Part shown: piece by piece, positions 1-64,000 of the stretch
How positions within the stretch are numbered: position 1 is the stretch's first letter
How the letters are laid out: the number at the start of each line of letters is the position of its first letter
NCBI GenBank assembly: GCA_943332615.1
Contig: CALQQB010000006.1
Span: forward strand, 43,348 to 107,347
Direction of reading: 5' to 3'
From: Phenylobacterium deserti
GTDB lineage: Bacteria > Pseudomonadota > Alphaproteobacteria > Caulobacterales > Caulobacteraceae
DNA: 64,000 nt
Translations under genes and position numbers: made by a program
The notes under the pieces: model-generated
Seen by the model: only the letters and a program-made list of their open reading frames with translations
Database searches by the model: none
Told to the model about the DNA's origin: nothing

Positions 1-1
1 G

Positions 2-247
2 AAGCTGGGCCACGCCCGCGCCATGGCGCTGCTGGTCCCCGCCCGCGCTGGGCTCCCCGTCGCCGAATACGCCGCCACGGTGGTCAAGAAAGCCGTGGTC
101 GGTACGGGCGGCGCCGACAAGGCCCAGGTCAGCTGGATGATCGCCCGCCTGCTGCCCACGGCCGGAAAGACCGTCGCCGACGCCGCCGACGCCCTGGCCG
201 TCGCTATCGCCCATGCCCACGGCCGCACCGTGCGGCGGGTAGCTTAG
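2..247 (+). CDS. ruvC: Crossover junction endodeoxyribonuclease RuvC, C-terminal part (5' truncated by window edge)
   Basis: Open from window start; ...[25 protein letters not shown]...[17 protein letters not shown] matches the RuvC C-terminus. Confidence 0.9.
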
Positions 248-1195
248 CGAAGCCGGGGCGGGCAACGCCGAGCGCTTCGGCGCCCGGGGCCTGACCGCGG
301 GGATCAGATCGGCGGTGGCGTTGAACACGGCCACCAGAGGCTTGCCCTCCGGCGCGTCCTCGGCGCGCGCCTGGGGGCGGCCCGGTTCAGACCTACGAGC
401 AGGGCCAGGATTGGGACGGCCGTACGCCGCCGCGCGAGCGGCAGCACCCGTTGATCCGGCATACTCTACGCCTGGTCGTTGCGGTTCTCAGAGTAAAAAA
501 TGCTCTTCAATAAGATTATCTTTGCCGAAACCGCGGAAGTTCGCGACAATTGATAGTAAATAGAAACTTTCTCGGAGTCGCGCTGTCGCGCTTACCCTGG
601 CCGGCCGCTTGCCGGATACCGAAGGCGCGCGTCAGAAGGGTACAGCATGACCCAATCCCGGACCGTCTTCCTGCTCCTCGTGGCCCTGGCTCCCGCCGCC
701 CAGGCGGCGACGCCGCCTCGCAGATCGAAGTCTCGGCGCCCCGCGATTTCGACCTGCCGCGCTTGATCGCCGTCTCGACGGCAAAAGAGCCGACGATTCA
801 TGGCTCTATCTGCGTGGCGCCGGGCGCAGGCCGCCCTATGCGGTGGCGGTGCTTGCGCAACGGGCGGACTTGAACGGCCAGGACCTCGGGTCGGCCCGCA
901 TCGTCCTGCAGACGCATCTCGGCGCCCGCAGCTAGCGCTGCGCGTTCTATGACCTTCAGACCACCTGGGTGATACAGTCGATGGACTCGATCCGGATCTG
1001 TGCCGGCCGGAGGTCGGAGGCGCGCTGCCGGCCGGTCGCCGGCGCAGATTAAGCTGGCAGCCGCCTGACCGAGGCGGCGCTACCCAGCTAGAGTAACGGG
1101 CCGGCCTTTCGCGTATCCAGAGCAGTTTTACGGCTTTCGATGACTCAGACGTCTCCGAACTGACCTGACATCCTTAACCCGACATTATCGCTGGC
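248..1195. pseudogene. Gene-poor region with decayed coding remnants (signal-peptide-like start at 647, reading frame then broken)
   Basis: MTQSRTVFLLLVALAPAAQA from 647 runs into a stop; sense-like pieces continue in other frames; no intact ORF with recognisable domain. Confidence 0.45.
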
Positions 1196-1231
1196 GTGGT
1201 TCCCTGCCTTACGGTGTTCAGGGAATTTGCT

Positions 1232-3115
1232 ATGGCAGTTGCAGTCAGGGTTTCGCGGCCCCGCGCGATCGAGCGTCTGGTGACCGGGGTCGTCGTCACC
1301 CTTGTGATGTTCGCGGTGGGCGCGGCGGCGATCAATGCCGGGATCGAAATCACGGCGCGCAAGGCCCGGATCACAGAGAACGCGCGCGACGCCAGCGAGG
1401 CCGCGGCGATGTTCGAACTGGTGGCCCTCAGCAAGCAGATCCAGCTCGACGTGGTCCAGGTGCAGCAGTTCCTGACCGCTGTGTCGGCGACCCGCGGCCT
1501 GGATGGCCTCGATGACGGCTGGGCGGAGTCGGCCGACCACGCCCGGGCCTTCAAACGTGACACCGCCCGCGCCCGCCTCCTGGCCGCCCAGCTTGACGAC
1601 AAGGCCCTGGAACGCGCGCTGGACGGCGCAGACGCCGCTTTCCCCGCCTTCTACGAGACAGGCCAGCGCATGGCGCATGCCTATGTTGATGGCGGCCCGA
1701 CGGCTGGAAACGCGCTGATGGCTGAATTCGACGGCTCCGCCGCCCGCTTGACCCAGTCGCTCGAGGCCACGCGGGGCGCGATGGCCCGGCTGCTGAAGGA
1801 ATCGGCGATCTCCGACAGGTCGTTGGAAGAAAGCATGGGCCAGCGCCAGCTGATCCTGCTGACGATCGGGGCCGCGGTCGCCACCACCGTGGGCGGGCTG
1901 GTGGTCATCCTGATATTGCGCCGCAAGTTTCTGAGCCCCTTGGGCAGCCTCGTCGACTACATGAAGCAGCTCGCGGACGGCCACTACGAGCATCCGGTTC
2001 CCGTGCCCCAGTCCCCGGACGAGCTCGGCGCCATGGCGACCTCCATCGCCGTCTTCCGCGAGGCCGCCATGGAGCGCCGGGAGGCGCGGCTGGCCCGAGA
2101 CTCCGAGCGCGAAGCCGAGGATGCCGCCCGGCTCGACCGCGCGCGCGAACGCGACGTTGCGGAACGTGAGCGGATCGCCGCCGTCTCGGCGCTGGCCGAT
2201 GGGCTTGCACGGATGTCCGAAGGGGACCTGACCTTCCGGATCGACGCCCGCCTGGCGCCGGACTATGAGCGGCTGAAGAACGACTTCAACGGCGCCGCCG
2301 CCAAGCTGGGGGCCGCGATCGGCGACATCGGCGCCGCCTCGGGACTGGTCGGCTCCAGCTCCGAGGAAATCGCCACGGTCTCCAGCCACCTGTCGCGCCG
2401 CACGGAATCCCAGGCGGCGAGCCTGGAGGAAACCGCCGCCGCCCTGGACCAGATCACCGCCACCGTAAAGAGCACCGCCGTACGCGCCGGAGAGGCCCGG
2501 GACGTGATCGCCCAGACGCGTCACGACGCGCGCGAGACCGACGAAGTCCTTACCGCCGCCGTGACGGCCGTGAACGAGATCGAGACCTCGTCGAAGCAGA
2601 TCGGTCAGATCATCGGCGTGATCGACGAGATCGCCTTCCAGACCAACCTGCTGGCGCTCAATGCCGGCGTCGAGGCGGCCCGCGCCGGCGACGCCGGGCG
2701 GGGCTTCGCGGTGGTGGCCTCCGAGGTGCGCGCCCTGGCGCAACGCTCGGCCGCCGCCGCCAAGGAGATCAAGGCCCTGATCGCCACCTCCTCCGACCGG
2801 GTCAGCGAGGGCGTCAGCCTCGTCACCCAGACCGGAAAGGCGCTCGGCCGGATGCTGACGCGGATCGAATCCATGTCGGGGATCGTCGCCTCCATCTCCA
2901 CCTCGGCCGGCGAGCAGGCGACCGGCCTGTCGCAGATCAACTCGGCGGTGAACCAGATGGACCAGATCACCCAGCAGAACGCCGCCATGGTCGAGCAGGC
3001 CGCCGCCGCGGCCTACTCCCTGAAGGACCAGTTTGGCGCCCTGTCCGACCTCGTCGGAACCTTCCGCACCCCCGACGCCGGCGCCGGCACGCCGTTGGCG
3101 CGCCGGGCAGCCTGA
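1232..3115 (+). CDS. Methyl-accepting chemotaxis protein (TM, HAMP, MA signalling domain)
   Basis: N-terminal TM segment, HAMP region, IDEIAFQTNLLALNAGVEAARAGDAGRGFAVVASEVRALAQRSA signature. Confidence 0.95.
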   Translation: MAVAVRVSRPRAIERLVTGVVVTLVMFAVGAAAINAGIEITARKARITENARDASEAAAMFELVALSKQIQLDVVQVQQFLTAVSATRGLDGLDDGWAESADHARAFKRDTARARLLAAQLDDKALERALDGADAAFPAFYETGQRMAHAYVDGGPTAGNALMAEFDGSAARLTQSLEATRGAMARLLKESAISDRSLEESMGQRQLILLTIGAAVATTVGGLVVILILRRKFLSPLGSLVDYMKQLADGHYEHPVPVPQSPDELGAMATSIAVFREAAMERREARLARDSEREAEDAARLDRARERDVAERERIAAVSALADGLARMSEGDLTFRIDARLAPDYERLKNDFNGAAAKLGAAIGDIGAASGLVGSSSEEIATVSSHLSRRTESQAASLEETAAALDQITATVKSTAVRAGEARDVIAQTRHDARETDEVLTAAVTAVNEIETSSKQIGQIIGVIDEIAFQTNLLALNAGVEAARAGDAGRGFAVVASEVRALAQRSAAAAKEIKALIATSSDRVSEGVSLVTQTGKALGRMLTRIESMSGIVASISTSAGEQATGLSQINSAVNQMDQITQQNAAMVEQAAAAAYSLKDQFGALSDLVGTFRTPDAGAGTPLARRAA

Positions 3116-3145
3116 CACTAAGGTCGGGGGACTGGCTCTGATACC

Positions 3146-3475
3146 TCAGGGCCAGTCGAGCTTCCGGCGCGGCTCGGCTTCATAGGTCCCCGGCGCATAC
3201 CGCTTCGGCGCCAGTTGCGCGCAGCGCCGGTGCGCCACGTCCTCCACCTTCTCCAGCCGCCGCAGCGACCGCCGCTCGCCGCCCCGCCAGGGCGTCGACC
3301 GCGCCGCCTCGCAGGCCAGCCGGTAAAACCCCGCCGCCTTCGCCGCCAGGTACATCTGGACGAACGCCGGATCGGCCCGCATCCAGTTGTACACCGTGCC
3401 AACGCACGGCGCATCCGGCGCGCGGCAGACCTGTTGCAGCGACTGGCCCGCCACCACCCCGTTCCTCACCCGCAC
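3146..3475 (-). CDS. Phage-derived Sf6-type terminase small subunit-like DNA-binding protein (short, possibly remnant)
   Basis: GQSLQQVCRAPDAPCVGTVYNWMRADPAFVQMYLAAKAA (HTH-like) ... CAQLAPKRY tail typical of this family. Confidence 0.5.
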   Translation of the reverse strand: MRVRNGVVAGQSLQQVCRAPDAPCVGTVYNWMRADPAFVQMYLAAKAAGFYRLACEAARSTPWRGGERRSLRRLEKVEDVAHRRCAQLAPKRYAPGTYEAEPRRKLDWP

Positions 3476-3491
3476 CAGCGAGGAGGTGAGT

Positions 3492-4178
3492 CTACGCCGC
3501 CTCGTCGCCGAAGCCGACGAACACGGCGGCCTCGGCCACGGACTTGCGTTCGGACACCACGGCGTTTGCCGGGAAGCTTTCGTCCGGCCAGCCCAGGGCG
3601 ATGCTTTTCATGATCACCTGATCGTCGGCGATGCCGGCGTGCTCGCGCACCACCGGGGACTGCATGATGCCCTGGCTGTTGATCACCGCGCCCAGTCCGC
3701 GAGACCAGGCGGCGTTGACCAGGGCGGTCGCCACCGCGCCGCAGTCGAAGGGCGTGTCGTCACTGCCGTCCAGCACGCGGTCGTAGGTCACGATCACGCA
3801 GACCGGAGCGTCGAACTGGCGGAAGCCGCGCAGCACCCAGTCCTGGCGCATGTCCTTGTCGTCGCGCGCGATGCCCATGGCGGAGAACAACTGCTTGGCG
3901 ACGCCAACCTGCCGGTCGCGGTGCAGACCCGCAAAGGCCTGGCCGGTGCGGAACTCGCGCGATTGCGGAACACCCGCCACCGTCCGCTCGGTGTTGCCGG
4001 CGCGGATCCGGTCCAGCGGTTCGCCGGTGACGATGTAGAAATTCCACGGCTGGGTGTTCATCGACGACGGCGCGCGCATCGCCAGGCCGATGATTTCCTC
4101 GATCAGCGCCCTGGGCACTGGATCGGGCTTGTAACCGCGGATGCTTCGGCGACCGAGGATGACGTCGTCGAACTGCAT
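3492..4178 (-). CDS. Nitroreductase family protein
   Basis: RRSIRGYKPDPVPRALIEEIIGLAMRAPSSMNTQPWNFYIVTG nitroreductase N-terminus. Confidence 0.93.
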   Translation of the reverse strand: MQFDDVILGRRSIRGYKPDPVPRALIEEIIGLAMRAPSSMNTQPWNFYIVTGEPLDRIRAGNTERTVAGVPQSREFRTGQAFAGLHRDRQVGVAKQLFSAMGIARDDKDMRQDWVLRGFRQFDAPVCVIVTYDRVLDGSDDTPFDCGAVATALVNAAWSRGLGAVINSQGIMQSPVVREHAGIADDQVIMKSIALGWPDESFPANAVVSERKSVAEAAVFVGFGDEAA

Positions 4179-4398
4179 TTAGGACCCCTGAGATAGCTCG
4201 GTTTCAATCGCCAGCGCGGTATCAGCTTCACTCTGACCGGCCGCGCAAGCCCGCAGAGGGCGCGCCGTGTTCGGAACCCGGAGCCCGCTTGCCGACCCGA
4301 TTTAGCCGCATCGCATGACCAAGTCGACGGGCCCGTCCCGATCCTGAGCCCGAGGGGCTGAAGCTGCGGCTGGTCGCGCGCCTGCGGGGAGGGGGCTG

Positions 4399-4692
4399 GT
4401 GTCGGCGGTGTGCGCGCGGACACTTGTGCGGACGCGGCCGGACTTCGCCGCGGCGGTGGCGCAGGCGTGCGTGGACCGGGAGGACATCTATCAGGAGCAG
4501 ACGTACGAGATCGCGATGCAGGCGCACGTGATCGGCGCGCGGGAGGCGCGGCGGCGGATGGCGCCGCTGTCGAAGCAGCTGACGCGGCTGCGCAAGCGGC
4601 CGGGGTGGACGCGGCGGAGATGGTGTTTCGGTTGCGGGGCCGATAAGCCGTCTCGAACTCTTCGCGGAGTTTCGGTAGGACGTCTCCCATGA
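4399..4692 (+). pseudogene. Possible degraded terminase-small-subunit-like remnant
   Basis: VCARTLVRTRPDFAAAVAQACVDREDIYQEQTYEIAMQAHVIGAREARRRMAPLSKQLTRLRKRPG; upstream HTH part missing, 3' end appears frameshifted. Confidence 0.35.
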
Positions 4693-5465
4693 CCCGCCAC
4701 ATCCGCTTCGACGCCATCGACAATTTCCGAGACTTCGGGGACTACGCCGCCGGTGCGCGGCGGCTGAAGCGGGGCCTGCTGTATCGCGCGGCGAACCAGG
4801 CGATGGCGACTGAAGCGGACCTGGAGAAGCTGGCCGGGCTCAACCTGTCGGTGATCGTCGATCTGCGCCGCGCCAACGAGCGGGAGAGGAGCCCCAGCCG
4901 GCGCTGGGACGGCTTCGCCGCCGAGGTGATCGAGAACGACATCGGCCAGGACAGCGCCGACGAATGGTCGACGTTCATCGCGGACTCCGATCTCAGCGTC
5001 GGCTCGTTCCACGGCTATATGATGGACTACTATCGCCAGGCGCCGTTCCAGAGGCGGCACATCGACCTGTACCAGCGCTACTTCCGCGCCCTGGCGGCGA
5101 CGGAGGGGCCGATCCTGGTGCACTGCGCGGCCGGCAAGGACCGCACGGGTATCATCTGCGCGCTCACCCACCACGTGGCGGGCGTCCACGACGACGACAT
5201 GGTCGCCGACTACCTCCTGACCAATGATCACGACCGCATGGTCGCGCGCCTGCCCACCATTCGCGAACATGTGACCCAGGCGGCCGGCGGCCGGGTCGCG
5301 ACCGATGCGGCGCTGATCACGGCGATGCGGGTGGAGGCGGCGTATCTGGAGGAAGCCTTCGCGGTGATGCGCGAGCAAGCTGGCTCGCTGGACGGATACC
5401 TGGACGACGTCCTGGGCCTGGACGCGACCCTGCGCGGGCGCATCCACGACCGGCTGCTGGCGTGA
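4689..5465 (+). CDS. Tyrosine/serine protein phosphatase (DSP-like)
   Basis: N-terminal DNFRDFG(D)Y motif and catalytic VHCAAGKDRTGIICAL. Confidence 0.92.
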   Translation: MTRHIRFDAIDNFRDFGDYAAGARRLKRGLLYRAANQAMATEADLEKLAGLNLSVIVDLRRANERERSPSRRWDGFAAEVIENDIGQDSADEWSTFIADSDLSVGSFHGYMMDYYRQAPFQRRHIDLYQRYFRALAATEGPILVHCAAGKDRTGIICALTHHVAGVHDDDMVADYLLTNDHDRMVARLPTIREHVTQAAGGRVATDAALITAMRVEAAYLEEAFAVMREQAGSLDGYLDDVLGLDATLRGRIHDRLLA

Positions 5466-5529
5466 CCCGGTTGCGCTGACGCAGGGTGACGCCGTAGACA
5501 ACGCGGCCTCGCCAGAGCCCGGAGCCGTC

Positions 5530-6702
5530 ATGCAAAGTTTCCAGCCGCCACACCGTGTTCTGATGGGGCCCGGCCCCTCCGACGTCAGCCCGCGCGTGCT
5601 GGCCGCTCTGGCGCGGCCGACCATCGGGCACCTGGACCCCGAGTTCCAGGCGCTGATGGAGGAGATCAAGGGCGCGCTGCAGCGGCTGATGAACGCCCCG
5701 GACCATGCCTGTATCCCGCTGCCCGCACCGGGCACGGCCGGCATGGAAGCGGCGATCATGAACCTGCTGGAGCCCGGCGACCGCGCGGTGATCGCTGTGA
5801 ACGGGGCGTTCGGCGGGCGGATGGCCGACATGGCCGGGCGCGCGGGCGCCACCGTGGTGACGGTGGATCACGAATGGGGCAAGCCGGTGGACCCGGACCG
5901 GGTGGCCGCCGCCCTGGCCGAGGCGCCGACAAAGGTGCTGGCGTTCGTGCACGCCGAGACCTCGACCGGCGTGCGCAGCGACGCGGCGACGCTGTGCGCC
6001 CTTGCGAAGACCCACAGGGCGCTGTCGATCGTGGACTGCGTGACCTCGCTGGGCGGGATCCCGGTGGATGTGGCGGCCTGGGGCGCGGATGTCGTCTATT
6101 CCGGTACCCAGAAATGCCTATCGGCGCCGCCCGGCCTGTCGCCGATCGCCATCTCCAAGGCCGCCCAGGCGGCGATCAGCGGGCGCAAGGAAAAGGTCCG
6201 GAACTGGCTTTTGGATTTCAACCTGATCATGGCCTACTGGGGCGGTGAGGGCGGGCGGACCTATCACCACACGGCCCCGATCAACGCCCTCTATGGGCTC
6301 CATGAGTCGCTGGTTGCGCTGTTTGAGGAGGGTCATCAGGCAGCGATGGTGCGCCATGCGCGGACGCATGAGGCGCTGGCGGCTGGGGTCGAGGCCCTGG
6401 GGCTGACGTTCCTGGTCGAGCCCAAATGGCGGCTGCCGCAGTTGAACACGGTGATCGTGCCGGACGGGGTCGACGAGGCGGCGGTGCGGACCCATGTGCT
6501 GAAGGCCTGGGACCTGGAGATCGGCGCCGGCCTGGGGCCGCTGAAGGGCAAGGTCTGGCGGATCGGGCTGATGGGCGCCTCGGCGACGCCGTGGCATGTG
6601 CGGCTGTGCCTGACCGCGCTCAGCGAGGCGCTGGCGGCGCAGGGGGTGCAGACCCCGGTGGCGGATGCGATCGCGGCGGCGGACAAGGTATTGGCGGCGT
6701 AG
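5530..6702 (+). CDS. Class V aminotransferase (alanine/serine-glyoxylate aminotransferase family)
   Basis: LMGPGPSDVSPRVL..., PLP-Lys region YSGTQKCLSAPPGLSPI. Confidence 0.92.
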   Translation: MQSFQPPHRVLMGPGPSDVSPRVLAALARPTIGHLDPEFQALMEEIKGALQRLMNAPDHACIPLPAPGTAGMEAAIMNLLEPGDRAVIAVNGAFGGRMADMAGRAGATVVTVDHEWGKPVDPDRVAAALAEAPTKVLAFVHAETSTGVRSDAATLCALAKTHRALSIVDCVTSLGGIPVDVAAWGADVVYSGTQKCLSAPPGLSPIAISKAAQAAISGRKEKVRNWLLDFNLIMAYWGGEGGRTYHHTAPINALYGLHESLVALFEEGHQAAMVRHARTHEALAAGVEALGLTFLVEPKWRLPQLNTVIVPDGVDEAAVRTHVLKAWDLEIGAGLGPLKGKVWRIGLMGASATPWHVRLCLTALSEALAAQGVQTPVADAIAAADKVLAA

Positions 6703-6796
6703 GCGGCCCGACGCGGCGTCACCATCGACAAGCCCGCCCGTCTCACTAACGTGCCCTCATGGCGCCGTCGCGAAGAGCGGCCCGCAAAAGGGGGAT

Positions 6797-8263
6797 ATGC
6801 GCTTGACCACCGAACCCGCCGCCGACGTGCCCGCCGTTCCTCTATTGGGGGTCGCCGAATTGGGCGGGGACGGGAAGCTCAGTCGTGGGGCGCTGGCGTG
6901 GTCGATCTTCGAGGGCGGGCGCGACCCCTACGTCATCCTGATGACGATCTACATCTTCATGCCCTACGTCTCGGCGACGATGGTCGGCGATCCGGTCAGG
7001 GGCCAGGGGCTGATCGCGCAGTTCCAGCAATATGCCGGCTGGATCGTGATGGCGACGGCGCCGTTCCTGGGCGCCTCGGTGGACAAGCTGGGGCCGCGCA
7101 AGGGCTGGCTGGCGCTGGTGGTGACGGGCATGGTCCCGCTGATCGCGGCGCTGTGGCTGGCCAAGCCGGACCTGTCGGGCCTGTCGATCATCGCCACGAT
7201 GTCGATCGCCATGCTGGTCAATGTGCTGTTCGCCTACTCGGAGGTGCTGCACAACTCCCTGCTCGTGCGGGCCGCGGGTCTAGGCGCCGCGCACAAGGCC
7301 TCGGGCCTGGCACTGAGCCTGGGCAACGCCGCCTCGGTGGTGGCGCTGGCGTTTACCGCCTGGGCCTTCGCCCTGCCGGGCAAGGTGGCTTGGAGCTTCG
7401 TGCCGGCTTCGCCCCTGTTCGGCCTGAACCCCGCGACCCATGAGCCGGAGCGGGTGGTGGCCATCCTTTCGGCGATCATCCTGGCGCTGGGGTCGATCCC
7501 GCTGTTCCTGTTCACCCCGGACGCGCCGCGCTCGGGCGTCTCGATCCCCCGGGCTTTCGCGGACGGGGCGAAGGACCTGCTGGGCATGCTGAGGACCGTC
7601 GGGCGCTATCGCGACGCGGTGATCTACCTGGGCTCGCGGATGCTGTTCGTGGACGGCATGAACGGAGTGCTGTTCTTCTCCGGCGTGCTGGCGGCCGGGG
7701 TGATGAAGTGGGGACCGCTGGAGCTGCTGACCCAGGGCATCGTGCTGTCGATCGTGGCGGTGTTCGGCGGCTTCGTGGGCCGCTGGCTTGACGAGCGCGT
7801 CGGGCCGAAGAACGCGCTGAAGATCGAGATCTTCATGACCATTCTGACCTTGATCGCCATTCTGGGCATGCGGCCCGACCGCATCCTCTACCTCTGGCCG
7901 TACGACGCCGCCGCGCATGCGCCGCTGTGGAACGGGCCGGTGTTCACGACCCTGCCGAACCTGGTGTTCCTGCTGATCGGGTTCACCAATGCGATTTTCA
8001 TCACCGGCCAGTACGCCTCGGCGCGCACGGCGCTGACCCGGCTGACCCCGCCGAGCCAGACCGGAGCCTTCTTCGGGGTCTATGCGCTGTCGGGAGTGGC
8101 GACCGCTTGGCTGGCGCCCAGCCTGGTCAATCTCGGCACCAGCCTGACCCACAGCCAGCAGGGCGGATTCGCCACCATCATCCTGCTGCTGGTGCTGGGT
8201 CTGATCGGGCTGTTCTTCGTGAAGGGCGGCGGGAAACAGTCAAGCTTCTCCGCCGATATCTGA
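6797..8263 (+). CDS. MFS transporter (UMF1-like)
   Basis: ~12 hydrophobic helices; FEGGRDPYVILMTIYIFMPY; ATG at 6797 chosen over the longer ORF start. Confidence 0.85.
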   Translation: MRLTTEPAADVPAVPLLGVAELGGDGKLSRGALAWSIFEGGRDPYVILMTIYIFMPYVSATMVGDPVRGQGLIAQFQQYAGWIVMATAPFLGASVDKLGPRKGWLALVVTGMVPLIAALWLAKPDLSGLSIIATMSIAMLVNVLFAYSEVLHNSLLVRAAGLGAAHKASGLALSLGNAASVVALAFTAWAFALPGKVAWSFVPASPLFGLNPATHEPERVVAILSAIILALGSIPLFLFTPDAPRSGVSIPRAFADGAKDLLGMLRTVGRYRDAVIYLGSRMLFVDGMNGVLFFSGVLAAGVMKWGPLELLTQGIVLSIVAVFGGFVGRWLDERVGPKNALKIEIFMTILTLIAILGMRPDRILYLWPYDAAAHAPLWNGPVFTTLPNLVFLLIGFTNAIFITGQYASARTALTRLTPPSQTGAFFGVYALSGVATAWLAPSLVNLGTSLTHSQQGGFATIILLLVLGLIGLFFVKGGGKQSSFSADI

Positions 8264-8473
8264 CTGATTTTACATCACAATATCGATTGTTTTCATTACA
8301 TGGTTTCTAGAAATAAACTATGAATACTTATGCATATTGTAGGAATATTAGTATTCTGGATTCATGAGCCATTAAGTGGGCGGGTAGACATTGAACGTGA
8401 TCTTGGGGCGAGCAGGCGAGAGCTTGAAGGCCCTCACACAAACAGTCTGCTCGCCAACTTAGGAGAAGAGCCC

Positions 8474-8653
8474 ATGTCGAAGTTCATGACCCGCTTCATG
8501 AAGGATGAATCCGGCGCCACCGCCATCGAGTATGGCCTGATCGCCGCCCTGATCGCCGTCGTCCTCGTGGGCGCCCTGCAGGCCGTGGGCACCAGCCTCG
8601 GCGGCGCCTTCACGAAGATCAGCACCGACGTCAGCGCCGCGACCGCCGGCTAG
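8474..8653 (+). CDS. pilA: Flp family type IVb pilin
   Basis: 59-aa MSKFMTRFMKDESGATAIEYGLIAALIAVVLVGA; AGGAGAAG ribosome-binding site at 8461. Confidence 0.93.
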   Translation: MSKFMTRFMKDESGATAIEYGLIAALIAVVLVGALQAVGTSLGGAFTKISTDVSAATAG

Positions 8654-8713
8654 ACTATCCGCCGGGCCCGGTCGGGACTAGCGTAGACCCCGTCCAGGGT
8701 CCGGCATTGAGGA

Positions 8714-8744
8714 GGCCCCCGGCGGAGACGCCGGGGGCCTTTTT
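8714..8744 (+). terminator. Rho-independent terminator downstream of the pilin
   Basis: GGCCCCCGGCG-GAGA-CGCCGGGGGCC-TTTTT, perfect 11-bp stem. Confidence 0.93.
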
Positions 8745-8842
8745 CGTGCTCCGCGCCCGCCGTTCGATTTCCGCGGGCGTTAGCGTCTCGGAAACCCTCC
8801 GTTCACTTCCCGCGCGCAAGATGCGTTCAGGAGTTGTTATCC

Positions 8843-9364
8843 ATGTTTTCCCTGCTGGCACCGATGCTCGCGTTCGCCTTCGCCGCGCTGGTCCTGACCG
8901 CGGCGGTGAAGGACGTGTTCAGCTTCACGATCCCCAACTGGATTTCACTAGCGCTGATGGCGCTGTTCCCGGCGGCGGGGCTGGTCAATGGCGCACCCCT
9001 GGCCGTGCTGGGGCCGCATCTGGTGGCGGGCGCCGGGGTTCTGGTCGCCGGCATGGCGATGTTCGCGTTTCGCTGGATCGGCGGGGGCGACGCCAAGCTG
9101 TCCGCCGCGGTCGCGCTGTGGCTGGGCTGGCCGGCGCTGACCACCTTCCTGTTCGGCGCGGCCCTCGCAGGGGGCGGCCTGGCTCTGATCCTGCTGGGCC
9201 TGCGCTCGGCGGCGGCCCGGCCGCTGGTCCTGCTTGGCCCGCCCTGGGTGAACCGCCTGGCCGAGGCGGGCGAGGGTGTGCCCTATGGCGTGGCCATCGC
9301 GGTAGGGGCCATCGCGGCCTTCCCGCTGTCGCCTCTCTATGCCGGACTGGCCCCCTATGTCTGA
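8843..9364 (+). CDS. cpaA: Prepilin peptidase CpaA (A24 family)
   Basis: DVFSFTIPNWISLAL..., FRWIGGGDAKLSAAVALWLG aspartyl GGGD motif. Confidence 0.9.
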   Translation: MFSLLAPMLAFAFAALVLTAAVKDVFSFTIPNWISLALMALFPAAGLVNGAPLAVLGPHLVAGAGVLVAGMAMFAFRWIGGGDAKLSAAVALWLGWPALTTFLFGAALAGGGLALILLGLRSAAARPLVLLGPPWVNRLAEAGEGVPYGVAIAVGAIAAFPLSPLYAGLAPYV

Positions 9365-10763
9365 CGTGGCGCCCTCTGAGGCGATCCCCTCCGAACTGAT
9401 CCTCGAGACCTGGGACGGCGCGACGACGCCGATCCACGCCCTCACCGAGGTCGAGACCGCTCAGGTCCTGGCGACCGACGCCTTCGCCGCCGGCCTGGCG
9501 CGCACCGCCGAGTTCAAGGGCAAGGCCGGGCAGGTGCTGCTGGTTCCCGGGGCCGACGGGGCGCTGGATCGCGTGCTCTACGGCCTGGGCGACGCCACCG
9601 CGCCGGGCCTGTTCCGCAGCTTGCCCGCCCGGCTGCCGGCCGGCGTCTACCGCATCGCCGCCAAGCCGGCCGAGGTGACCGCCGACCAGATCGCCCTGGC
9701 CTGGGCGCTGGGGAGCTACCGCTTCGACCGCTACAAGACCAAGGGCGGCGAGCGCGCGCAACTGGTGGCCGAGGGCGCCGACGTCGCAGAAGTCCGCCAG
9801 GTCGCCGCCGCCTGCGCCCTGGCCCGCGACATGGTCAATACGCCGGCCAACGACATGGGCCCGGTCGAGATCGAAACCATCGCCCGAGACATCGCCACGA
9901 CCTTCGGGGCCGAGATCGGCGTGGTTATCGGCGACGACCTGCTCAGCGCAAACTACCCCGCCATCCATGCCGTCGGCCGCGCCGCCGACCCGGCCCGCGC
10001 GCCGCGGATGATCGAACTGAGCTGGGGCGACACGGCCAACCCGGTGGTCTGCATCGTCGGCAAGGGCGTGGTGTTCGACACCGGCGGCCTGGACATCAAG
10101 CCGTCGGCCGGCATGCGGCAGATGAAGAAGGACATGGGCGGCGCAGCCCACGCCCTGGCGCTGGGCCGGATGATCATGGCGGCTAGGCTGCCGGTGCGGC
10201 TCGTGGTGCTGACCCCTGTGGTCGAGAACGCCATCTCCGGCGACGCCATGCGGCCGGGCGACGTGCTGGCGTCCCGCAAGGGCCTCTCCATCGAGGTGGG
10301 CAACACCGACGCCGAAGGCCGCTTGATCCTGGCCGACGCCCTGACCCGGGCCTGCGAGCTGGAGCCGGCGCTGACCCTCGACCTGGCGACGCTGACCGGG
10401 GCCGCGCGTGTCGCGCTGGGCCCGCAACTGCCGCCCTATTTTACCGACGACGAGGACCTAGCCCGAGCGATCGAGGCCGGGGCCCGCGACGCAGGCGACC
10501 CGCTGTGGCGGCTTCCGCTCTGGAAGCCCTACGTGGACGCCCTCGATTCCGACGTGGCCGAGATCAAGAATGATCCCGACGGCTGGGCCCAGGCGGGCTC
10601 GGTCACCGCCGCACTGTTCCTCCAGCGGTTTGCGCCGAAAGGCGCCTGGGCCCATCTGGATATTTTCGCGTGGAACCCGCGCGCCCGTCCGGGATTCCCG
10701 GCAGGCGGCGAGGCCCAGGCGATCCGGGGCCTCTACCGCATGATCCGCGAGCGTTTCGCATGA
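9357..10763 (+). CDS. pepA: Leucyl aminopeptidase family protein (M17)
   Basis: GKGVVFDTGGLDIKPSAGMRQMKKDMGGAA and NTDAEGRLILADAL motifs; overlaps the end of cpaA. Confidence 0.92.
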   Translation: MSDVAPSEAIPSELILETWDGATTPIHALTEVETAQVLATDAFAAGLARTAEFKGKAGQVLLVPGADGALDRVLYGLGDATAPGLFRSLPARLPAGVYRIAAKPAEVTADQIALAWALGSYRFDRYKTKGGERAQLVAEGADVAEVRQVAAACALARDMVNTPANDMGPVEIETIARDIATTFGAEIGVVIGDDLLSANYPAIHAVGRAADPARAPRMIELSWGDTANPVVCIVGKGVVFDTGGLDIKPSAGMRQMKKDMGGAAHALALGRMIMAARLPVRLVVLTPVVENAISGDAMRPGDVLASRKGLSIEVGNTDAEGRLILADALTRACELEPALTLDLATLTGAARVALGPQLPPYFTDDEDLARAIEAGARDAGDPLWRLPLWKPYVDALDSDVAEIKNDPDGWAQAGSVTAALFLQRFAPKGAWAHLDIFAWNPRARPGFPAGGEAQAIRGLYRMIRERFA

Positions 10764-11593
10764 AGCATGATCCCCGCATCACCCCCTGCCGCGACGGCAT
10801 CGCCGCCCGCAGCCTGGAGGGTATCCTGGAAGCCGAGGTCTACCTCGACCCCAAGGCGATGAGCTGCGTGGCCGCCGCCGCCGCCATCCGATCCGCGCCG
10901 GACGCCAATTCCGAACAGATGGACCAGCTGCTGTTCGGCGAGCGGTTCGAAGTGCTGGAGGAAGAGGGCGGCTGGCTGTTCGGCCAGGCGGCCCGCGACG
11001 GCTATGTGGGCTTCGTGGAGGCGACTGCACTGGGACCGGTCGCGCCGATGCCGACGCACCGGGTATCGGGCCTGCGCACCTATGCCTTCGCCGAGGCCAG
11101 CATCAAGACCCGCGCGTCGGGCCCATATTCGATCAACAGCCTGGTGGCGGTGGAAGCCGTCGAGGGCAAGCTCGCCAAGGTCGCCGGCGGGGGCTGGATG
11201 ACCGCCGACCACCTGTCGCCGATCGGCTGGTTCGAGCAGGACTGGGCGGCGGTGGCCGAGCGGTTCGTGGGCGCGCCCTACCTGTGGGGCGGCCGCGAGA
11301 GCCTGGGGCTGGACTGCTCCGGTCTGGTGCAACAGGCGCTGTTCGCCTGCGGCTACGCCTGCCCGCGCGACACAGACCAGCAGCAGGAGCTGGGCGTCGA
11401 GATCGCGCCGGCCGAGTTTGGCCGTGGCGACCTGGTGTTCTGGACGGGCCATGTGGCCATCGGCCTCGGCGACGGCCGCATCGTGCATGCGAACGGGCAT
11501 CACATGGCGACGGCGATCGAGCCGCTCAGCGAGGCGATCACGCGAATCGGGGCTGCGGGATCGCCGGTGCTGGGGTATCGGCGGGTGACCTGA
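10760..11593 (+). CDS. NlpC/P60 family hydrolase with SH3 domains
   Basis: GAPYLWGGRESLGLDCSGLVQQAL catalytic Cys motif, DLVFWTGHVAIGL; ATGA overlap with preceding gene. Confidence 0.92.
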   Translation: MKHDPRITPCRDGIAARSLEGILEAEVYLDPKAMSCVAAAAAIRSAPDANSEQMDQLLFGERFEVLEEEGGWLFGQAARDGYVGFVEATALGPVAPMPTHRVSGLRTYAFAEASIKTRASGPYSINSLVAVEAVEGKLAKVAGGGWMTADHLSPIGWFEQDWAAVAERFVGAPYLWGGRESLGLDCSGLVQQALFACGYACPRDTDQQQELGVEIAPAEFGRGDLVFWTGHVAIGLGDGRIVHANGHHMATAIEPLSEAITRIGAAGSPVLGYRRVT

Positions 11594-11601
11594 ACCCAGG
11601 G

Positions 11602-11767
11602 GTCATCCCGGTTTTGGCGCAGCCAAAGCCTGCCCTCGCGAAGGCGGGGGACCGGGATCCACGACCTCCGAGTTCATTGTTGAAACGCAAACGGCGCCGC
11701 CCATTCGAGGACGGCGCCGCTTGCATTTGTGGGTCCCGGTCTTCGCCTCTGGCGAAACCGGGATGAC
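11602..11767. repeat. MITE/REP-like intergenic element with 13-bp perfect terminal inverted repeats
   Basis: GTCATCCCGGTTT (11602-11614) versus AAACCGGGATGAC (11755-11767); internal CGGCGCCG palindromes. Confidence 0.75.
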
Positions 11768-11776
11768 AGCGTGAGG

Positions 11777-12481
11777 TTATGTCTTCGCCGGAGCTGCGGC
11801 TGCGGGCGCCGCTGCTGCGGGAACCGCTGCGCCGGCTGCCGGAGCGGCCGGCTTTTCGCCCGCCGCCGCCCCCGCCGCCGGAGGGGCTGCACCCGCGGCC
11901 GGAGCCGCTGGCGCCGCCGCGCCCGGCGCGCGGGACGGATCGGGGGCCGGGACCGGCAGGGTGCCGCCCTGGCTCTTCAGGTACGCGATGACCGCGACCC
12001 GGTCCTCGGGCTTCTTCAGACCGACGAAGCTCATCTTGGTGCCGGAGATGTACTTCTGCGGACCCTTCAGGAACTCATAGAGGTGGTCGTAGTCCCAGAC
12101 GGCCTGCTTGCCGCTGAACTCGGTCATGCCGGTCGAATAGGCGAAGCCCGGATGGCTGCCGGGCTTGCGGCCGACGACGGCGTGCAGGCCGGGGCCGGTG
12201 CCGTTAGCGTTGCCCGCGTCGGCGACGTGGCAGGACTTGCACTTGGCGAAGACCGCCTCGCCCGCGGCCACGTCGGCGGTCGGCAGCACCGTGCCCCAGT
12301 CAGGTAGGGTATCGACGACAGCAGCGCCTTCGCCACCGCCTTCGGCCACTTCCACCAGATAGCCAGGCGTCTTGGCAGGCTCCTGTTCGAACAGCCCTCC
12401 GGTCAGCTGGCCGAGGCCCACGATCAGGAACGCGGTCGCGAGACCGGCAGCTGCGATCTTATTGAATGTGAGGTCGCTCAT
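11777..12481 (-). CDS. Class I cytochrome c, membrane anchored, with Ala/Pro-rich C-terminal tail
   Basis: N-terminal TM, CKSCH heme motif, GTKMSFVGLKK Met ligand region, low-complexity APAAG tail. Confidence 0.92.
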   Translation of the reverse strand: MSDLTFNKIAAAGLATAFLIVGLGQLTGGLFEQEPAKTPGYLVEVAEGGGEGAAVVDTLPDWGTVLPTADVAAGEAVFAKCKSCHVADAGNANGTGPGLHAVVGRKPGSHPGFAYSTGMTEFSGKQAVWDYDHLYEFLKGPQKYISGTKMSFVGLKKPEDRVAVIAYLKSQGGTLPVPAPDPSRAPGAAAPAAPAAGAAPPAAGAAAGEKPAAPAAGAAVPAAAAPAAAAPAKT

Positions 12482-12605
12482 GGTCCCCCGGTTACGCCTC
12501 TCATCGACCGCGGTCCAGCCACCGCGGACGCGCGGGAATCCCGCCCCATATTGCGTGCGGCTCTCTTACACGCTACCGGCGCTCGCGCAACCGGCCAAGC
12601 ATCCG

Positions 12606-13328
12606 ATGAACCCGATCGTCCTCATCCCCGCACGTCTGGCGGCCACACGCCTGCCGGGGAAGCCGCTGGCGGACATCGGTGGCATACCGATGATCGTGCG
12701 CGTGCTGCGGCAGGCGCAGGCCGCCGGCGTGGGGCCGGTAGCGGTAGCGGCGGGCGATTCGGCGATCCTCGAGGCGGTGGAGGCGGCCGGGGGCCGCGCG
12801 GTGATGACCAATCCCGACCTGCCATCCGGGTCTGACCGCATCCTGGCCGCGCTGTCGGTGCTCGATCCGGACCGGCGGCACGACGTGGTGATCAACCTGC
12901 AGGGCGACATGCCGTTCGTGGACCCGCGGGTGATTCAGGCCTGCGCGCGGCTGCTGGCCGACAACCCGGCCTGCGACATCGCTACCCTTGTAGCTTCTGA
13001 GTCCTCTCCGGCGGACCGGACCAACCCCGACGTCGTGAAAGCGGTGATCGCCGCCGACGGCCGGGCGCTCTATTTCACCCGGTCGGCGCCTTATGGCGAC
13101 GCGCCAATCTGGCGGCACATCGGCATCTATGGCTATCGCCGCGCGGCGCTGGAAGCTTTCAACGCCGCCGCGCCGTCGCCGCTCGAACAGCGCGAGAAGC
13201 TGGAACAGCTGCGGGCCCTGGAGCTGGGCTTGTCGATCTGGGCGGCCGTCGCCGCCGATGCGCCGATCTCGGTGGACAACCCCGCCGACCTCGAACGCGC
13301 ACGAGAATTTGCAAAGGTAGTTTCATGA
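12606..13328 (+). CDS. kdsB: 3-deoxy-manno-octulosonate cytidylyltransferase
   Basis: IPARLAATRLPGKPLADIGGIPMIVRV, VINLQGDMPFVDP, YFTRSAPYG. Confidence 0.92.
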   Translation: MNPIVLIPARLAATRLPGKPLADIGGIPMIVRVLRQAQAAGVGPVAVAAGDSAILEAVEAAGGRAVMTNPDLPSGSDRILAALSVLDPDRRHDVVINLQGDMPFVDPRVIQACARLLADNPACDIATLVASESSPADRTNPDVVKAVIAADGRALYFTRSAPYGDAPIWRHIGIYGYRRAALEAFNAAAPSPLEQREKLEQLRALELGLSIWAAVAADAPISVDNPADLERAREFAKVVS

Positions 13329-14191
13329 GTACGACGACCGGTGGTGGGGGGCGCATCGCCTTCCAGGGCGAGCTGGGGGCCAACAGCCACGAGGCCTGTA
13401 TGGCGGCCTTCCCGGGCATGGAGCCGGTTCCGCACCCGACTTTCGAGGAGGCGTTCGAGGCGGTGAAGACCGGCGATTGCGAGCTGGGCATGATCCCGGT
13501 GGAGAACTCCATCGCCGGACGCGTCGCCGATGTGCACCACCTGTTGCCCTCGTCCGGCCTGAAGATCATCGGCGAGCGGTTCAAGCCGATCCACTTCCAG
13601 CTGATGGCCAATCCGGGGACCAAGCTGGAAGACCTGAAGACGGTGGTGTCCATGCCCTTCGCCTGGGGCCAGTGCCGGCGCATGCTGCGCGGGCTCGGCG
13701 TGACCATGGAGGCGGCCGGCGATACGGCGGCCTCGGCCCGGATCGTCTCGGAGCAACCGGACCCGACGCGGGGCGCCGTCGCGCCGGCGCTGGCGGCGGA
13801 AATCTACGGTCTGGAGATTCTCGCTCGAGACGTGGAGGACGAGCACAACAACACCACGCGGTTCCTGATCATGACCGCAGATGCGTCGCCCGAGCCGCCG
13901 CCCTTCACCGAGCCCTGCGTCACCAGCTTCATCTTCCGCGTCCGCAATATGCCCGCCGCGCTCTACAAGGCGCTGGGCGGGTTCGCGACCAATGGCGTCA
14001 ACATGACCAAGCTGGAGAGCTACATGGAGAACGGCGCCTTCACGGCGACCTTCTTCTACAGCGAGGTCGATGGCCGTCCCGAAGATCGCGGCCTGGCGCT
14101 GGCGTTCGAGGAGCTGGCGTTCTTCTCCGAGCGGTTCGAGATCCTGGGCGTCTACCCGGCCGATCCGTTCCGCAGCCGCATGAGCGCCTGA
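13325..14191 (+). CDS. pheA: Prephenate dehydratase with ACT domain
   Basis: IAFQGELGANSHEA, GMIPVENSIAGRV, NNTTRFLIM, ACT region with LESYMENGAFTATFFYSEVDG. Confidence 0.95.
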   Translation: MSTTTGGGGRIAFQGELGANSHEACMAAFPGMEPVPHPTFEEAFEAVKTGDCELGMIPVENSIAGRVADVHHLLPSSGLKIIGERFKPIHFQLMANPGTKLEDLKTVVSMPFAWGQCRRMLRGLGVTMEAAGDTAASARIVSEQPDPTRGAVAPALAAEIYGLEILARDVEDEHNNTTRFLIMTADASPEPPPFTEPCVTSFIFRVRNMPAALYKALGGFATNGVNMTKLESYMENGAFTATFFYSEVDGRPEDRGLALAFEELAFFSERFEILGVYPADPFRSRMSA

Positions 14192-14239
14192 CGCGAGGCC
14201 GGTTGACTGCCGTTTGGGCAGCGACCTGACGATAACGTC

Positions 14240-14995
14240 ATGTCCGAACCCGTGCTGCTGTCGCAGCGCCACGATCAGGTGGCGCTCATCACCCTCAACC
14301 GGCCGCAGGCGCGCAACGCGCTGAACGCCGAGCTGGCCCAGGCGCTGTGCGACGCGGTGGCGGCGGCTCAGGACGCCGGCTGCATCGTCATCACCGGCGC
14401 CGACCCGGCGTTCTGCGCCGGGCTCGACCTGCGCCACCTGGGCGCCGACAAGCTGACGGAGTTCCCCTCTTACACCCACGCGATGACCGCCTCGGCCGTG
14501 CCGATGATCGCGGCTGTGAACGGGCCGGCTGTGACGGGCGGGTTCGAGGTGGCCCTGCTCTGCGATTTCATGGTGGCGTCCGAGAAGGCGGCGTTCGCCG
14601 ATACGCATCTGCGGGTCGGGGTCTATCCGGGGCCCGTCGTCGTCGACCTGCCGCGGCGCGTGGGAATGGCCTGGGCGCGGCAGATTTCGCTGACCGGCGA
14701 CTTCGTCGATGCGGCCACGGCGCTGCGGATCGGTCTGGTGAACCACCTGGTCCCGCACGCCGACCTGCTGGCCTTCACGATGAAGCTGGCGCGCACGATC
14801 GCCGAGCAACCACGTGTGATGGTGTCGGCGCTTCGCCATGACTGGGACGAGAGCGTGGGGCCGCCGGTCGCCGAGGCGCGGCACGTGCATGGCCGGCATG
14901 CCGTGGCGGGCGGTTTCACCGGCAGCCGGGGCGCCGAGATCGCCCAGCGGCGCGAGGCTGTGCTGGCCCGCGCGCGCGACCAGCGGAACCTCTAG
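14240..14995 (+). CDS. Enoyl-CoA hydratase/isomerase family protein
   Basis: LNRPQARNALNAEL, GADPAFCAGLDLRHL crotonase motifs. Confidence 0.92.
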   Translation: MSEPVLLSQRHDQVALITLNRPQARNALNAELAQALCDAVAAAQDAGCIVITGADPAFCAGLDLRHLGADKLTEFPSYTHAMTASAVPMIAAVNGPAVTGGFEVALLCDFMVASEKAAFADTHLRVGVYPGPVVVDLPRRVGMAWARQISLTGDFVDAATALRIGLVNHLVPHADLLAFTMKLARTIAEQPRVMVSALRHDWDESVGPPVAEARHVHGRHAVAGGFTGSRGAEIAQRREAVLARARDQRNL

Positions 14996-15010
14996 CCGAG
15001 CTTGAAAGGG

Positions 15011-15049
15011 CGTCCGGGCCTGTCGCTGAACCTCAGGTCAGCCCGGACG
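15011..15049. terminator. Palindrome between convergent genes, possible bidirectional terminator
   Basis: CGTCCGGGC ... GCCCGGACG, 9-bp perfect inverted repeat between 14995(+) and 15057(-). Confidence 0.4.
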
Positions 15050-15056
15050 GGGGGTC

Positions 15057-15983
15057 TCAAGCCTCGTAGGCCCAGGCCTTGATCAGCTGGTGGGCGATGG
15101 CCATCGGTTGGGGGCAGAAGGTGTCGGGCAGTTCGCCGGCCAGTAGCAGCTTGGCTTCGGCGCGGGTGAACCAGCGGATCTCGTCCAGCTCGGTCTGGTC
15201 CGGAGCGCCCTCCTCGTCCTCGACCTCGGCGAGCAGGCCGATCATCAGCGAGGACGGATAGGGCCAGGGCTGGGTGGAGTGGTAGCGGACCTGGCGGGTG
15301 TGCAGGCCGGCCTCCTCGTTAAGCTCGCGGGCGCATGCCTCCTCAATCGACTCGCCGGGCTCCAGGAAGCCGGCCAGCGAGGAGAACATGCCCTTCGGCC
15401 AGGCGGCCTGGCGGCCCAGCATGCAGCGCTCGCCATGGTAGGCCAGCATGATCACCACCGGGTCTGTGCGCGGGAAGTGCTCGACCTTGCAGGACGGGCA
15501 CTGGCGCTTCCAGCCGCCGTCCATGGTTTGGCTGGGCTGGCCGCAGCTGGCGCAGAACTGGTGGCGACGGCGCCATTCGAACATCTGCTTGGCGGTGGCC
15601 ATGATCGCAGCATCGCTCGGCGGCAGCTGCATTGAAACCTGACGCAAATCCTTGAACTCGCCCAGGCCCTGCAGTGGGCCCTGGCCCGGGTCGGCCTCAC
15701 CCTCCATGTCCACGGCGAAGATCGCGGTCTCCTTCCATAGGCCCATGAACAGCAGCCGCTCGGGGCCGCCGGCGAGGTCGGCGGCGAGCTTGGCCGGCAG
15801 GTAGGCGATCTGCGTGCCGCCGTCTTTCGTCTTCTCGATGAACGGACGCCCGTTCCAGATGGCGACGCCCAGGCTGTCGGGCGAGGCCAACTGCTCGGCG
15901 AGCCAGTCGGTGTTGGTCCGTCGGTCGCTGGCGCGGTCGAGCGGGTTTCCGGCGAAGGTGTTGGTGAAGAAGCTGAGCGGCAT
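15057..15983 (-). CDS. nudC: NAD(+) diphosphatase (NudC, Nudix)
   Basis: Zn ribbon CASCG...CPSC, SLAGFLEPGESIEEACARELNEEAGL Nudix box. Confidence 0.95.
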   Translation of the reverse strand: MPLSFFTNTFAGNPLDRASDRRTNTDWLAEQLASPDSLGVAIWNGRPFIEKTKDGGTQIAYLPAKLAADLAGGPERLLFMGLWKETAIFAVDMEGEADPGQGPLQGLGEFKDLRQVSMQLPPSDAAIMATAKQMFEWRRRHQFCASCGQPSQTMDGGWKRQCPSCKVEHFPRTDPVVIMLAYHGERCMLGRQAAWPKGMFSSLAGFLEPGESIEEACARELNEEAGLHTRQVRYHSTQPWPYPSSLMIGLLAEVEDEEGAPDQTELDEIRWFTRAEAKLLLAGELPDTFCPQPMAIAHQLIKAWAYEA

Positions 15984-16029
15984 GGGGTTTACTTAGAGGG
16001 GCCGGGCCGCAAGGCCAAGCGGTGGCGTT

Positions 16030-16232
16030 CCCCTCCCCCGAGCGCCACCGGCCCGAAGAGGGGGAGGGGATCAAGGGGTGGGCCGGCGCATGAGATCCCG
16101 GCGCGCCGGATGGCGCCCCGAGGGGCACAGGATCGTTAAGGCCAACGGTGGGCCTTTGGCTCGCCAGCCGGAGTCAGCCCAGCCGGCCCACCCCCTGCCC
16201 CGCCCTCTCCGTTCGCCGCGCTCGCGGGGGGA
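16030..16232. repeat. Composite palindromic intergenic repeat
   Basis: CCCCTCCCCC/GGGGGAGGGG (16030-16039/16060-16069) nested with GGGGTGGGCCGG/CCGGCCCACCCC (16075-16086/16183-16194). Confidence 0.65.
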
Positions 16233-16305
16233 GGGGAGATTCACGCCTAGCCAAACGCGCTCCGGCGTCCCACATCGTCGTGCACAGCCTAGCCAGGAGA
16301 CTCCT

Positions 16306-17190
16306 ATGGCCGACGACGCCCCGACACCGCCCGCCAATTACCCGGCCGACTACACCCCGCCCAAGGTGTGGACCTGGAACAAGGAGAGCGGGGGCCGGTT
16401 CGCCGCCATCAATCGCCCGATCGCCGGTCCGACCTCGGAGAAGGCGCTTCCGATCGGCAAGCATCCGTTCCAGCTCTACTCGCTGGGGACGCCGAACGGG
16501 GTGAAGGTCACGATAATGTTCGAGGAGTTGCTGGCGCTCGGGCACACCGGTGCGGAGTACGACGCCTGGTTGATCAACATCGGCACGGGCGACCAGTTCG
16601 GCTCGGGCTTCGTGGACATCAACCCGAACTCCAAGATTCCAGCCCTGATGGACCGTAGCGGGCCCGAGCCGATCCGCATCTTCGAGAGCGGCGCCATCCT
16701 GATCCACCTGGCCGAGAAGTTCGGCGCCTTCCTGCCGACCGAGCCGGCCAGGCGCGCCGAAGTGTTGTCGTGGGTGATGTGGCTGATGGGCTCGGCGCCC
16801 TACCTGGGCGGCGGCTTCGGCCATTTCTACGCCTACGCCCCGTTCAAGATCGAATACGCCATCGACCGGTTCGCCATGGAGACGAAGCGCCAGCTGGACG
16901 TGCTGGACCGGCGTCTGGCCGACAGCGAATACCTGGGCGGGTCTGAGTACACGATCGCCGACATGATGGTCTGGCCCTGGTACGGCCTGCTGGCCAAGGG
17001 CATGGCCTATGAGGCCGGCGAGTTCCTGGATGTGCAGAGCTACAAGCACGTCCAGCGCTGGACCGACCAGATCGCCGCGCGGCCGGCGGTGAAGCGGGGG
17101 CGGATCGTCAACCGCGCCGGCGACAACACCCTGCCCGAACGTCACGACGCCAGCGACTTCGACAAGGTGGGCAAGCCCGCGGCCGAATAA
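16306..17190 (+). CDS. yghU: Glutathione S-transferase, YghU-like disulfide-bond oxidoreductase
   Basis: YTPPKVWTWNKESGGRFAAINRPIAG, LINIGTGDQFGSGFVDINPNSKIPALMD. Confidence 0.9.
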   Translation: MADDAPTPPANYPADYTPPKVWTWNKESGGRFAAINRPIAGPTSEKALPIGKHPFQLYSLGTPNGVKVTIMFEELLALGHTGAEYDAWLINIGTGDQFGSGFVDINPNSKIPALMDRSGPEPIRIFESGAILIHLAEKFGAFLPTEPARRAEVLSWVMWLMGSAPYLGGGFGHFYAYAPFKIEYAIDRFAMETKRQLDVLDRRLADSEYLGGSEYTIADMMVWPWYGLLAKGMAYEAGEFLDVQSYKHVQRWTDQIAARPAVKRGRIVNRAGDNTLPERHDASDFDKVGKPAAE

Positions 17191-17254
17191 CGTCGAGATC
17201 CGGCATGGCGCCGGCTCGCGAGTGGCGCCAAGATCGCCCCTGCAACCGGGGGTG

Positions 17255-19135
17255 ATGATGATGTCGGGTGAACTCAGGCTGGCCGGCGCCGCCGTGGTGA
17301 TGCTGACGGCGGTCCTGGGGCTCTCGGGCTGCAAGAAGCCGACGACCGCGGCGGGCGGGCGCGCGGGCCCATCGACCGGGACCGTGCAGGGCTGGACCGA
17401 CGAGGAGCGGGGCCGCTGGTACAACGCCGGCCAGGGCTCGAGGCTGATGCCGATGGCCTGGTTCGAGGCGCTGGAGCAGCCGCAGGCGCCCGGCGCCGCG
17501 GCCACGGCGCCCGGCGCCGCGGCCGGCGGGTTCCGGGAGTCCGCCTACCTGGCGACGTTCGGCATCCTGCCGCCTTGGGGCAAGTCGACCCTGCCGGTCG
17601 GGTTCGCGGAGAACGCGATCGACGATAGCGGCCTGAAAAAGACCAGCCTGCACTGGACCGGCGCCGCGCCCGGCGCGGAAACCGTGAAATGGGTCGGGCT
17701 GACCTGCGCCGCCTGCCACACCGCCCAGCTGACCTACCAGGGCAAGCCGCTCACCGTGGACGGCGCGCCCAGCCTGTTCGACTTCCAGAGCTTCATTGAG
17801 GCGCTCGACGCGGCGCTGGTGCAGACGCGGGCCGCGGCCGGTCCGGGCGCCGACGCCGGCCGCTGGGACCGCTTCGCCAAGGCCGTGCTGGGCGCGGCCG
17901 ACACGCCGGAGACCCGCATACGGCTGCGGGGCGAACTCGACAAGCTGATCGCCTGGGAGGCGGCGGCCCACCGGCTGAACGGCCCCGATCCCGCCGACCC
18001 GCGCACCAACTCCCGCTATGGCTACGGTCGGGTGGACGCGGTGGGCCATATCTACAACCGCGTCCTGCTGTTCGGCGGCGCGGCCCAGCCCCGGCCGAAT
18101 CCCGCCGATGCGCCGGTCAGCTATCCGCACCTGTGGAACATCAACCTGCAGACCCGTTTGCAGTGGAACGGCATCGCCCAGACCGCCAAGTTCGAGCGCG
18201 GTAAGACCCCGACCGACTTCGGCGCCCTGGGCCGCAACACCGGCGAGGTGCTGGGCGTGTTCGGCGAGGCGGTCATCACCAAGCGGACGGGCCCGCTCGA
18301 TTTCTCCGGCTTCCCCTCTAGCGTGGACATCGACAACCTCAACCGCATGGAGGTGCAGCTGACCCGGCTGGAGCCGCCGAAGTGGCCGGCGACGTTCGGA
18401 ACGCCGAGCGCCGGGGATGTGAAGGCCGGGTCCGGGCTGTTCGGCAAGCAGTGCGCATCCTGCCATACGCCGCAGAAGACTTACGAGACCATGAAGACCT
18501 TCGCCGACATGGGCCCGGACCAGACGGACGAGTGGATGGCCTGCAACGCCTGGGCCTTCACCGGCGCCAGCGGTGCGTTCAAGGGCGTGCCCGCCAACTA
18601 CGCGGACGGCGCCCTGACGGCGGCCAATGCGCCGGTGCGGGCGCTGCTGACCACCGGGGTAAAGGGCGTGCTGGTCAACAAGAAGCTGGATGTGATCAAG
18701 GTCGCCGCGGAGAACTTCTTCGGCGTGACCCCGCTGCCGAAGGGTGGGCCGCAAGCCGCCCTGGTCCCGGGCCAGACGGCCAAGGATCGACGCCTGCAAC
18801 TTTGCCAGCGGAACGCCGCCGACCCGCTTCTGGCCTACAAGGCCCGGCCGCTGGAAGGAATCTGGGCGACGGCGCCCTATCTGCACAACGGGTCGGTGCC
18901 GACCCTGTATGACCTGCTGCTGGCGGTCGAGCAGCGGCCGCAGACCTTTATGACGGGCACGCGCGCGTACGATCCGAAGAAGGCGGGCTATGAGACGGCC
19001 GCCGCCGCCGCCGGCAACAGCTTCACCTTCGACACCAGCCTGTCCGGCAACTCTAACAAGGGCCACGTCTACGGCGTCGGCGGCTTGACCGAGGCCCAGC
19101 GGCTGCAGCTGCTGGAATATCTGAAGACCCTTTAG
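17255..19135 (+). CDS. Di-heme cytochrome c / peroxidase-like lipoprotein
   Basis: Lipobox LGLSGC; two heme motifs CAACH and CASCH; QGSRLMPMAWFEALEQ. Confidence 0.82.
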   Translation: MMMSGELRLAGAAVVMLTAVLGLSGCKKPTTAAGGRAGPSTGTVQGWTDEERGRWYNAGQGSRLMPMAWFEALEQPQAPGAAATAPGAAAGGFRESAYLATFGILPPWGKSTLPVGFAENAIDDSGLKKTSLHWTGAAPGAETVKWVGLTCAACHTAQLTYQGKPLTVDGAPSLFDFQSFIEALDAALVQTRAAAGPGADAGRWDRFAKAVLGAADTPETRIRLRGELDKLIAWEAAAHRLNGPDPADPRTNSRYGYGRVDAVGHIYNRVLLFGGAAQPRPNPADAPVSYPHLWNINLQTRLQWNGIAQTAKFERGKTPTDFGALGRNTGEVLGVFGEAVITKRTGPLDFSGFPSSVDIDNLNRMEVQLTRLEPPKWPATFGTPSAGDVKAGSGLFGKQCASCHTPQKTYETMKTFADMGPDQTDEWMACNAWAFTGASGAFKGVPANYADGALTAANAPVRALLTTGVKGVLVNKKLDVIKVAAENFFGVTPLPKGGPQAALVPGQTAKDRRLQLCQRNAADPLLAYKARPLEGIWATAPYLHNGSVPTLYDLLLAVEQRPQTFMTGTRAYDPKKAGYETAAAAAGNSFTFDTSLSGNSNKGHVYGVGGLTEAQRLQLLEYLKTL

Positions 19136-19151
19136 TGAAGGACGCTCTCTA

Positions 19152-19979
19152 GTGTCTGGCGCGCCGGACCTCGCCCCGCGCGTGGGACCGCCGCCGGGCG
19201 TGGTGAGCGTGTTGGTGGTCAACGTCTCGACCACGATCGACGACGATACGTTCGACCGCGCCGTCGCCGCCGTCGAGGCGCAGGTGAATACGGACTTCCA
19301 GCCGGTGTGGGGCGTGGGCGCCAGTCTGGCCGCGCGGCGCCTGGATCTGGGCGGCTTGCGGGCGAACGTGGACGGCGGGACCCAGGCGATCCTCTACGTC
19401 GGCGATCACACCAGCGATCCGACGGCCGGCATCTCCAGCGTCTTCGGCTATCACGACCGGACCCGGAGCGGGCTGCCCTACGCCTTCGTCTATCTCGACG
19501 TCTGCACCCTGCGGGGCGAGCCCTGGACCTGCGCCCTGTCGCACGAGGTGCTGGAGCTGCTGGCGGACCCGGACACCACGTCCACAGCCCCGGGGCCGGC
19601 GCCTGAGGGGTCCGGACTGGAGGGCGACGTCCCCTTCAGCCTCGAGGTCTGCGACCCGACCCAAGGCGACCGCTATGAAATCGACGGGGTGCCGGTGGTC
19701 AACTTTGTGACCCGGGCCTATTTCGGGGACGGACCGGTCGGGGCGGCGACCAACTTCCTGGAGCTTGATCTCCCGCCCTTCGGCGTGCGGCCCGGGGGCT
19801 ACACCCAGTACGACGACGGGGCGACAATGCAGCGGATCGACGGGTCGCCGTTGGACGCGGCGATGCAGCAGGCGCAGATGCTGATGGCCGAGCACCGGCG
19901 CAACGCCCGGCGCGAGGCGATCCTGCGGCCACTGGACCCGTCGTTGCCGGGGCTGGGCGCCCCGGGGCGGACGCGGTAA
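19152..19979 (+). CDS. Uncharacterised protein with SHEVLELLADP...EVCDP motif (possible metal site)
   Basis: Intact 275-aa ORF 16 nt downstream of the di-heme cytochrome gene; HEVLE plus downstream EVCD. Confidence 0.75.
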   Translation: MSGAPDLAPRVGPPPGVVSVLVVNVSTTIDDDTFDRAVAAVEAQVNTDFQPVWGVGASLAARRLDLGGLRANVDGGTQAILYVGDHTSDPTAGISSVFGYHDRTRSGLPYAFVYLDVCTLRGEPWTCALSHEVLELLADPDTTSTAPGPAPEGSGLEGDVPFSLEVCDPTQGDRYEIDGVPVVNFVTRAYFGDGPVGAATNFLELDLPPFGVRPGGYTQYDDGATMQRIDGSPLDAAMQQAQMLMAEHRRNARREAILRPLDPSLPGLGAPGRTR

Positions 19980-20021
19980 CTCGTCCGGACAAATCAGAAC
20001 CGGACGGGAGCGCGGAACACC

Positions 20022-20786
20022 ATGGAACTCAAGGATCGCATCATCGTGGTGACCGGCGCCGCCAGCGGCATCGGCCGTGCGCTCGCCGTGCGCTTCGCCG
20101 CCGAGGGGGCGAAGCTGGTGATCTGCGCCGACCGCGACGAGGCGGGCGCCAAGGCGACGGCGGCGATGATGGGCGGCGTGGCCTACAAGGTCGATGTCTC
20201 GAAGGAATCCGAGATCGCCGGCCTGATCGAGACGGTGGAAACCGACCACGGGCCGATCGACCTGTTCTGCTCCAACGCCGGCATCGGCGTGGGCGGCGGC
20301 GCCGAGACGCCGGACGAGGGCTGGCAGCGGATCTGGGACATCAATGTGATGGCTCACGTCTGGGCGGCGCGGCACCTCGTGCCCCGGATGGCGGCGCGGG
20401 GCGGCGGTTATCTGCTGAACACCGCCTCGGCGGCCGGGCTGCTGTCGCAGATCGGGTCTGCGCCTTATGCGGTGACCAAGCACGCGGCGGTGGGTCTGGC
20501 CGAATGGCTGGCTATCACCCACGGCGACGACGGCATCAAGGTCTCGGTGCTGTGCCCGCAAGCGGTGCGCACGGCCATGACGGCGGGCAATCCGGACGGC
20601 GTCGCCAGCATCGACGGCATGATGGAGCCCGAAGTGCTGGCCGAGTCGGTGGTCAAGGGGATCGCGGCGGAGGAATTCCTGATCCTGCCTCACCCCGAGG
20701 TGCTGACCTACATGCGCAACAAGACCAATGACTACGGCCGCTGGATTGGCGGGATGCGCAAGTTGAACCGGCGGTTCCGGGGGTAG
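20022..20786 (+). CDS. SDR family NAD(P)-dependent oxidoreductase
   Basis: VVTGAASGIGRALA, CSNAGIG, YAVTKHA. Confidence 0.93.
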   Translation: MELKDRIIVVTGAASGIGRALAVRFAAEGAKLVICADRDEAGAKATAAMMGGVAYKVDVSKESEIAGLIETVETDHGPIDLFCSNAGIGVGGGAETPDEGWQRIWDINVMAHVWAARHLVPRMAARGGGYLLNTASAAGLLSQIGSAPYAVTKHAAVGLAEWLAITHGDDGIKVSVLCPQAVRTAMTAGNPDGVASIDGMMEPEVLAESVVKGIAAEEFLILPHPEVLTYMRNKTNDYGRWIGGMRKLNRRFRG

Positions 20787-20833
20787 CGGAACCTCGGCCG
20801 GGCGTTGGGGCTTCCGTTTGTGGAGGCCACCCC

Positions 20834-21112
20834 ATGTCAATGACGCCCGAGGAACTGGAACAGCGCCGCGCGGCGGCCAACCCGCCGAAGCATCCGGACG
20901 CCGAACTTCTGGAGACCGGCCAGGAGGAGGTATTTTCGCGGACGGAGGTTGAGGCCGGCCGCATCGAGCACGGGTCGGGTTCCGGCGCGCACCGACGCGC
21001 GGTCGCGATGCCGGACGATGTGCCGGGCCCCGACCAGATCCGGCGCGATGAGGAACAGACCGAGCGCCAGGCGCCCGAGAACGCCAGCCCCGGCGAAGCG
21101 ACCGGGAGCTAG
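20834..21112 (+). CDS. Small hydrophilic hypothetical protein (92 aa)
   Basis: ATG ORF with charged, Glu/Arg-rich composition and plausible upstream RBS; no domain recognised. Confidence 0.5.
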   Translation: MSMTPEELEQRRAAANPPKHPDAELLETGQEEVFSRTEVEAGRIEHGSGSGAHRRAVAMPDDVPGPDQIRRDEEQTERQAPENASPGEATGS

Positions 21113-21116
21113 ACGG

Positions 21117-21586
21117 TCAAACGTCGCGGGAGAGGAACAGCGTGCCCCGGAGAGGGGTGTCGTAGTAGGGCGCGCACGCGGTGAAGCCCTGGTCGCGGTA
21201 AAGATCGATCGCCGGGCCCATTGTCGCAAGGGTGCCGAGCCGCATCTCGCGGTAGCCGAGCCAGAGCCCCTCGGCCAGGATCGCCTCGGCCAAAGCGCGA
21301 CCAAGCTCGAGCCCCCTCGCGTTAGGCGCGACGTACAGCCGCCTCATCTCGCAGGCCCCGTCCGTGAGGGCGCGGAGCGCGCGCAGCCGATGGGCGCGGG
21401 GTGGCGGGCGAGAAGCAGGGCGCCGGTGGGCGGGACGTACTTGCCGGGTAGGCACGCGAGTTCGGTGGCGAAGTCCTACAAGGCGAGATCGACTCCGACG
21501 CCGGCGGCGTAGGCTTCGAACAGCGCGGTAGTGTCGTTCAGGTCGGCGGGGGTGAGCGCGGGGCGGATCTCGAACGGGGCGGGCAT
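21117..21586 (-). pseudogene. GNAT family N-acetyltransferase, inactivated by in-frame stop and frameshift
   Basis: MPAPFEIRPALTPADLNDTTALFEAYAAGVGVDLAL-stop(21476-21478)-DFATELACLPGKYVPPTGALLLARHPAPIG ... shifted frame ... CEMRRLYVAPNARGLELGRALAEAI. Confidence 0.85.
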
Positions 21587-21595
21587 GGGCGGCAC

Positions 21596-22567
21596 CTAAT
21601 TCTGTGCGGCCGCGGACTGGCGCCAGCGGGCCACGTCGCCGGCGATGCCCGCGAGGTCGCGCAGGCGGTGGACGCCGGGCTGGTCGCGCAGACCCGGGCA
21701 TGCGCCGCCGGCCCAGATCTCGGTATCGGCGGGCGCCAGCGCGCGGAGGTCGGCGAGGCCGGCGCGGGCCAGGCCGGCGCCGATGGCCTCGGAGAAGGAC
21801 AGGGCCAGCACGTCGGCCCGATGAGCGCGCGCGGCGAGTGCGATGTCGCGGACCGGGGTCTGGACGCCCAGGGACACGCAGGCGCAGCCTTCCAGGGCGA
21901 ACATCGCTTCGGCCATCAGCAGGCCCAGGCCGTGCGGTTCGCCCGGCAAGGTCGTGAGTAGCACCCTCGGCGGCATCTGCGGGCCGCCCGTGGCCGCTAC
22001 CGCGCCGATGGCATTGCGCAGGACGCCGGTGAACTGGTCGGTGAACAGGTGCTCCTGGTGAATCTCAAGCGCGCCCCGCGCCCAGGCGGCGCCGACCGCA
22101 TGGATAAGCCCGGGGCCGACGCGACCGGCGAACCCGCCCAGGCCCTCGCGCAGCAGCAGGCCCGCCAGATGACTGCGTAGGCGCTCGGCGTCATGCGCGG
22201 CGAGTGCGCCCAGGACCTCCGCTGCATCGGCTGAGCGCTCCGGAATGACCGCCGAATCCGCGCCGGCCCGGGCGCGCCGAGCGGGCGGGCGCTCCAGGCC
22301 GCGGATCAGGTCGAGCAGTTCGTCAGCCGGGAGGGCCACCACCTTGCCGGGCCGGTGACCGGCCGCGATCAGCCGGCGCAGCAGGCGCAGCCGGGCCACC
22401 TGGTCGGCCGGGTACAGGCGCTCGTCATTGGCGTCACGCAGGGGGGCGGGGAAGCCATAGCGCCGCTCCCAGATCCGCAAGGTGTCCTTGGGAATGCCGC
22501 AGTCCCGCTCGACCGCGGCGATGCTCATCGGCGGCGGCAGGTCGGACGAGGAGAATATATCTGTCAT
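21596..22567 (-). CDS. MerR-family regulator with C-terminal B12-binding domain, CarH/LitR-like
   Basis: MerR HTH ([18 protein letters not shown]); [12 protein letters not shown] (W-x9-EH); GEPHGLG (E-x-H-x-x-G); ATG at 22567 in frame inside the TTG-start ORF. Confidence 0.88.
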
Positions 22568-22626
22568 GGACAAATCATCAGTATATGGCTGGACAATGGG
22601 AAGATAGAGCCTATCTGTCTAGGACA
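22562..22626. promoter_or_regulatory. Divergent promoter region with two TGTC-N3-GACA sites
   Basis: TGTCATGGACA (22562-22572), TGTCTAGGACA (22616-22626), a third GGACAA (22591), GATAG-AGC-CTATC (22603-22615); minus-strand -10-like TATACT at 22580-22585. Confidence 0.55.
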
Positions 22627-22648
22627 AACAAGGATCGTTGAGGCCGCC

Positions 22649-23446
22649 ATGAATGTCCACGTCCCGACCGCCCTGCCGGATGTGCAGGCCAGCGCCGATG
22701 TTCGAAATCTCGCGATCCAGCGGGTGGGCGTGAAATCCGTCACCCATCCGGTGATCGTCGCCACCCGCCACGGAACGCAGCCGTCGGTCGCTTCGATCGA
22801 CATGTATGTGGCCCTACCCGCCCACCTCAAGGGCACTCACATGTCGCGCTTCCTGGAGGTGCTCGACATCTTCGAGGCGCCGCTGTCGACGGAGAGCCTG
22901 GGCGAACTGATGGCGGTGATGCTGGCGCGGCTGGAGGCCGACAGTGGGGTCATCGAGATCCGCCTGCCCTATTTCGTCCGCAAGACCGCCCCAGTCTCGG
23001 GGGTGCAGAGCCTGTTGGACTATCAGGTCACCCTGCGGGCGGAGCAGATGGACGGGCGGCTGGAGATCACCCAGCAGGTGCTGACCCCGGTGACCAGCTT
23101 GTGTCCCTGCTCGAAGGAAATCTCGCTCTACGGCGCGCACAACCAACGCTCCCACATCATCATCGCGGCCACCCTCGCGCCGGGAGCCAGCCTGCCGGTC
23201 GAAGACCTGATCGATATCGCCGAGGCCGGCGCCTCCTGCGAACTGTGGGGCCTGCTGAAGCGGCCGGACGAGAAGTACGTCACCGAGCGCGCCTACGAGA
23301 ATCCCAAGTTCGTCGAGGATCTGGTGCGCGACATCGCCATGGCCCTGGCCGGCGATGCGCGGGTGGCGCGCTACGAGGTGTCGTCGGAAAACTTCGAGTC
23401 GATCCACAATCATTCGGCCTACGCGTGGCTGACGGGGCCGCAGTAG
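22649..23446 (+). CDS. folE2: GTP cyclohydrolase FolE2
   Basis: [46 protein letters not shown] FolE2 signatures. Confidence 0.94.
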
Positions 23447-23910
23447 GCGCGCGGGCGCCGGGGGGCCGTTTCCCTGAGCCTGTCATCCGGTGTCCGCCGG
23501 TGGTGCTGGCCTATGGGCTGGCGGGCCTGATCCCGTTCTGGGCCGGACCGGCGGTGATGCTGGCCTTACCGCCCTGGGCGCCTGCCGCGGCTGTGGCGCA
23601 GGCGGCCTATGCAGCTCTGATCCTGTCGTTCCTGGGCGGAGCCCGCTGGGGCATGGCGGTGAAGGACGGGCCGCCCGACGCTGTGACGGTGGGATTGGCC
23701 ATGACGCCAACCCTGGCCGGCCTAGCGCTCTTGCTGTTCCTGCATGGAACCCCGAACCTGCAGCTGATCGCCCTGGCCGCGGCCCTGACCCTGGCGTGGA
23801 TGTGGGACCTGCGCGCGGCTGATGCGCCCGGCTGGTTCGCTCGGTTGCGCGGGCTGCTGACCCTCGGCGCGGTAGCCAGCCTTTGCCTGGGCTCGGCCCT
23901 GGCTCGGTGA
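23425..23910 (+). CDS. DUF3429-like small membrane protein
   Basis: [17 protein letters not shown]...[13 protein letters not shown]; start uncertain (GTG 23425 or 23500). Confidence 0.75.
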
Positions 23911-24641
23911 CCAGCGGCCCTGACATCGCCGTGGTGATCGGCGCGTCAGGCGGCCTGGGCGGCGCCCTGGCGGCGGCGCTGGGCGCGGATCCGCGCGTCG
24001 GCCACGTGGTGGGGCTTTCTAGGCGGCGGCCGGCGGACTGGCGCGACGGCGCGCGGAGGACGTGGCTGAAGGCCGACGTTCTGAACGAGGGGTCGCTCGC
24101 GGCTGCGGCGGAACGAATCGCCGAGCTGGGCGCGCCGACGCGGATCGTGGTGGCGACCGGCGTGCTGCACGCCCCAGGGATCGCACCGGAGAAGTCGTTG
24201 CGGGCCGTGGATGCCGCCACCTTGATGCGTCTCTTCGAGGTCAATGCGGTGGGGCCGCTGCTGGCGGCGCGTCACCTGCTGCCGCTGATGCCGCGCGATG
24301 GGCCCAGCGTATTCGCCGCGCTGTCGGCGCGGGTGGGCAGCCTCGGCGACAACCACCTGGGCGGCTGGTACGGCTATCGGGCCTCGAAGGCGGCGCTGAA
24401 CATGTTCCTGCGCACCGCGGCTATCGAGCACCAGCGCAGCCATCCGTTCGCCGTCTGTGTGGCCCTGCACCCCGGGACCGTGGCGACGGCGCTGAGCGCG
24501 CCGATCCTCGGCGCTGACCTCGGCGCGCGCGCCTTTGCGCCGGCTGTGGCCGCCGAGCGCCTGCTGCGGGTGATGGACGGCCTGACCCCAGCCGACACCG
24601 GCGGCTTCTTCGCCTGGGACGGGGCGAGGGTCCCCTGGTGA
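23907..24641 (+). CDS. SDR family oxidoreductase (CsgA-like)
   Basis: VVIGASGGLGGALA, YRASKAALNMFLRTAA; GTGA overlap with upstream gene. Confidence 0.88.
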   Translation: MTSGPDIAVVIGASGGLGGALAAALGADPRVGHVVGLSRRRPADWRDGARRTWLKADVLNEGSLAAAAERIAELGAPTRIVVATGVLHAPGIAPEKSLRAVDAATLMRLFEVNAVGPLLAARHLLPLMPRDGPSVFAALSARVGSLGDNHLGGWYGYRASKAALNMFLRTAAIEHQRSHPFAVCVALHPGTVATALSAPILGADLGARAFAPAVAAERLLRVMDGLTPADTGGFFAWDGARVPW

Positions 24642-24650
24642 GAGGCGGCC

Positions 24651-26558
24651 CTACTTCCCATCGACGGTGAACGCCAGCAGCACGCTGTAGCCCACCCCCG
24701 TCTCGCCATACCGCGTGGCGCCCTCCCAGCCGGAGGTCGCGAAGACGGTTCCAGCGGCGATGACCGGACCGTTGCCGTCCAGGCCGCCACCGGGCTGGGC
24801 CGTGACGCCGTTGACAGTGGCGTAGGGCCGGGCCGCGGTGTCGAACCTCCAGAGCACCTTGCCGGTGGCCGCGTCATGGGCCCGGAACCAGCCGTCCGTG
24901 GCGCCGGCGAAGACCACGCCCGGCATCGTGGCCGGCGCCCCGGAGTTGGCGGCTATACAGGCCTTCAGGGGGCTGTGCGCCGCGTAGCCGCAAGGGTCCT
25001 TCGGCGTCGGCACGAACCAGATCACCTTGCCGGTGGCGGGGTCGAGCGCGGTCAGTCCCGGCTTGGCGGGGCCGGGCTTGTAGCTGGGCCACAATGAGCC
25101 GGCCTCGGCGGCGATCAGCGGCAGGACATCGGAATTGGCCGCGTAGAGACGGCGCGTGTCGGCGGCCATACCCCACTCTATGCCGCCCACCGGGCTGCCG
25201 TTGCCCACCTGGGTCTTCCAGACCAGCTTTCCAGTCTCGGGAACCATACCATAGGCAAAGCCCGACTTCTGGCCTGACAGAACGATCTGCCGGCCGCCCG
25301 GCAGGGTGAAGAGGATGGGCGAAGCGCCGAAGTCATAGTCCGGGCCCTCCTCGGTCGGACAGTTGGCGGCGGTGTGGCCCTCCGACACGCAGCTGACGAT
25401 AAAGTTGTCGTCGGCCAGGGCCTGATGGTTCCAGCGCAGCTTGCCGGTCTTCATGTCGTAGGCCTGGATCGCGTCGGCCCCGACGGTGTCGGCCTCGGTG
25501 TAGGAATCGCCGGTGGCGACGTAGACTAGGCCGCGCTTCAGATCGACCGTGGGCGCCGACCAGATCGCCGCGCCGGCTGGACCCTGCATCTGGGCGCCAG
25601 CCGAATTGATGCGGGTCGGCTTCATGGGTTCGACGATGGTGGCCGACTTCCACTGGGTCTTGCCGGTGGCCAGGTCGAGCGCGACCAGCGCGCCGCGGAA
25701 CGAACAGCAGGGATAGGCAGGGGCGCTCGAGGTGACTTCTTCCAGCGACGTGATCGGCACGAACACCTGATCGCCCGCGACGATCGGCGAGCCGGTGATG
25801 CCGGACGAAGCATGCGTCTCCAGGACTTCGCTGGCCCAGAGCGCCTTGCCGGTCTGAGCGTCGAACGCCCTCACGACGCGATTGCGCTGGCCCACGATCA
25901 ACGCCCAGCCGCTGGGCGAAATCGCCGTCTTCACGGGGCTGGGCGTCGGGCGGGACGGGACGTTGTCGAGCCGCCAGTGGACACAGCCGGTGTGGACGTC
26001 GAGCGCGTAGAGTTTACCGGAACCGGCGATCCACAGCCAGTCGCCGATCACCGTCGGCTGGCTGTTAGCGTTGGCGATCGAGAAGGCCCACTTCACCTTC
26101 AGCCGGGGCACGTCGCCGGCGGTGAAGCCGGGGTTCGGCTGATAGCGCGGGTTGGCCAACCGCCCGCCCGCACCCTGCCAGTCCGACGCGGTCTCCCGGA
26201 TCGGGGGGTGGGCGGCGCAGGGCGTGTCTACGGTCTCGAACGCCGGCGCGCCGCGCCCGGTCGTCCGCGTCGTCAGAAAGCCGGCGATGGCGGCGTGATC
26301 GGCGGGGGTCAGGCCGACCGACATGGGCGCCATGGCGCCCGTGGCCATGGTGGCGGCGATCTCGGCGGGCGCGCGCAACCGCAACTGCTCGCGGCTGGGC
26401 GCGCGGCCCTGCGGCGGCTCATGGCAGCTCTTGCAGCGGGTGTTGTATAGCGCCTCGCCGCCGGCCTGGGCGGCGGCCGGCTGGACCAGGCCCAGCCCGA
26501 TGAGGACACCGATCGCCGCCAGCCAAGCCGCGGCCCGCACCATCTTCGTGGTTTGCAT
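24651..26558 (-). CDS. PQQ-binding quinohemoprotein (polyvinyl-alcohol-dehydrogenase-like)
   Basis: Signal peptide, CKSCH heme motif, repeated A-L-D-x-x-T-G-K propeller motifs, PCCSFRGALVALD. Confidence 0.87.
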   Translation of the reverse strand: MQTTKMVRAAAWLAAIGVLIGLGLVQPAAAQAGGEALYNTRCKSCHEPPQGRAPSREQLRLRAPAEIAATMATGAMAPMSVGLTPADHAAIAGFLTTRTTGRGAPAFETVDTPCAAHPPIRETASDWQGAGGRLANPRYQPNPGFTAGDVPRLKVKWAFSIANANSQPTVIGDWLWIAGSGKLYALDVHTGCVHWRLDNVPSRPTPSPVKTAISPSGWALIVGQRNRVVRAFDAQTGKALWASEVLETHASSGITGSPIVAGDQVFVPITSLEEVTSSAPAYPCCSFRGALVALDLATGKTQWKSATIVEPMKPTRINSAGAQMQGPAGAAIWSAPTVDLKRGLVYVATGDSYTEADTVGADAIQAYDMKTGKLRWNHQALADDNFIVSCVSEGHTAANCPTEEGPDYDFGASPILFTLPGGRQIVLSGQKSGFAYGMVPETGKLVWKTQVGNGSPVGGIEWGMAADTRRLYAANSDVLPLIAAEAGSLWPSYKPGPAKPGLTALDPATGKVIWFVPTPKDPCGYAAHSPLKACIAANSGAPATMPGVVFAGATDGWFRAHDAATGKVLWRFDTAARPYATVNGVTAQPGGGLDGNGPVIAAGTVFATSGWEGATRYGETGVGYSVLLAFTVDGK

Positions 26559-26730
26559 GGTCTTGTTTCCTGCCCCGTTGATGAACGGTGGTCTGTGCCG
26601 GCGGCGGGGTCAATCGGCGCGTGGCCCATATTCGTAGGGCCCAGGTTCTGCTTCAGTGGCGGCAAGGACAGAGCGCGTCGCGTTTGCGACCGCGCCATCG
26701 GCCGTCAAGGCCGCCAGGGGAGTGGGACGC

Positions 26731-28038
26731 ATGAGCACTGGGGAAACGCCGGCCGGCGCAACCGTGGCCGGGACAGCGGTGAAGGCGGCGCCGTATGGGC
26801 TGCTGGCGCTGCTGACGATCACCAACGCCCTGAACATGGTTGATCGAAACCTGCTGGGCAGTTTCGCCAATTTCCTCAAACCCGAGCTGCACCTCACCGA
26901 CACCGAGTACGGGCTGCTGACCGGGCTGGTGTTTCTGGTGTTCTACGCGGTTGCCGGCCTGTTCATGGGAATGCTGGCGGACCTTACCCACCGGCCTAGG
27001 CTGATCGCGGGCGCCATTGCGCTATGGAGCCTGCTGACGGCGGCGTCGGGGGCGGCGCGGGGGTTCGTGTCGCTGGCCATTCCCCGGGCGCTGATCGGCA
27101 TCGGCGAGTCGGCGCTGACGCCCACCGCCATGTCACTGCTGGCCGACCGGGTCTCCAGCGCGCGTATGGGGCTGGCGGCGGGAATCTACTACATGGGCGT
27201 GCCGCTGGGCGCGGGCCTGGGCCTGCTGCTCGCCGGCTACCTGGGCCCGGTGATCGGGTGGCGGAACTGCTTCTTCGGCCTGGGCGCGGTGGGGATGCTG
27301 GTGTCACTGGCCTTCCTATTCGTGCGTGAACCCCGGCCGAAACGGGCGGCGCACCTGCCCAAGGGGCCGGGCTTCGCCGTGCAGCTGGGCCAGCTGGTCG
27401 TGGCGCTGAAGCGTTCGCCGGCGCTGGCGGCCACCATCGCCGGCGGGGTGTTTGTGCACATCGCGGTGGGTGCCGCCCAGTTCGACCAGCTGTGGTTCGT
27501 GGCCGAGCGCGGGTTCGAAAAGGCCGAAATCGCGCGGCTCGCCGGCTACATCACCATCGTGGCGGGCGTGGCCGGCAACCTGTTCGGCGGTTTCATCGGC
27601 GACTGGTGGCACCGCCACATGAAGACCGGGCGGCCCATGCTGCTGGCCTTCCTGATGCTGGCGGTGGTCCCGTTCGCCATAGCCTACCGCCTGACGCCGG
27701 CCGGCTCGCCGCTGTTCTACTTCGGCATGGGTCTGGGCGTGTTCCAGCTCGCGGCGTTCTACGGCCCGACCTTTTCCACCGTGCAGGAGCTGGCCCCCGA
27801 CGGCGCGCGCGCCACGGTCACCGGCTTCTACATCCTGTGTCTCAACGTCATCGGCCTGGGCATCGGCAACACCGGCGCCGGCTGGGCGATCGACCACTTC
27901 CGCAGCGCCGGCATGGCCCAGCCGTACACGGCCTCGGTGCTGGTCTTCATCTGCATCTCGGCCCTGGCCATCCCATGCTTCTTCCTGGCTGGGCGGTGGA
28001 GCAAGCGCGACCGGGCGGCGATCGAGGCGGCGGGATAG
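26731..28038 (+). CDS. MFS transporter (spinster-like)
   Basis: NALNMVDRNLLGSF, ADLTHRPRLIAGAIALWSLLTAASG, AGIYYMGVPLGAGLGLLLAG. Confidence 0.9.
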   Translation: MSTGETPAGATVAGTAVKAAPYGLLALLTITNALNMVDRNLLGSFANFLKPELHLTDTEYGLLTGLVFLVFYAVAGLFMGMLADLTHRPRLIAGAIALWSLLTAASGAARGFVSLAIPRALIGIGESALTPTAMSLLADRVSSARMGLAAGIYYMGVPLGAGLGLLLAGYLGPVIGWRNCFFGLGAVGMLVSLAFLFVREPRPKRAAHLPKGPGFAVQLGQLVVALKRSPALAATIAGGVFVHIAVGAAQFDQLWFVAERGFEKAEIARLAGYITIVAGVAGNLFGGFIGDWWHRHMKTGRPMLLAFLMLAVVPFAIAYRLTPAGSPLFYFGMGLGVFQLAAFYGPTFSTVQELAPDGARATVTGFYILCLNVIGLGIGNTGAGWAIDHFRSAGMAQPYTASVLVFICISALAIPCFFLAGRWSKRDRAAIEAAG

Positions 28039-28136
28039 GGGGCGGCGGGGCAGGGCGCTCCCACGTCTATCGACGGGCCTTGACCTACGGACCGTCAACC
28101 CGACCGGAATGGCGCCAACCATAGCGAGGAGCCCCT

Positions 28137-29015
28137 ATGCCCACTTTCGAGACCCTGCTGTACGACGTCGCCGACGGGATCGCGACGATCACCCTGAACC
28201 GGCCGGACCGGTTGAACGCGTTCAACACCCAGATGATGCAGGACATGATCGCCGCGTTCGACGCGACGGACGCCGACGACAACGTACGGGTGGTGATCGT
28301 CACCGGCGCGGGGCGCGGGTTCTGCGCCGGGGCCGACCTGGCGGGCGGCGGCGACACCTTCAACTATGATGCCCGCAGCAGCGGCGATCGGGAGGCCCGC
28401 ACTGTGGCGGGCGCCCAGCGCGACGGGGGCGGGCTGCTGACACTGCGGATCTTCGAGAGCCTGAAGCCGGTGATTTCAGCCTGCAACGGCCCGGCCGTGG
28501 GCGTGGGGATCACCATGCAGCTGGCGATGGACATCCGGCTGGCGTCGACCCAGGCGCGCTACGGATTCGTGTTCTCGCGCCGCGGGCTGAACCCCGAGGC
28601 GGCCTCCTCCTGGTTCCTGCCGCACTTGGTGGGCGTCCAGACTGCCCTGGAGTGGTGCTATACCGGCCGCATTTTTCCGGCGGCCGAGGCGCAGGAAAAG
28701 GGGCTGGTGCGTTCGGTTCATGAGCCCGACGACCTGCTGCCCGCCGCCCGCGCCCTGGCCCGCGAGATCGCCGACAACACCGCGCCGGTCTCGGTGGCGC
28801 TCACCCGCCAGCTGATCTGGCGGATGGCCGGCGCGGCGCACCCGATGGACGCCCACCGCGCCGACAGCCGCGGCATCCAGGCGCGCGGCAAGTCCGGCGA
28901 CGCGCGCGAGGGGGTGACCTCGTTCCTGGAGAAGCGACCCCCGCATTATCCCGACAAGGTCTCCAGCGACCTGCCGGACATCTGGCCCCACTGGACCCAG
29001 CCGACCTTCAGCTGA
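28137..29015 (+). CDS. Crotonase/enoyl-CoA hydratase family protein
   Basis: ITLNRPDRLNAFNTQMM, VTGAGRGFCAGADL. Confidence 0.93.
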   Translation: MPTFETLLYDVADGIATITLNRPDRLNAFNTQMMQDMIAAFDATDADDNVRVVIVTGAGRGFCAGADLAGGGDTFNYDARSSGDREARTVAGAQRDGGGLLTLRIFESLKPVISACNGPAVGVGITMQLAMDIRLASTQARYGFVFSRRGLNPEAASSWFLPHLVGVQTALEWCYTGRIFPAAEAQEKGLVRSVHEPDDLLPAARALAREIADNTAPVSVALTRQLIWRMAGAAHPMDAHRADSRGIQARGKSGDAREGVTSFLEKRPPHYPDKVSSDLPDIWPHWTQPTFS

Positions 29016-29040
29016 GCCTAGCCTTTAATAGCCAAGCAAC

Positions 29041-29066
29041 GACGCCCCCTCGTGGGGCGCCGTTTT
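29041..29066 (+). terminator. Rho-independent terminator after crotonase gene
   Basis: GACGCCCC-CTCGT-GGGGCGCC-GTTTTC. Confidence 0.75.
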
Positions 29067-29289
29067 CATTTGGCGGGGAGATATCGTCTTGCCCCCTGCG
29101 CGAAGGTCAGCAGTTACAACCGAGAATGGGTTGTTTGCGGCGCGCACTTGTTTCTTTCCCGCAATAGGAGAGCCGGGCATGATCTCTTTCCGTGTTGTAT
29201 CCGCGCGTTGATGCAGATACTGACGGCGCACCGATCTAGTGAATCAGACAGCACCGCTCTCGGTGCGAACCTTTCGGAATCAAGAGAAC

Positions 29290-29715
29290 ATGGACGAGAA
29301 GTCGGAAGTCATCGAGATGACGGCGGATATTGTCTCCGCCTACGTGGGTAACAACAGTGTGTCCGCCGCGGACCTGCCGGGCCTGATCCAGAGCGTCCAT
29401 CGGGCCCTGGCGAGCGTGTCTTCGGGCGCCGAGACTGTCGAGGTCGCGCCGCGCGAACCTGCCGTGCCAATCCGCCGCTCGATCACGCCGGACCACCTCG
29501 TGTGCTTGGAGGACGGCCGCAAGTTCAAGTCCCTGAAGCGGCACCTGCGCACCAAGTACAACATGAGCCCCGAGGAGTACCGGGCCAAGTGGGGCCTGGC
29601 GAAGGACTATCCTATGGTCGCCCCCAACTATGCCAAGGCCCGCTCGGACCTGGCCAAGCAGATGGGCCTGGGCCAGGGCGGCCGTCAGGCCCCGCGCAAG
29701 AACGTCAAGCGCTAG
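29290..29715 (+). CDS. MucR/Ros-family zinc-finger transcriptional regulator
   Basis: [63 protein letters not shown]. Confidence 0.95.
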
Positions 29716-29742
29716 AACCTCCACGCGATCGACGATTTCGCG

Positions 29743-29770
29743 ACGCCCGCCGGCTTCCGGCGGGCGTTTT
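29743..29770 (+). terminator. Rho-independent terminator downstream of mucR-like gene
   Basis: ACGCCCGCCGG-CTT-CCGGCGGGCGT-TTT. Confidence 0.92.
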
Positions 29771-29853
29771 GCGTTTTGCCCTTGCCGTCGATTCGCGGAT
29801 CAGGCGATGAAGGAAGCGTCGGGATTCCAACTCTTTAATCGAGACTCATCAGT

Positions 29854-30342
29854 ATGGCGGCGCAGATCGGCCAACCGGCCGCGGCGATCCGAGCGCATGA
29901 GGAAGTGTTCAGCTACTGGAGCTCGCTGCGCGGCGGGGCTCCGGCGCCCGCGCGCGGCAGTCTGGACCCCCGCGACATGACCCGCCACCTGCCCGCGGTG
30001 AGCCTCACCGAGGTGCTGCCCGGCGCGGCGATCGACTACCGCTTCCGGCTGGCGGGCACCGCGCTCTACAGTGTCTACGGCCGCGAGATCACCGGCCGGC
30101 GCCTGGGCGAGGTCTACAACAGCGCCGCCGCCGACTACTGGCGCGACGAACTGGGCCGGATCGTGCGCGACCGGCGGCCGGGCGTCGGCATCCACAACAT
30201 GGCCTGGCGCGGCGCCTCGCACCTTTCCCTGGTCTGGATCCGCCTGCCGCTCTCGACCCAGGGCGGCGATGTGGACATGATCCTCGGCTACGACGCCGTG
30301 ATCGGCATGGGCCCCATCGCCAGCGGCATCCGAGCGGTGTGA
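29854..30342 (+). CDS. PAS_5-type PAS domain protein
   Basis: YWSSLRGGAPAPARGSLDPRDM...DYRFRLAGTALYSVYGREITGRRLGEV. Confidence 0.78.
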   Translation: MAAQIGQPAAAIRAHEEVFSYWSSLRGGAPAPARGSLDPRDMTRHLPAVSLTEVLPGAAIDYRFRLAGTALYSVYGREITGRRLGEVYNSAAADYWRDELGRIVRDRRPGVGIHNMAWRGASHLSLVWIRLPLSTQGGDVDMILGYDAVIGMGPIASGIRAV

Positions 30343-30346
30343 ACCC

Positions 30347-30835
30347 ATGGCTGACTGGCATGGCGGGGTCGGTCGTCTCCTCCAGCGGGTCCGGGGCCGA
30401 ACCTTAGTCGAACAGCTGCTGGGGCTGGCGGCGGTCCTACCGCTGCTGCTGGCGATCCCGACCTGGGTCGTCTTCCAGAACTGGGTGCAGTCCACGAGCC
30501 TGAAACACCAATGGACGATCAAGGGCCCGCCCTGCGCCGAGGTGGCCGCGCCGTCGCGGCTGGCGACCCGCCGGCACAGGCCGCCGATGACCTTTTGGTA
30601 CGGCCCAGTCCGCTTCACCCGCTCGTTCGGCGCCGCCGACTGCGGCGCGGTACCGGAAAACCCCTTGTGGCCCAGCACCAACTACCGCGTCTGCCGCTTC
30701 AACAATCCCGGCGCGGTGGTGATTTTGGCGGAAGGCCGCAAGGTGGTGTTCGAACCGGGGCTCGGTCTGCCGGCGACGGTGACGGTGCGCCGGGGCGTGG
30801 TCACGTGCGTGGTGGGCGGCGGGTTCCAGTACTGA
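30347..30835 (+). CDS. Hypothetical protein with N-terminal TM segment
   Basis: Intact 162-aa ORF with one hydrophobic helix. Confidence 0.55.
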   Translation: MADWHGGVGRLLQRVRGRTLVEQLLGLAAVLPLLLAIPTWVVFQNWVQSTSLKHQWTIKGPPCAEVAAPSRLATRRHRPPMTFWYGPVRFTRSFGAADCGAVPENPLWPSTNYRVCRFNNPGAVVILAEGRKVVFEPGLGLPATVTVRRGVVTCVVGGGFQY

Positions 30836-30840
30836 TCGCG

Positions 30841-31272
30841 CTACCGCGCCGCCGCCGCCGCCGCCTCCGCGTCGCGACGTATGCGGGTCACCATTGAGGC
30901 CAGGCCGTTTGAGCGCTGGGCGGAGAGGGCCCCACTGAGGCCCAGGGTCGCGAACGCCGCATGGGCGTCGAAGGCCAGGATCTCGGCCGGGGCGCGGCCG
31001 GAGTAGAGCCGAAGCAGGATGGCGATCAGGCCGCGCACGATGTGGGCGTCGGAGTCCCCCCGGAACCGCATCGTGCCGTCGCCTTGAGGTTCGGTGACCA
31101 GCCAAACCTGGCTGGCGCAGCCGCGCACCTTGTAGGGCTCGGTGCGCTCAGCGTCGGTGAGCGGCGTCAGGTCGCGCCCCATCTCGATTACATAGCGATA
31201 GCGCTCCTCCCAGTCGCCCAGGAGGTCGAATTCGTCGGCAAGTTCGGTGAGAGTGTCGTTGGTTGTGGCCAT
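30841..31272 (-). CDS. sufE: SufE family Fe-S cluster assembly protein
   Basis: DWEERYRYVIEMGRDL, KVRGCASQVWL, FDAHAAFATLGLSGALSAQRSNGLASMV. Confidence 0.93.
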   Translation of the reverse strand: MATTNDTLTELADEFDLLGDWEERYRYVIEMGRDLTPLTDAERTEPYKVRGCASQVWLVTEPQGDGTMRFRGDSDAHIVRGLIAILLRLYSGRAPAEILAFDAHAAFATLGLSGALSAQRSNGLASMVTRIRRDAEAAAAAAR

Positions 31273-31330
31273 GGCCCGGGCGACTTAGGCGCCGCGGCGG
31301 GCCGGCGCAACCACGATCAGAGGGGCGCGA

Positions 31331-32089
31331 TCAGGCGAGGGGCAGCCGCACCGTGGCTGTCAGGCCCTTGCCGGGCTCGGAGGTCAGCCGCAGGCGGCCG
31401 CCCATGGCGCGGGCGTTGAGGTCGGCGATCGGCAGGCCCAGGCCGGCGCCCTCGGCCGAGCGGGTCAGCGCGTTCTCGCCCTGCTCGAACGGTGTCATCA
31501 GCCGGGGCAGGTCGTCGGGATCGACGCCCTCGCCCTCGTCGCGGATCGCGATATCGACCAGGTCGCCGACGATCTCGACCCGGACACCGACCTGCCCGCC
31601 CTCTGGCGAAAAGGCGATGGCGTTGTGCAGCAGGTGAAATAGCAGCGAGCGAAGGCCGCGCGGATCGGCGATCACCGCCGGCAGGTCGCCGCGGTCGTGC
31701 AGCAGCACGGTCACGTTACGAGCCGCCAGCTCGCCCCTCAGGGTGGCCAGGGCGTCGTCCACGGCCAGTTCCACCGGCTCACTGCGCAGGTTGAAATCCA
31801 TGGTCCGGCCTTCCAGCCGGGCGATCTCCAGCACCTGGTTCACCAGCTTCAGCAGCTTCTGCCCGCTGCCGTGGATGATCGCGGCATACTCCTTGTACTG
31901 CGGGGCTCCCAGGGGACCGTACAGTTCCGCATTGAGAATTTCGGAGAAGCCCAGGATGGAGTTCAGCGGCGTGCGCAGCTCATGGCTGGCCATCCTGAGG
32001 AACGAGTGTTTCTGCTCGTCCATCGCCGCATCCAGGCGGGCCTGGGCGCTGACTGTCGCGCCGGGTCGGGTTTTGGCCTCATGAGCCAT
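31331..32089 (-). CDS. Soluble sensor histidine kinase (orphan)
   Basis: SHELRTPLNSILGFSEIL H-box, N/G boxes (HNAIAFSPEGGQ, GAGLGLPIADL); start M at 32089 preferred. Confidence 0.87.
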   Translation of the reverse strand: MAHEAKTRPGATVSAQARLDAAMDEQKHSFLRMASHELRTPLNSILGFSEILNAELYGPLGAPQYKEYAAIIHGSGQKLLKLVNQVLEIARLEGRTMDFNLRSEPVELAVDDALATLRGELAARNVTVLLHDRGDLPAVIADPRGLRSLLFHLLHNAIAFSPEGGQVGVRVEIVGDLVDIAIRDEGEGVDPDDLPRLMTPFEQGENALTRSAEGAGLGLPIADLNARAMGGRLRLTSEPGKGLTATVRLPLA

Positions 32090-32247
32090 GGGTTGGCGAT
32101 ACGCCAGCAGGGTATGGGCCCGCAAGGTCGCGCATCTTGCTTACGAAAATCTTTCCGCGCTCGCCTCTCGCGTGCGTCGGCTCGCATGGGCCGGGGTTCG
32201 TCGCTAGGCTCCGCCGCCTCGCCCAGGGGAGGGGGCTGGGAATCACC

Positions 32248-33908
<1,661 letters not shown>

Positions 33909-33912
<4 letters not shown>

Positions 33913-34802
33913 CGGGACGCCATCTGCAGGAAGGCGCGGCCGGCGGCGAAGTCACCGACCTCGACATAGGCGGTTCGCACCCGGTCGCCGCTTAGCAGGA
34001 ACTCCACCGCCACCGCCTCGCGCGGGTCCAGGTCGCTCAACGCCGCGACCGCCGCTGTCGGGAACCGGAACGCCCAGGCGTCGGCCGCGCCCTTGGGCAG
34101 TAGGTCGGCTTCGGCGGGGCCGCGGGCCTCGGCCATGAACATCTTCGTCGCCGCGCGCGGCGGCAGCTTGGTGGCGAGCGGCTGGCGTGGCGCGCCGGTG
34201 AGGTAGGGACCCGGCGCGCGTCCCGTGTCGCGGAACACCAAGCGTGCGGCATAGGGCGTGGCGTTGTCCGGGAAATCAGCCACCGCCACCAGGGCAGAGG
34301 GGCCGTCGCGGCCGGCCAGGCCGAAGATCATTTTGTTGGAGCCGAAGTAGGCGCTCTGGGCCAGCCGCCAGCGGGCGGTGCGGCCGACCCCGCGATCGGC
34401 CGCCCACAGGGAGATGTCGCCGGGATAGTTCATCCGGCTGATGCGCTGATAGCCAGCGAAGGCCATCCGCACCCGGGCGGCGGGTGTGGTCACGTCGGGG
34501 CTGCGGCAGTCGATGGCGTCGGCCCGCATCTGGGCCGTGCGCTTCAGGATCTCAAGGGACTTGGGGTCCGTTCCAGCTCGGAGCGCAGCCCCTCGCGCCT
34601 GGGCCGCCGAGGCCGCAAGGGCCGCCGACACCTCGGGCGTGAACAGGCCGCAACGGTCACCTGCGGCGCTCATCACCGTGCGCTCGTAGTACAGGTCCGA
34701 CGGCTGCGCCTTGGCAGCGTGCGGCGCTAGCAACAGGGCTGCGCCGATCAAACCCATCCACGGAGCCGCCGGCAGCGCGCTTCTGCGCGTGCGGGTCATC
34801 AT
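33909..34802 (-). CDS. Periplasmic hypothetical protein
   Basis: Signal peptide (LLLAPHAAKAQ) and intact ORF. Confidence 0.7.
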
Positions 34803-34906
34803 CCACCATCCAACCGCGGCCTTTGTGGCCGTCTGATCGGCAGGATTAGCGGGTAGGCCTTGAGCCCCGGTTGACGGACAGGGTTACCAAGCCATGCTCA
34901 CGCGCG

Positions 34907-35239
34907 ATGCTGCTCTCCTCTGATATCTGGGTTGGCGCCCTCATCCGCCGTGTTGAAATCGGCGGCGGCTTCGCCGTGGTCGCCCGCAAGGGCGATCCGC
35001 GGGCGGGGGCCGTGCTGGTCAAGGTGCTGAACCGTTCCGACGGGTCCGCCCGCCTGCTGGCCGAGGCCACGCGCGGCGACGGCGACCGCGTCTGGATGGA
35101 ACCGGTGGCGTCACGCGAGGAACGCGAACTCGACGCCTATGTCGCCCGCGCGGCGCGGATCGATCCCGACGTCTGGGTGGTGGAGATCGAGGACAAGCAA
35201 GGCCGGCACTTCCTGGTGGAGCCGGTGGAGAAGGGTTAG
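34907..35239 (+). CDS. DUF1491 family protein
   Basis: SSDIWVGALIRRVEIGGGFAVVARKGDPRAGAVLVKV...ERELDAYVARAARIDPDVWVVEIED. Confidence 0.85.
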   Translation: MLLSSDIWVGALIRRVEIGGGFAVVARKGDPRAGAVLVKVLNRSDGSARLLAEATRGDGDRVWMEPVASREERELDAYVARAARIDPDVWVVEIEDKQGRHFLVEPVEKG

Positions 35240-35325
35240 GGCTCGCCCAGCCTGGGCGCCCTTCGCCCCGGGACGTTCTCGGCTATACGGCTGCAGTCCC
35301 CGAACCGCCCGGAAGTGACTCGCAA

Positions 35326-36174
35326 ATGTTCAAATGGCTCGCCCCGCGACCGGCCACCCCGCAACCCGAGGCCCTCGCCGCGCGCATCGCCGCCGCCCAG
35401 GACCCAAACCTTGCGACGCTGTCGTTCCAGAAGTTCCATGATCTGATCCCGAGCCCGCAGGCCGCGATCGACATCTTCAAGGGCCGCTGGGCCAGCAGCT
35501 TTCCAGAGCTGGACCCGCCGGTGGTCGCGGGCGGGTCGCCGCTGTTTACGATCGACCATCGGCCCAGGCAGGCGGGCGCTGCGTTCGGCGGCGAGACCGC
35601 GCGGCTGGACGGGTTCAAGGTGGTGGAACTTGGGCCGCTGGAAGGTGGACACACGTACCAGCTGGAGGAGCTCGGCGCGGACGTCATCGCCATCGAGGGC
35701 AACGCCGAGGCCTATCTCAAATGCCTGATCGCCAAGGAGATCCTGGGCATGAACTCGAAGTTCCTGCTGGGGGACTTCATCAAGTATCTGGAGGCCGTCG
35801 AGCAGCCGTTCGACCTCGTGTTCGCTTCGGGCGTCCTCTACCACATGGTCCAGCCGCTTCGCCTGATCGAGCTGATCTGCCAAGCCAGCGACCGCGCCTT
35901 CCTCTGGACCCACTACTACGACCCCGAGCGCTGCACCGTTTTCCAGGGTGCCGTGATCGAGCATGCCGGCCTGTCGGTGGAGCATTTCCGCAAGGGCTAT
36001 GGCGATCAGACCCACGGCCAGTTCTGGGGCGGCCTGGCGGATGCGGCCTGCTGGCTGCCGCGCGACGAGATCCTGCGCGCCTTCCAGGCGTTCGGGCATT
36101 CGCAGGTGGAAGTTCTGGAGACCAATCTCGATCATCCGGCTGGGCCGTGCTTCACCATTGTCACCTCGCGTTGA
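35326..36174 (+). CDS. Class I SAM-dependent methyltransferase
   Basis: VVELGPLEGGHTYQLEELGADVIAIEGN, FDLVFASGVLYHM. Confidence 0.85.
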   Translation: MFKWLAPRPATPQPEALAARIAAAQDPNLATLSFQKFHDLIPSPQAAIDIFKGRWASSFPELDPPVVAGGSPLFTIDHRPRQAGAAFGGETARLDGFKVVELGPLEGGHTYQLEELGADVIAIEGNAEAYLKCLIAKEILGMNSKFLLGDFIKYLEAVEQPFDLVFASGVLYHMVQPLRLIELICQASDRAFLWTHYYDPERCTVFQGAVIEHAGLSVEHFRKGYGDQTHGQFWGGLADAACWLPRDEILRAFQAFGHSQVEVLETNLDHPAGPCFTIVTSR

Positions 36175-36230
36175 GGGCGGCCCCGCCTTAAGTTTGCGTC
36201 CGGGCCCCGCGCAGGCTACCTGCCCGCGCC

Positions 36231-37871
36231 ATGACCACCTCTCCCGCCGCCGAGGCAGCCCATTCTCGCTTAGGAGTCGCCGCCCAGGCGGCGAGGCGGC
36301 GCACCTTCGCGATCATCTCGCACCCGGACGCCGGCAAGACCACGCTGACCGAGAACCTGCTGCTGGCCGGGGGCGCGATCCGCGCGGCCGGCGCGGTGCG
36401 GGCGCGAGGCGAGAACCGGCGCACGCGGTCGGACTGGATGAAGATCGAGCGCGAGCGGGGCATCTCCGTCTCGGCTTCGGTGATGACCTTCGACCACGAC
36501 GGGCTGATGTTCAACCTGCTGGACACCCCGGGCCATGAGGACTTCTCGGAGGACACCTATCGCACGCTGACGGCGGCGGATGCCGCCGTGATGGTGCTGG
36601 ACGCCGCCAAGGGCATCGAGCCGCAGACGCTGAAGCTGTTCGAAGTCTGCCGGATGCGCGACATCCCGATCATCACCTTCATCAACAAGATGGACCGGGA
36701 AGCCCAGGACCCTTTCGAGCTGCTGGATGAAGTCGCTTCCAAACTCGCGTTGGACCCGGCGCCGCTCTATTGGCCGGCCGGCTCGGGCGGGCGGTTCAAG
36801 GGCATGCTCGACCTGCGCCGCCAGCAGTTCCTGCCGTTCGTGAAGCGGAGCGGCGGCGCCAAGGAGGAGGATGAAGGTCACCCGGCCCCCATCGCCTTCA
36901 AGGGCAATGCGGTCGTCAGCTACCTGGAGCCCGACGAACAGGAGGAGCTGGCGGAGAACGCCGAGCTGGCCAGCGGCGGCCTGAAGGCCTTCGATCCGCA
37001 GGCGTTCCTGGAAGGCCACATGACCCCGGTGTTCTTCGGCTCGGCGCTGCGCCATTTCGGCGTCGACCAGCTGCTGGAGGGCCTGGGCGCCTACGCCCCG
37101 CCGCCGAAGTCCGTCGCCGCGCGCAAGGGCGGCAGCGAGACCCATGTCGCCCCGGGCGACCGCGAGGTCACCGGCTTCGTCTTCAAGGTCCAGGCCAACA
37201 TGGACCCGAACCACCGCGACCGGATCGCCTTCCTGAAGCTGTGCTCCGGCAAATTCACGCGCGGCATGAAGCTGAAGGTGCAGAACACCGGCAAGCAGCT
37301 CAGCGTCAACGCGCCGATGATGTTCTTTGCCTCCGACCGGGAGCTGGCGGACGACGCCTACGCCGGCGACGTGATCGGCATCCCCAACCACGGGGTGCTG
37401 CGGGTGGGCGACAGTCTTTCCGAGAGCGGGAGTCTTCGTTTTGCCGGCCTGCCCAACTTCGCGCCGGAAATCCTGCAGCGGGTGCGCGTGAAGGACCCCC
37501 TGAAGGCCAAGCACCTGAAGAAGGCGCTGGAGAGTCTTGCCGAGGAGGGCGTGACCCAACTGTTCCGTCCCGACCTGGGCGCGGACTTCATCGTCGGCGC
37601 GGTGGGGCAGCTGCAATTTGAAGTGATGGCCGACCGGCTGCGCGAGGAATACCAGCTGGACGTCATCTTCGAGGCTAGTCCGTTCGGCGAGGCCCGCTGG
37701 ATCCTGGGCGAGAAGGCCGACCTCGAGGACTTCATCAGCAAGCACCGCTCGGCCATGGGAACCGACATCGACGAGCAGCCGGTGTTCCTGGCCCGGAGCG
37801 CCTGGGATGTCGGCTACGCCGTGGAGCGCTATCCGAAGGTGCGCTTCGAGCGTTCGAAGGAACGGGCGTAG
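36231..37871 (+). CDS. prfC: Peptide chain release factor 3
   Basis: ISHPDAGKTTLTENLLL, RERGISVSASVMTFDHDG, FINKMDREAQDPFELLDE. Confidence 0.97.
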   Translation: MTTSPAAEAAHSRLGVAAQAARRRTFAIISHPDAGKTTLTENLLLAGGAIRAAGAVRARGENRRTRSDWMKIERERGISVSASVMTFDHDGLMFNLLDTPGHEDFSEDTYRTLTAADAAVMVLDAAKGIEPQTLKLFEVCRMRDIPIITFINKMDREAQDPFELLDEVASKLALDPAPLYWPAGSGGRFKGMLDLRRQQFLPFVKRSGGAKEEDEGHPAPIAFKGNAVVSYLEPDEQEELAENAELASGGLKAFDPQAFLEGHMTPVFFGSALRHFGVDQLLEGLGAYAPPPKSVAARKGGSETHVAPGDREVTGFVFKVQANMDPNHRDRIAFLKLCSGKFTRGMKLKVQNTGKQLSVNAPMMFFASDRELADDAYAGDVIGIPNHGVLRVGDSLSESGSLRFAGLPNFAPEILQRVRVKDPLKAKHLKKALESLAEEGVTQLFRPDLGADFIVGAVGQLQFEVMADRLREEYQLDVIFEASPFGEARWILGEKADLEDFISKHRSAMGTDIDEQPVFLARSAWDVGYAVERYPKVRFERSKERA

Positions 37872-37875
37872 GGGC

Positions 37876-38784
37876 GTGGCCGCCACCCTCCTCTACGGCG
37901 CCCCCGCGCCCGGCCTGGTGGAGGTTCCGCCCGGCGCCGTGCAGGTCTCGCCGCTGATCCCCGGGTCGCGTGACCTCGCCACCCTGCCGGACGCCAGCTT
38001 TGACCAGGCGATCGTCCTGGCGCCAGGCGGCACCTTGGAGCGCGATTACGTCCTGGCCAACACGCTGCGCGTGCTGAAGCCCGGCGGGTCGCTGCTGACC
38101 TTCGCACCCAAGGACAAGGGCGGGTCGCGGCTGAAGAAGGTGCTGGAGCGCTTCGGCGGGCCGGTGGGCGAGGACGCCCGGCGCCACCACCGCTTCTGCC
38201 GCCTGTCGCGGCCGGCCGAGCTCACCGGAATCGCCGAGGCGATCGCCGCCGGCTCGCCCCGGCTGGTTCCGGCCCTTGGCGCCTGGTCGCAGCCGGGAGT
38301 GTTCAGCTGGGACCGTCTGGACCCCGGCAGTGCGCGCTTGATCGCCAAGCTGCCGACCCTGGCGGGCCATGGCGCGGACCTGGGCTGCGGGGCGGGGCTG
38401 CTGGCGGCCCATGTGCTGGCGTCCCCTGCGGTGACCACCCTGGCCTGCCTCGACAGCGACCGGCGCGCCGTCGCCTGCGCCGAGCACAATCTGAACGATC
38501 CGCGCGCCACGGTCCGATGGTCCGACGTCCGCCAATGGGACGACAGCCTGGTCGGCCTCGACTTCGTGGTCATGAACCCCCCGTTCCACGACGGCGGGAC
38601 CGAAGATCGCGAGCTGGGCGTGGCCTTCGTGCGCACCGCGGCCCGGATGCTGCGCCGGGGCGGCGTCTGCTGGCTGGTGGCCAACCGGCACCTGCCGTAC
38701 GAGGCGGTGCTGGCCAGCGCCTTCGAGACCGCTACGGTCCGCGACGATGCCGGCGGCTACAAGGTCATCGAGGCCCACCGGTGA
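37876..38784 (+). CDS. RsmC-like 16S rRNA guanine-N2 methyltransferase
   Basis: ADLGCGAGLLAAHVL, DFVVMNPPFHDGG. Confidence 0.88.
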   Translation: MAATLLYGAPAPGLVEVPPGAVQVSPLIPGSRDLATLPDASFDQAIVLAPGGTLERDYVLANTLRVLKPGGSLLTFAPKDKGGSRLKKVLERFGGPVGEDARRHHRFCRLSRPAELTGIAEAIAAGSPRLVPALGAWSQPGVFSWDRLDPGSARLIAKLPTLAGHGADLGCGAGLLAAHVLASPAVTTLACLDSDRRAVACAEHNLNDPRATVRWSDVRQWDDSLVGLDFVVMNPPFHDGGTEDRELGVAFVRTAARMLRRGGVCWLVANRHLPYEAVLASAFETATVRDDAGGYKVIEAHR

Positions 38785-39536
38785 CCGCCCCGAAGGCCCC
38801 CCAACCTAAGGCGCCGATGGCGCGGCTCGACCGCCTGCTGGCCAACCTCGGCTACGGCTCGCGCCGCGAGGTATCCGCCCTCGTCGCCCGGGGCCAGGTC
38901 GTGCTGGACGGCGCGGTGGTGAAGGACGCCGGCGCCCGGCTGGCCATCACGCCCGACCTGCCGGCCCGCATGACCATCAGCCGCCAGCCCCTGGACCCGC
39001 CGGCGCCGCTGACCTTGCTGATGCACAAGCCGCTGGGCGTGGTGTGCTCGCACCGCGAGGCGGGGCGCAGCGTCTACGAACTGCTGCCGCAGCGCTGGCG
39101 CGCCCGTATGCCGGGGCTCTCCAGCATCGGCCGGTTGGACAAGGAAACCTCGGGCCTCCTGCTGGTCACCGACGACGGCCCGTTCCTGCACCGGGTGATC
39201 TCACCGAAGAACCATGTCGAGAAGGTCTATTTGGCGACGCTCGACCGTCCCCTGGACGGCTCCGAGGCCGAGGCCTTCGCCGCCGGGACGCTGATGCTGG
39301 AGGGCGAGAAGGAGCCGTTGGCGCCGGCTGTGCTGGAGCCGATCGGTCTCAAGAACGCGCGCCTGATCATCACCGAGGGCCGCTACCACCAGGTCCGCAG
39401 GATGTTCGCCGCCGTGGGGAACCATGTCGTGGGCCTGCATCGTGAGCGGATCGGGGGGCTGGCCTTGCCGGGCGACCTGGAGCCGGGGGCGTGGCGGATC
39501 CTCACGCGGGACGAGCAGGCCGCGATCTTCAGCTAG
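38781..39536 (+). CDS. RsuA-family 16S rRNA pseudouridine synthase
   Basis: S4 domain, GRLDKETSGLLLVTDDG, RYHQVRRMFAAVGN; GTGA overlap with upstream gene. Confidence 0.92.
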   Translation: MTAPKAPQPKAPMARLDRLLANLGYGSRREVSALVARGQVVLDGAVVKDAGARLAITPDLPARMTISRQPLDPPAPLTLLMHKPLGVVCSHREAGRSVYELLPQRWRARMPGLSSIGRLDKETSGLLLVTDDGPFLHRVISPKNHVEKVYLATLDRPLDGSEAEAFAAGTLMLEGEKEPLAPAVLEPIGLKNARLIITEGRYHQVRRMFAAVGNHVVGLHRERIGGLALPGDLEPGAWRILTRDEQAAIFS

Positions 39537-39563
39537 CAAGTCCCCTTCCGGTGAGAACGAGTA

Positions 39564-39654
39564 AGTGTTAACGCGTAGATCCGTTAACACTCTGAATTTA
39601 CAACCACTCTTCTGGTCCTCGTTAACCATGTCGCTGCGGTTAAGGACTTGTTAA
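39564..39654. promoter_or_regulatory. CtrA-type box (TTAA-N7-TTAA), TTAACCAT half-site and perfect 10+10 bp palindrome
   Basis: AGTGTTAACG-N8-CGTTAACACT (39564-39591); TTAACCAT at ~39622; TTAAGGACTTGTTAA (39640-39654). Confidence 0.75.
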
Positions 39655-39740
39655 TCCGCCCGGCTCCGGCTTTGCTGTGTTCCGTTGTCGCCCGGAGTGC
39701 GCGTTCCAAGGTGGGACGCGGTCGGGTTCGGAGCCGGTCG

Positions 39741-41108
39741 ATGTTCGAACTGGGCCGTGAGTTGAAGCGCTTCTTCGCGTCCGATCGTGCGAAGCCGCCG
39801 ACCGATGGGCTCACGGGGGGCGACAGCTCCCTGCTTGAGCTTTTGGACGCCCGGTTGCTGGCCCAGGAGGCCAAGGCTTGCGACGTCGCCGCCGGCCGCA
39901 TCGGCGCCAAGGACAAGCCGCGGCGTCGTCTCGAAGCCGCGATCGTCTGGCGCGAGGTCGCCCGCCGCACCGGCGACCCCGTGGCGCTCCGAAAAGCCGC
40001 CGCCAGCGCCGAGACCTCCGCCGCCGGCTTCGAGGCGGTGCACCGCAAGGACGGCTGGGCGCGCGCCCGCTGCGAACAGGCCTTCTGCGCCCTGCTGGGC
40101 GCGGAGATCTTTGGCGACCCTGGCCTGAACGCTGCCGCCGAAATTGCCTTCAAGGATGCCCGTTCGTCGGTGAAGGGCGGCCTCGCCGCGCCGCTGGCCG
40201 ACGTGGGCCTGATCGCCATCGAGGGTCGCGCCCTGCTGGACAAGGCCGATGCGGCCGAAGCCTGGGCCCTGGTCGGGCGCTTCAGCGCGCCCATTGCCGC
40301 GCTGGATACCATCGCCAAGCGGGTCACCGCCGCGCGCGGCTTGGCCGCCGAGGCCCGGCTGATCCGCGCCGACCTGCTCAGCGCGTTCGGCGCCCGACTG
40401 AAAAACGGCGACCTGATCGACGCCGCCGCCCTGGAAGCCTCCACCGCCGCCGAACGGCTGGACAACGCCTATGAGCCGCTGACCTGGGTCCGCGCCAAGA
40501 TCATGCACGGCCAGGCGCTGGCCCTGCGCGGCGAGGCTGTGGGCGACGTGGACGCGCTGGCCGCCGGCGCCGGCGCCCTGGCGCTCGCCCTCGACAACCT
40601 CACCCGTGACCACAGCCCGCTCGACTGGGCTCGCACCCAGGTGGCCCTGGCTCAGGCGCTGCAGGCGCTGGGCGAGGCCTCAAGCGACGCGCGCGCCTTC
40701 GAGCACGCGGTCAGCTGCTACGACCGCGCCGGGATCGTGCTGCGGAATGCCGCCACCCTGCCGTTGCGTGGCGTCGCGGCCAGCGCGCGGGCCATGTGCC
40801 TGGCCCGCTCCGCCGAGATCACCGGCGACGCCAGCGTGCTGGACGTGGCCGAGGCGGCCATGAAGATCGAACTGGCCAGCCTGTCGCCCCGCCGCGATCC
40901 TGTCGGCTGGGCCCTGGCCCAGCTGCACCTGGCCCGCCTCTATGAGGCCCGGATGGCGATGACCGGCCGTGAGGCCGGCGAACGGGCCGCCGCCCTGATG
41001 GCCCTGGACGCCGCCCTCGACGTCTTCGCCGACCACGGCATGCGCTCGCTCACCATCCTGGCGACCGAGGCGATTGGGCGGCTGAGCGCGCGGGCAGTAC
41101 AACTCTAA
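39741..41108 (+). CDS. Uncharacterised alpha-helical repeat (TPR-like) protein
   Basis: Intact ORF dominated by Ala-rich helical repeats; no enzymatic motif. Confidence 0.72.
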   Translation: MFELGRELKRFFASDRAKPPTDGLTGGDSSLLELLDARLLAQEAKACDVAAGRIGAKDKPRRRLEAAIVWREVARRTGDPVALRKAAASAETSAAGFEAVHRKDGWARARCEQAFCALLGAEIFGDPGLNAAAEIAFKDARSSVKGGLAAPLADVGLIAIEGRALLDKADAAEAWALVGRFSAPIAALDTIAKRVTAARGLAAEARLIRADLLSAFGARLKNGDLIDAAALEASTAAERLDNAYEPLTWVRAKIMHGQALALRGEAVGDVDALAAGAGALALALDNLTRDHSPLDWARTQVALAQALQALGEASSDARAFEHAVSCYDRAGIVLRNAATLPLRGVAASARAMCLARSAEITGDASVLDVAEAAMKIELASLSPRRDPVGWALAQLHLARLYEARMAMTGREAGERAAALMALDAALDVFADHGMRSLTILATEAIGRLSARAVQL

Positions 41109-41151
41109 GGCTAGACTTTTCAGCCTGCATAGGCTGGCGCATGCTGCCGTC

Positions 41152-41820
41152 ATGGAGAGTCCCATGGTTCGCATGTCCGCCTTCGCCGCCCTGCTGATGG
41201 CCGGTGCCGCGCCGTCCCTCGCCCAGACTGCCTGGACGGCCGCGCCCACCGCCGCCGACATCGCCGCCGCCTATCCCGCCAAGGCCCGCGCCGAGGGTAT
41301 CGGCGGTGGAGTCGAGTTGGTGTGCACCGCGGCCCGCAGCGGCGCGATGGACGATTGCCAGGTGCTTGGCGAGCAGCCCCGCGGCTACGGTTTCGGGGTC
41401 GCCGCCCGCAGGCTGGCCGGGACGCTGCGGGCCACCGGAATTGTGCACGGGACCGAGGTGCGGGTGCCGGTCACCTTCGCGCCAGAGGTCCTCAAGTCGG
41501 TCCCGATGACCGTCAAGACCCCCAAGTGGACCGCCACGCCCACCACCGCTGACATGCAAGCCCTTGTGCCGAAGCAGGCCGACGGCCCCAACGAGGCGCG
41601 CGTCACCCTGGTCTGCGATGTGCAGGCGGGCGGGGCGCTGAACGGCTGCGCGATCGACCGGGAGGAGCCCGTCGGCCAGGGCTTCGGCCCCGCGGTGCTA
41701 ACGCTCGCGCCGAAGTTCAGGACCGACCTGATGAGCGTTGAGGGCCAGCCCACTGTCGGCGCCAAGGTGCGCCTGCCGGTGCGGTTCTCGCTGACGCCGG
41801 CGCCGCAGGCCGCGAAGTAG
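41152..41820 (+). CDS. Exported protein with two TonB-C-like repeats
   Basis: Signal peptide; duplicated module GGGVELVCTAARSGAMDDCQVLGEQPRGYGFGVAA / EARVTLVCDVQAGGALNGCAIDREEPVGQGFGPAV. Confidence 0.72.
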   Translation: MESPMVRMSAFAALLMAGAAPSLAQTAWTAAPTAADIAAAYPAKARAEGIGGGVELVCTAARSGAMDDCQVLGEQPRGYGFGVAARRLAGTLRATGIVHGTEVRVPVTFAPEVLKSVPMTVKTPKWTATPTTADMQALVPKQADGPNEARVTLVCDVQAGGALNGCAIDREEPVGQGFGPAVLTLAPKFRTDLMSVEGQPTVGAKVRLPVRFSLTPAPQAAK

Positions 41821-42576
41821 CTATCGCCCCCGCCACCACTTCAGGCCAGCGCGCTCCACCGCCTCCAGCAGTGCGTGCAGCGCCACGCCCATGACGCCCA
41901 GCAGTACCAGGGCGGCGATCATGCGGGCGGTCTGCAGCTTGTTGCCGGCGTCGAGGATCTGCCAGGCCAGGCCGCGCACCTTGCCGGAGCCAGCGCTGAA
42001 TTCGGCCACCACGGCGCCGATCAGAGCCAGGCCCGCGCCCACCTTGTGACCCTCCAGCAGGAACGGCACGGCCGAAGGCAGGCGCAGCCGCAGCACCTTC
42101 TGCCAGCGCCCGGCGCCGTAGAGGGTGAACAGCCGCTCCAGGTCCGGGTCGGCGGCGCGCAGGCCGGCCACGGCGCCGGAGAAGATCGGGAAAAAGGCCA
42201 CCAGCACCGCCAAGCTGATGAGCGCCCGTTCCGGATGGTCCAGCCCGGCCCAGATCAGCACCAGCGGCGCGATGGCGATCACCGGCGTCACCTGCACCAC
42301 CGAGGCCAGCGGCCGGATCGCCCGGTCGGCCAGCGGGCTCAGCGCCGTCACCAGCGCCAGGGCCTGGGCGATCAGGCTGGCCAGGACCAGGGCGATCACC
42401 GCCGTCGACAGCGTGCCCCAGGCCGCGCCAAGCAGGACGGGGAAGTGGTCCCGCAGCGCCACGGCTACGGCCGACGGCGGCGGCAGGAAATAGGGCGCGA
42501 CGTTTAGCGCGCGACAAGCGATCTCCCAGATCGCCAGCAGGATCGCGGTGAGGATCAGGGGCGCCAGCCGGCTCAT
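41821..42576 (-). CDS. ABC transporter permease (SsuC/TauC/ThiX-like)
   Basis: BPD_transp_1 pattern; ATGA overlap with the ATPase gene. Confidence 0.87.
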   Translation of the reverse strand: MSRLAPLILTAILLAIWEIACRALNVAPYFLPPPSAVAVALRDHFPVLLGAAWGTLSTAVIALVLASLIAQALALVTALSPLADRAIRPLASVVQVTPVIAIAPLVLIWAGLDHPERALISLAVLVAFFPIFSGAVAGLRAADPDLERLFTLYGAGRWQKVLRLRLPSAVPFLLEGHKVGAGLALIGAVVAEFSAGSGKVRGLAWQILDAGNKLQTARMIAALVLLGVMGVALHALLEAVERAGLKWWRGR

Positions 42577-43313
42577 GCGCCCACCCCTTGCGCCAGAGCC
42601 GTCGAGACCTGCTCGACGGTGGCGCGGAACGCTGCCTCGGTGCGGAAGTGGGCCGGCCGGGGCATCGGGCCCTCGACCGAGAAGTCGCCCGCGATGCGGC
42701 CTGGGCCCTTGCTCAGCACGACCACGCGGGAGGCCATGTAGACGGCCTCCTCGACATTGTGGGTCACGAACACGATAGCGGGGCGTGACGCCGCCCACAG
42801 GGTCAGCACGTCATCGGCCAGCGCCCGGCGGGTGATCTCGTCCAGGGCCGCGAACGGCTCGTCCAGCAGCAGGAGCCTGGGGTTGGTGACCAGGGCGCGG
42901 GCCAGCGACACCCGCATCGCCATGCCGCCCGAAAGCTGCGCCGGCCGCGCGGCCTCGGCACCGGCCAGCCCGACCCGCGCCAGGGCCTCGTCCGCCCGCC
43001 GACGCGCCTCGGGCCTTGCGACCCCGGAGAGCTCCAGCGGCAGCGCCACATTGGCGCGCGCCGACAGCCAAGGGGCCAGGGTCGGCGCCTGGAACACGAC
43101 GGCAGTTTCGCCGCGTCCCGGAGCCCGCGCGACCTCGCCTCGCGTCGGCGACTCCAGGCCTGCCAGCAGCCGCAACGCCGTCGACTTGCCGCACCCCGAC
43201 GGGCCCACAAGCGCCACCGTCTCGCCGGCTGCAATGCTGAGGCTGACAGGGCCCAGCGCCAGGCCCCGGGCGTAGTCGACCTCGACATTGTGAAGGGCGG
43301 CGACGAAACTCAC
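42573..43313 (-). CDS. ABC transporter ATP-binding protein
   Basis: GPSGCGKSTALRLLAG Walker A, LSGGMAMRVSLARAL signature, LLLLDEPFAALD. Confidence 0.93.
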   Translation of the reverse strand: MSFVAALHNVEVDYARGLALGPVSLSIAAGETVALVGPSGCGKSTALRLLAGLESPTRGEVARAPGRGETAVVFQAPTLAPWLSARANVALPLELSGVARPEARRRADEALARVGLAGAEAARPAQLSGGMAMRVSLARALVTNPRLLLLDEPFAALDEITRRALADDVLTLWAASRPAIVFVTHNVEEAVYMASRVVVLSKGPGRIAGDFSVEGPMPRPAHFRTEAAFRATVEQVSTALAQGVGA

Positions 43314-44302
43314 TTCGGCGCGAACGCCAGGGTGTAGGCCTGCTTCGGGTTGGCCGTCTTCGGGTACAGGCCCAGCGCGATCCCATCGTCGAAGAAGGCT
43401 TTCCAGTCGGCCTCGGTCATGGCGCCCAGGGCCGCGCCCTTGTCGCCCTCGACGATCCTGTAGCTCTTCAGCTTGGCCCGGGCCTGCTCGAGGACGTCCT
43501 GCTTCATCTCCGGGTTGTCCTTCATGATCAGCGCGTTGCCGGCCGTGGGGTCGCCGTTGAGGTAGTCGTACCAGCCCTTGGCCGAGGCCTCGACGAAGGC
43601 CTTCACGGCGGCCGGGTTCTTGGCGATCAGGCTGTCGGTGGCCAGCGCCAGGGTGGCGTAGCCGGCCATGCCCTCGTCGGCCATCAGGAACACCTTGGGC
43701 TTCAGCTTTGCCTCCTTCTCCAGGGTGTACGGCTCGGAGGTGACGTAGCCCTGCTGGGCGGCGCGCTTGTCCGCCAGGAACGGCGCGGAGTTGAAGGTGT
43801 ATTTCCGCACCTGGTCGTCGGTGAAGCCGTACTTGGCCTTCATCCAGACCCAGACGGTGGAGACCGAGGCGTCGGACAGCAGGATCGGATGGCCCTTCAG
43901 GTCGGCGACCTTTTCGATGCCGGCGTCGGGGTGGGCGATCAGCACCTGCGGGTTCTTCTGCATGAAGGCCGCCACGGCCTTCAGCGGCGCGCCCTCCTGG
44001 GCCAGGGAGGCCACGATGTAGGCATTGGAGCCGATGCCCATCTCCACCGCCCCGGCGGCCATCAGCTGGGGCACGTTCACGCCCGGCCCGCCCTGGACGA
44101 TCTTCACGTCGAGGCCGCGCTTCGCATACTCGCCGGACGCGAGGGCCTGGTAGAACCCGCCGTGCTCTGCCTCGGCGCGCCAGTCGGTGGCGAAGCGGAT
44201 GGTTGTGGGCGCGCCGGCCACGGGGGCCTCGACCTTCTTGTCCGGCGAACAGGCGACCAGCAACGCGGCCGCGGCCAGGACCAGGGAACGCAGAACCTTC
44301 AT
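43310..44302 (-). CDS. NMT1/THI5-type ABC substrate-binding lipoprotein
   Basis: Lipobox LLVAC; RFATDWRAEAEHGGFYQALASGEYAKRGLDVKIVQGG. Confidence 0.9.
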   Translation of the reverse strand: MKVLRSLVLAAAALLVACSPDKKVEAPVAGAPTTIRFATDWRAEAEHGGFYQALASGEYAKRGLDVKIVQGGPGVNVPQLMAAGAVEMGIGSNAYIVASLAQEGAPLKAVAAFMQKNPQVLIAHPDAGIEKVADLKGHPILLSDASVSTVWVWMKAKYGFTDDQVRKYTFNSAPFLADKRAAQQGYVTSEPYTLEKEAKLKPKVFLMADEGMAGYATLALATDSLIAKNPAAVKAFVEASAKGWYDYLNGDPTAGNALIMKDNPEMKQDVLEQARAKLKSYRIVEGDKGAALGAMTEADWKAFFDDGIALGLYPKTANPKQAYTLAFAPK

Positions 44303-44796
44303 GAAAACCCCTCGACGTTAGCCGGCCGAGGTTAAAGCGCTGCGGCTTGGGTTCCAAGCGCCCAACAGCGCATAGCAAGAGGGCGGCGCTCCGATTGCCC
44401 GGAACCCCGCCCTCTCATACAGATCCGTTGGGGGACCTGCGCCTCTAGGCCAACCGCCAGTTCAGTCTCGGGTCGCCCCGTGTCTTCTCCGGCCGCCGAT
44501 GACTGACCTTCCAGCTGGGGTCCCGGGTCGCCCCGGTTCCTGGCCTTGGATCCGCCACTCCGCTCGCTCGCTTCGGGGTCCGCTGTCGCCAGCTTCTCCG
44601 TCCGCCGCGCCGCAGTTCCTGTCGGCAAGTAGATGCTGCTCCTGAAGCTATTCTGACGCAATATAGTCGCCGGAATCGGGTGTTCCAGACCTGTCGAAAA
44701 GCGGTGGATCAAGGGTGGAAGATCGGTGCGAGAATCAATTTTTCCACTGTGAAATCAACGGAAAAACTTCGTGCACAAGAGTGTGGGCCCCGAAGC

Positions 44797-46602
44797 TCAG
44801 CGGCTAGATTGCAGGGCCTCTCGCCGCTCTTCCAGATGGAGCCATTCTTCCTCCGCGGCGGCGAGCTGGAGGCGGGCGGTTTTCAGAGCGAGGCTGTGGC
44901 TTTCGAAGCCGGCCAGGTCGCGGGCGTAGAGCGCCGGATCGGCCATGGCGGCCTCAATCACAGCGATCTTGCCGGGGAGGTCGTGGACCAGGGTTTCCAG
45001 TTCCGTGAGCCGGCGCTGGTCTTTGAAGGAGAGCTTGGCGGCGACCTTCGGCGCAGCGGCCAGGGAGGCCGGTTTCGAGACGCCGCCCCGGCCGGCCTCG
45101 CGCGCCACGCGGCCGCCGAAGAACCCCGGATTCTGGCTGAGGAAGTCCTGCCAGCCGCCCGGCGTCTCTACCGCGCGGCCGGTCCCGTCCAGCCCGATGG
45201 TGGACGTGGCGAGGCGGTCGATGAAATCGCGGTCGTGGCTGACCAGGATCAAGGTGCCCTCGTAGTCGGCCAGCAGGTCCTCGAGCAGGTCCAGGGTGTC
45301 CATGTCGAGGTCGTTGGTGGGCTCGTCCAGCACCATGACATTGGCCGGCCGCGCCAGGGCCTGGGCCAGCAACAGGCGGTTGCGCTCGCCGCCCGACAGG
45401 CTCTTCACCGGTTGCCGCAACTGCGCCTCGGTGAACAGGAAGTCCTTGGCGTAGGAGATCACATGGCGCGGCTCGCCCCGCACCAGCACCTGGTCGCCGC
45501 CCAGCGGCAGCAGCACCTCGCGCAGCGTCATCTCCGGTTTCAGCGTCGCCCGCGCCTGGTCGATGTAGCTGACTTCCAAATTCGTCCCCAGCTTGACCTC
45601 GCCCGAGTCGGCCGGGATCTCGCCCAGCAGCACCTTTACCAGGGTGGTCTTGCCAGCCCCGTTCGGCCCGACGACCGCGACCCGGTCGCCGCGCAGGATG
45701 CGGGTGGAGAAGGATTTCAGCAGAACCTTGGGTCCGAACGCCTTGGAGATGCCCTTGACCTCGACAACCCGCTTGCCGGAGACGCCGGAGCTGGCGATGC
45801 CCATGTTCAGTTCAGAACGGGAATCCTTCAGTCGGTCCACCTTGTCCTGGCGGAGCGAATCGAGCCGGCGGCGGCGGCCTTCGTTGCGCGCCCGCCGCCC
45901 GGTGACGCCGCGCGCCATCCAGTGCTGCTCGCGCTCGATGTAGCGGTCGAGACGCCTGGCCTCCTCGGCCTCGGCGGAGGTGATTTTGTCCGCCCAGTCG
46001 TCGAAGGCGGCGAAGCCCTTGTCCAGCCGCTTCACCTGCCGGTACTCCAGCCAGAAACAACGGCCTGTCACCCGCTCAAGGAACGCGCGGTCGTGGCTGA
46101 CGATCAGGGCGGCGGACTTGGACCCCGCGAGCTCCGCCTCGAGGGTCTCGATGGCAAGGATGTCCAGGTGGTTGGTCGGCTCGTCCAGCAGGATGATGTC
46201 CGGTTCTTCGGCGAAGGCCCGGGCCAGGGCCGTGCGCCGGATCTCACCGCCCGACAGGCCGGTGGCCGGCTTGGCGGGATCGAGCCCGAAGTCGCTGAGG
46301 GCCGATTCCGCGCGGTACGCCGGCGCGCCGCCGGCGGTGGCGTGATCCAACAGGGTCGCGCCTGTGATCTCCGGCTCCTGCGGCACGAAGGCGACAGTGG
46401 TTCCAGAGGTGATGATCCGCTCGCCACCGTCCGCCGCGATCTGGCCGGCCAGGATGCGCAGCAGGGTCGATTTCCCGGCCCCGTTCCGCCCGACCAGGCA
46501 GGCGCGCACCCGCGCATCGATCGCGAGGTTGACGCCGTCGAACAGCATCAGCGGACCATCCGCGAGGCGGACGTCCTTCAGGGCGAGGATGGGCGCTCTC
46601 AT
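44797..46602 (-). CDS. uup: ABC-F family ATPase, Uup
   Basis: Two ABC domains (GRNGAGKSTLLRIL; GPNGAGKTTLVKVL), coiled C-terminus. Confidence 0.94.
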   Translation of the reverse strand: MRAPILALKDVRLADGPLMLFDGVNLAIDARVRACLVGRNGAGKSTLLRILAGQIAADGGERIITSGTTVAFVPQEPEITGATLLDHATAGGAPAYRAESALSDFGLDPAKPATGLSGGEIRRTALARAFAEEPDIILLDEPTNHLDILAIETLEAELAGSKSAALIVSHDRAFLERVTGRCFWLEYRQVKRLDKGFAAFDDWADKITSAEAEEARRLDRYIEREQHWMARGVTGRRARNEGRRRRLDSLRQDKVDRLKDSRSELNMGIASSGVSGKRVVEVKGISKAFGPKVLLKSFSTRILRGDRVAVVGPNGAGKTTLVKVLLGEIPADSGEVKLGTNLEVSYIDQARATLKPEMTLREVLLPLGGDQVLVRGEPRHVISYAKDFLFTEAQLRQPVKSLSGGERNRLLLAQALARPANVMVLDEPTNDLDMDTLDLLEDLLADYEGTLILVSHDRDFIDRLATSTIGLDGTGRAVETPGGWQDFLSQNPGFFGGRVAREAGRGGVSKPASLAAAPKVAAKLSFKDQRRLTELETLVHDLPGKIAVIEAAMADPALYARDLAGFESHSLALKTARLQLAAAEEEWLHLEERREALQSSR

Positions 46603-46620
46603 GGGGGCGCTCCCATAGCC

Positions 46621-46712
46621 CGGGAAAGTAGGGACACACACCACTTTCTCGTGTCCGAGCGCGGCCCGACGCCGGCGACGCCGAGAAAGTGGTGTGTGTC
46701 CCTACTTTCCCG
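46621..46712. repeat. Perfect 31-bp inverted repeat (REP/MITE-like)
   Basis: CGGGAAAGTAGGGACACACACCACTTTCTCG (46621-46651) and its exact reverse complement (46682-46712), 30-nt spacer. Confidence 0.97.
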
Positions 46713-46725
46713 TACATCCCCGCGC

Positions 46726-47190
46726 ATGGCAGGCGAACCTTTCTGGCGGCGCAAGACCCTAACCCAGATGACCGTGGCGGAGTGGGAGAGCCTGTGCGAC
46801 GGCTGCGGCCTGTGCTGCCTGGTGCGGTTCGAGGACGAGCGGACAGGCGAGGTGTTCCCGACCCGGGTCCACTGCAAGCTGTTCGACGCCGCCGCCTGCA
46901 GCTGCTCGAACTATGCTGAGCGTCATAAGCATGTGCCCGATTGCATCAAGCTGACCCCGCACAACATCGAGGCGCTGGAGTGGATGCCCAAGAGCTGCGC
47001 CTACCGCCGCCTGCACGAGGGCCGCGACCTGGCGGAGTGGCATCCGCTGGTGTCAGGCGACAGCGAGAGCGTGCATCGTGCCGGGGTCTCGGTGCGGGGC
47101 CAGACGGTCAGCGAAGCGGTGCTGGCGGCGCCGGAGGACGCGCTGGAATTCGCCGCGTGGGACCTGATCGAGGAACGCGGGGAGGATTAG
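46726..47190 (+). CDS. YcgN/UPF0260 family cysteine-cluster protein
   Basis: WESLCDGCGLCCLVRFED, HCKLFDAAACSCSNYAERH, CAYRRLHEGRDLAEWHPL. Confidence 0.92.
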   Translation: MAGEPFWRRKTLTQMTVAEWESLCDGCGLCCLVRFEDERTGEVFPTRVHCKLFDAAACSCSNYAERHKHVPDCIKLTPHNIEALEWMPKSCAYRRLHEGRDLAEWHPLVSGDSESVHRAGVSVRGQTVSEAVLAAPEDALEFAAWDLIEERGED

Positions 47191-47295
47191 CCTCGCCTCC
47201 CTTAATGGGCAGGGAGGTACGCCTTGCGTGACGGAACCGCCGGGCCAATCTAATAGTCCCACTTCCAGCATGGCTTTCGAAGGACTCTGACGAGC

Positions 47296-48276
47296 TTGGC
47301 GCGCGACCCCTATCAGGAACTGGGCGTCCTCAGGACCGCCAGCGCGGCCGAGGTGCGCAAGGCGTTCCACAAGCTCGCCAAGGAAAACCATCCCGACACC
47401 AATCCCGGCAACAAGGCCGCCGAGGAACGGTTCAAGAAGCTGAGCGCGGCGTTCGACATCGTTGGCGACGTCGAGAAGCGCAAGAAGTTCGACGCCGGTC
47501 AGATCGACGCCGACGGCCGCGAGACCGGCGGCTTCAGCCCCGGCGGGCCGTGGGGGCCGCAGGCGGGCGCCGGCCAGCCGGGCGGGCGTGGCGGCTTTCG
47601 CAGCGAGAGCTTCGAGGGCGCCGACCTGGGCGACATCCTGGGTGAGATGTTCGGCGGCGGGCGTGGCGGCCGGCAGGCTGGGCCTGGCCCCGGTGGCGCT
47701 CCCGGTGGCGGCCCTGGGGGCGGCATGGGCGGCGGCTTCGGCGGCTTCTCCCAGCGGGGCGCGGACGTCCGCGCCAGGCTGGAGATCGACCTGGTGGACG
47801 CCATCCGAGGCGGGCGCCAGCGGATCGCCTTCTCCGACGGCCGCACGATCGACGTCACCATTCCGAAGGGAGCCCAGGAGGGTCAGACCCTGAGGCTGAA
47901 GGGGCAGGGCTCGCCCGGCCGCTCGGGCGCCGGCGACGCCTTCATCGAACTCGCCCTCAAGCCGCACCCGCTCTACCGCCAGGAGGAGGGCGCGCTGGTC
48001 ATGGACCTGCCGATCACCCTCTATGACGCAGTGCTGGGCGGGAAGGTCGAGGCGCCGACCCCGGACGGGCCGGTGACCCTGACCGTGCCGAAGGCGGCCA
48101 ACACCGGCGCACGCCTGCGCCTGAAGGGGCGCGGCCTTGCCGACGCCAAGGGCCACCGGGGCGATCTGTATGCGCGGTTGGTGGTGACGCTGCCGGACGC
48201 GCCGGACGCCGCGCTGGAGGCGTTCGCGACGGATCAGAGGGCGAAGCGGCCGTATGCCCCGAAGCGGCGCGGGTAG
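47296..48276 (+). CDS. DnaJ/CbpA-like J-domain protein
   Basis: DPYQELGVLRTASAAEVRKAFHKLAKENHPDTNPGN; Gly-rich linker; C-terminal DnaJ domains. TTG start. Confidence 0.93.
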   Translation: MARDPYQELGVLRTASAAEVRKAFHKLAKENHPDTNPGNKAAEERFKKLSAAFDIVGDVEKRKKFDAGQIDADGRETGGFSPGGPWGPQAGAGQPGGRGGFRSESFEGADLGDILGEMFGGGRGGRQAGPGPGGAPGGGPGGGMGGGFGGFSQRGADVRARLEIDLVDAIRGGRQRIAFSDGRTIDVTIPKGAQEGQTLRLKGQGSPGRSGAGDAFIELALKPHPLYRQEEGALVMDLPITLYDAVLGGKVEAPTPDGPVTLTVPKAANTGARLRLKGRGLADAKGHRGDLYARLVVTLPDAPDAALEAFATDQRAKRPYAPKRRG

Positions 48277-48280
48277 GCCC

Positions 48281-48363
48281 CAGAGTCTGCTCAACTGGCT
48301 GAGCGGACTCTGAATTCCTTGCTCAAGTTTCCTCACGCAGTCCGCAAGGCGGATTGCGTGAGG
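48281..48363. repeat. Two consecutive strong hairpins in intergenic DNA
   Basis: CAGAGTCTGCTCA-ACTGGC-TGAGCGGACTCTG (48281-48312) and CCTCACGCAGTCCGC-AAG-GCGGATTGCGTGAGG (48331-48363), each with a single G-U wobble. Confidence 0.88.
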
Positions 48364-48431
48364 GGGCCGAACAACCGCTAAGATTGGCGTTCAGGCCCAG
48401 TTCAGTCGCGGGCTGTCACACCGGGCCCGTT

Positions 48432-48764
48432 ATGAAGCGTCTTTTCACCCTTGCCGTCCTGCTGGCGGCCGTCGCCGGTCCGATGACCGCGGCGGCGCAG
48501 GATCTTGGCCGGCCGGTGCTGGGCGCCGGACGGGGCGACCAGGACCAGGCCCGCGAGGGCGTGAGGTCCGGGCGCCAGGTGCCGCTGTCGCGCGTTCTGC
48601 CGATGCTGGCCCAGCGCTATCCGGGCCGTCATTTGAACACCAGCATGGGCGACTATGGCGGCCGGCCCGCCTACTTCGTGCAGTGGCAGATGGAGGGCGG
48701 TCGCGTGGTGGTGTTCATCGTCGACGCCGAAAGCGGTCAGGTGGTTGGCCGCCAGGGCGGCTGA
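48432..48764 (+). CDS. PepSY-like small exported protein
   Basis: Signal peptide; VPLSRVLPMLAQRYPGRHLNTSMGDYGGRPAYFVQWQMEGGRVVVFIVDAESGQVVG. Confidence 0.75.
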   Translation: MKRLFTLAVLLAAVAGPMTAAAQDLGRPVLGAGRGDQDQAREGVRSGRQVPLSRVLPMLAQRYPGRHLNTSMGDYGGRPAYFVQWQMEGGRVVVFIVDAESGQVVGRQGG

Positions 48765-48798
48765 CCTGTTGGAATTCTGAAAAGGAAGGGACGCCGCG

Positions 48799-49491
48799 TT
48801 GCGCATCCTGCTTGTCGAAGACGATCCGGACCTGTCGCGCCAGCTGAAGCTGGCGCTGGGCGACGCCGGCTATGCGGTGGACCACGCGCCCGACGGCGAG
48901 GAGGCCCAGTTCCTGGGCGAGACCGAGCCCTATGACGCCGTCATCCTCGACCTCGGCCTGCCCAAGGTGGACGGGGTGTCGGTTCTGGAGCGCTGGCGGC
49001 GCGAGAACATGGCCTCGCCGGTGCTGATCCTCACCGCCCGCGGCGCCTGGAGCGAGAAGGTGGCCGGGTTCGACGCCGGCGCCGACGACTACCTGACCAA
49101 GCCGTTCCACACCGAGGAACTGCTGGCCCGGCTGCGCGCCCTGCTGCGCCGAACCGCGGGCCATGCGAGCCCCAGCCTGTCGGTCGGCGGCCTGCGGCTG
49201 GATCCGCGCGCGGCCCGGGCCAGCGTCAATGGCGAGCCCTTGCGGCTGACCTCGCTGGAGTATCGGCTGCTGCACTATCTGATGATGCACCAGGGCCGGG
49301 TGATCAGCCGCACCGAGCTGGTCGAGCACCTGTACGATCAGGACTTCGATCGCGATTCCAACACCATCGAGGTGTTCATCGGCCGGGTGCGCAAGAAGAT
49401 CGGCGCCGACCGCATCGAGACCGTGCGCGGCCTGGGCTATCGCCTGACCTGCCCGGCCGGAGAATTGGACGCGGAGGCCGCCAAGACGTGA
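48799..49491 (+). CDS. OmpR-family response regulator
   Basis: Receiver (LLVEDDPDLSRQL, VILDLGLPKVDG, LTARG) and winged-helix domain. Confidence 0.95.
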   Translation: MRILLVEDDPDLSRQLKLALGDAGYAVDHAPDGEEAQFLGETEPYDAVILDLGLPKVDGVSVLERWRRENMASPVLILTARGAWSEKVAGFDAGADDYLTKPFHTEELLARLRALLRRTAGHASPSLSVGGLRLDPRAARASVNGEPLRLTSLEYRLLHYLMMHQGRVISRTELVEHLYDQDFDRDSNTIEVFIGRVRKKIGADRIETVRGLGYRLTCPAGELDAEAAKT

Positions 49492-49501
49492 ATCTGAGGA
49501 C

Positions 49502-50911
49502 ATGAGCTTTTTGGGCGGCGTGCTGAACGGACTCCGGCGGCCCTCGCTCGCTCGCCGGCTGGCCTTGCTGGCCATCGGCGGCAGTTTCATCGCCCTGGTG
49601 ATCGTGGCGGTGGTGCTTGGCCTGTTGTTCCAGCAGGCGGCGGTGCGCCGGTTCGACGCCAACCTCTCGGACCTGAACGACAACCTGATCGCCGGCACCA
49701 CCATCGAGGATGGGTCGGTGATCGCGCCTGCTCTCACCGACCTGCGGGCCCTGCGCGCCTATTCAGGCCGGTATTGGGAGGTCGCCGAGGTGACGCCCGG
49801 CGGGCGGTTGCGGGCGATCGAAGGCCTGACCTCGCATTCGCTGTTCGACACCGAGATCGCGACGCCCGCCGACCTGGCCCAACGCTTGAAGGCCAATCCG
49901 CGGCGGCCGATCGCCTTCGACACGCCCGGGCCGCAGGTGGGCGAGCGCCTGCGGGTGGTGGCGCGCTGGACCAGCTTCGACGGCCGCACGGCGCCGGTGA
50001 TCTACCTGGCCGCCGAGGACCGCCGGCCGGTGGACCGCGAGGTGCTGAACTTCGTCACCGCCACGGCCATCGCCTTCCTGCTGCTGGGCGTGGGGCTGAT
50101 GCTGGCGGTGATCGTCCAGGTGCGGGTCGGCCTGCGCCCGCTGTTTCACCTGCGCCAGGAGGTGGCCGAGGTGCGACGCGGCAAGGTCGAGCGGCTGCAG
50201 GGGGACTATCCCTCGGAGCTGCGGCCGTTGACCGACGAACTGAACGCCCTGGTGGCCCACAACCAGGAGACCGTGGAACGCCAGCGCACCCATGTGGGCA
50301 ACCTGGCGCATGCGCTGAAGACCCCGATCTCGGTGATGATGACCGAGGCCGGCCAGCGCCCCGGGCCGCTGGCCGAGGTGGTGAGCCGCCAGGCCGACGT
50401 GATGCGCCAGCAGGTCGACCACCACCTGCGCCGGGCCCGAGCCGCCGCCCGCAGCCAGGGCCAGGGGGAACGCACCTCGGTGGCCGAGGTGCTGGACGAG
50501 CTGTCGCGCACCCTGGAGCGGATCTTCCGCGACAAGGGCCTGACCATCGACTGGGACGCCCCCGACGACCTGTGGTTCCAGGGCGAGCGGCAAGACTTCA
50601 TGGAGATCGCCGGCAACGCCATGGAGAACGCCGGCAAGTTCGGCGCCTCCAAGGTCCGCGTTCGCGCCGGGTCCATCGGGCCGGAGCGGATGCGCCTGAC
50701 CGTCGAGGACGATGGGCCTGGCCTGCCGCCCGACCGGCGCGAGGAGGTGGTGCAGCGTGGCGCGCGGCTGGACGAGAGCGCCCCGGGGTCCGGCCTGGGC
50801 CTGTCGATCATCGACGAACTGGCGCGCGCCTATCGCGGATCGCTGACTTTGGGAGCCTCTGCGCTGGGGGGGCTCTCCGTCGCGGTCGAACTGCCCTGCG
50901 TAGAGGCGTGA
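49502..50911 (+). CDS. Sensor histidine kinase (HAMP, PhoQ-like)
   Basis: HVGNLAHALKTPISVMM H-box, ATPase motifs GSGLGLSIIDELA. Confidence 0.93.
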   Translation: MSFLGGVLNGLRRPSLARRLALLAIGGSFIALVIVAVVLGLLFQQAAVRRFDANLSDLNDNLIAGTTIEDGSVIAPALTDLRALRAYSGRYWEVAEVTPGGRLRAIEGLTSHSLFDTEIATPADLAQRLKANPRRPIAFDTPGPQVGERLRVVARWTSFDGRTAPVIYLAAEDRRPVDREVLNFVTATAIAFLLLGVGLMLAVIVQVRVGLRPLFHLRQEVAEVRRGKVERLQGDYPSELRPLTDELNALVAHNQETVERQRTHVGNLAHALKTPISVMMTEAGQRPGPLAEVVSRQADVMRQQVDHHLRRARAAARSQGQGERTSVAEVLDELSRTLERIFRDKGLTIDWDAPDDLWFQGERQDFMEIAGNAMENAGKFGASKVRVRAGSIGPERMRLTVEDDGPGLPPDRREEVVQRGARLDESAPGSGLGLSIIDELARAYRGSLTLGASALGGLSVAVELPCVEA

Positions 50912-50991
50912 TGCCAGCCGGTTTGGGAAAGCCTTAACTGGTCGGAAGTCATGTTGGCGGCCTGGGCGCGTGGCCTGGAGCCGAAGGAGCC

Positions 50992-52383
50992 ATGGCCGGG
51001 CTGTCAGAGCAGAAGATGACGATCGTCAGGACGCTGGTGGAAACCGCGCCCGATCGAATTGTCGGCAGCCTGCAACAGGCGCTGTCGGAGACTCCTGACG
51101 GCTCCGCCCTGGGCGGCGTGCGCCGGCTGGTGGAAACCGAGATGTTCGCGCGCACCCAGCGCAATGCGGCGCTGCTGCCGATCGTGCCCATGTGCATTGC
51201 TGACGGCGACCCGCGCACGGTGACCTTCCCGCCCCGCGTCCTGTCGCTGCTGTGGCGGGCGCTCAGGGTCCATCACCCGGAGCTGGTCAGGCCGCTGGGC
51301 GGCATCGACGACGACATCGCGCCCCAGTTGCTGGTCGATCATCAGGACACCCTGCTCGCCGCCGCCGCCATCGGCGTGCGCGAGGCCACGCTCAACGAGT
51401 TCGTCACGGTCGCCCAGGTCTGCGACCGCCACCGGCCGGATGGCGCGGCCCAGCTGGCCGGCTGCCTGCAGATCGGCGCGATCGTCCGCCGCGCCACCCT
51501 GCGCATGCCCGAGTGGCTGGACCACCGGGGCGGCGACACCACCGCCGCTGTCCGGCTGTGCTACAAGGACGCCGTCGCGCTGGCAGATGACGCCGGGCCC
51601 CGGTTTTTCCATATGCTGGCGGCCCAGATGGCCCAGCCGTGGATGGTGCTGCGGATCATCTCGACGGTGATGGATAAGCCCACCGAGCGGTATCTGCGCG
51701 ATTCCGAGCTCTCCAGCTTCGGCGAGGCGGTGTTCGACGATGTGGACGAGGCGCTGAGCGCCATCTCTCGCCTGGACCCGGACGGCGGCGTCGAGTCGGC
51801 GCGCAATCTGGCCAAGGCCGCCGATCTGGTGGTGCATCAGGTCAAGGAGATCGAGACGGGCATGGACCTGCAGCGCGACCAGGGGTGGGGCCTGCGCGTC
51901 GTCAAGCAGCGGGCAAGCCTGGCCAATGTCGTCGAGGGCCGCCTGCGCGAGGCCGAAAAGGTCAGCCTGGAAGCCCTGCCCATGCTGAGCGCCCGCCAGC
52001 CGCGCGGACGCCGCCCGATGCCGCACCTGGGCGCCCCGCCCGAGCCCCGCCTCGTGGGCCGCGCCATGGCGCTGCTTTCATTCTGCGAGGAGATCCGCAC
52101 CACCGCCAACTATGGCGGCTTCGCCTCGGCCCGAACCAAGATGGTCGAAAAGCTGAGCAGCTATATCGATCAATACGTCGAGGATGTGCTCGACATGCTG
52201 CGTTCCGGCGAGGCCGACGACCCGGAGATCGGGACGGCCTATCTGCATCTGGCGGCCGACCTCAAGCAGCTGCTGATGGGGGGCAAGGCCGGCGATCTGA
52301 TCCGCCGCCGGGCGTTCTCCGCCATCGATCCGGAAAAAGCCGCCGCGGCCGAGGCCCTGATCGCCGCTCTCGCGCGGGCCTGA
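50992..52383 (+). CDS. Uncharacterised conserved-looking cytoplasmic protein
   Basis: Intact 463-aa ORF, no recognised domain. Confidence 0.7.
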   Translation: MAGLSEQKMTIVRTLVETAPDRIVGSLQQALSETPDGSALGGVRRLVETEMFARTQRNAALLPIVPMCIADGDPRTVTFPPRVLSLLWRALRVHHPELVRPLGGIDDDIAPQLLVDHQDTLLAAAAIGVREATLNEFVTVAQVCDRHRPDGAAQLAGCLQIGAIVRRATLRMPEWLDHRGGDTTAAVRLCYKDAVALADDAGPRFFHMLAAQMAQPWMVLRIISTVMDKPTERYLRDSELSSFGEAVFDDVDEALSAISRLDPDGGVESARNLAKAADLVVHQVKEIETGMDLQRDQGWGLRVVKQRASLANVVEGRLREAEKVSLEALPMLSARQPRGRRPMPHLGAPPEPRLVGRAMALLSFCEEIRTTANYGGFASARTKMVEKLSSYIDQYVEDVLDMLRSGEADDPEIGTAYLHLAADLKQLLMGGKAGDLIRRRAFSAIDPEKAAAAEALIAALARA

Positions 52384-52405
52384 ACTTTCCGCTACACGGC
52401 CGGCC

Positions 52406-53503
52406 ATGTTGTTGTTCTGGGCCGTGGCCGGGATTCTCACCGCCGCCGCGGCAGGCCTGATCCTGATGCGCGCCGCCGGGGCCTCCGCTGAGGCCGCCGT
52501 CGTCGATCCCGCGCCGGCCCTCTATCGCCGCCAGCTAGGTGAGATCGACGACCTGGCCGAGCGCGGCCTGATGGGCGATGCCGAGCGCGCCGCCGCCCAT
52601 GCCGAGGCCGGCCGCCGCTTGCTGGCCGCCACCGACTCCCCAGCCGAGGTGTGGAACGCCAACCCGCGTGCGCGCCGATTCGTGCTGCTGGTGCTGGCCG
52701 CCGCGCCGGCCCTGGCCCTGGGCCTCTACCTGAACGTCGGGTCGCCCGGGACGGCAGACCAACCCTATGCGCGGCGCCTGGCGGCCTGGCAGCGAAGCGA
52801 CCTGGCCAGTCTCAACCCGCCTGAGATCGCCGCGGTGCTGCGGCAGGCGACGTCCGAGCGGCCGAACGAGGCGGAGGGCTTCCGCCTGCTCGGCCTGGCC
52901 GAGAGCGCCTCGCAGAATCCCATCGCCGCGGTGCGCGCCCTGCGCCGCGCCGCCCAGATCGCCCCGGAAAGGCCGGACATCTGGCTGATGCTGGGCCAGG
53001 CCCAGGTGGCGGCGGCCGGCGGCAAGGCCAGCGAGGCCCAGGGCGCCTTCGCGCGGGCGTTGCAGCTGGTCCCCGGCGACCCCACCGCCCGCTATTTCCT
53101 GGCCGGCGCCAAGGCCGATGCCGGCAGGACCGCCGAGGCGGTGGCCGATCTCACCGCCCTGGCCGCCGAGTTCCCGGCCGGCGACGACCGCCGCGCCCAG
53201 GTGCAGGCCGCCATCGCCCGCCTGCAAGGCCAGCCCGCGGCCGCCACCCCCGACGCCGCCGCCGATCCGGGCCAGCTGGCGATGATCCAGGGCATGGTCG
53301 CGGGTCTCGCCGCGCGGCTGGCGACCAAGCCCGACGATCCCGACGGCTGGGTGCGGCTGGTCCGCGCCTATGCCGTGCTGGGCGACACGACCAAACGCGA
53401 CGCCGCCTATGCGACTGCGCACGCGAAATATGCCAAGGCGCCCCAGGTGTTAGAGCAGCTGGACGAGGCCGCCAAAGCCGAGGCTCAAGGATTGACGCGA
53501 TGA
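52406..53503 (+). CDS. ccmI: Cytochrome c biogenesis protein CcmI
   Basis: N-terminal TM, YRRQLGEIDDLAERGLM, TPR region, first of ccmIEFH. Confidence 0.92.
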   Translation: MLLFWAVAGILTAAAAGLILMRAAGASAEAAVVDPAPALYRRQLGEIDDLAERGLMGDAERAAAHAEAGRRLLAATDSPAEVWNANPRARRFVLLVLAAAPALALGLYLNVGSPGTADQPYARRLAAWQRSDLASLNPPEIAAVLRQATSERPNEAEGFRLLGLAESASQNPIAAVRALRRAAQIAPERPDIWLMLGQAQVAAAGGKASEAQGAFARALQLVPGDPTARYFLAGAKADAGRTAEAVADLTALAAEFPAGDDRRAQVQAAIARLQGQPAAATPDAAADPGQLAMIQGMVAGLAARLATKPDDPDGWVRLVRAYAVLGDTTKRDAAYATAHAKYAKAPQVLEQLDEAAKAEAQGLTR

Positions 53504-54021
53504 GTTTCCTGCCAAAGTCCCGCAAGGCCCGCACCCGCCTGTTGCTGCTGGCGATCATCGCCCCGGTGGTCGCCGTGGCCGCGGGCCTGGCGCTGTGGGG
53601 CATGCGGGACTCGATCTCATTCTTCTACACGCCGTCGCAGGCCGCCTCCGCCAAGCCGCCGCCTGGCCGCGCTATCCAGCTAGGGGGCCTGGTGGTGCTG
53701 GGCTCGGTCGTGAAGCATCCCGACGGGCGGGTGGACTTCGCGGTCCGCGATAAGATCTCGGCCGACAAGATCACGTTCCAGGGCGACCTGCCCGACCTGT
53801 TCCGCGAGGGTCAGGGCATCGTGGCCGAGGGCGCCTATCGCGCCGATGGGGTGTTCGAGGCCAAGCGGGTGCTGGCCAAGCACGACGAGAAATACATGCC
53901 CAAGGAGGTCTCCGACGCGCTGAAGAAGCAGGGTGAGTGGCGGGGCGACGGCCCCGGGTCGCCCAAGGGCCAGGCTCCCGCCGGTTATGCCGACCCGAAG
54001 GCGGACGGCAGCACCACATGA
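53500..54021 (+). CDS. ccmE: Heme chaperone CcmE
   Basis: FFYTPSQ, GGLVVLGSV, AKHDEKYMPKEV heme-binding region. Confidence 0.95.
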   Translation: MSFLPKSRKARTRLLLLAIIAPVVAVAAGLALWGMRDSISFFYTPSQAASAKPPPGRAIQLGGLVVLGSVVKHPDGRVDFAVRDKISADKITFQGDLPDLFREGQGIVAEGAYRADGVFEAKRVLAKHDEKYMPKEVSDALKKQGEWRGDGPGSPKGQAPAGYADPKADGSTT

Positions 54022-55991
54022 TCGTCGAAGCAGGCGCCTTCGCGCTGATCCTGGCGCTGGCGCTGTCGATCGCCCAGGTAGTGCTCAGCGCCGCCGGCCG
54101 CATCCGCCGCTCCGCGCCCCTGGCCGGGGCCGGCGAGGGCGCGGCGCTCGCGGCGTTCGCGGCGGTGGCGATGGCCTTCGCGGCCCTGATGCACGCCTTC
54201 GTGGTCTCGGACTTCTCCGTCGCCAACGTGGCGGCCAATTCCCATACCGCCAAGCCGCTGCTGTATCGCGTGGCGGGGACCTGGGGCAGCCACGAGGGCT
54301 CGATGCTTCTGTGGTGCCTGGCCCTGACCGGCTTCGGCGCGGCTGCGGTGGGGCTGGGCGGCAGCCTGCCGCGCGGCCTGCGGGCGCTGACCGTGGCGAC
54401 CCAGGGGGTGCTGGGCACGGTGTTCCTGGCCTACACCGTGCTCGCGTCCAACCCGCTGGTCCGCGTGCTGACCCCGCCGGTGGAGGGCCGTTCGCTCAAC
54501 CCGCTGCTGCAGGACCCAGCGCTGGCGATCCATCCGCCCTTCCTATACGCGGGCTATGTCGGCATGTCGGTGGTGTTCTCACTGGCGGTGGCCGCCCTGA
54601 TCGAGGGCCGGATCGACGCGGCGTGGTCGCGCTGGGTGCGGCCCTGGGCGCTGGCGGCGTGGAGCCTGCTGACGGTCGGGATCACCCTGGGCGCGTTCTG
54701 GGCCTATTACGAACTGGGCTGGGGCGGCTGGTGGTTCTGGGACCCGGTGGAGAACGCCAGCTTCATGCCGTGGCTGGTCGCCACCGCCCTGCTGCACTCG
54801 GCGGTGGTCACCGAGAAGCGGGGCGCGCTGGCGGGCTGGACGGTGTTCCTGGCGCTGTCGGCCTTCACCTTCTCGATGCTGGGGGCGTTCCTGGTGCGCT
54901 CGGGGGTGCTGACCTCGGTGCATGCGTTCGCGGTGGATCCGAAGCGGGGGGTGCTGCTGCTGATCATCCTGGGGGTCACGTCGGGGCTGGCGTTCACGTT
55001 GTTCGCGTGGCGGGCGCCCAGTCTCGGTCAAGGCGGCCTGTTCGCCCCGATCAGCCGCGAGAGCGCGCTGGTGCTGAACAACATCCTACTGGCGGCGGCA
55101 ACGGCCACGGTGCTGCTGGGCACGCTCTACCCGCTGATCCGCGAGGCGATGAGCGGTGAGTCGATCTCGGTCGGACCGCCCTACTTCAACCTGACCTTCA
55201 CGCCGCTGATGGCGGCCCTGGCCGTGCTGCTGCCGGCCGGGCCGCTGCTGGCCTGGAAGCGGGGCGATGCTCGGGGCGTGGCCCAGCGGCTGTGGGCGGC
55301 GGTGCTGGTGGCCGTGGCCCTGGCGCTGCTGGTCGTGGCGATCACCAGCCCGCACAAGGCGTTCGCTGCCGCCGGCGTCGGCCTGGGCGGCTGGCTGGTG
55401 GTTGGGGCCCTGGTCGAGCTGCTGGAGCGCACGAGGGCCTTTCGCGCGCCCGCCGCCGAGACCTGGCACCGGCTCACCGGCCTGCCGCGCGGGGCCTGGG
55501 GGATGACCTTCGCTCACCTGGGACTGGGCGTGTTCATCATGGGCGCGGTGTTCGAGACCTCGTGGAAGGTGGAGGCGGCCGAGACCCTGCCGCGCGGCGG
55601 CGGCCTGGACATCGGCGCCTACCACGTGACGCTGGACGACGTTCGGCCGGTGGCGGGGCCCAACTACGATGCCGACCGTGGGACCATCTCGGTCACGCGC
55701 GCCGGCAAGCCGGTCTGCCAGGTCGCGCCGGAGCGGCGGCTCTACACCGTGGGCGGGGAGACCACCTCGGAGGTCGGCCTCTGCTATCGCGGCGCCAGCC
55801 ATATCTACATCGTGCTGGGCGAGCGGCGGGACAGCGGGGCGCAGCCGGCCTGGCTGGTTCGGGCCTACTGGAACCCCTGGGCCAGCCTGATCTTTCTGGG
55901 CCCGGTGATCATGGCCCTGGGCGGGCTGATCTCGCTCAGCGACCGCCGACTGCGGCTTGGGGTCGGCCGGCGGCGGGAGCCGGCGGCGTGA
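54018..55991 (+). CDS. ccmF: Heme lyase subunit CcmF
   Basis: GSHEGSMLLWCLALT, WGGWWFWDPVENASFMPWL tryptophan-rich motif. Confidence 0.97.
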   Translation: MIVEAGAFALILALALSIAQVVLSAAGRIRRSAPLAGAGEGAALAAFAAVAMAFAALMHAFVVSDFSVANVAANSHTAKPLLYRVAGTWGSHEGSMLLWCLALTGFGAAAVGLGGSLPRGLRALTVATQGVLGTVFLAYTVLASNPLVRVLTPPVEGRSLNPLLQDPALAIHPPFLYAGYVGMSVVFSLAVAALIEGRIDAAWSRWVRPWALAAWSLLTVGITLGAFWAYYELGWGGWWFWDPVENASFMPWLVATALLHSAVVTEKRGALAGWTVFLALSAFTFSMLGAFLVRSGVLTSVHAFAVDPKRGVLLLIILGVTSGLAFTLFAWRAPSLGQGGLFAPISRESALVLNNILLAAATATVLLGTLYPLIREAMSGESISVGPPYFNLTFTPLMAALAVLLPAGPLLAWKRGDARGVAQRLWAAVLVAVALALLVVAITSPHKAFAAAGVGLGGWLVVGALVELLERTRAFRAPAAETWHRLTGLPRGAWGMTFAHLGLGVFIMGAVFETSWKVEAAETLPRGGGLDIGAYHVTLDDVRPVAGPNYDADRGTISVTRAGKPVCQVAPERRLYTVGGETTSEVGLCYRGASHIYIVLGERRDSGAQPAWLVRAYWNPWASLIFLGPVIMALGGLISLSDRRLRLGVGRRREPAA

Positions 55992-56443
55992 GGCGCGCCC
56001 GGCTGCTGATCGCGGCCCTGGCCGGCGTGCTCAGCCTGGCCGCCGCCTCCGATCCGGCCGAGCGGCTGAAGGACCCGGCCCAAGAGGCGCAGGCGCGGCA
56101 GATCTTTCGCGATGTCCGCTGCCTGGTCTGCCAGAACGAGTCCATCGACGACAGCGAGGCCGAGCTGGCCCACGACCTGCGGCAGATCGTCCGCGAACAG
56201 ATCCGCGCGGGGAAGTCGTCCGCCCAGATCAAGGCCTTCCTGACCGAGCGCTACGGCGAGTTCGTGCTGCTGACCCCCAGCTTTTCCGCCGGCAACCTGG
56301 CGCTCTGGGCCGGGCCGTTTCTGGTGGTGATCCTGGGGGGCGCCCTGCTGTTCGCCCGGCTGCGGAACCGGACGCCCGACCCCGACCTTACGCCGCTGGA
56401 AGCCCAGAGATTGCGCACCTTGTCCGAAGACGAAACACGCTGA
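55988..56443 (+). CDS. ccmH: Cytochrome c biogenesis protein CcmH
   Basis: RCLVCQNESIDDSEAELAHDLR. Confidence 0.95.
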   Translation: MRRARLLIAALAGVLSLAAASDPAERLKDPAQEAQARQIFRDVRCLVCQNESIDDSEAELAHDLRQIVREQIRAGKSSAQIKAFLTERYGEFVLLTPSFSAGNLALWAGPFLVVILGGALLFARLRNRTPDPDLTPLEAQRLRTLSEDETR

Positions 56444-56590
56444 CACGATTGCGCCTAAGATTGGACGCGATGCCGCGTCTAGGTGCGGACGGAAACGTAG
56501 CTTGAGGGGCGTTGCACTTCGGCGCATCCACCCTAGTTTGTGAGGGCGCGGTCCGGTTCCGAAGGGCGCGGCGCAGGGAAACCAAGACTG

Positions 56591-58162
56591 ATGACTACCA
56601 AGAAGACCGGTTACCTCCTGGGCGCAGTCGCCGGCGCCGGCGTGATGGCCGCAGCCGTGGCGGGCGCGGGCATGCGGCTGCCCTCCGCGCACGCGGAGTT
56701 GCCCGCCGGCCTGATCAAGGCGTCGACAACTCCGATCTTCGCGCCGCCGCCCGGCGCGCCCATGTCCTTCGCCGACATCTTCGAGCGCGTGTCGCCGGCG
56801 GTGGTGTCGATCAATGTGACCAGTCGCGTTGATCCTGAGGCGCTGCGCCAGATCCCCGGCTTCCGGCTTCCGGGCCCCAGCGGCCCGAGCGCGCCTGGCG
56901 GTGACGACGATGGCGACGGCCAGCCCGGTCCGCTCCAGCGCGGTCAGCCGCGTCCGCCGACGCAACAGTCGGCCGGCTCGGGATTCTTCATCTCGGCCGA
57001 CGGCTACATCGTCACCAACAACCACGTTGTCGAGAACGCCGAGACCATCAAGGTCGTGCTGAAGGACGAGACCGAGCTCGAGGCCGAGATCGTCGGCCGC
57101 GACGAGGCCACCGACCTGGCGGTGATCAAGATCAAGAGCCGTCGTGGGCCGTTCCCGTTCGTGAATTTCGAAGGCGCCGGCAAGCCGCGCGTCGGCGACT
57201 GGGTGATCACCGTCGGCAATCCCTTCGGACTGGGCGGCACGGCCACGGCCGGCATCGTCTCGGCCTATGGCCGCGACATCGGCGAGACCTTCGTCGATTA
57301 CATCCAGATCGACGCCCCCATCAACCGGGGCAACTCGGGCGGCCCGACGTTCGACGTCTACGGCCGGGTGATCGGAGTCAATACGGCGATCTTCTCGCCG
57401 TCGGGCGGCTCGGTCGGCATCGGCTTCGCCATTCCGGCGGAGGTGGCCGACAACGTCACCAAGCAGCTGATCGGCGGCGGCAAGATCCAGCGCGGCTATA
57501 TCGGCGCCACGATCCAGAACTTCACGCCCGAGATGGCGGAAGCCCAGGGCCTCAGCGAGCAGAAGGGCGCCATCGTCGCCGATATCTCTGCCGGCGGCCC
57601 CTCGGCGCGCGCGGGCCTGCAGATCGGCGATGTGGTCACCTCGGTGAACGGCGCGAACATCAAGAGCTCATCGGAACTGACCCGCCAAGTCGCCCGCGTC
57701 CGGGCCGGCGACATGCTGCACCTCAATGTCATCCGCGAGGGCAAGGCGCGCATGGTGGACATCAAGTCCGGCGTGCGCCCGTCTGAGAAGGATCTGCTGG
57801 CGGCCAACGACAACACGCCCGGCGGCGCGGGTCGCACCGCCCCCGGCGCGGCGGCCGGGGCCAAGGCGCCGGTGCTGGGCATGTCGCTCGGCGCGCTGGA
57901 CGACACCACGCGCAACCGCCTGAACCTGCCGGCGGAGGTCCGCGGCGCGCTGGTGGAAGCGGTGGACCAGGCCTCCGACGCCGGCGCCAAGGGCCTGCGG
58001 CGGGGCGACATCCTCACGCTCGCCAATGGCCGCCCGCTGGTCGTGCCGTCCGACTTCGCCGCGGTGGTCGACGCCGCCAAGAAAGCTGGCCGCACCAGCG
58101 TGCTGGTCGGTGTCTATCGCAACGGCCGCACCGCCTTCCTGCCGATCAAGGTTTCGGGGTAG
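56591..58162 (+). CDS. Do/HtrA-family periplasmic serine protease with PDZ domains
   Basis: SADGYIVTNNHVVENAE, RGNSGGPTFDVYG catalytic Ser, PDZ regions. Confidence 0.96.
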   Translation: MTTKKTGYLLGAVAGAGVMAAAVAGAGMRLPSAHAELPAGLIKASTTPIFAPPPGAPMSFADIFERVSPAVVSINVTSRVDPEALRQIPGFRLPGPSGPSAPGGDDDGDGQPGPLQRGQPRPPTQQSAGSGFFISADGYIVTNNHVVENAETIKVVLKDETELEAEIVGRDEATDLAVIKIKSRRGPFPFVNFEGAGKPRVGDWVITVGNPFGLGGTATAGIVSAYGRDIGETFVDYIQIDAPINRGNSGGPTFDVYGRVIGVNTAIFSPSGGSVGIGFAIPAEVADNVTKQLIGGGKIQRGYIGATIQNFTPEMAEAQGLSEQKGAIVADISAGGPSARAGLQIGDVVTSVNGANIKSSSELTRQVARVRAGDMLHLNVIREGKARMVDIKSGVRPSEKDLLAANDNTPGGAGRTAPGAAAGAKAPVLGMSLGALDDTTRNRLNLPAEVRGALVEAVDQASDAGAKGLRRGDILTLANGRPLVVPSDFAAVVDAAKKAGRTSVLVGVYRNGRTAFLPIKVSG

Positions 58163-58191
58163 GTTCCCTTCCTGAAAAGGACGGGAATCAC

Positions 58192-58863
58192 ATGCGAATC
58201 CTGATCGTCGAGGACGACCTGGAGGCGGCCGAGGCCATGGCCCGGGGTCTCGGTGAGGCTGGCCATGACTGCGTGCGAGGCGCCGACGGCGAGGAGGGTC
58301 TCACCGCCGCCCGCGACGGCGCGTTCGACGTGATGGTCGTCGATCGCATGATGCCCAGGATGAATGGGCTGCAGCTGGTGGAGACCCTCCGCCGCGAGGG
58401 CGACCATACGCCGGTGCTGTTCCTGTCGGCGCTGGGCGAGGTCGGCGACCGGGTCGATGGCCTGCAGGCGGGCGGCGACGACTATCTGGTCAAGCCCTAT
58501 GCCTTCGCCGAGCTGATCGCCCGCATCGAGGCCCTGGCGCGACGCCGCGAGACTGGCTCGGTCCAGACCCTGCTGAAAGTCGGCGAGCTGGAGATGGACC
58601 TGATCGCCCGGACCGTCCACCGCGTGGGCAAGGAGATCGACCTGCAGCCGCGCGAGTTCCAGCTGCTGGAATTCATGATGCGCCATGCCGGCCAGTCGGT
58701 GACCCGCACCATGCTGCTGGAGAAGGTCTGGCACTACCACTTCGACCCGCAGACCAACGTCATCGACGTGCATATCTCGCGGCTGCGCTCGAAGATCGAC
58801 AAGGGCTTCGACCGGCCGATGCTGCAGACCGTCCGCGGCGCGGGCTATCGGCTGGACGCCTGA
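58192..58863 (+). CDS. OmpR-family response regulator
   Basis: LIVEDDLEAAEAM, MVVDRMMPRMNGL, winged-helix C-terminus. Confidence 0.95.
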   Translation: MRILIVEDDLEAAEAMARGLGEAGHDCVRGADGEEGLTAARDGAFDVMVVDRMMPRMNGLQLVETLRREGDHTPVLFLSALGEVGDRVDGLQAGGDDYLVKPYAFAELIARIEALARRRETGSVQTLLKVGELEMDLIARTVHRVGKEIDLQPREFQLLEFMMRHAGQSVTRTMLLEKVWHYHFDPQTNVIDVHISRLRSKIDKGFDRPMLQTVRGAGYRLDA

Positions 58864-58864
58864 T

Positions 58865-59014
58865 CTTGCCTCCCACGCGTAGCGGGGGAGGGGGACCGCT
58901 CGCCGAAGAGCGAGTGCTCGAGGGGGCGATCGCTTGCGCCGCTCTTGGCCTTCCCCCTTCCACCACCGGCTCTTCGGCCGGCGCTCCCCCTTCCCCGTAA
59001 ACTGGGAAGGCAAG
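58865..59014. repeat. ~150-bp MITE-like palindromic element between RR and HK genes
   Basis: Ends CTTGCCTCCCA.../...TGGGAAGGCAAG; internal GGGGGACCGCTCGCCGAAGAGC versus inverted GGCTCTTCGGCCGGCGCTCCCCC. Confidence 0.65.
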
Positions 59015-60421
59015 ATGGCTATGAAACTTCCCCGCATCTTCCGGACTACGCCGTTCCGGCTGACGCTGCTGATCCTGGCGCTGTTCGCCAGCGCCGCCTT
59101 CGCGTTCCTGGCCTACATCTATGTGGCCACCGCCGGCGAGGCGACGCGGCGGACGGACCAGGAGATCAAGCGCGAGATGCGCAGCCTGGTGGATGTCTAT
59201 GACCGGGCCGGGCTGGACGCCGTGAACCAGTCGCTGATCGAGCGTGCGGCTAGCGAGAAGCCGTTCCTCTACCTGCTGCTCACCAAGGACGGGCGGCGCA
59301 TCTCCGGCTCCATCGAGGAAAGCCCCGTCGATGGCTTCACCGGCGCGCCCAAGAACGCCACCTTCCAGGTCACCGACATCGACGCCCAGGGCCGCGAGAT
59401 GAAGCACCCGGCCCGTGGCCTGCAGGAGCGGCTGAAGGGCGGGGAAATCCTGTTCGTCGGCGCCGACGCCGGCGAGGACGAGGCCTATGTCGGCAAGATC
59501 GTCGGCGCCCTGCGCGCGGCCGGCCTGCTAGTGGTGATCCTGGGCCTGGGCGTGGGCGTGTTGGTCAGTCGCAACGTCTCGCGCGCCATGAGCGACCTGA
59601 TCAACGTCGTCGAGCGGGTGCGGAATGGCGAGTCCGGGGTGCGCGCCCGGGTGCGTGGCACCCGCGACGAGTTCGACGAACTGGCCCAGGGCGTCAACGA
59701 TATGCTGGACCGGCTTGAGCGGTCGATGGCGGGGCACAAGCACGCCGGCGACGCCATCGCCCACGACCTGCGCTCGCCGCTCACCCGCCTGCGCGCCCGC
59801 CTGGAGGCCGCCTACATCGACGTGGAGGCTGGCAAGGGCGACGCCGAGGAAGCCCTGGCCCAGGCGCTCACCGATACCGACGGGGTGCTGAAGACTTTCG
59901 GCGCGGTGCTGTCCATCGCCCGGCTGCAGGCGGCCGGCGAGGCGCCCAATCCGGTGGTGTTCGATCCTGCGGAACTGGGCGCCGACATGGCCGAGCTCTA
60001 CGAGCCGGTCTGCGAGGACAAGGACATCGACTTCTCCGCCGAAATCGCCCGCGATCTCAGTATCCGCGGCAATCGCGAGTTCCTGGCCCAAGCGATCGCC
60101 AACCTGCTCGACAACGCCGTGAAATACACGCCCTCAGGCGGGGCGATCATGCTGCGGGTGCGCCGACGGTCTTCCGGCGAGGTGGAATACTCCGTCACCG
60201 ACACCGGCCCCGGCGTGCCCGACGAGGATCGTGAGCGAGTCATCCAGCGCTTCGTCCGCCTTGAGAACAGCCGCAACGAGCCTGGGGCCGGCCTGGGACT
60301 GTCACTGGTGGCAGCGGTGGCCGAGGCGCACGGCGGCCGGCTGGAACTGTCCGAAGGGCCGGGCAAGGTGGGCGAGATGGGCCCGGGGCTAAGGGTGGCG
60401 TTCATCCTGCCGCGGCCGTAG
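59015..60421 (+). CDS. Sensor histidine kinase (HAMP)
   Basis: DAIAHDLRSPLTRLRARLE H-box, NLLDNAVKYTP, GAGLGLSLVAAVAEAHGG. Confidence 0.95.
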   Translation: MAMKLPRIFRTTPFRLTLLILALFASAAFAFLAYIYVATAGEATRRTDQEIKREMRSLVDVYDRAGLDAVNQSLIERAASEKPFLYLLLTKDGRRISGSIEESPVDGFTGAPKNATFQVTDIDAQGREMKHPARGLQERLKGGEILFVGADAGEDEAYVGKIVGALRAAGLLVVILGLGVGVLVSRNVSRAMSDLINVVERVRNGESGVRARVRGTRDEFDELAQGVNDMLDRLERSMAGHKHAGDAIAHDLRSPLTRLRARLEAAYIDVEAGKGDAEEALAQALTDTDGVLKTFGAVLSIARLQAAGEAPNPVVFDPAELGADMAELYEPVCEDKDIDFSAEIARDLSIRGNREFLAQAIANLLDNAVKYTPSGGAIMLRVRRRSSGEVEYSVTDTGPGVPDEDRERVIQRFVRLENSRNEPGAGLGLSLVAAVAEAHGGRLELSEGPGKVGEMGPGLRVAFILPRP

Positions 60422-60427
60422 GCATTC

Positions 60428-60461
60428 TTGACAAATTTGCCAACGAGGTATCGTCGTTGGC
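60428..60461 (+). promoter_or_regulatory. parD promoter/operator candidate
   Basis: TTGACA (60428-60433) followed by GCCAACGA-GGTATCG-TCGTTGGC perfect 8-bp inverted repeat (60439-60461) ending at the start codon. Confidence 0.6.
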
Positions 60462-60668
60462 ATGAGCACCATGAACATCTCATTGCCCGAAGGAGTGAAG
60501 GCCTTCGTCGATGCGCAGGTGGCCGAGCGGGGGTTCGCGACCAGCAGCGGGTTCATCCGAGAGCTCATTCGGCGCGAGTGGGAGAACCACAAGCTCCGCG
60601 CGCTGATCGCCGAGGCGTTGGTCCCGGCGTGGGGGCGTCTCGCCGCCGGCTGCCCCCACACTCCGTAA
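60462..60668 (+). CDS. ParD-family antitoxin, orphan (no parE downstream)
   Basis: MNISLPEGVKAFVDAQVAERGFATSSGFIRELIRREWE ribbon-helix-helix; unusual C-terminus. Confidence 0.85.
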   Translation: MSTMNISLPEGVKAFVDAQVAERGFATSSGFIRELIRREWENHKLRALIAEALVPAWGRLAAGCPHTP

Positions 60669-60739
60669 ACCTCTCCCAGTGCAGAGTGCCGCCTTGGATA
60701 CCGTCGGCGGAAGCCACCGGCGCGGGGGCGAGGAAACGC

Positions 60740-62410
60740 ATGGCGGCGGCTGAAGGCGCAGCACGGGGAACGGCGGCGAGCGCGGCGCCCGCCCGTGCGC
60801 CGACGTCGGGCGGCGCGCCCAGCATGCTGCAGCTGCTCAGCTTCATTTTCGCCAGCGCCGACATGGTGATGGAGATCGCCGCGGACGGGCAGGTGACCTT
60901 CGCGACCGGGGCCGCGCAGCGCCTGCTGGGCCGCACCGCCGACAGCCTGGTGGGATGCGCCTGGCGCGACCTGATCGCCCCGGCCGAAGTGGAGTTGGTC
61001 GAGGCGGCGCTGCAGGATCTGGGGCCCGGCGAGCGCCGCGGGCCGTTCCGGATCGAGCTGGCCTCCCCGCGCGGGCCGCAGCCGGCGACCTTGTCGCTGT
61101 TCCAGGTGCCGCAGCGCAATGACCGGACCTCAGTGGCGCTGAGTGTCTGCCACCCCAGCTTCGCCCAGGTGCCGACGGACGCCGCCGGCCTGGCCAGCCG
61201 CGACGACTTCGAGGCGGCGGCCACGACCCTTTTGAAGGATGCCGAGCGCGCGGGGCTGCCGCTGCAGATCGACCTGCTGGAATTCTCGGGCCTGACCAAG
61301 TCGCTGGAAGCCATGGCGCCCTCCGAGGCCGAGGTGACCCGGCGCAAGTTCGCCGCGGTACTGCGCGCGGCCTCGTACGGCGGCCTGCCGGCGGCGGCGC
61401 TGGGCGGCGACCGCTTCGCCCTGGTGCGCTCGGGCAAGGGCAATCCGGAGGGCCTGAGCCTGAGGGTGCGCGAGGTGGCGGGCGCGGGCGTGCAGATGAT
61501 GGCGGGGGAGCTGGCGCTGGACGCGCGCTCGCCCGGCGAGAGCCTGCGGGCGATCCACTACGCCCTGGGCCGGTGCATCGAGGAGGGCCCCTCGGCGGCG
61601 GCCAACAGCTTTGAGGCAGCGCTGCGCCAGACGGTAAGTGAATCCGCGCGGTTCAAGGACCTGCTGAGAAACGGCGCCTTCGACCTAGTCTACCAGCCGG
61701 TGGTCGATTTGAAGACGCGCAAGCTGCACCACTATGAGGCCCTGACCCGCTTCGAGGGCGGCGGCGGGCCCGCGGCGACCATCAAGCTGGCCGAGGAACT
61801 GGGCCTGGTGATGCAGTTCGACCTGACCATCGTGCGCATGGTGGCGGCGGTGCTGAGCGAGAGCCCCTCCGACGTGCGGGTGGCGGCCAACGTCAGCGGC
61901 TATTCGCTGATGCGGCCCGGGTTCGTGGACGAGGTGCTGAAGGTGACGGCCCACACGCCCAGCCTGCGCAAACGTTTGCTGCTGGAGGTGACCGAGAGCC
62001 ACAAGCTGGACGATCTGGACGCCGCCAACGCCCTGGTGCAGCAACTGCGCGTCGGCGGGCACGAGGTTTGCCTGGACGACTTCGGCGCAGGGTCGGCGTC
62101 GCTGGATTACCTGCGCCGGCTTGAGACCGACGTGGTGAAATTCGATGGCCGCTTCGTGCGCTCGCTGGAGACCCGGCCGCGGGATGTGACGCTGTTGAAG
62201 CGGCTGTCGGAGCTGTGCCGAGAGCTGGGTATATCGACGGTGGCGGAGATGATCGAGACCGAAGAGGTGGCCAAGCTGGCCGCCGACGCCGGTGTCGAGT
62301 TTGGCCAGGGGTGGCTGTTCGGACGGCCGGTATCGACCCCCGTGAGTCAGGCGCGAGGGCCCAATCCGGTAGCTGCGCGGCGCAAAGGCGTCACAGAGAG
62401 CTGGGGCTAA
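60740..62410 (+). CDS. EAL-domain c-di-GMP phosphodiesterase with N-terminal PAS-like region
   Basis: YEALTRF, NVSGYS, LLEVTES, LDDFGAGSASLDYL, VKFDG, FGQGWLFGRP. Confidence 0.9.
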   Translation: MAAAEGAARGTAASAAPARAPTSGGAPSMLQLLSFIFASADMVMEIAADGQVTFATGAAQRLLGRTADSLVGCAWRDLIAPAEVELVEAALQDLGPGERRGPFRIELASPRGPQPATLSLFQVPQRNDRTSVALSVCHPSFAQVPTDAAGLASRDDFEAAATTLLKDAERAGLPLQIDLLEFSGLTKSLEAMAPSEAEVTRRKFAAVLRAASYGGLPAAALGGDRFALVRSGKGNPEGLSLRVREVAGAGVQMMAGELALDARSPGESLRAIHYALGRCIEEGPSAAANSFEAALRQTVSESARFKDLLRNGAFDLVYQPVVDLKTRKLHHYEALTRFEGGGGPAATIKLAEELGLVMQFDLTIVRMVAAVLSESPSDVRVAANVSGYSLMRPGFVDEVLKVTAHTPSLRKRLLLEVTESHKLDDLDAANALVQQLRVGGHEVCLDDFGAGSASLDYLRRLETDVVKFDGRFVRSLETRPRDVTLLKRLSELCRELGISTVAEMIETEEVAKLAADAGVEFGQGWLFGRPVSTPVSQARGPNPVAARRKGVTESWG

Positions 62411-62494
62411 ACGTCCGCCACTTAGGCGCTTCATCGCGGTTAGATTCGTCCACGAAACGTTCCAGCGTCCGGGGGCGTGGCCTGAAGGTGGCGC

Positions 62495-62893
62495 TCAGGC
62501 GTTGAGGGCCGAGACCAGGCCGAGGTGCTCCACGAAGGGGTCGAAGTCGCGGTCACTGTACAGCAACGCCAAACCGTTGGCGAGACAGCGGGTGGCGATG
62601 AGCGTGTCGATCGTCTTGCGGACCGTGACCCCACGGCCGCGTAAGGTGCGGAAATTGCGCGCGGCCTGGATCGCTATGTCCCGGCCGCCGATCTCGATGA
62701 TGTCCATCGCGCCCAACAGGCGTAGGCCGTTGTCAAAAGCCGCCAGGCTGGTGAAGCCCTGCAGCACCTCGGTCAGGACGAGGTCGCCGGTGAACAGCAG
62801 GTCCGTTCCGAGCAGTTGGTCGAGGCGGTCGGACTCGGGGGTGGCGATCCCTCTAAAATAATCGATCCAGACGCTGGAATCGACCAGCGTCAC
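62495..62893 (-). CDS. vapC: VapC-type PIN-domain toxin
   Basis: MTLVDSSVWIDYFRG, TEVLQGF, RKTIDTLIATRCL, YSDRDFDPF PIN acidic residues. Confidence 0.92.
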   Translation of the reverse strand: MTLVDSSVWIDYFRGIATPESDRLDQLLGTDLLFTGDLVLTEVLQGFTSLAAFDNGLRLLGAMDIIEIGGRDIAIQAARNFRTLRGRGVTVRKTIDTLIATRCLANGLALLYSDRDFDPFVEHLGLVSALNA

Positions 62894-63084
62894 CGGTCGA
62901 TTCGCATCGCTTCCAGGTCACCATCCCACGCGAGCTTGCCGCGGAAGGCCCGGATTTCCGCCTGCCGCTGAAGCCGCAACAGGGTCTTCAAGCCCAACTC
63001 CACCGCTTCCCGCTTGGTCTTGAGGCCGGTCGCGCGAAGGGTTTCCGACATCAGATGGTCGTCGATAACGATGTTGGTGCGCAT
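62890..63084 (-). CDS. vapB: VapB-type antitoxin
   Basis: MRTNIVIDDHLMSETLRATGLKTKREAVELGLKTLLRLQRQAEIRAFRGKLAWDGDLEAMR; ATGA overlap with vapC. Confidence 0.93.
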   Translation of the reverse strand: MRTNIVIDDHLMSETLRATGLKTKREAVELGLKTLLRLQRQAEIRAFRGKLAWDGDLEAMRIDR

Positions 63085-63086
63085 CG

Positions 63087-63116
63087 ATGTGTATCCAAGA
63101 AGATTTTTATACACAT
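63087..63116 (-). promoter_or_regulatory. vapB operator candidate
   Basis: ATGTGTAT (63087-63094) / ATACACAT (63109-63116), 14-nt spacer, immediately upstream of vapB ATG. Confidence 0.6.
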
Positions 63117-63269
63117 AGATGATGTCGCCGAGGATCACAATGTTCTTCTTTTATTCCACACGCTGGGGCCGGTAAGCCGGAACGGCATGAGGTTGGCGGC
63201 CCGCCCCCTTGGGCCCAGGCGCGGGCGTCTCTATGTAGCCGACTTCAAACCTTCGCCTTGGAGCCTTGC

Positions 63270-63797
63270 ATGTCCGTGTCGTTCTACGATGTCTCGATCC
63301 CGACCTACCTCAGCACCCTGAAGAACCTGGCGGCGATCCTGGAGAAGACGGAGGCGCATGCGAAGGCGGGTGGGGTCGATCCGGCAAGCTACCTGGACGT
63401 GAAGCTGGCGCCCGACATGGCGGTCTTCACCCGCCAGATTCAAATGGCCAGCGACGCGGCCAAGGGCGGCGTGGCCCGGCTGGCCGCCGTGCCGCCGCCC
63501 AGCTATGCAGACACCGAGACCACCTGGGCGGAGGTGAAGGAACGCATCGCCAAGACCATCGCCTTCGTGGCTTCGATCAAACCTGAGCAGGTGAACGGCG
63601 CCGAAAGCCGTACAATTGAGCTGCCGCTCCCGGGGCGGACGATGACGTTCACGGGGGTAGATTTCCTGAACCAGTTCTCACTGCCGAACTTCTTCTTCCA
63701 CGTCGTGACGGCCTACGGCCTGCTGCGCAGCCAGGGCGTACCGCTAGGCAAGATGGACTATCTGGCCGGCGCGCGGGCGGCGGAACTGGCGGCATAG
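63270..63797 (+). CDS. DUF1993 family protein
   Basis: SVSFYDVSIPTYLSTLKNLAAILEKTEAHA...NFFFHVVTAYGLLRSQGVPLGKMDYL. Confidence 0.88.
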   Translation: MSVSFYDVSIPTYLSTLKNLAAILEKTEAHAKAGGVDPASYLDVKLAPDMAVFTRQIQMASDAAKGGVARLAAVPPPSYADTETTWAEVKERIAKTIAFVASIKPEQVNGAESRTIELPLPGRTMTFTGVDFLNQFSLPNFFFHVVTAYGLLRSQGVPLGKMDYLAGARAAELAA

Positions 63798-63806
63798 GGT
63801 AGCGCC

Positions 63807-63843
63807 TTCCCCTCCCCCGTCTGAACAGGCACGGGGAGGGGAA
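63807..63843. repeat. Palindromic intergenic repeat
   Basis: TTCCCCTCCCCCGT ... ACGGGGAGGGGAA. Confidence 0.75.
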
Positions 63844-63851
63844 GCGAACTA

Positions 63852-64000
63852 TGTCCTGACCGGATAGAGGGGTGACGGAATCGACCGGAAGGATGGGTGA
63901 CAGTTCTCTGTCGGTAGGGGGACTTGCCGATGCCTTGGTTGGAGAGCTGCGCCATGGATCAGCGCGTGGGGTTCATTGCCGATTGGCTGAGCGGGCTATG
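63852..64000 (+). mobile_element. 5' end of an IS481-like insertion sequence, truncated by window edge
   Basis: Non-coding end TGTCCTGACCGGATAGAGGGGTGACGG followed by transposase start MPWLESCAMDQRVGFIADWLSGL (CDS from 63930). Confidence 0.75.
63930..64000 (+). CDS. IS481-family transposase, N-terminal fragment
   Basis: MPWLESCAMDQRVGFIADWLSGL resembles IS481/integrase-core transposase N-termini (MPW..T.M.QR..F). Confidence 0.72.
   Translation, partial: MPWLESCAMDQRVGFIADWLSGL

Follow-up and report, generated by a model that had tools for sequence, protein, structure and literature searches.

The window, a stretch of 64 kb of DNA that was analysed as a whole, contains a palindrome of 92 bases (46621-46712) between two divergent genes. 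To its left lies a uup-like ABC-F ATPase gene (44797-46602, minus strand, ATG at 46602), and to its right a YcgN-like CxxCxxCC gene (PF03692; 46726-47190, plus strand, ATG at 46726). The left arm, CGGGAAAGTAGGGACACACACCACTTTCTCG (46621-46651, plus strand), is separated by a G+C-rich spacer of 30 nt (46652-46681) from the right arm (46682-46712, minus strand), which is its exact reverse complement. This confirmed exactly, at 31/31 bases, the perfect 31-bp inverted repeat with a 30-nt spacer that the preliminary description had placed between uup and a YcgN-family gene. Among the 47 inverted repeats detected in the window, it was the only one of such length with 100% complementarity. When up to 3 mismatches were allowed, a 25-mer core of the arm matched the window at the two arms only, and no match arose in 100 shuffles; the exactness of the repeat exceeds chance by far. 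At 11602-11767 of the window, just beyond the 3' end of an ORF, there is a 27-nt inverted repeat (GTCATCCCGGTTTTGGCGCAGCCAAAG / CTTCGCCTCTGGCGAAACCGGGATGAC, 78% complementary), which looks like another repeat family, and a 44-nt inverted repeat with a 27-nt spacer (80% complementary) was present at 58883-58997.

Folded as single-stranded DNA, the 92-mer reached -45.5 kcal/mol (z = -12.0). The arms also formed hairpins when they were folded alone, the left one at -5.6 kcal/mol (z = -4.0), with a CGGGAAAGT / ACTTTCTCG stem and the core in the loop, and the right one at -3.6 kcal/mol (z = -3.0). As the whole 92-mer and each of its arms form hairpins, the element is a nested palindrome. The conserved core, GGGACACACACC, occupies positions 46631-46642 (plus strand) in the left arm and 46691-46702 (minus strand) in the right arm, and agrees with the motif GGGGWSAS (PMC3733652) at 7 of 8 positions (AGGGACAC). 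An Rfam search of the window gave no matches, and a literature search with the arm sequence returned unrelated human, animal and cell-biology papers only. A hairpin of such stability would suit a rho-independent bidirectional terminator, but the element lies upstream of both divergent genes and not at a 3' end, and it has no T-tract, so that this function is extremely improbable.

The uup start at 46602 is conserved, and MRAPILALKDVRLADGP is largely common to the relatives. A CATAG box adjoining the left arm (46611-46620, minus strand) is kept in relatives and by its position would be the -10 region of uup. The TANA box GTACATCC, which abuts the right arm (46712-46719, plus strand), is also conserved and would by position be the -10 region of the CxxCxxCC gene. 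The element begins directly after the ATAG box of uup and stops at the TANA box. A scan of the site with the -35/-10 consensus of Caulobacter RpoD (PMC8144410) gave scores not above those of shuffled sequence, with no significant match at either box, and the promoter reading is therefore one of positional conservation only.

In the relatives G013, G067, G072, G073, G002 and G099 the divergent genes are separated by ~80 nt with a strongly conserved 18-nt motif, GCAAGTTCGCGCTTCTGT. This motif was almost invariant in the uup-CxxCxxCC interval of many Phenylobacterium (L022, L023, L024, L025, L029, L035) while its surroundings were variable, and it is likely a shared regulatory or promoter motif; hypothetically, it would hold the -35 regions of both genes. 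In the window, ~50 bp of host sequence including this motif have been replaced by the element, which may possibly affect both promoters and their transcription. The nearest sampled relative in a tree of uup and the CxxCxxCC gene was G013 (support 0.99), which keeps the uninserted state with the motif; the window palindrome was absent from the interval of this sister species and of most relatives. Because ~50 bp of host sequence are missing, the insertion was not clean, and deletion or conversion is required. An origin of the spacer as retained host DNA was not supported by comparison with the intergenic regions of relatives (best p ~0.01-0.02 among 16 tests).

Two other species, G009 (L021) and G032 (L027), carry other imperfect palindromes in the same interval. 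With their ends lying beyond the start-proximal box of either gene, they make the two divergent promoter regions mirror each other. Without mismatch, GAAAGCGAGNGCGCGCACCAC was found solely at this site, in G009 and G032, and only one arm of the G032 palindrome aligned significantly to the window arm. A single ancestral insertion as the origin of both palindromes was rejected, since they lie on separate branches of the uup-CxxCxxCC tree and their neighbours lack it; some branches of this tree have modest support, which bears on the number of independent insertion events. G084 (L026) has an insertion of a different repeat (GTCATGGCCGGGC...GCCCGGCCATGAC) in this interval, adjoining the retained motif. 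With G084, G032 and G009 on separate branches and each carrying some other repeat or imperfect palindrome here, the interval may be an insertion hotspot.

In the host genome (G000, a Phenylobacterium of the Caulobacteraceae; 4.67 Mb, 99.99% complete), no copy of the arm was found outside this element. The multiple genomic copies for which the preliminary description had suggested a check were thus not found, and the single copy gives no direct sign of activity there. Of 101 Phenylobacterium species, 2 had exact dimers built on the same 12-nt core, and window-type 19-mers (up to 1 mismatch) occurred patchily, in 11 of 390 Caulobacteraceae genomes. When 84,980 species genomes were scanned, exact same-core dimers were recovered from 28 DNA stretches, mostly of Caulobacter, Phenylobacterium and Brevundimonas. 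Rare carriers were Rhodospirillaceae, Devosia, a Bradyrhizobiaceae MAG, Bipolaricaulota, Omnitrophota, Clostridiaceae and a deltaproteobacterium. Dispersed copies of the dimer were present in G032 and in Caulobacter RYN_462, and dimers of the same family occupy unrelated sites, with flanks that differ from copy to copy. This patchy spread points to a mobile repeat and not to a conserved regulatory site. The matches in plasmid and phage collections were all short and weak (26-38 bp, mostly to the spacer), and no vehicle was found in them.

The sequence GG[GT]GACA is conserved in the dimer family, while the bases preceding GGGACA vary (GTGG, TTGG, ATCG and others); many relatives read GGGGACAC where the window arms read AGGGACAC. 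Outside the core, the arms agree far better within one dimer than between dimers. In 35 unique dimers, the outer 8 nt matched between own arms at 6.03 of 8 positions, compared to a permuted mean of 3.84 (maximum 4.63, 2000 permutations), and the inner 8 nt at 7.26 of 8, compared to 3.80 (maximum 4.74, 2000 permutations). The nested stem was somewhat longer in real arms than in permuted ones (4.11 vs 3.42, maximum 3.91). The spacer varies freely in sequence between copies at about constant length; in seven copies from one Caulobacter genome the spacers were near random, and their length was mostly 33-34 nt beyond the 19-nt arms.

These features bear on whether the element is a REP doublet (REPIN/BIME) of the classical GTAG-tagged type, belonging to a RAYT of group 2 or 3. 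Like REPINs and BIMEs (PMC3116915, Bertels and Rainey 2011; TnpA-REP, PMC8266576), it has two hairpin units in inverted orientation around a spacer and is presumed to move in trans through a Y1 enzyme that acts on single strands. GTAG precedes GGACAC in each arm, and the host genome has a RAYT. However, the 5' tag, although present in the arm, is unconserved in relatives; the family has neither a conserved GTAG nor a conserved GGAG and shares instead the core GG[GT]GACA, which is close to the reported TIR motif (see below). In addition, REPINs are abundant, whereas the copy number of the window family is low and the element itself is a single copy. It differs from classical REPs and REPINs in both tag and copy number, and we consider this reading very unlikely.

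Near-identical arms were found beside a gene for a Y1 transposase in G299, a genome of another Caulobacteraceae genus, probably of the Brevundimonas group judging by the sequence identity of a sister record. The product of this PF01797 gene (MPRQARVVIPGLPHHVTQRG...) has HLH and YVGLNP motifs, and the gene is flanked on both sides by GGAAAGTAGGGACACGCACCACTTTCC, which differs from the window arm by one mismatch over the common stretch GAAAGTAGGGACAC(A/G)CACCACTTTC. Upstream there is one single arm; downstream there are a dimer and another single arm. A Y1 gene flanked by the same arms, which the preliminary description had proposed to look for, therefore exists in G299 (with 1 mismatch) but not in the window's own genome, and the link to RAYT-type transposases that it had suggested held, although not in the form of a canonical REP. 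In G299 (L111, 735-1508 and 1474-1500), a single arm makes up the last codons of a lipB-like ORF (C-terminus ...FGESRDTHHFPGK), so that a repeat arm can be read into the end of a protein.

Similar arrangements were seen at other transposase loci. In Phenylobacterium G009, the gene of a transposase with 74% identity to the G299 enzyme lies between full dimers, GGGGACACGTACGACTTTCCCG, and GGGGACACACACC arms adjoin RAYT genes in a Rhodospirillaceae MAG and a Bipolaricaulota MAG. Dimers headed by GG[GT]GACA were located at a distance of up to 450 bp at 24 of 40 distinct transposase loci, and on both sides at 14, in a locus set that was not random since many genomes had been picked for carrying the core or a homologue. 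As a control, 30 other 3-kb loci contained one such dimer, which was the window element itself. Transposase identity and arm identity were correlated (Mantel r = 0.41, p = 0.0002, n = 24), a value that does not separate co-evolution from shared descent. A pair of G032 dimers 774 bp apart was considered as an arm-flanked RAYT and was rejected, as it encloses a duplicated gene that does not encode a transposase. In L016 of G032 (1501-2347), a tandemly duplicated gene has one of its copies enclosed by two dimers whose spacers are related, and these dimers were apparently duplicated together with the gene.

The associated transposases have the PF01797 domain with HuH and mostly YxxxNP motifs and are mostly ~200-240 aa long. 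They matched the general RAYT model NF047646 below its curated cut-off, and a Pfam HTH search with six of them gave no matches at E values up to 10. Assignment to RAYT group 1 (TnpA-Y1 subclass 2.1) is likely but unproven, as Pfam did not reveal the C-terminal HTH of this subclass.

The distribution of the arms also weighs on the alternative that the element is a regulatory hairpin or operator kept by selection between the divergent genes, for example as a cruciform, a site for a dimeric regulator or a shared promoter element. Its position exactly between two conserved -10-like boxes, which provides both genes with the same 31-nt upstream sequence, the perfect arms and the imperfect palindromes at the same site in two other species would all fit such a function. 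However, sister species and most relatives lack the element and many of them have the 18-nt motif instead, the same arms occur at unrelated loci, near-identical arms adjoin a transposase gene, and the RpoD scores at the site were not raised. The preliminary description had regarded a single copy conserved at the same site as favouring a regulatory hairpin; the element is indeed single-copy, but the site is empty of it in the sister species. A regulatory hairpin or operator kept by selection is therefore unlikely.

The only Y1 gene of the host genome (L003, contig C2) encodes a protein with 48-49% identity to the G299 enzyme and adjoins a different repeat family, CGGTGACAGTGCATTAA (CGGTGACAGTGCA). 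Its dimers (GTTACGGTGACAGTGCATTAAACT, spacer 43 nt) lie at 212-302 and around 1357-1420 of L003. The 13-mer head of this repeat had 20 matches with at most 1 mismatch in the host genome, and several of these were paired as dimers. Since the repeats beside the one Y1 transposase of the host are different, the window element is most likely an orphan and probably immobile in this genome now. Absence of any RAYT, which the preliminary description had counted against a mobile origin, did not apply, as one is present; its flanking repeats are, however, of another family. The suggestion of a non-autonomous copy fits these data, with near-identical arms beside a Y1 gene elsewhere and the cognate missing from the host genome. 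The several dimers of G032, a genome without a PF01797 match, are most likely orphans as well.

Tyrosine transposases flanked by inverted repeats (TIRs) have been described as TIRYTs, and the units that they form as TIRtrons (PMC3733652, De Nocera 2013). The motif GGGGWSAS is common to a subset of TIRs, which form dimers or clusters in some genomes, are also dispersed as single arms and dimers, and are in some cases partly or wholly self-complementary; published TIRtrons can be without a repeat family (PMC3733652). The window element shares with TIR dimers the inverted arms with a GGGGWSAS-like head (7/8) and the near-identical arms that flank a Y1 gene in G299. It differs in that its arm, AGGGACAC, is one position off the motif and in that it is a single copy without a cognate gene. 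The main text of PMC3733652 names neither Caulobacter nor Phenylobacterium. In a later classification, 20 of 26 TIRYTs fell into TnpA-Y1 subclass 2.1, which corresponds to RAYT group 1; REP-like sequences were not found beside subclass 2.1 genes, and further analysis was called for (PMC6006769, Quentin et al. 2018). The transposases examined here resemble this subclass in their HuH and mostly YxxxNP motifs and their length, whereas structured dimers were present at 24 of the 40 loci.

Taken together, the 92-bp palindrome is very probably a TIR dimer of the kind that RAYT/TIRYT Y1 (HUH) transposases, probably of RAYT group 1, recognise in TIRtrons; it would be an orphan and non-autonomous copy, placed in trans. 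It consists of two inverted 31-nt arms, each a hairpin headed by AGGGACACACACC. TnpA-REP enzymes bind one strand of hairpins and cut adjacent to them (PMC8266576). By analogy, a Y1 transposase would process the TIR dimer in single-stranded form, and the dimer would be copied to, or joined at, another place in trans. We infer that such a transposase moved the window element, most likely via a single-stranded hairpin intermediate during replication. Insertion would postdate the divergence from the nearest sampled relative, with loss of the ~50 bp between the divergent genes, and the cognate transposase would have been lost from this lineage or never have resided in it. The single copy, the mismatched resident transposase and the unclean insertion weigh against the orphan dimer, as do the palindromes at the same site in the non-sister species G009 and G032, since simple random insertion leaves these unexplained.

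More tentatively, and with some doubt, group 1 RAYTs (TIRYTs) might use a nested-hairpin dimer as a recognition code, with a near-universal GG[GT]GACA head and a variable tail that co-evolves with the transposase. The arms alone, and not the spacer, would then be mobile or converted, and could take over divergent promoters at recurrent sites. In the literature compared, the repeats of TIRYTs had one earlier description (PMC3733652). The paired set of arms and transposases, which includes several loci with dimers on both sides as well as orphans, makes the choice of hairpin by Y1 enzymes directly testable, and it bears on the movement of repeats in trans and on the rewiring of neighbouring promoters.
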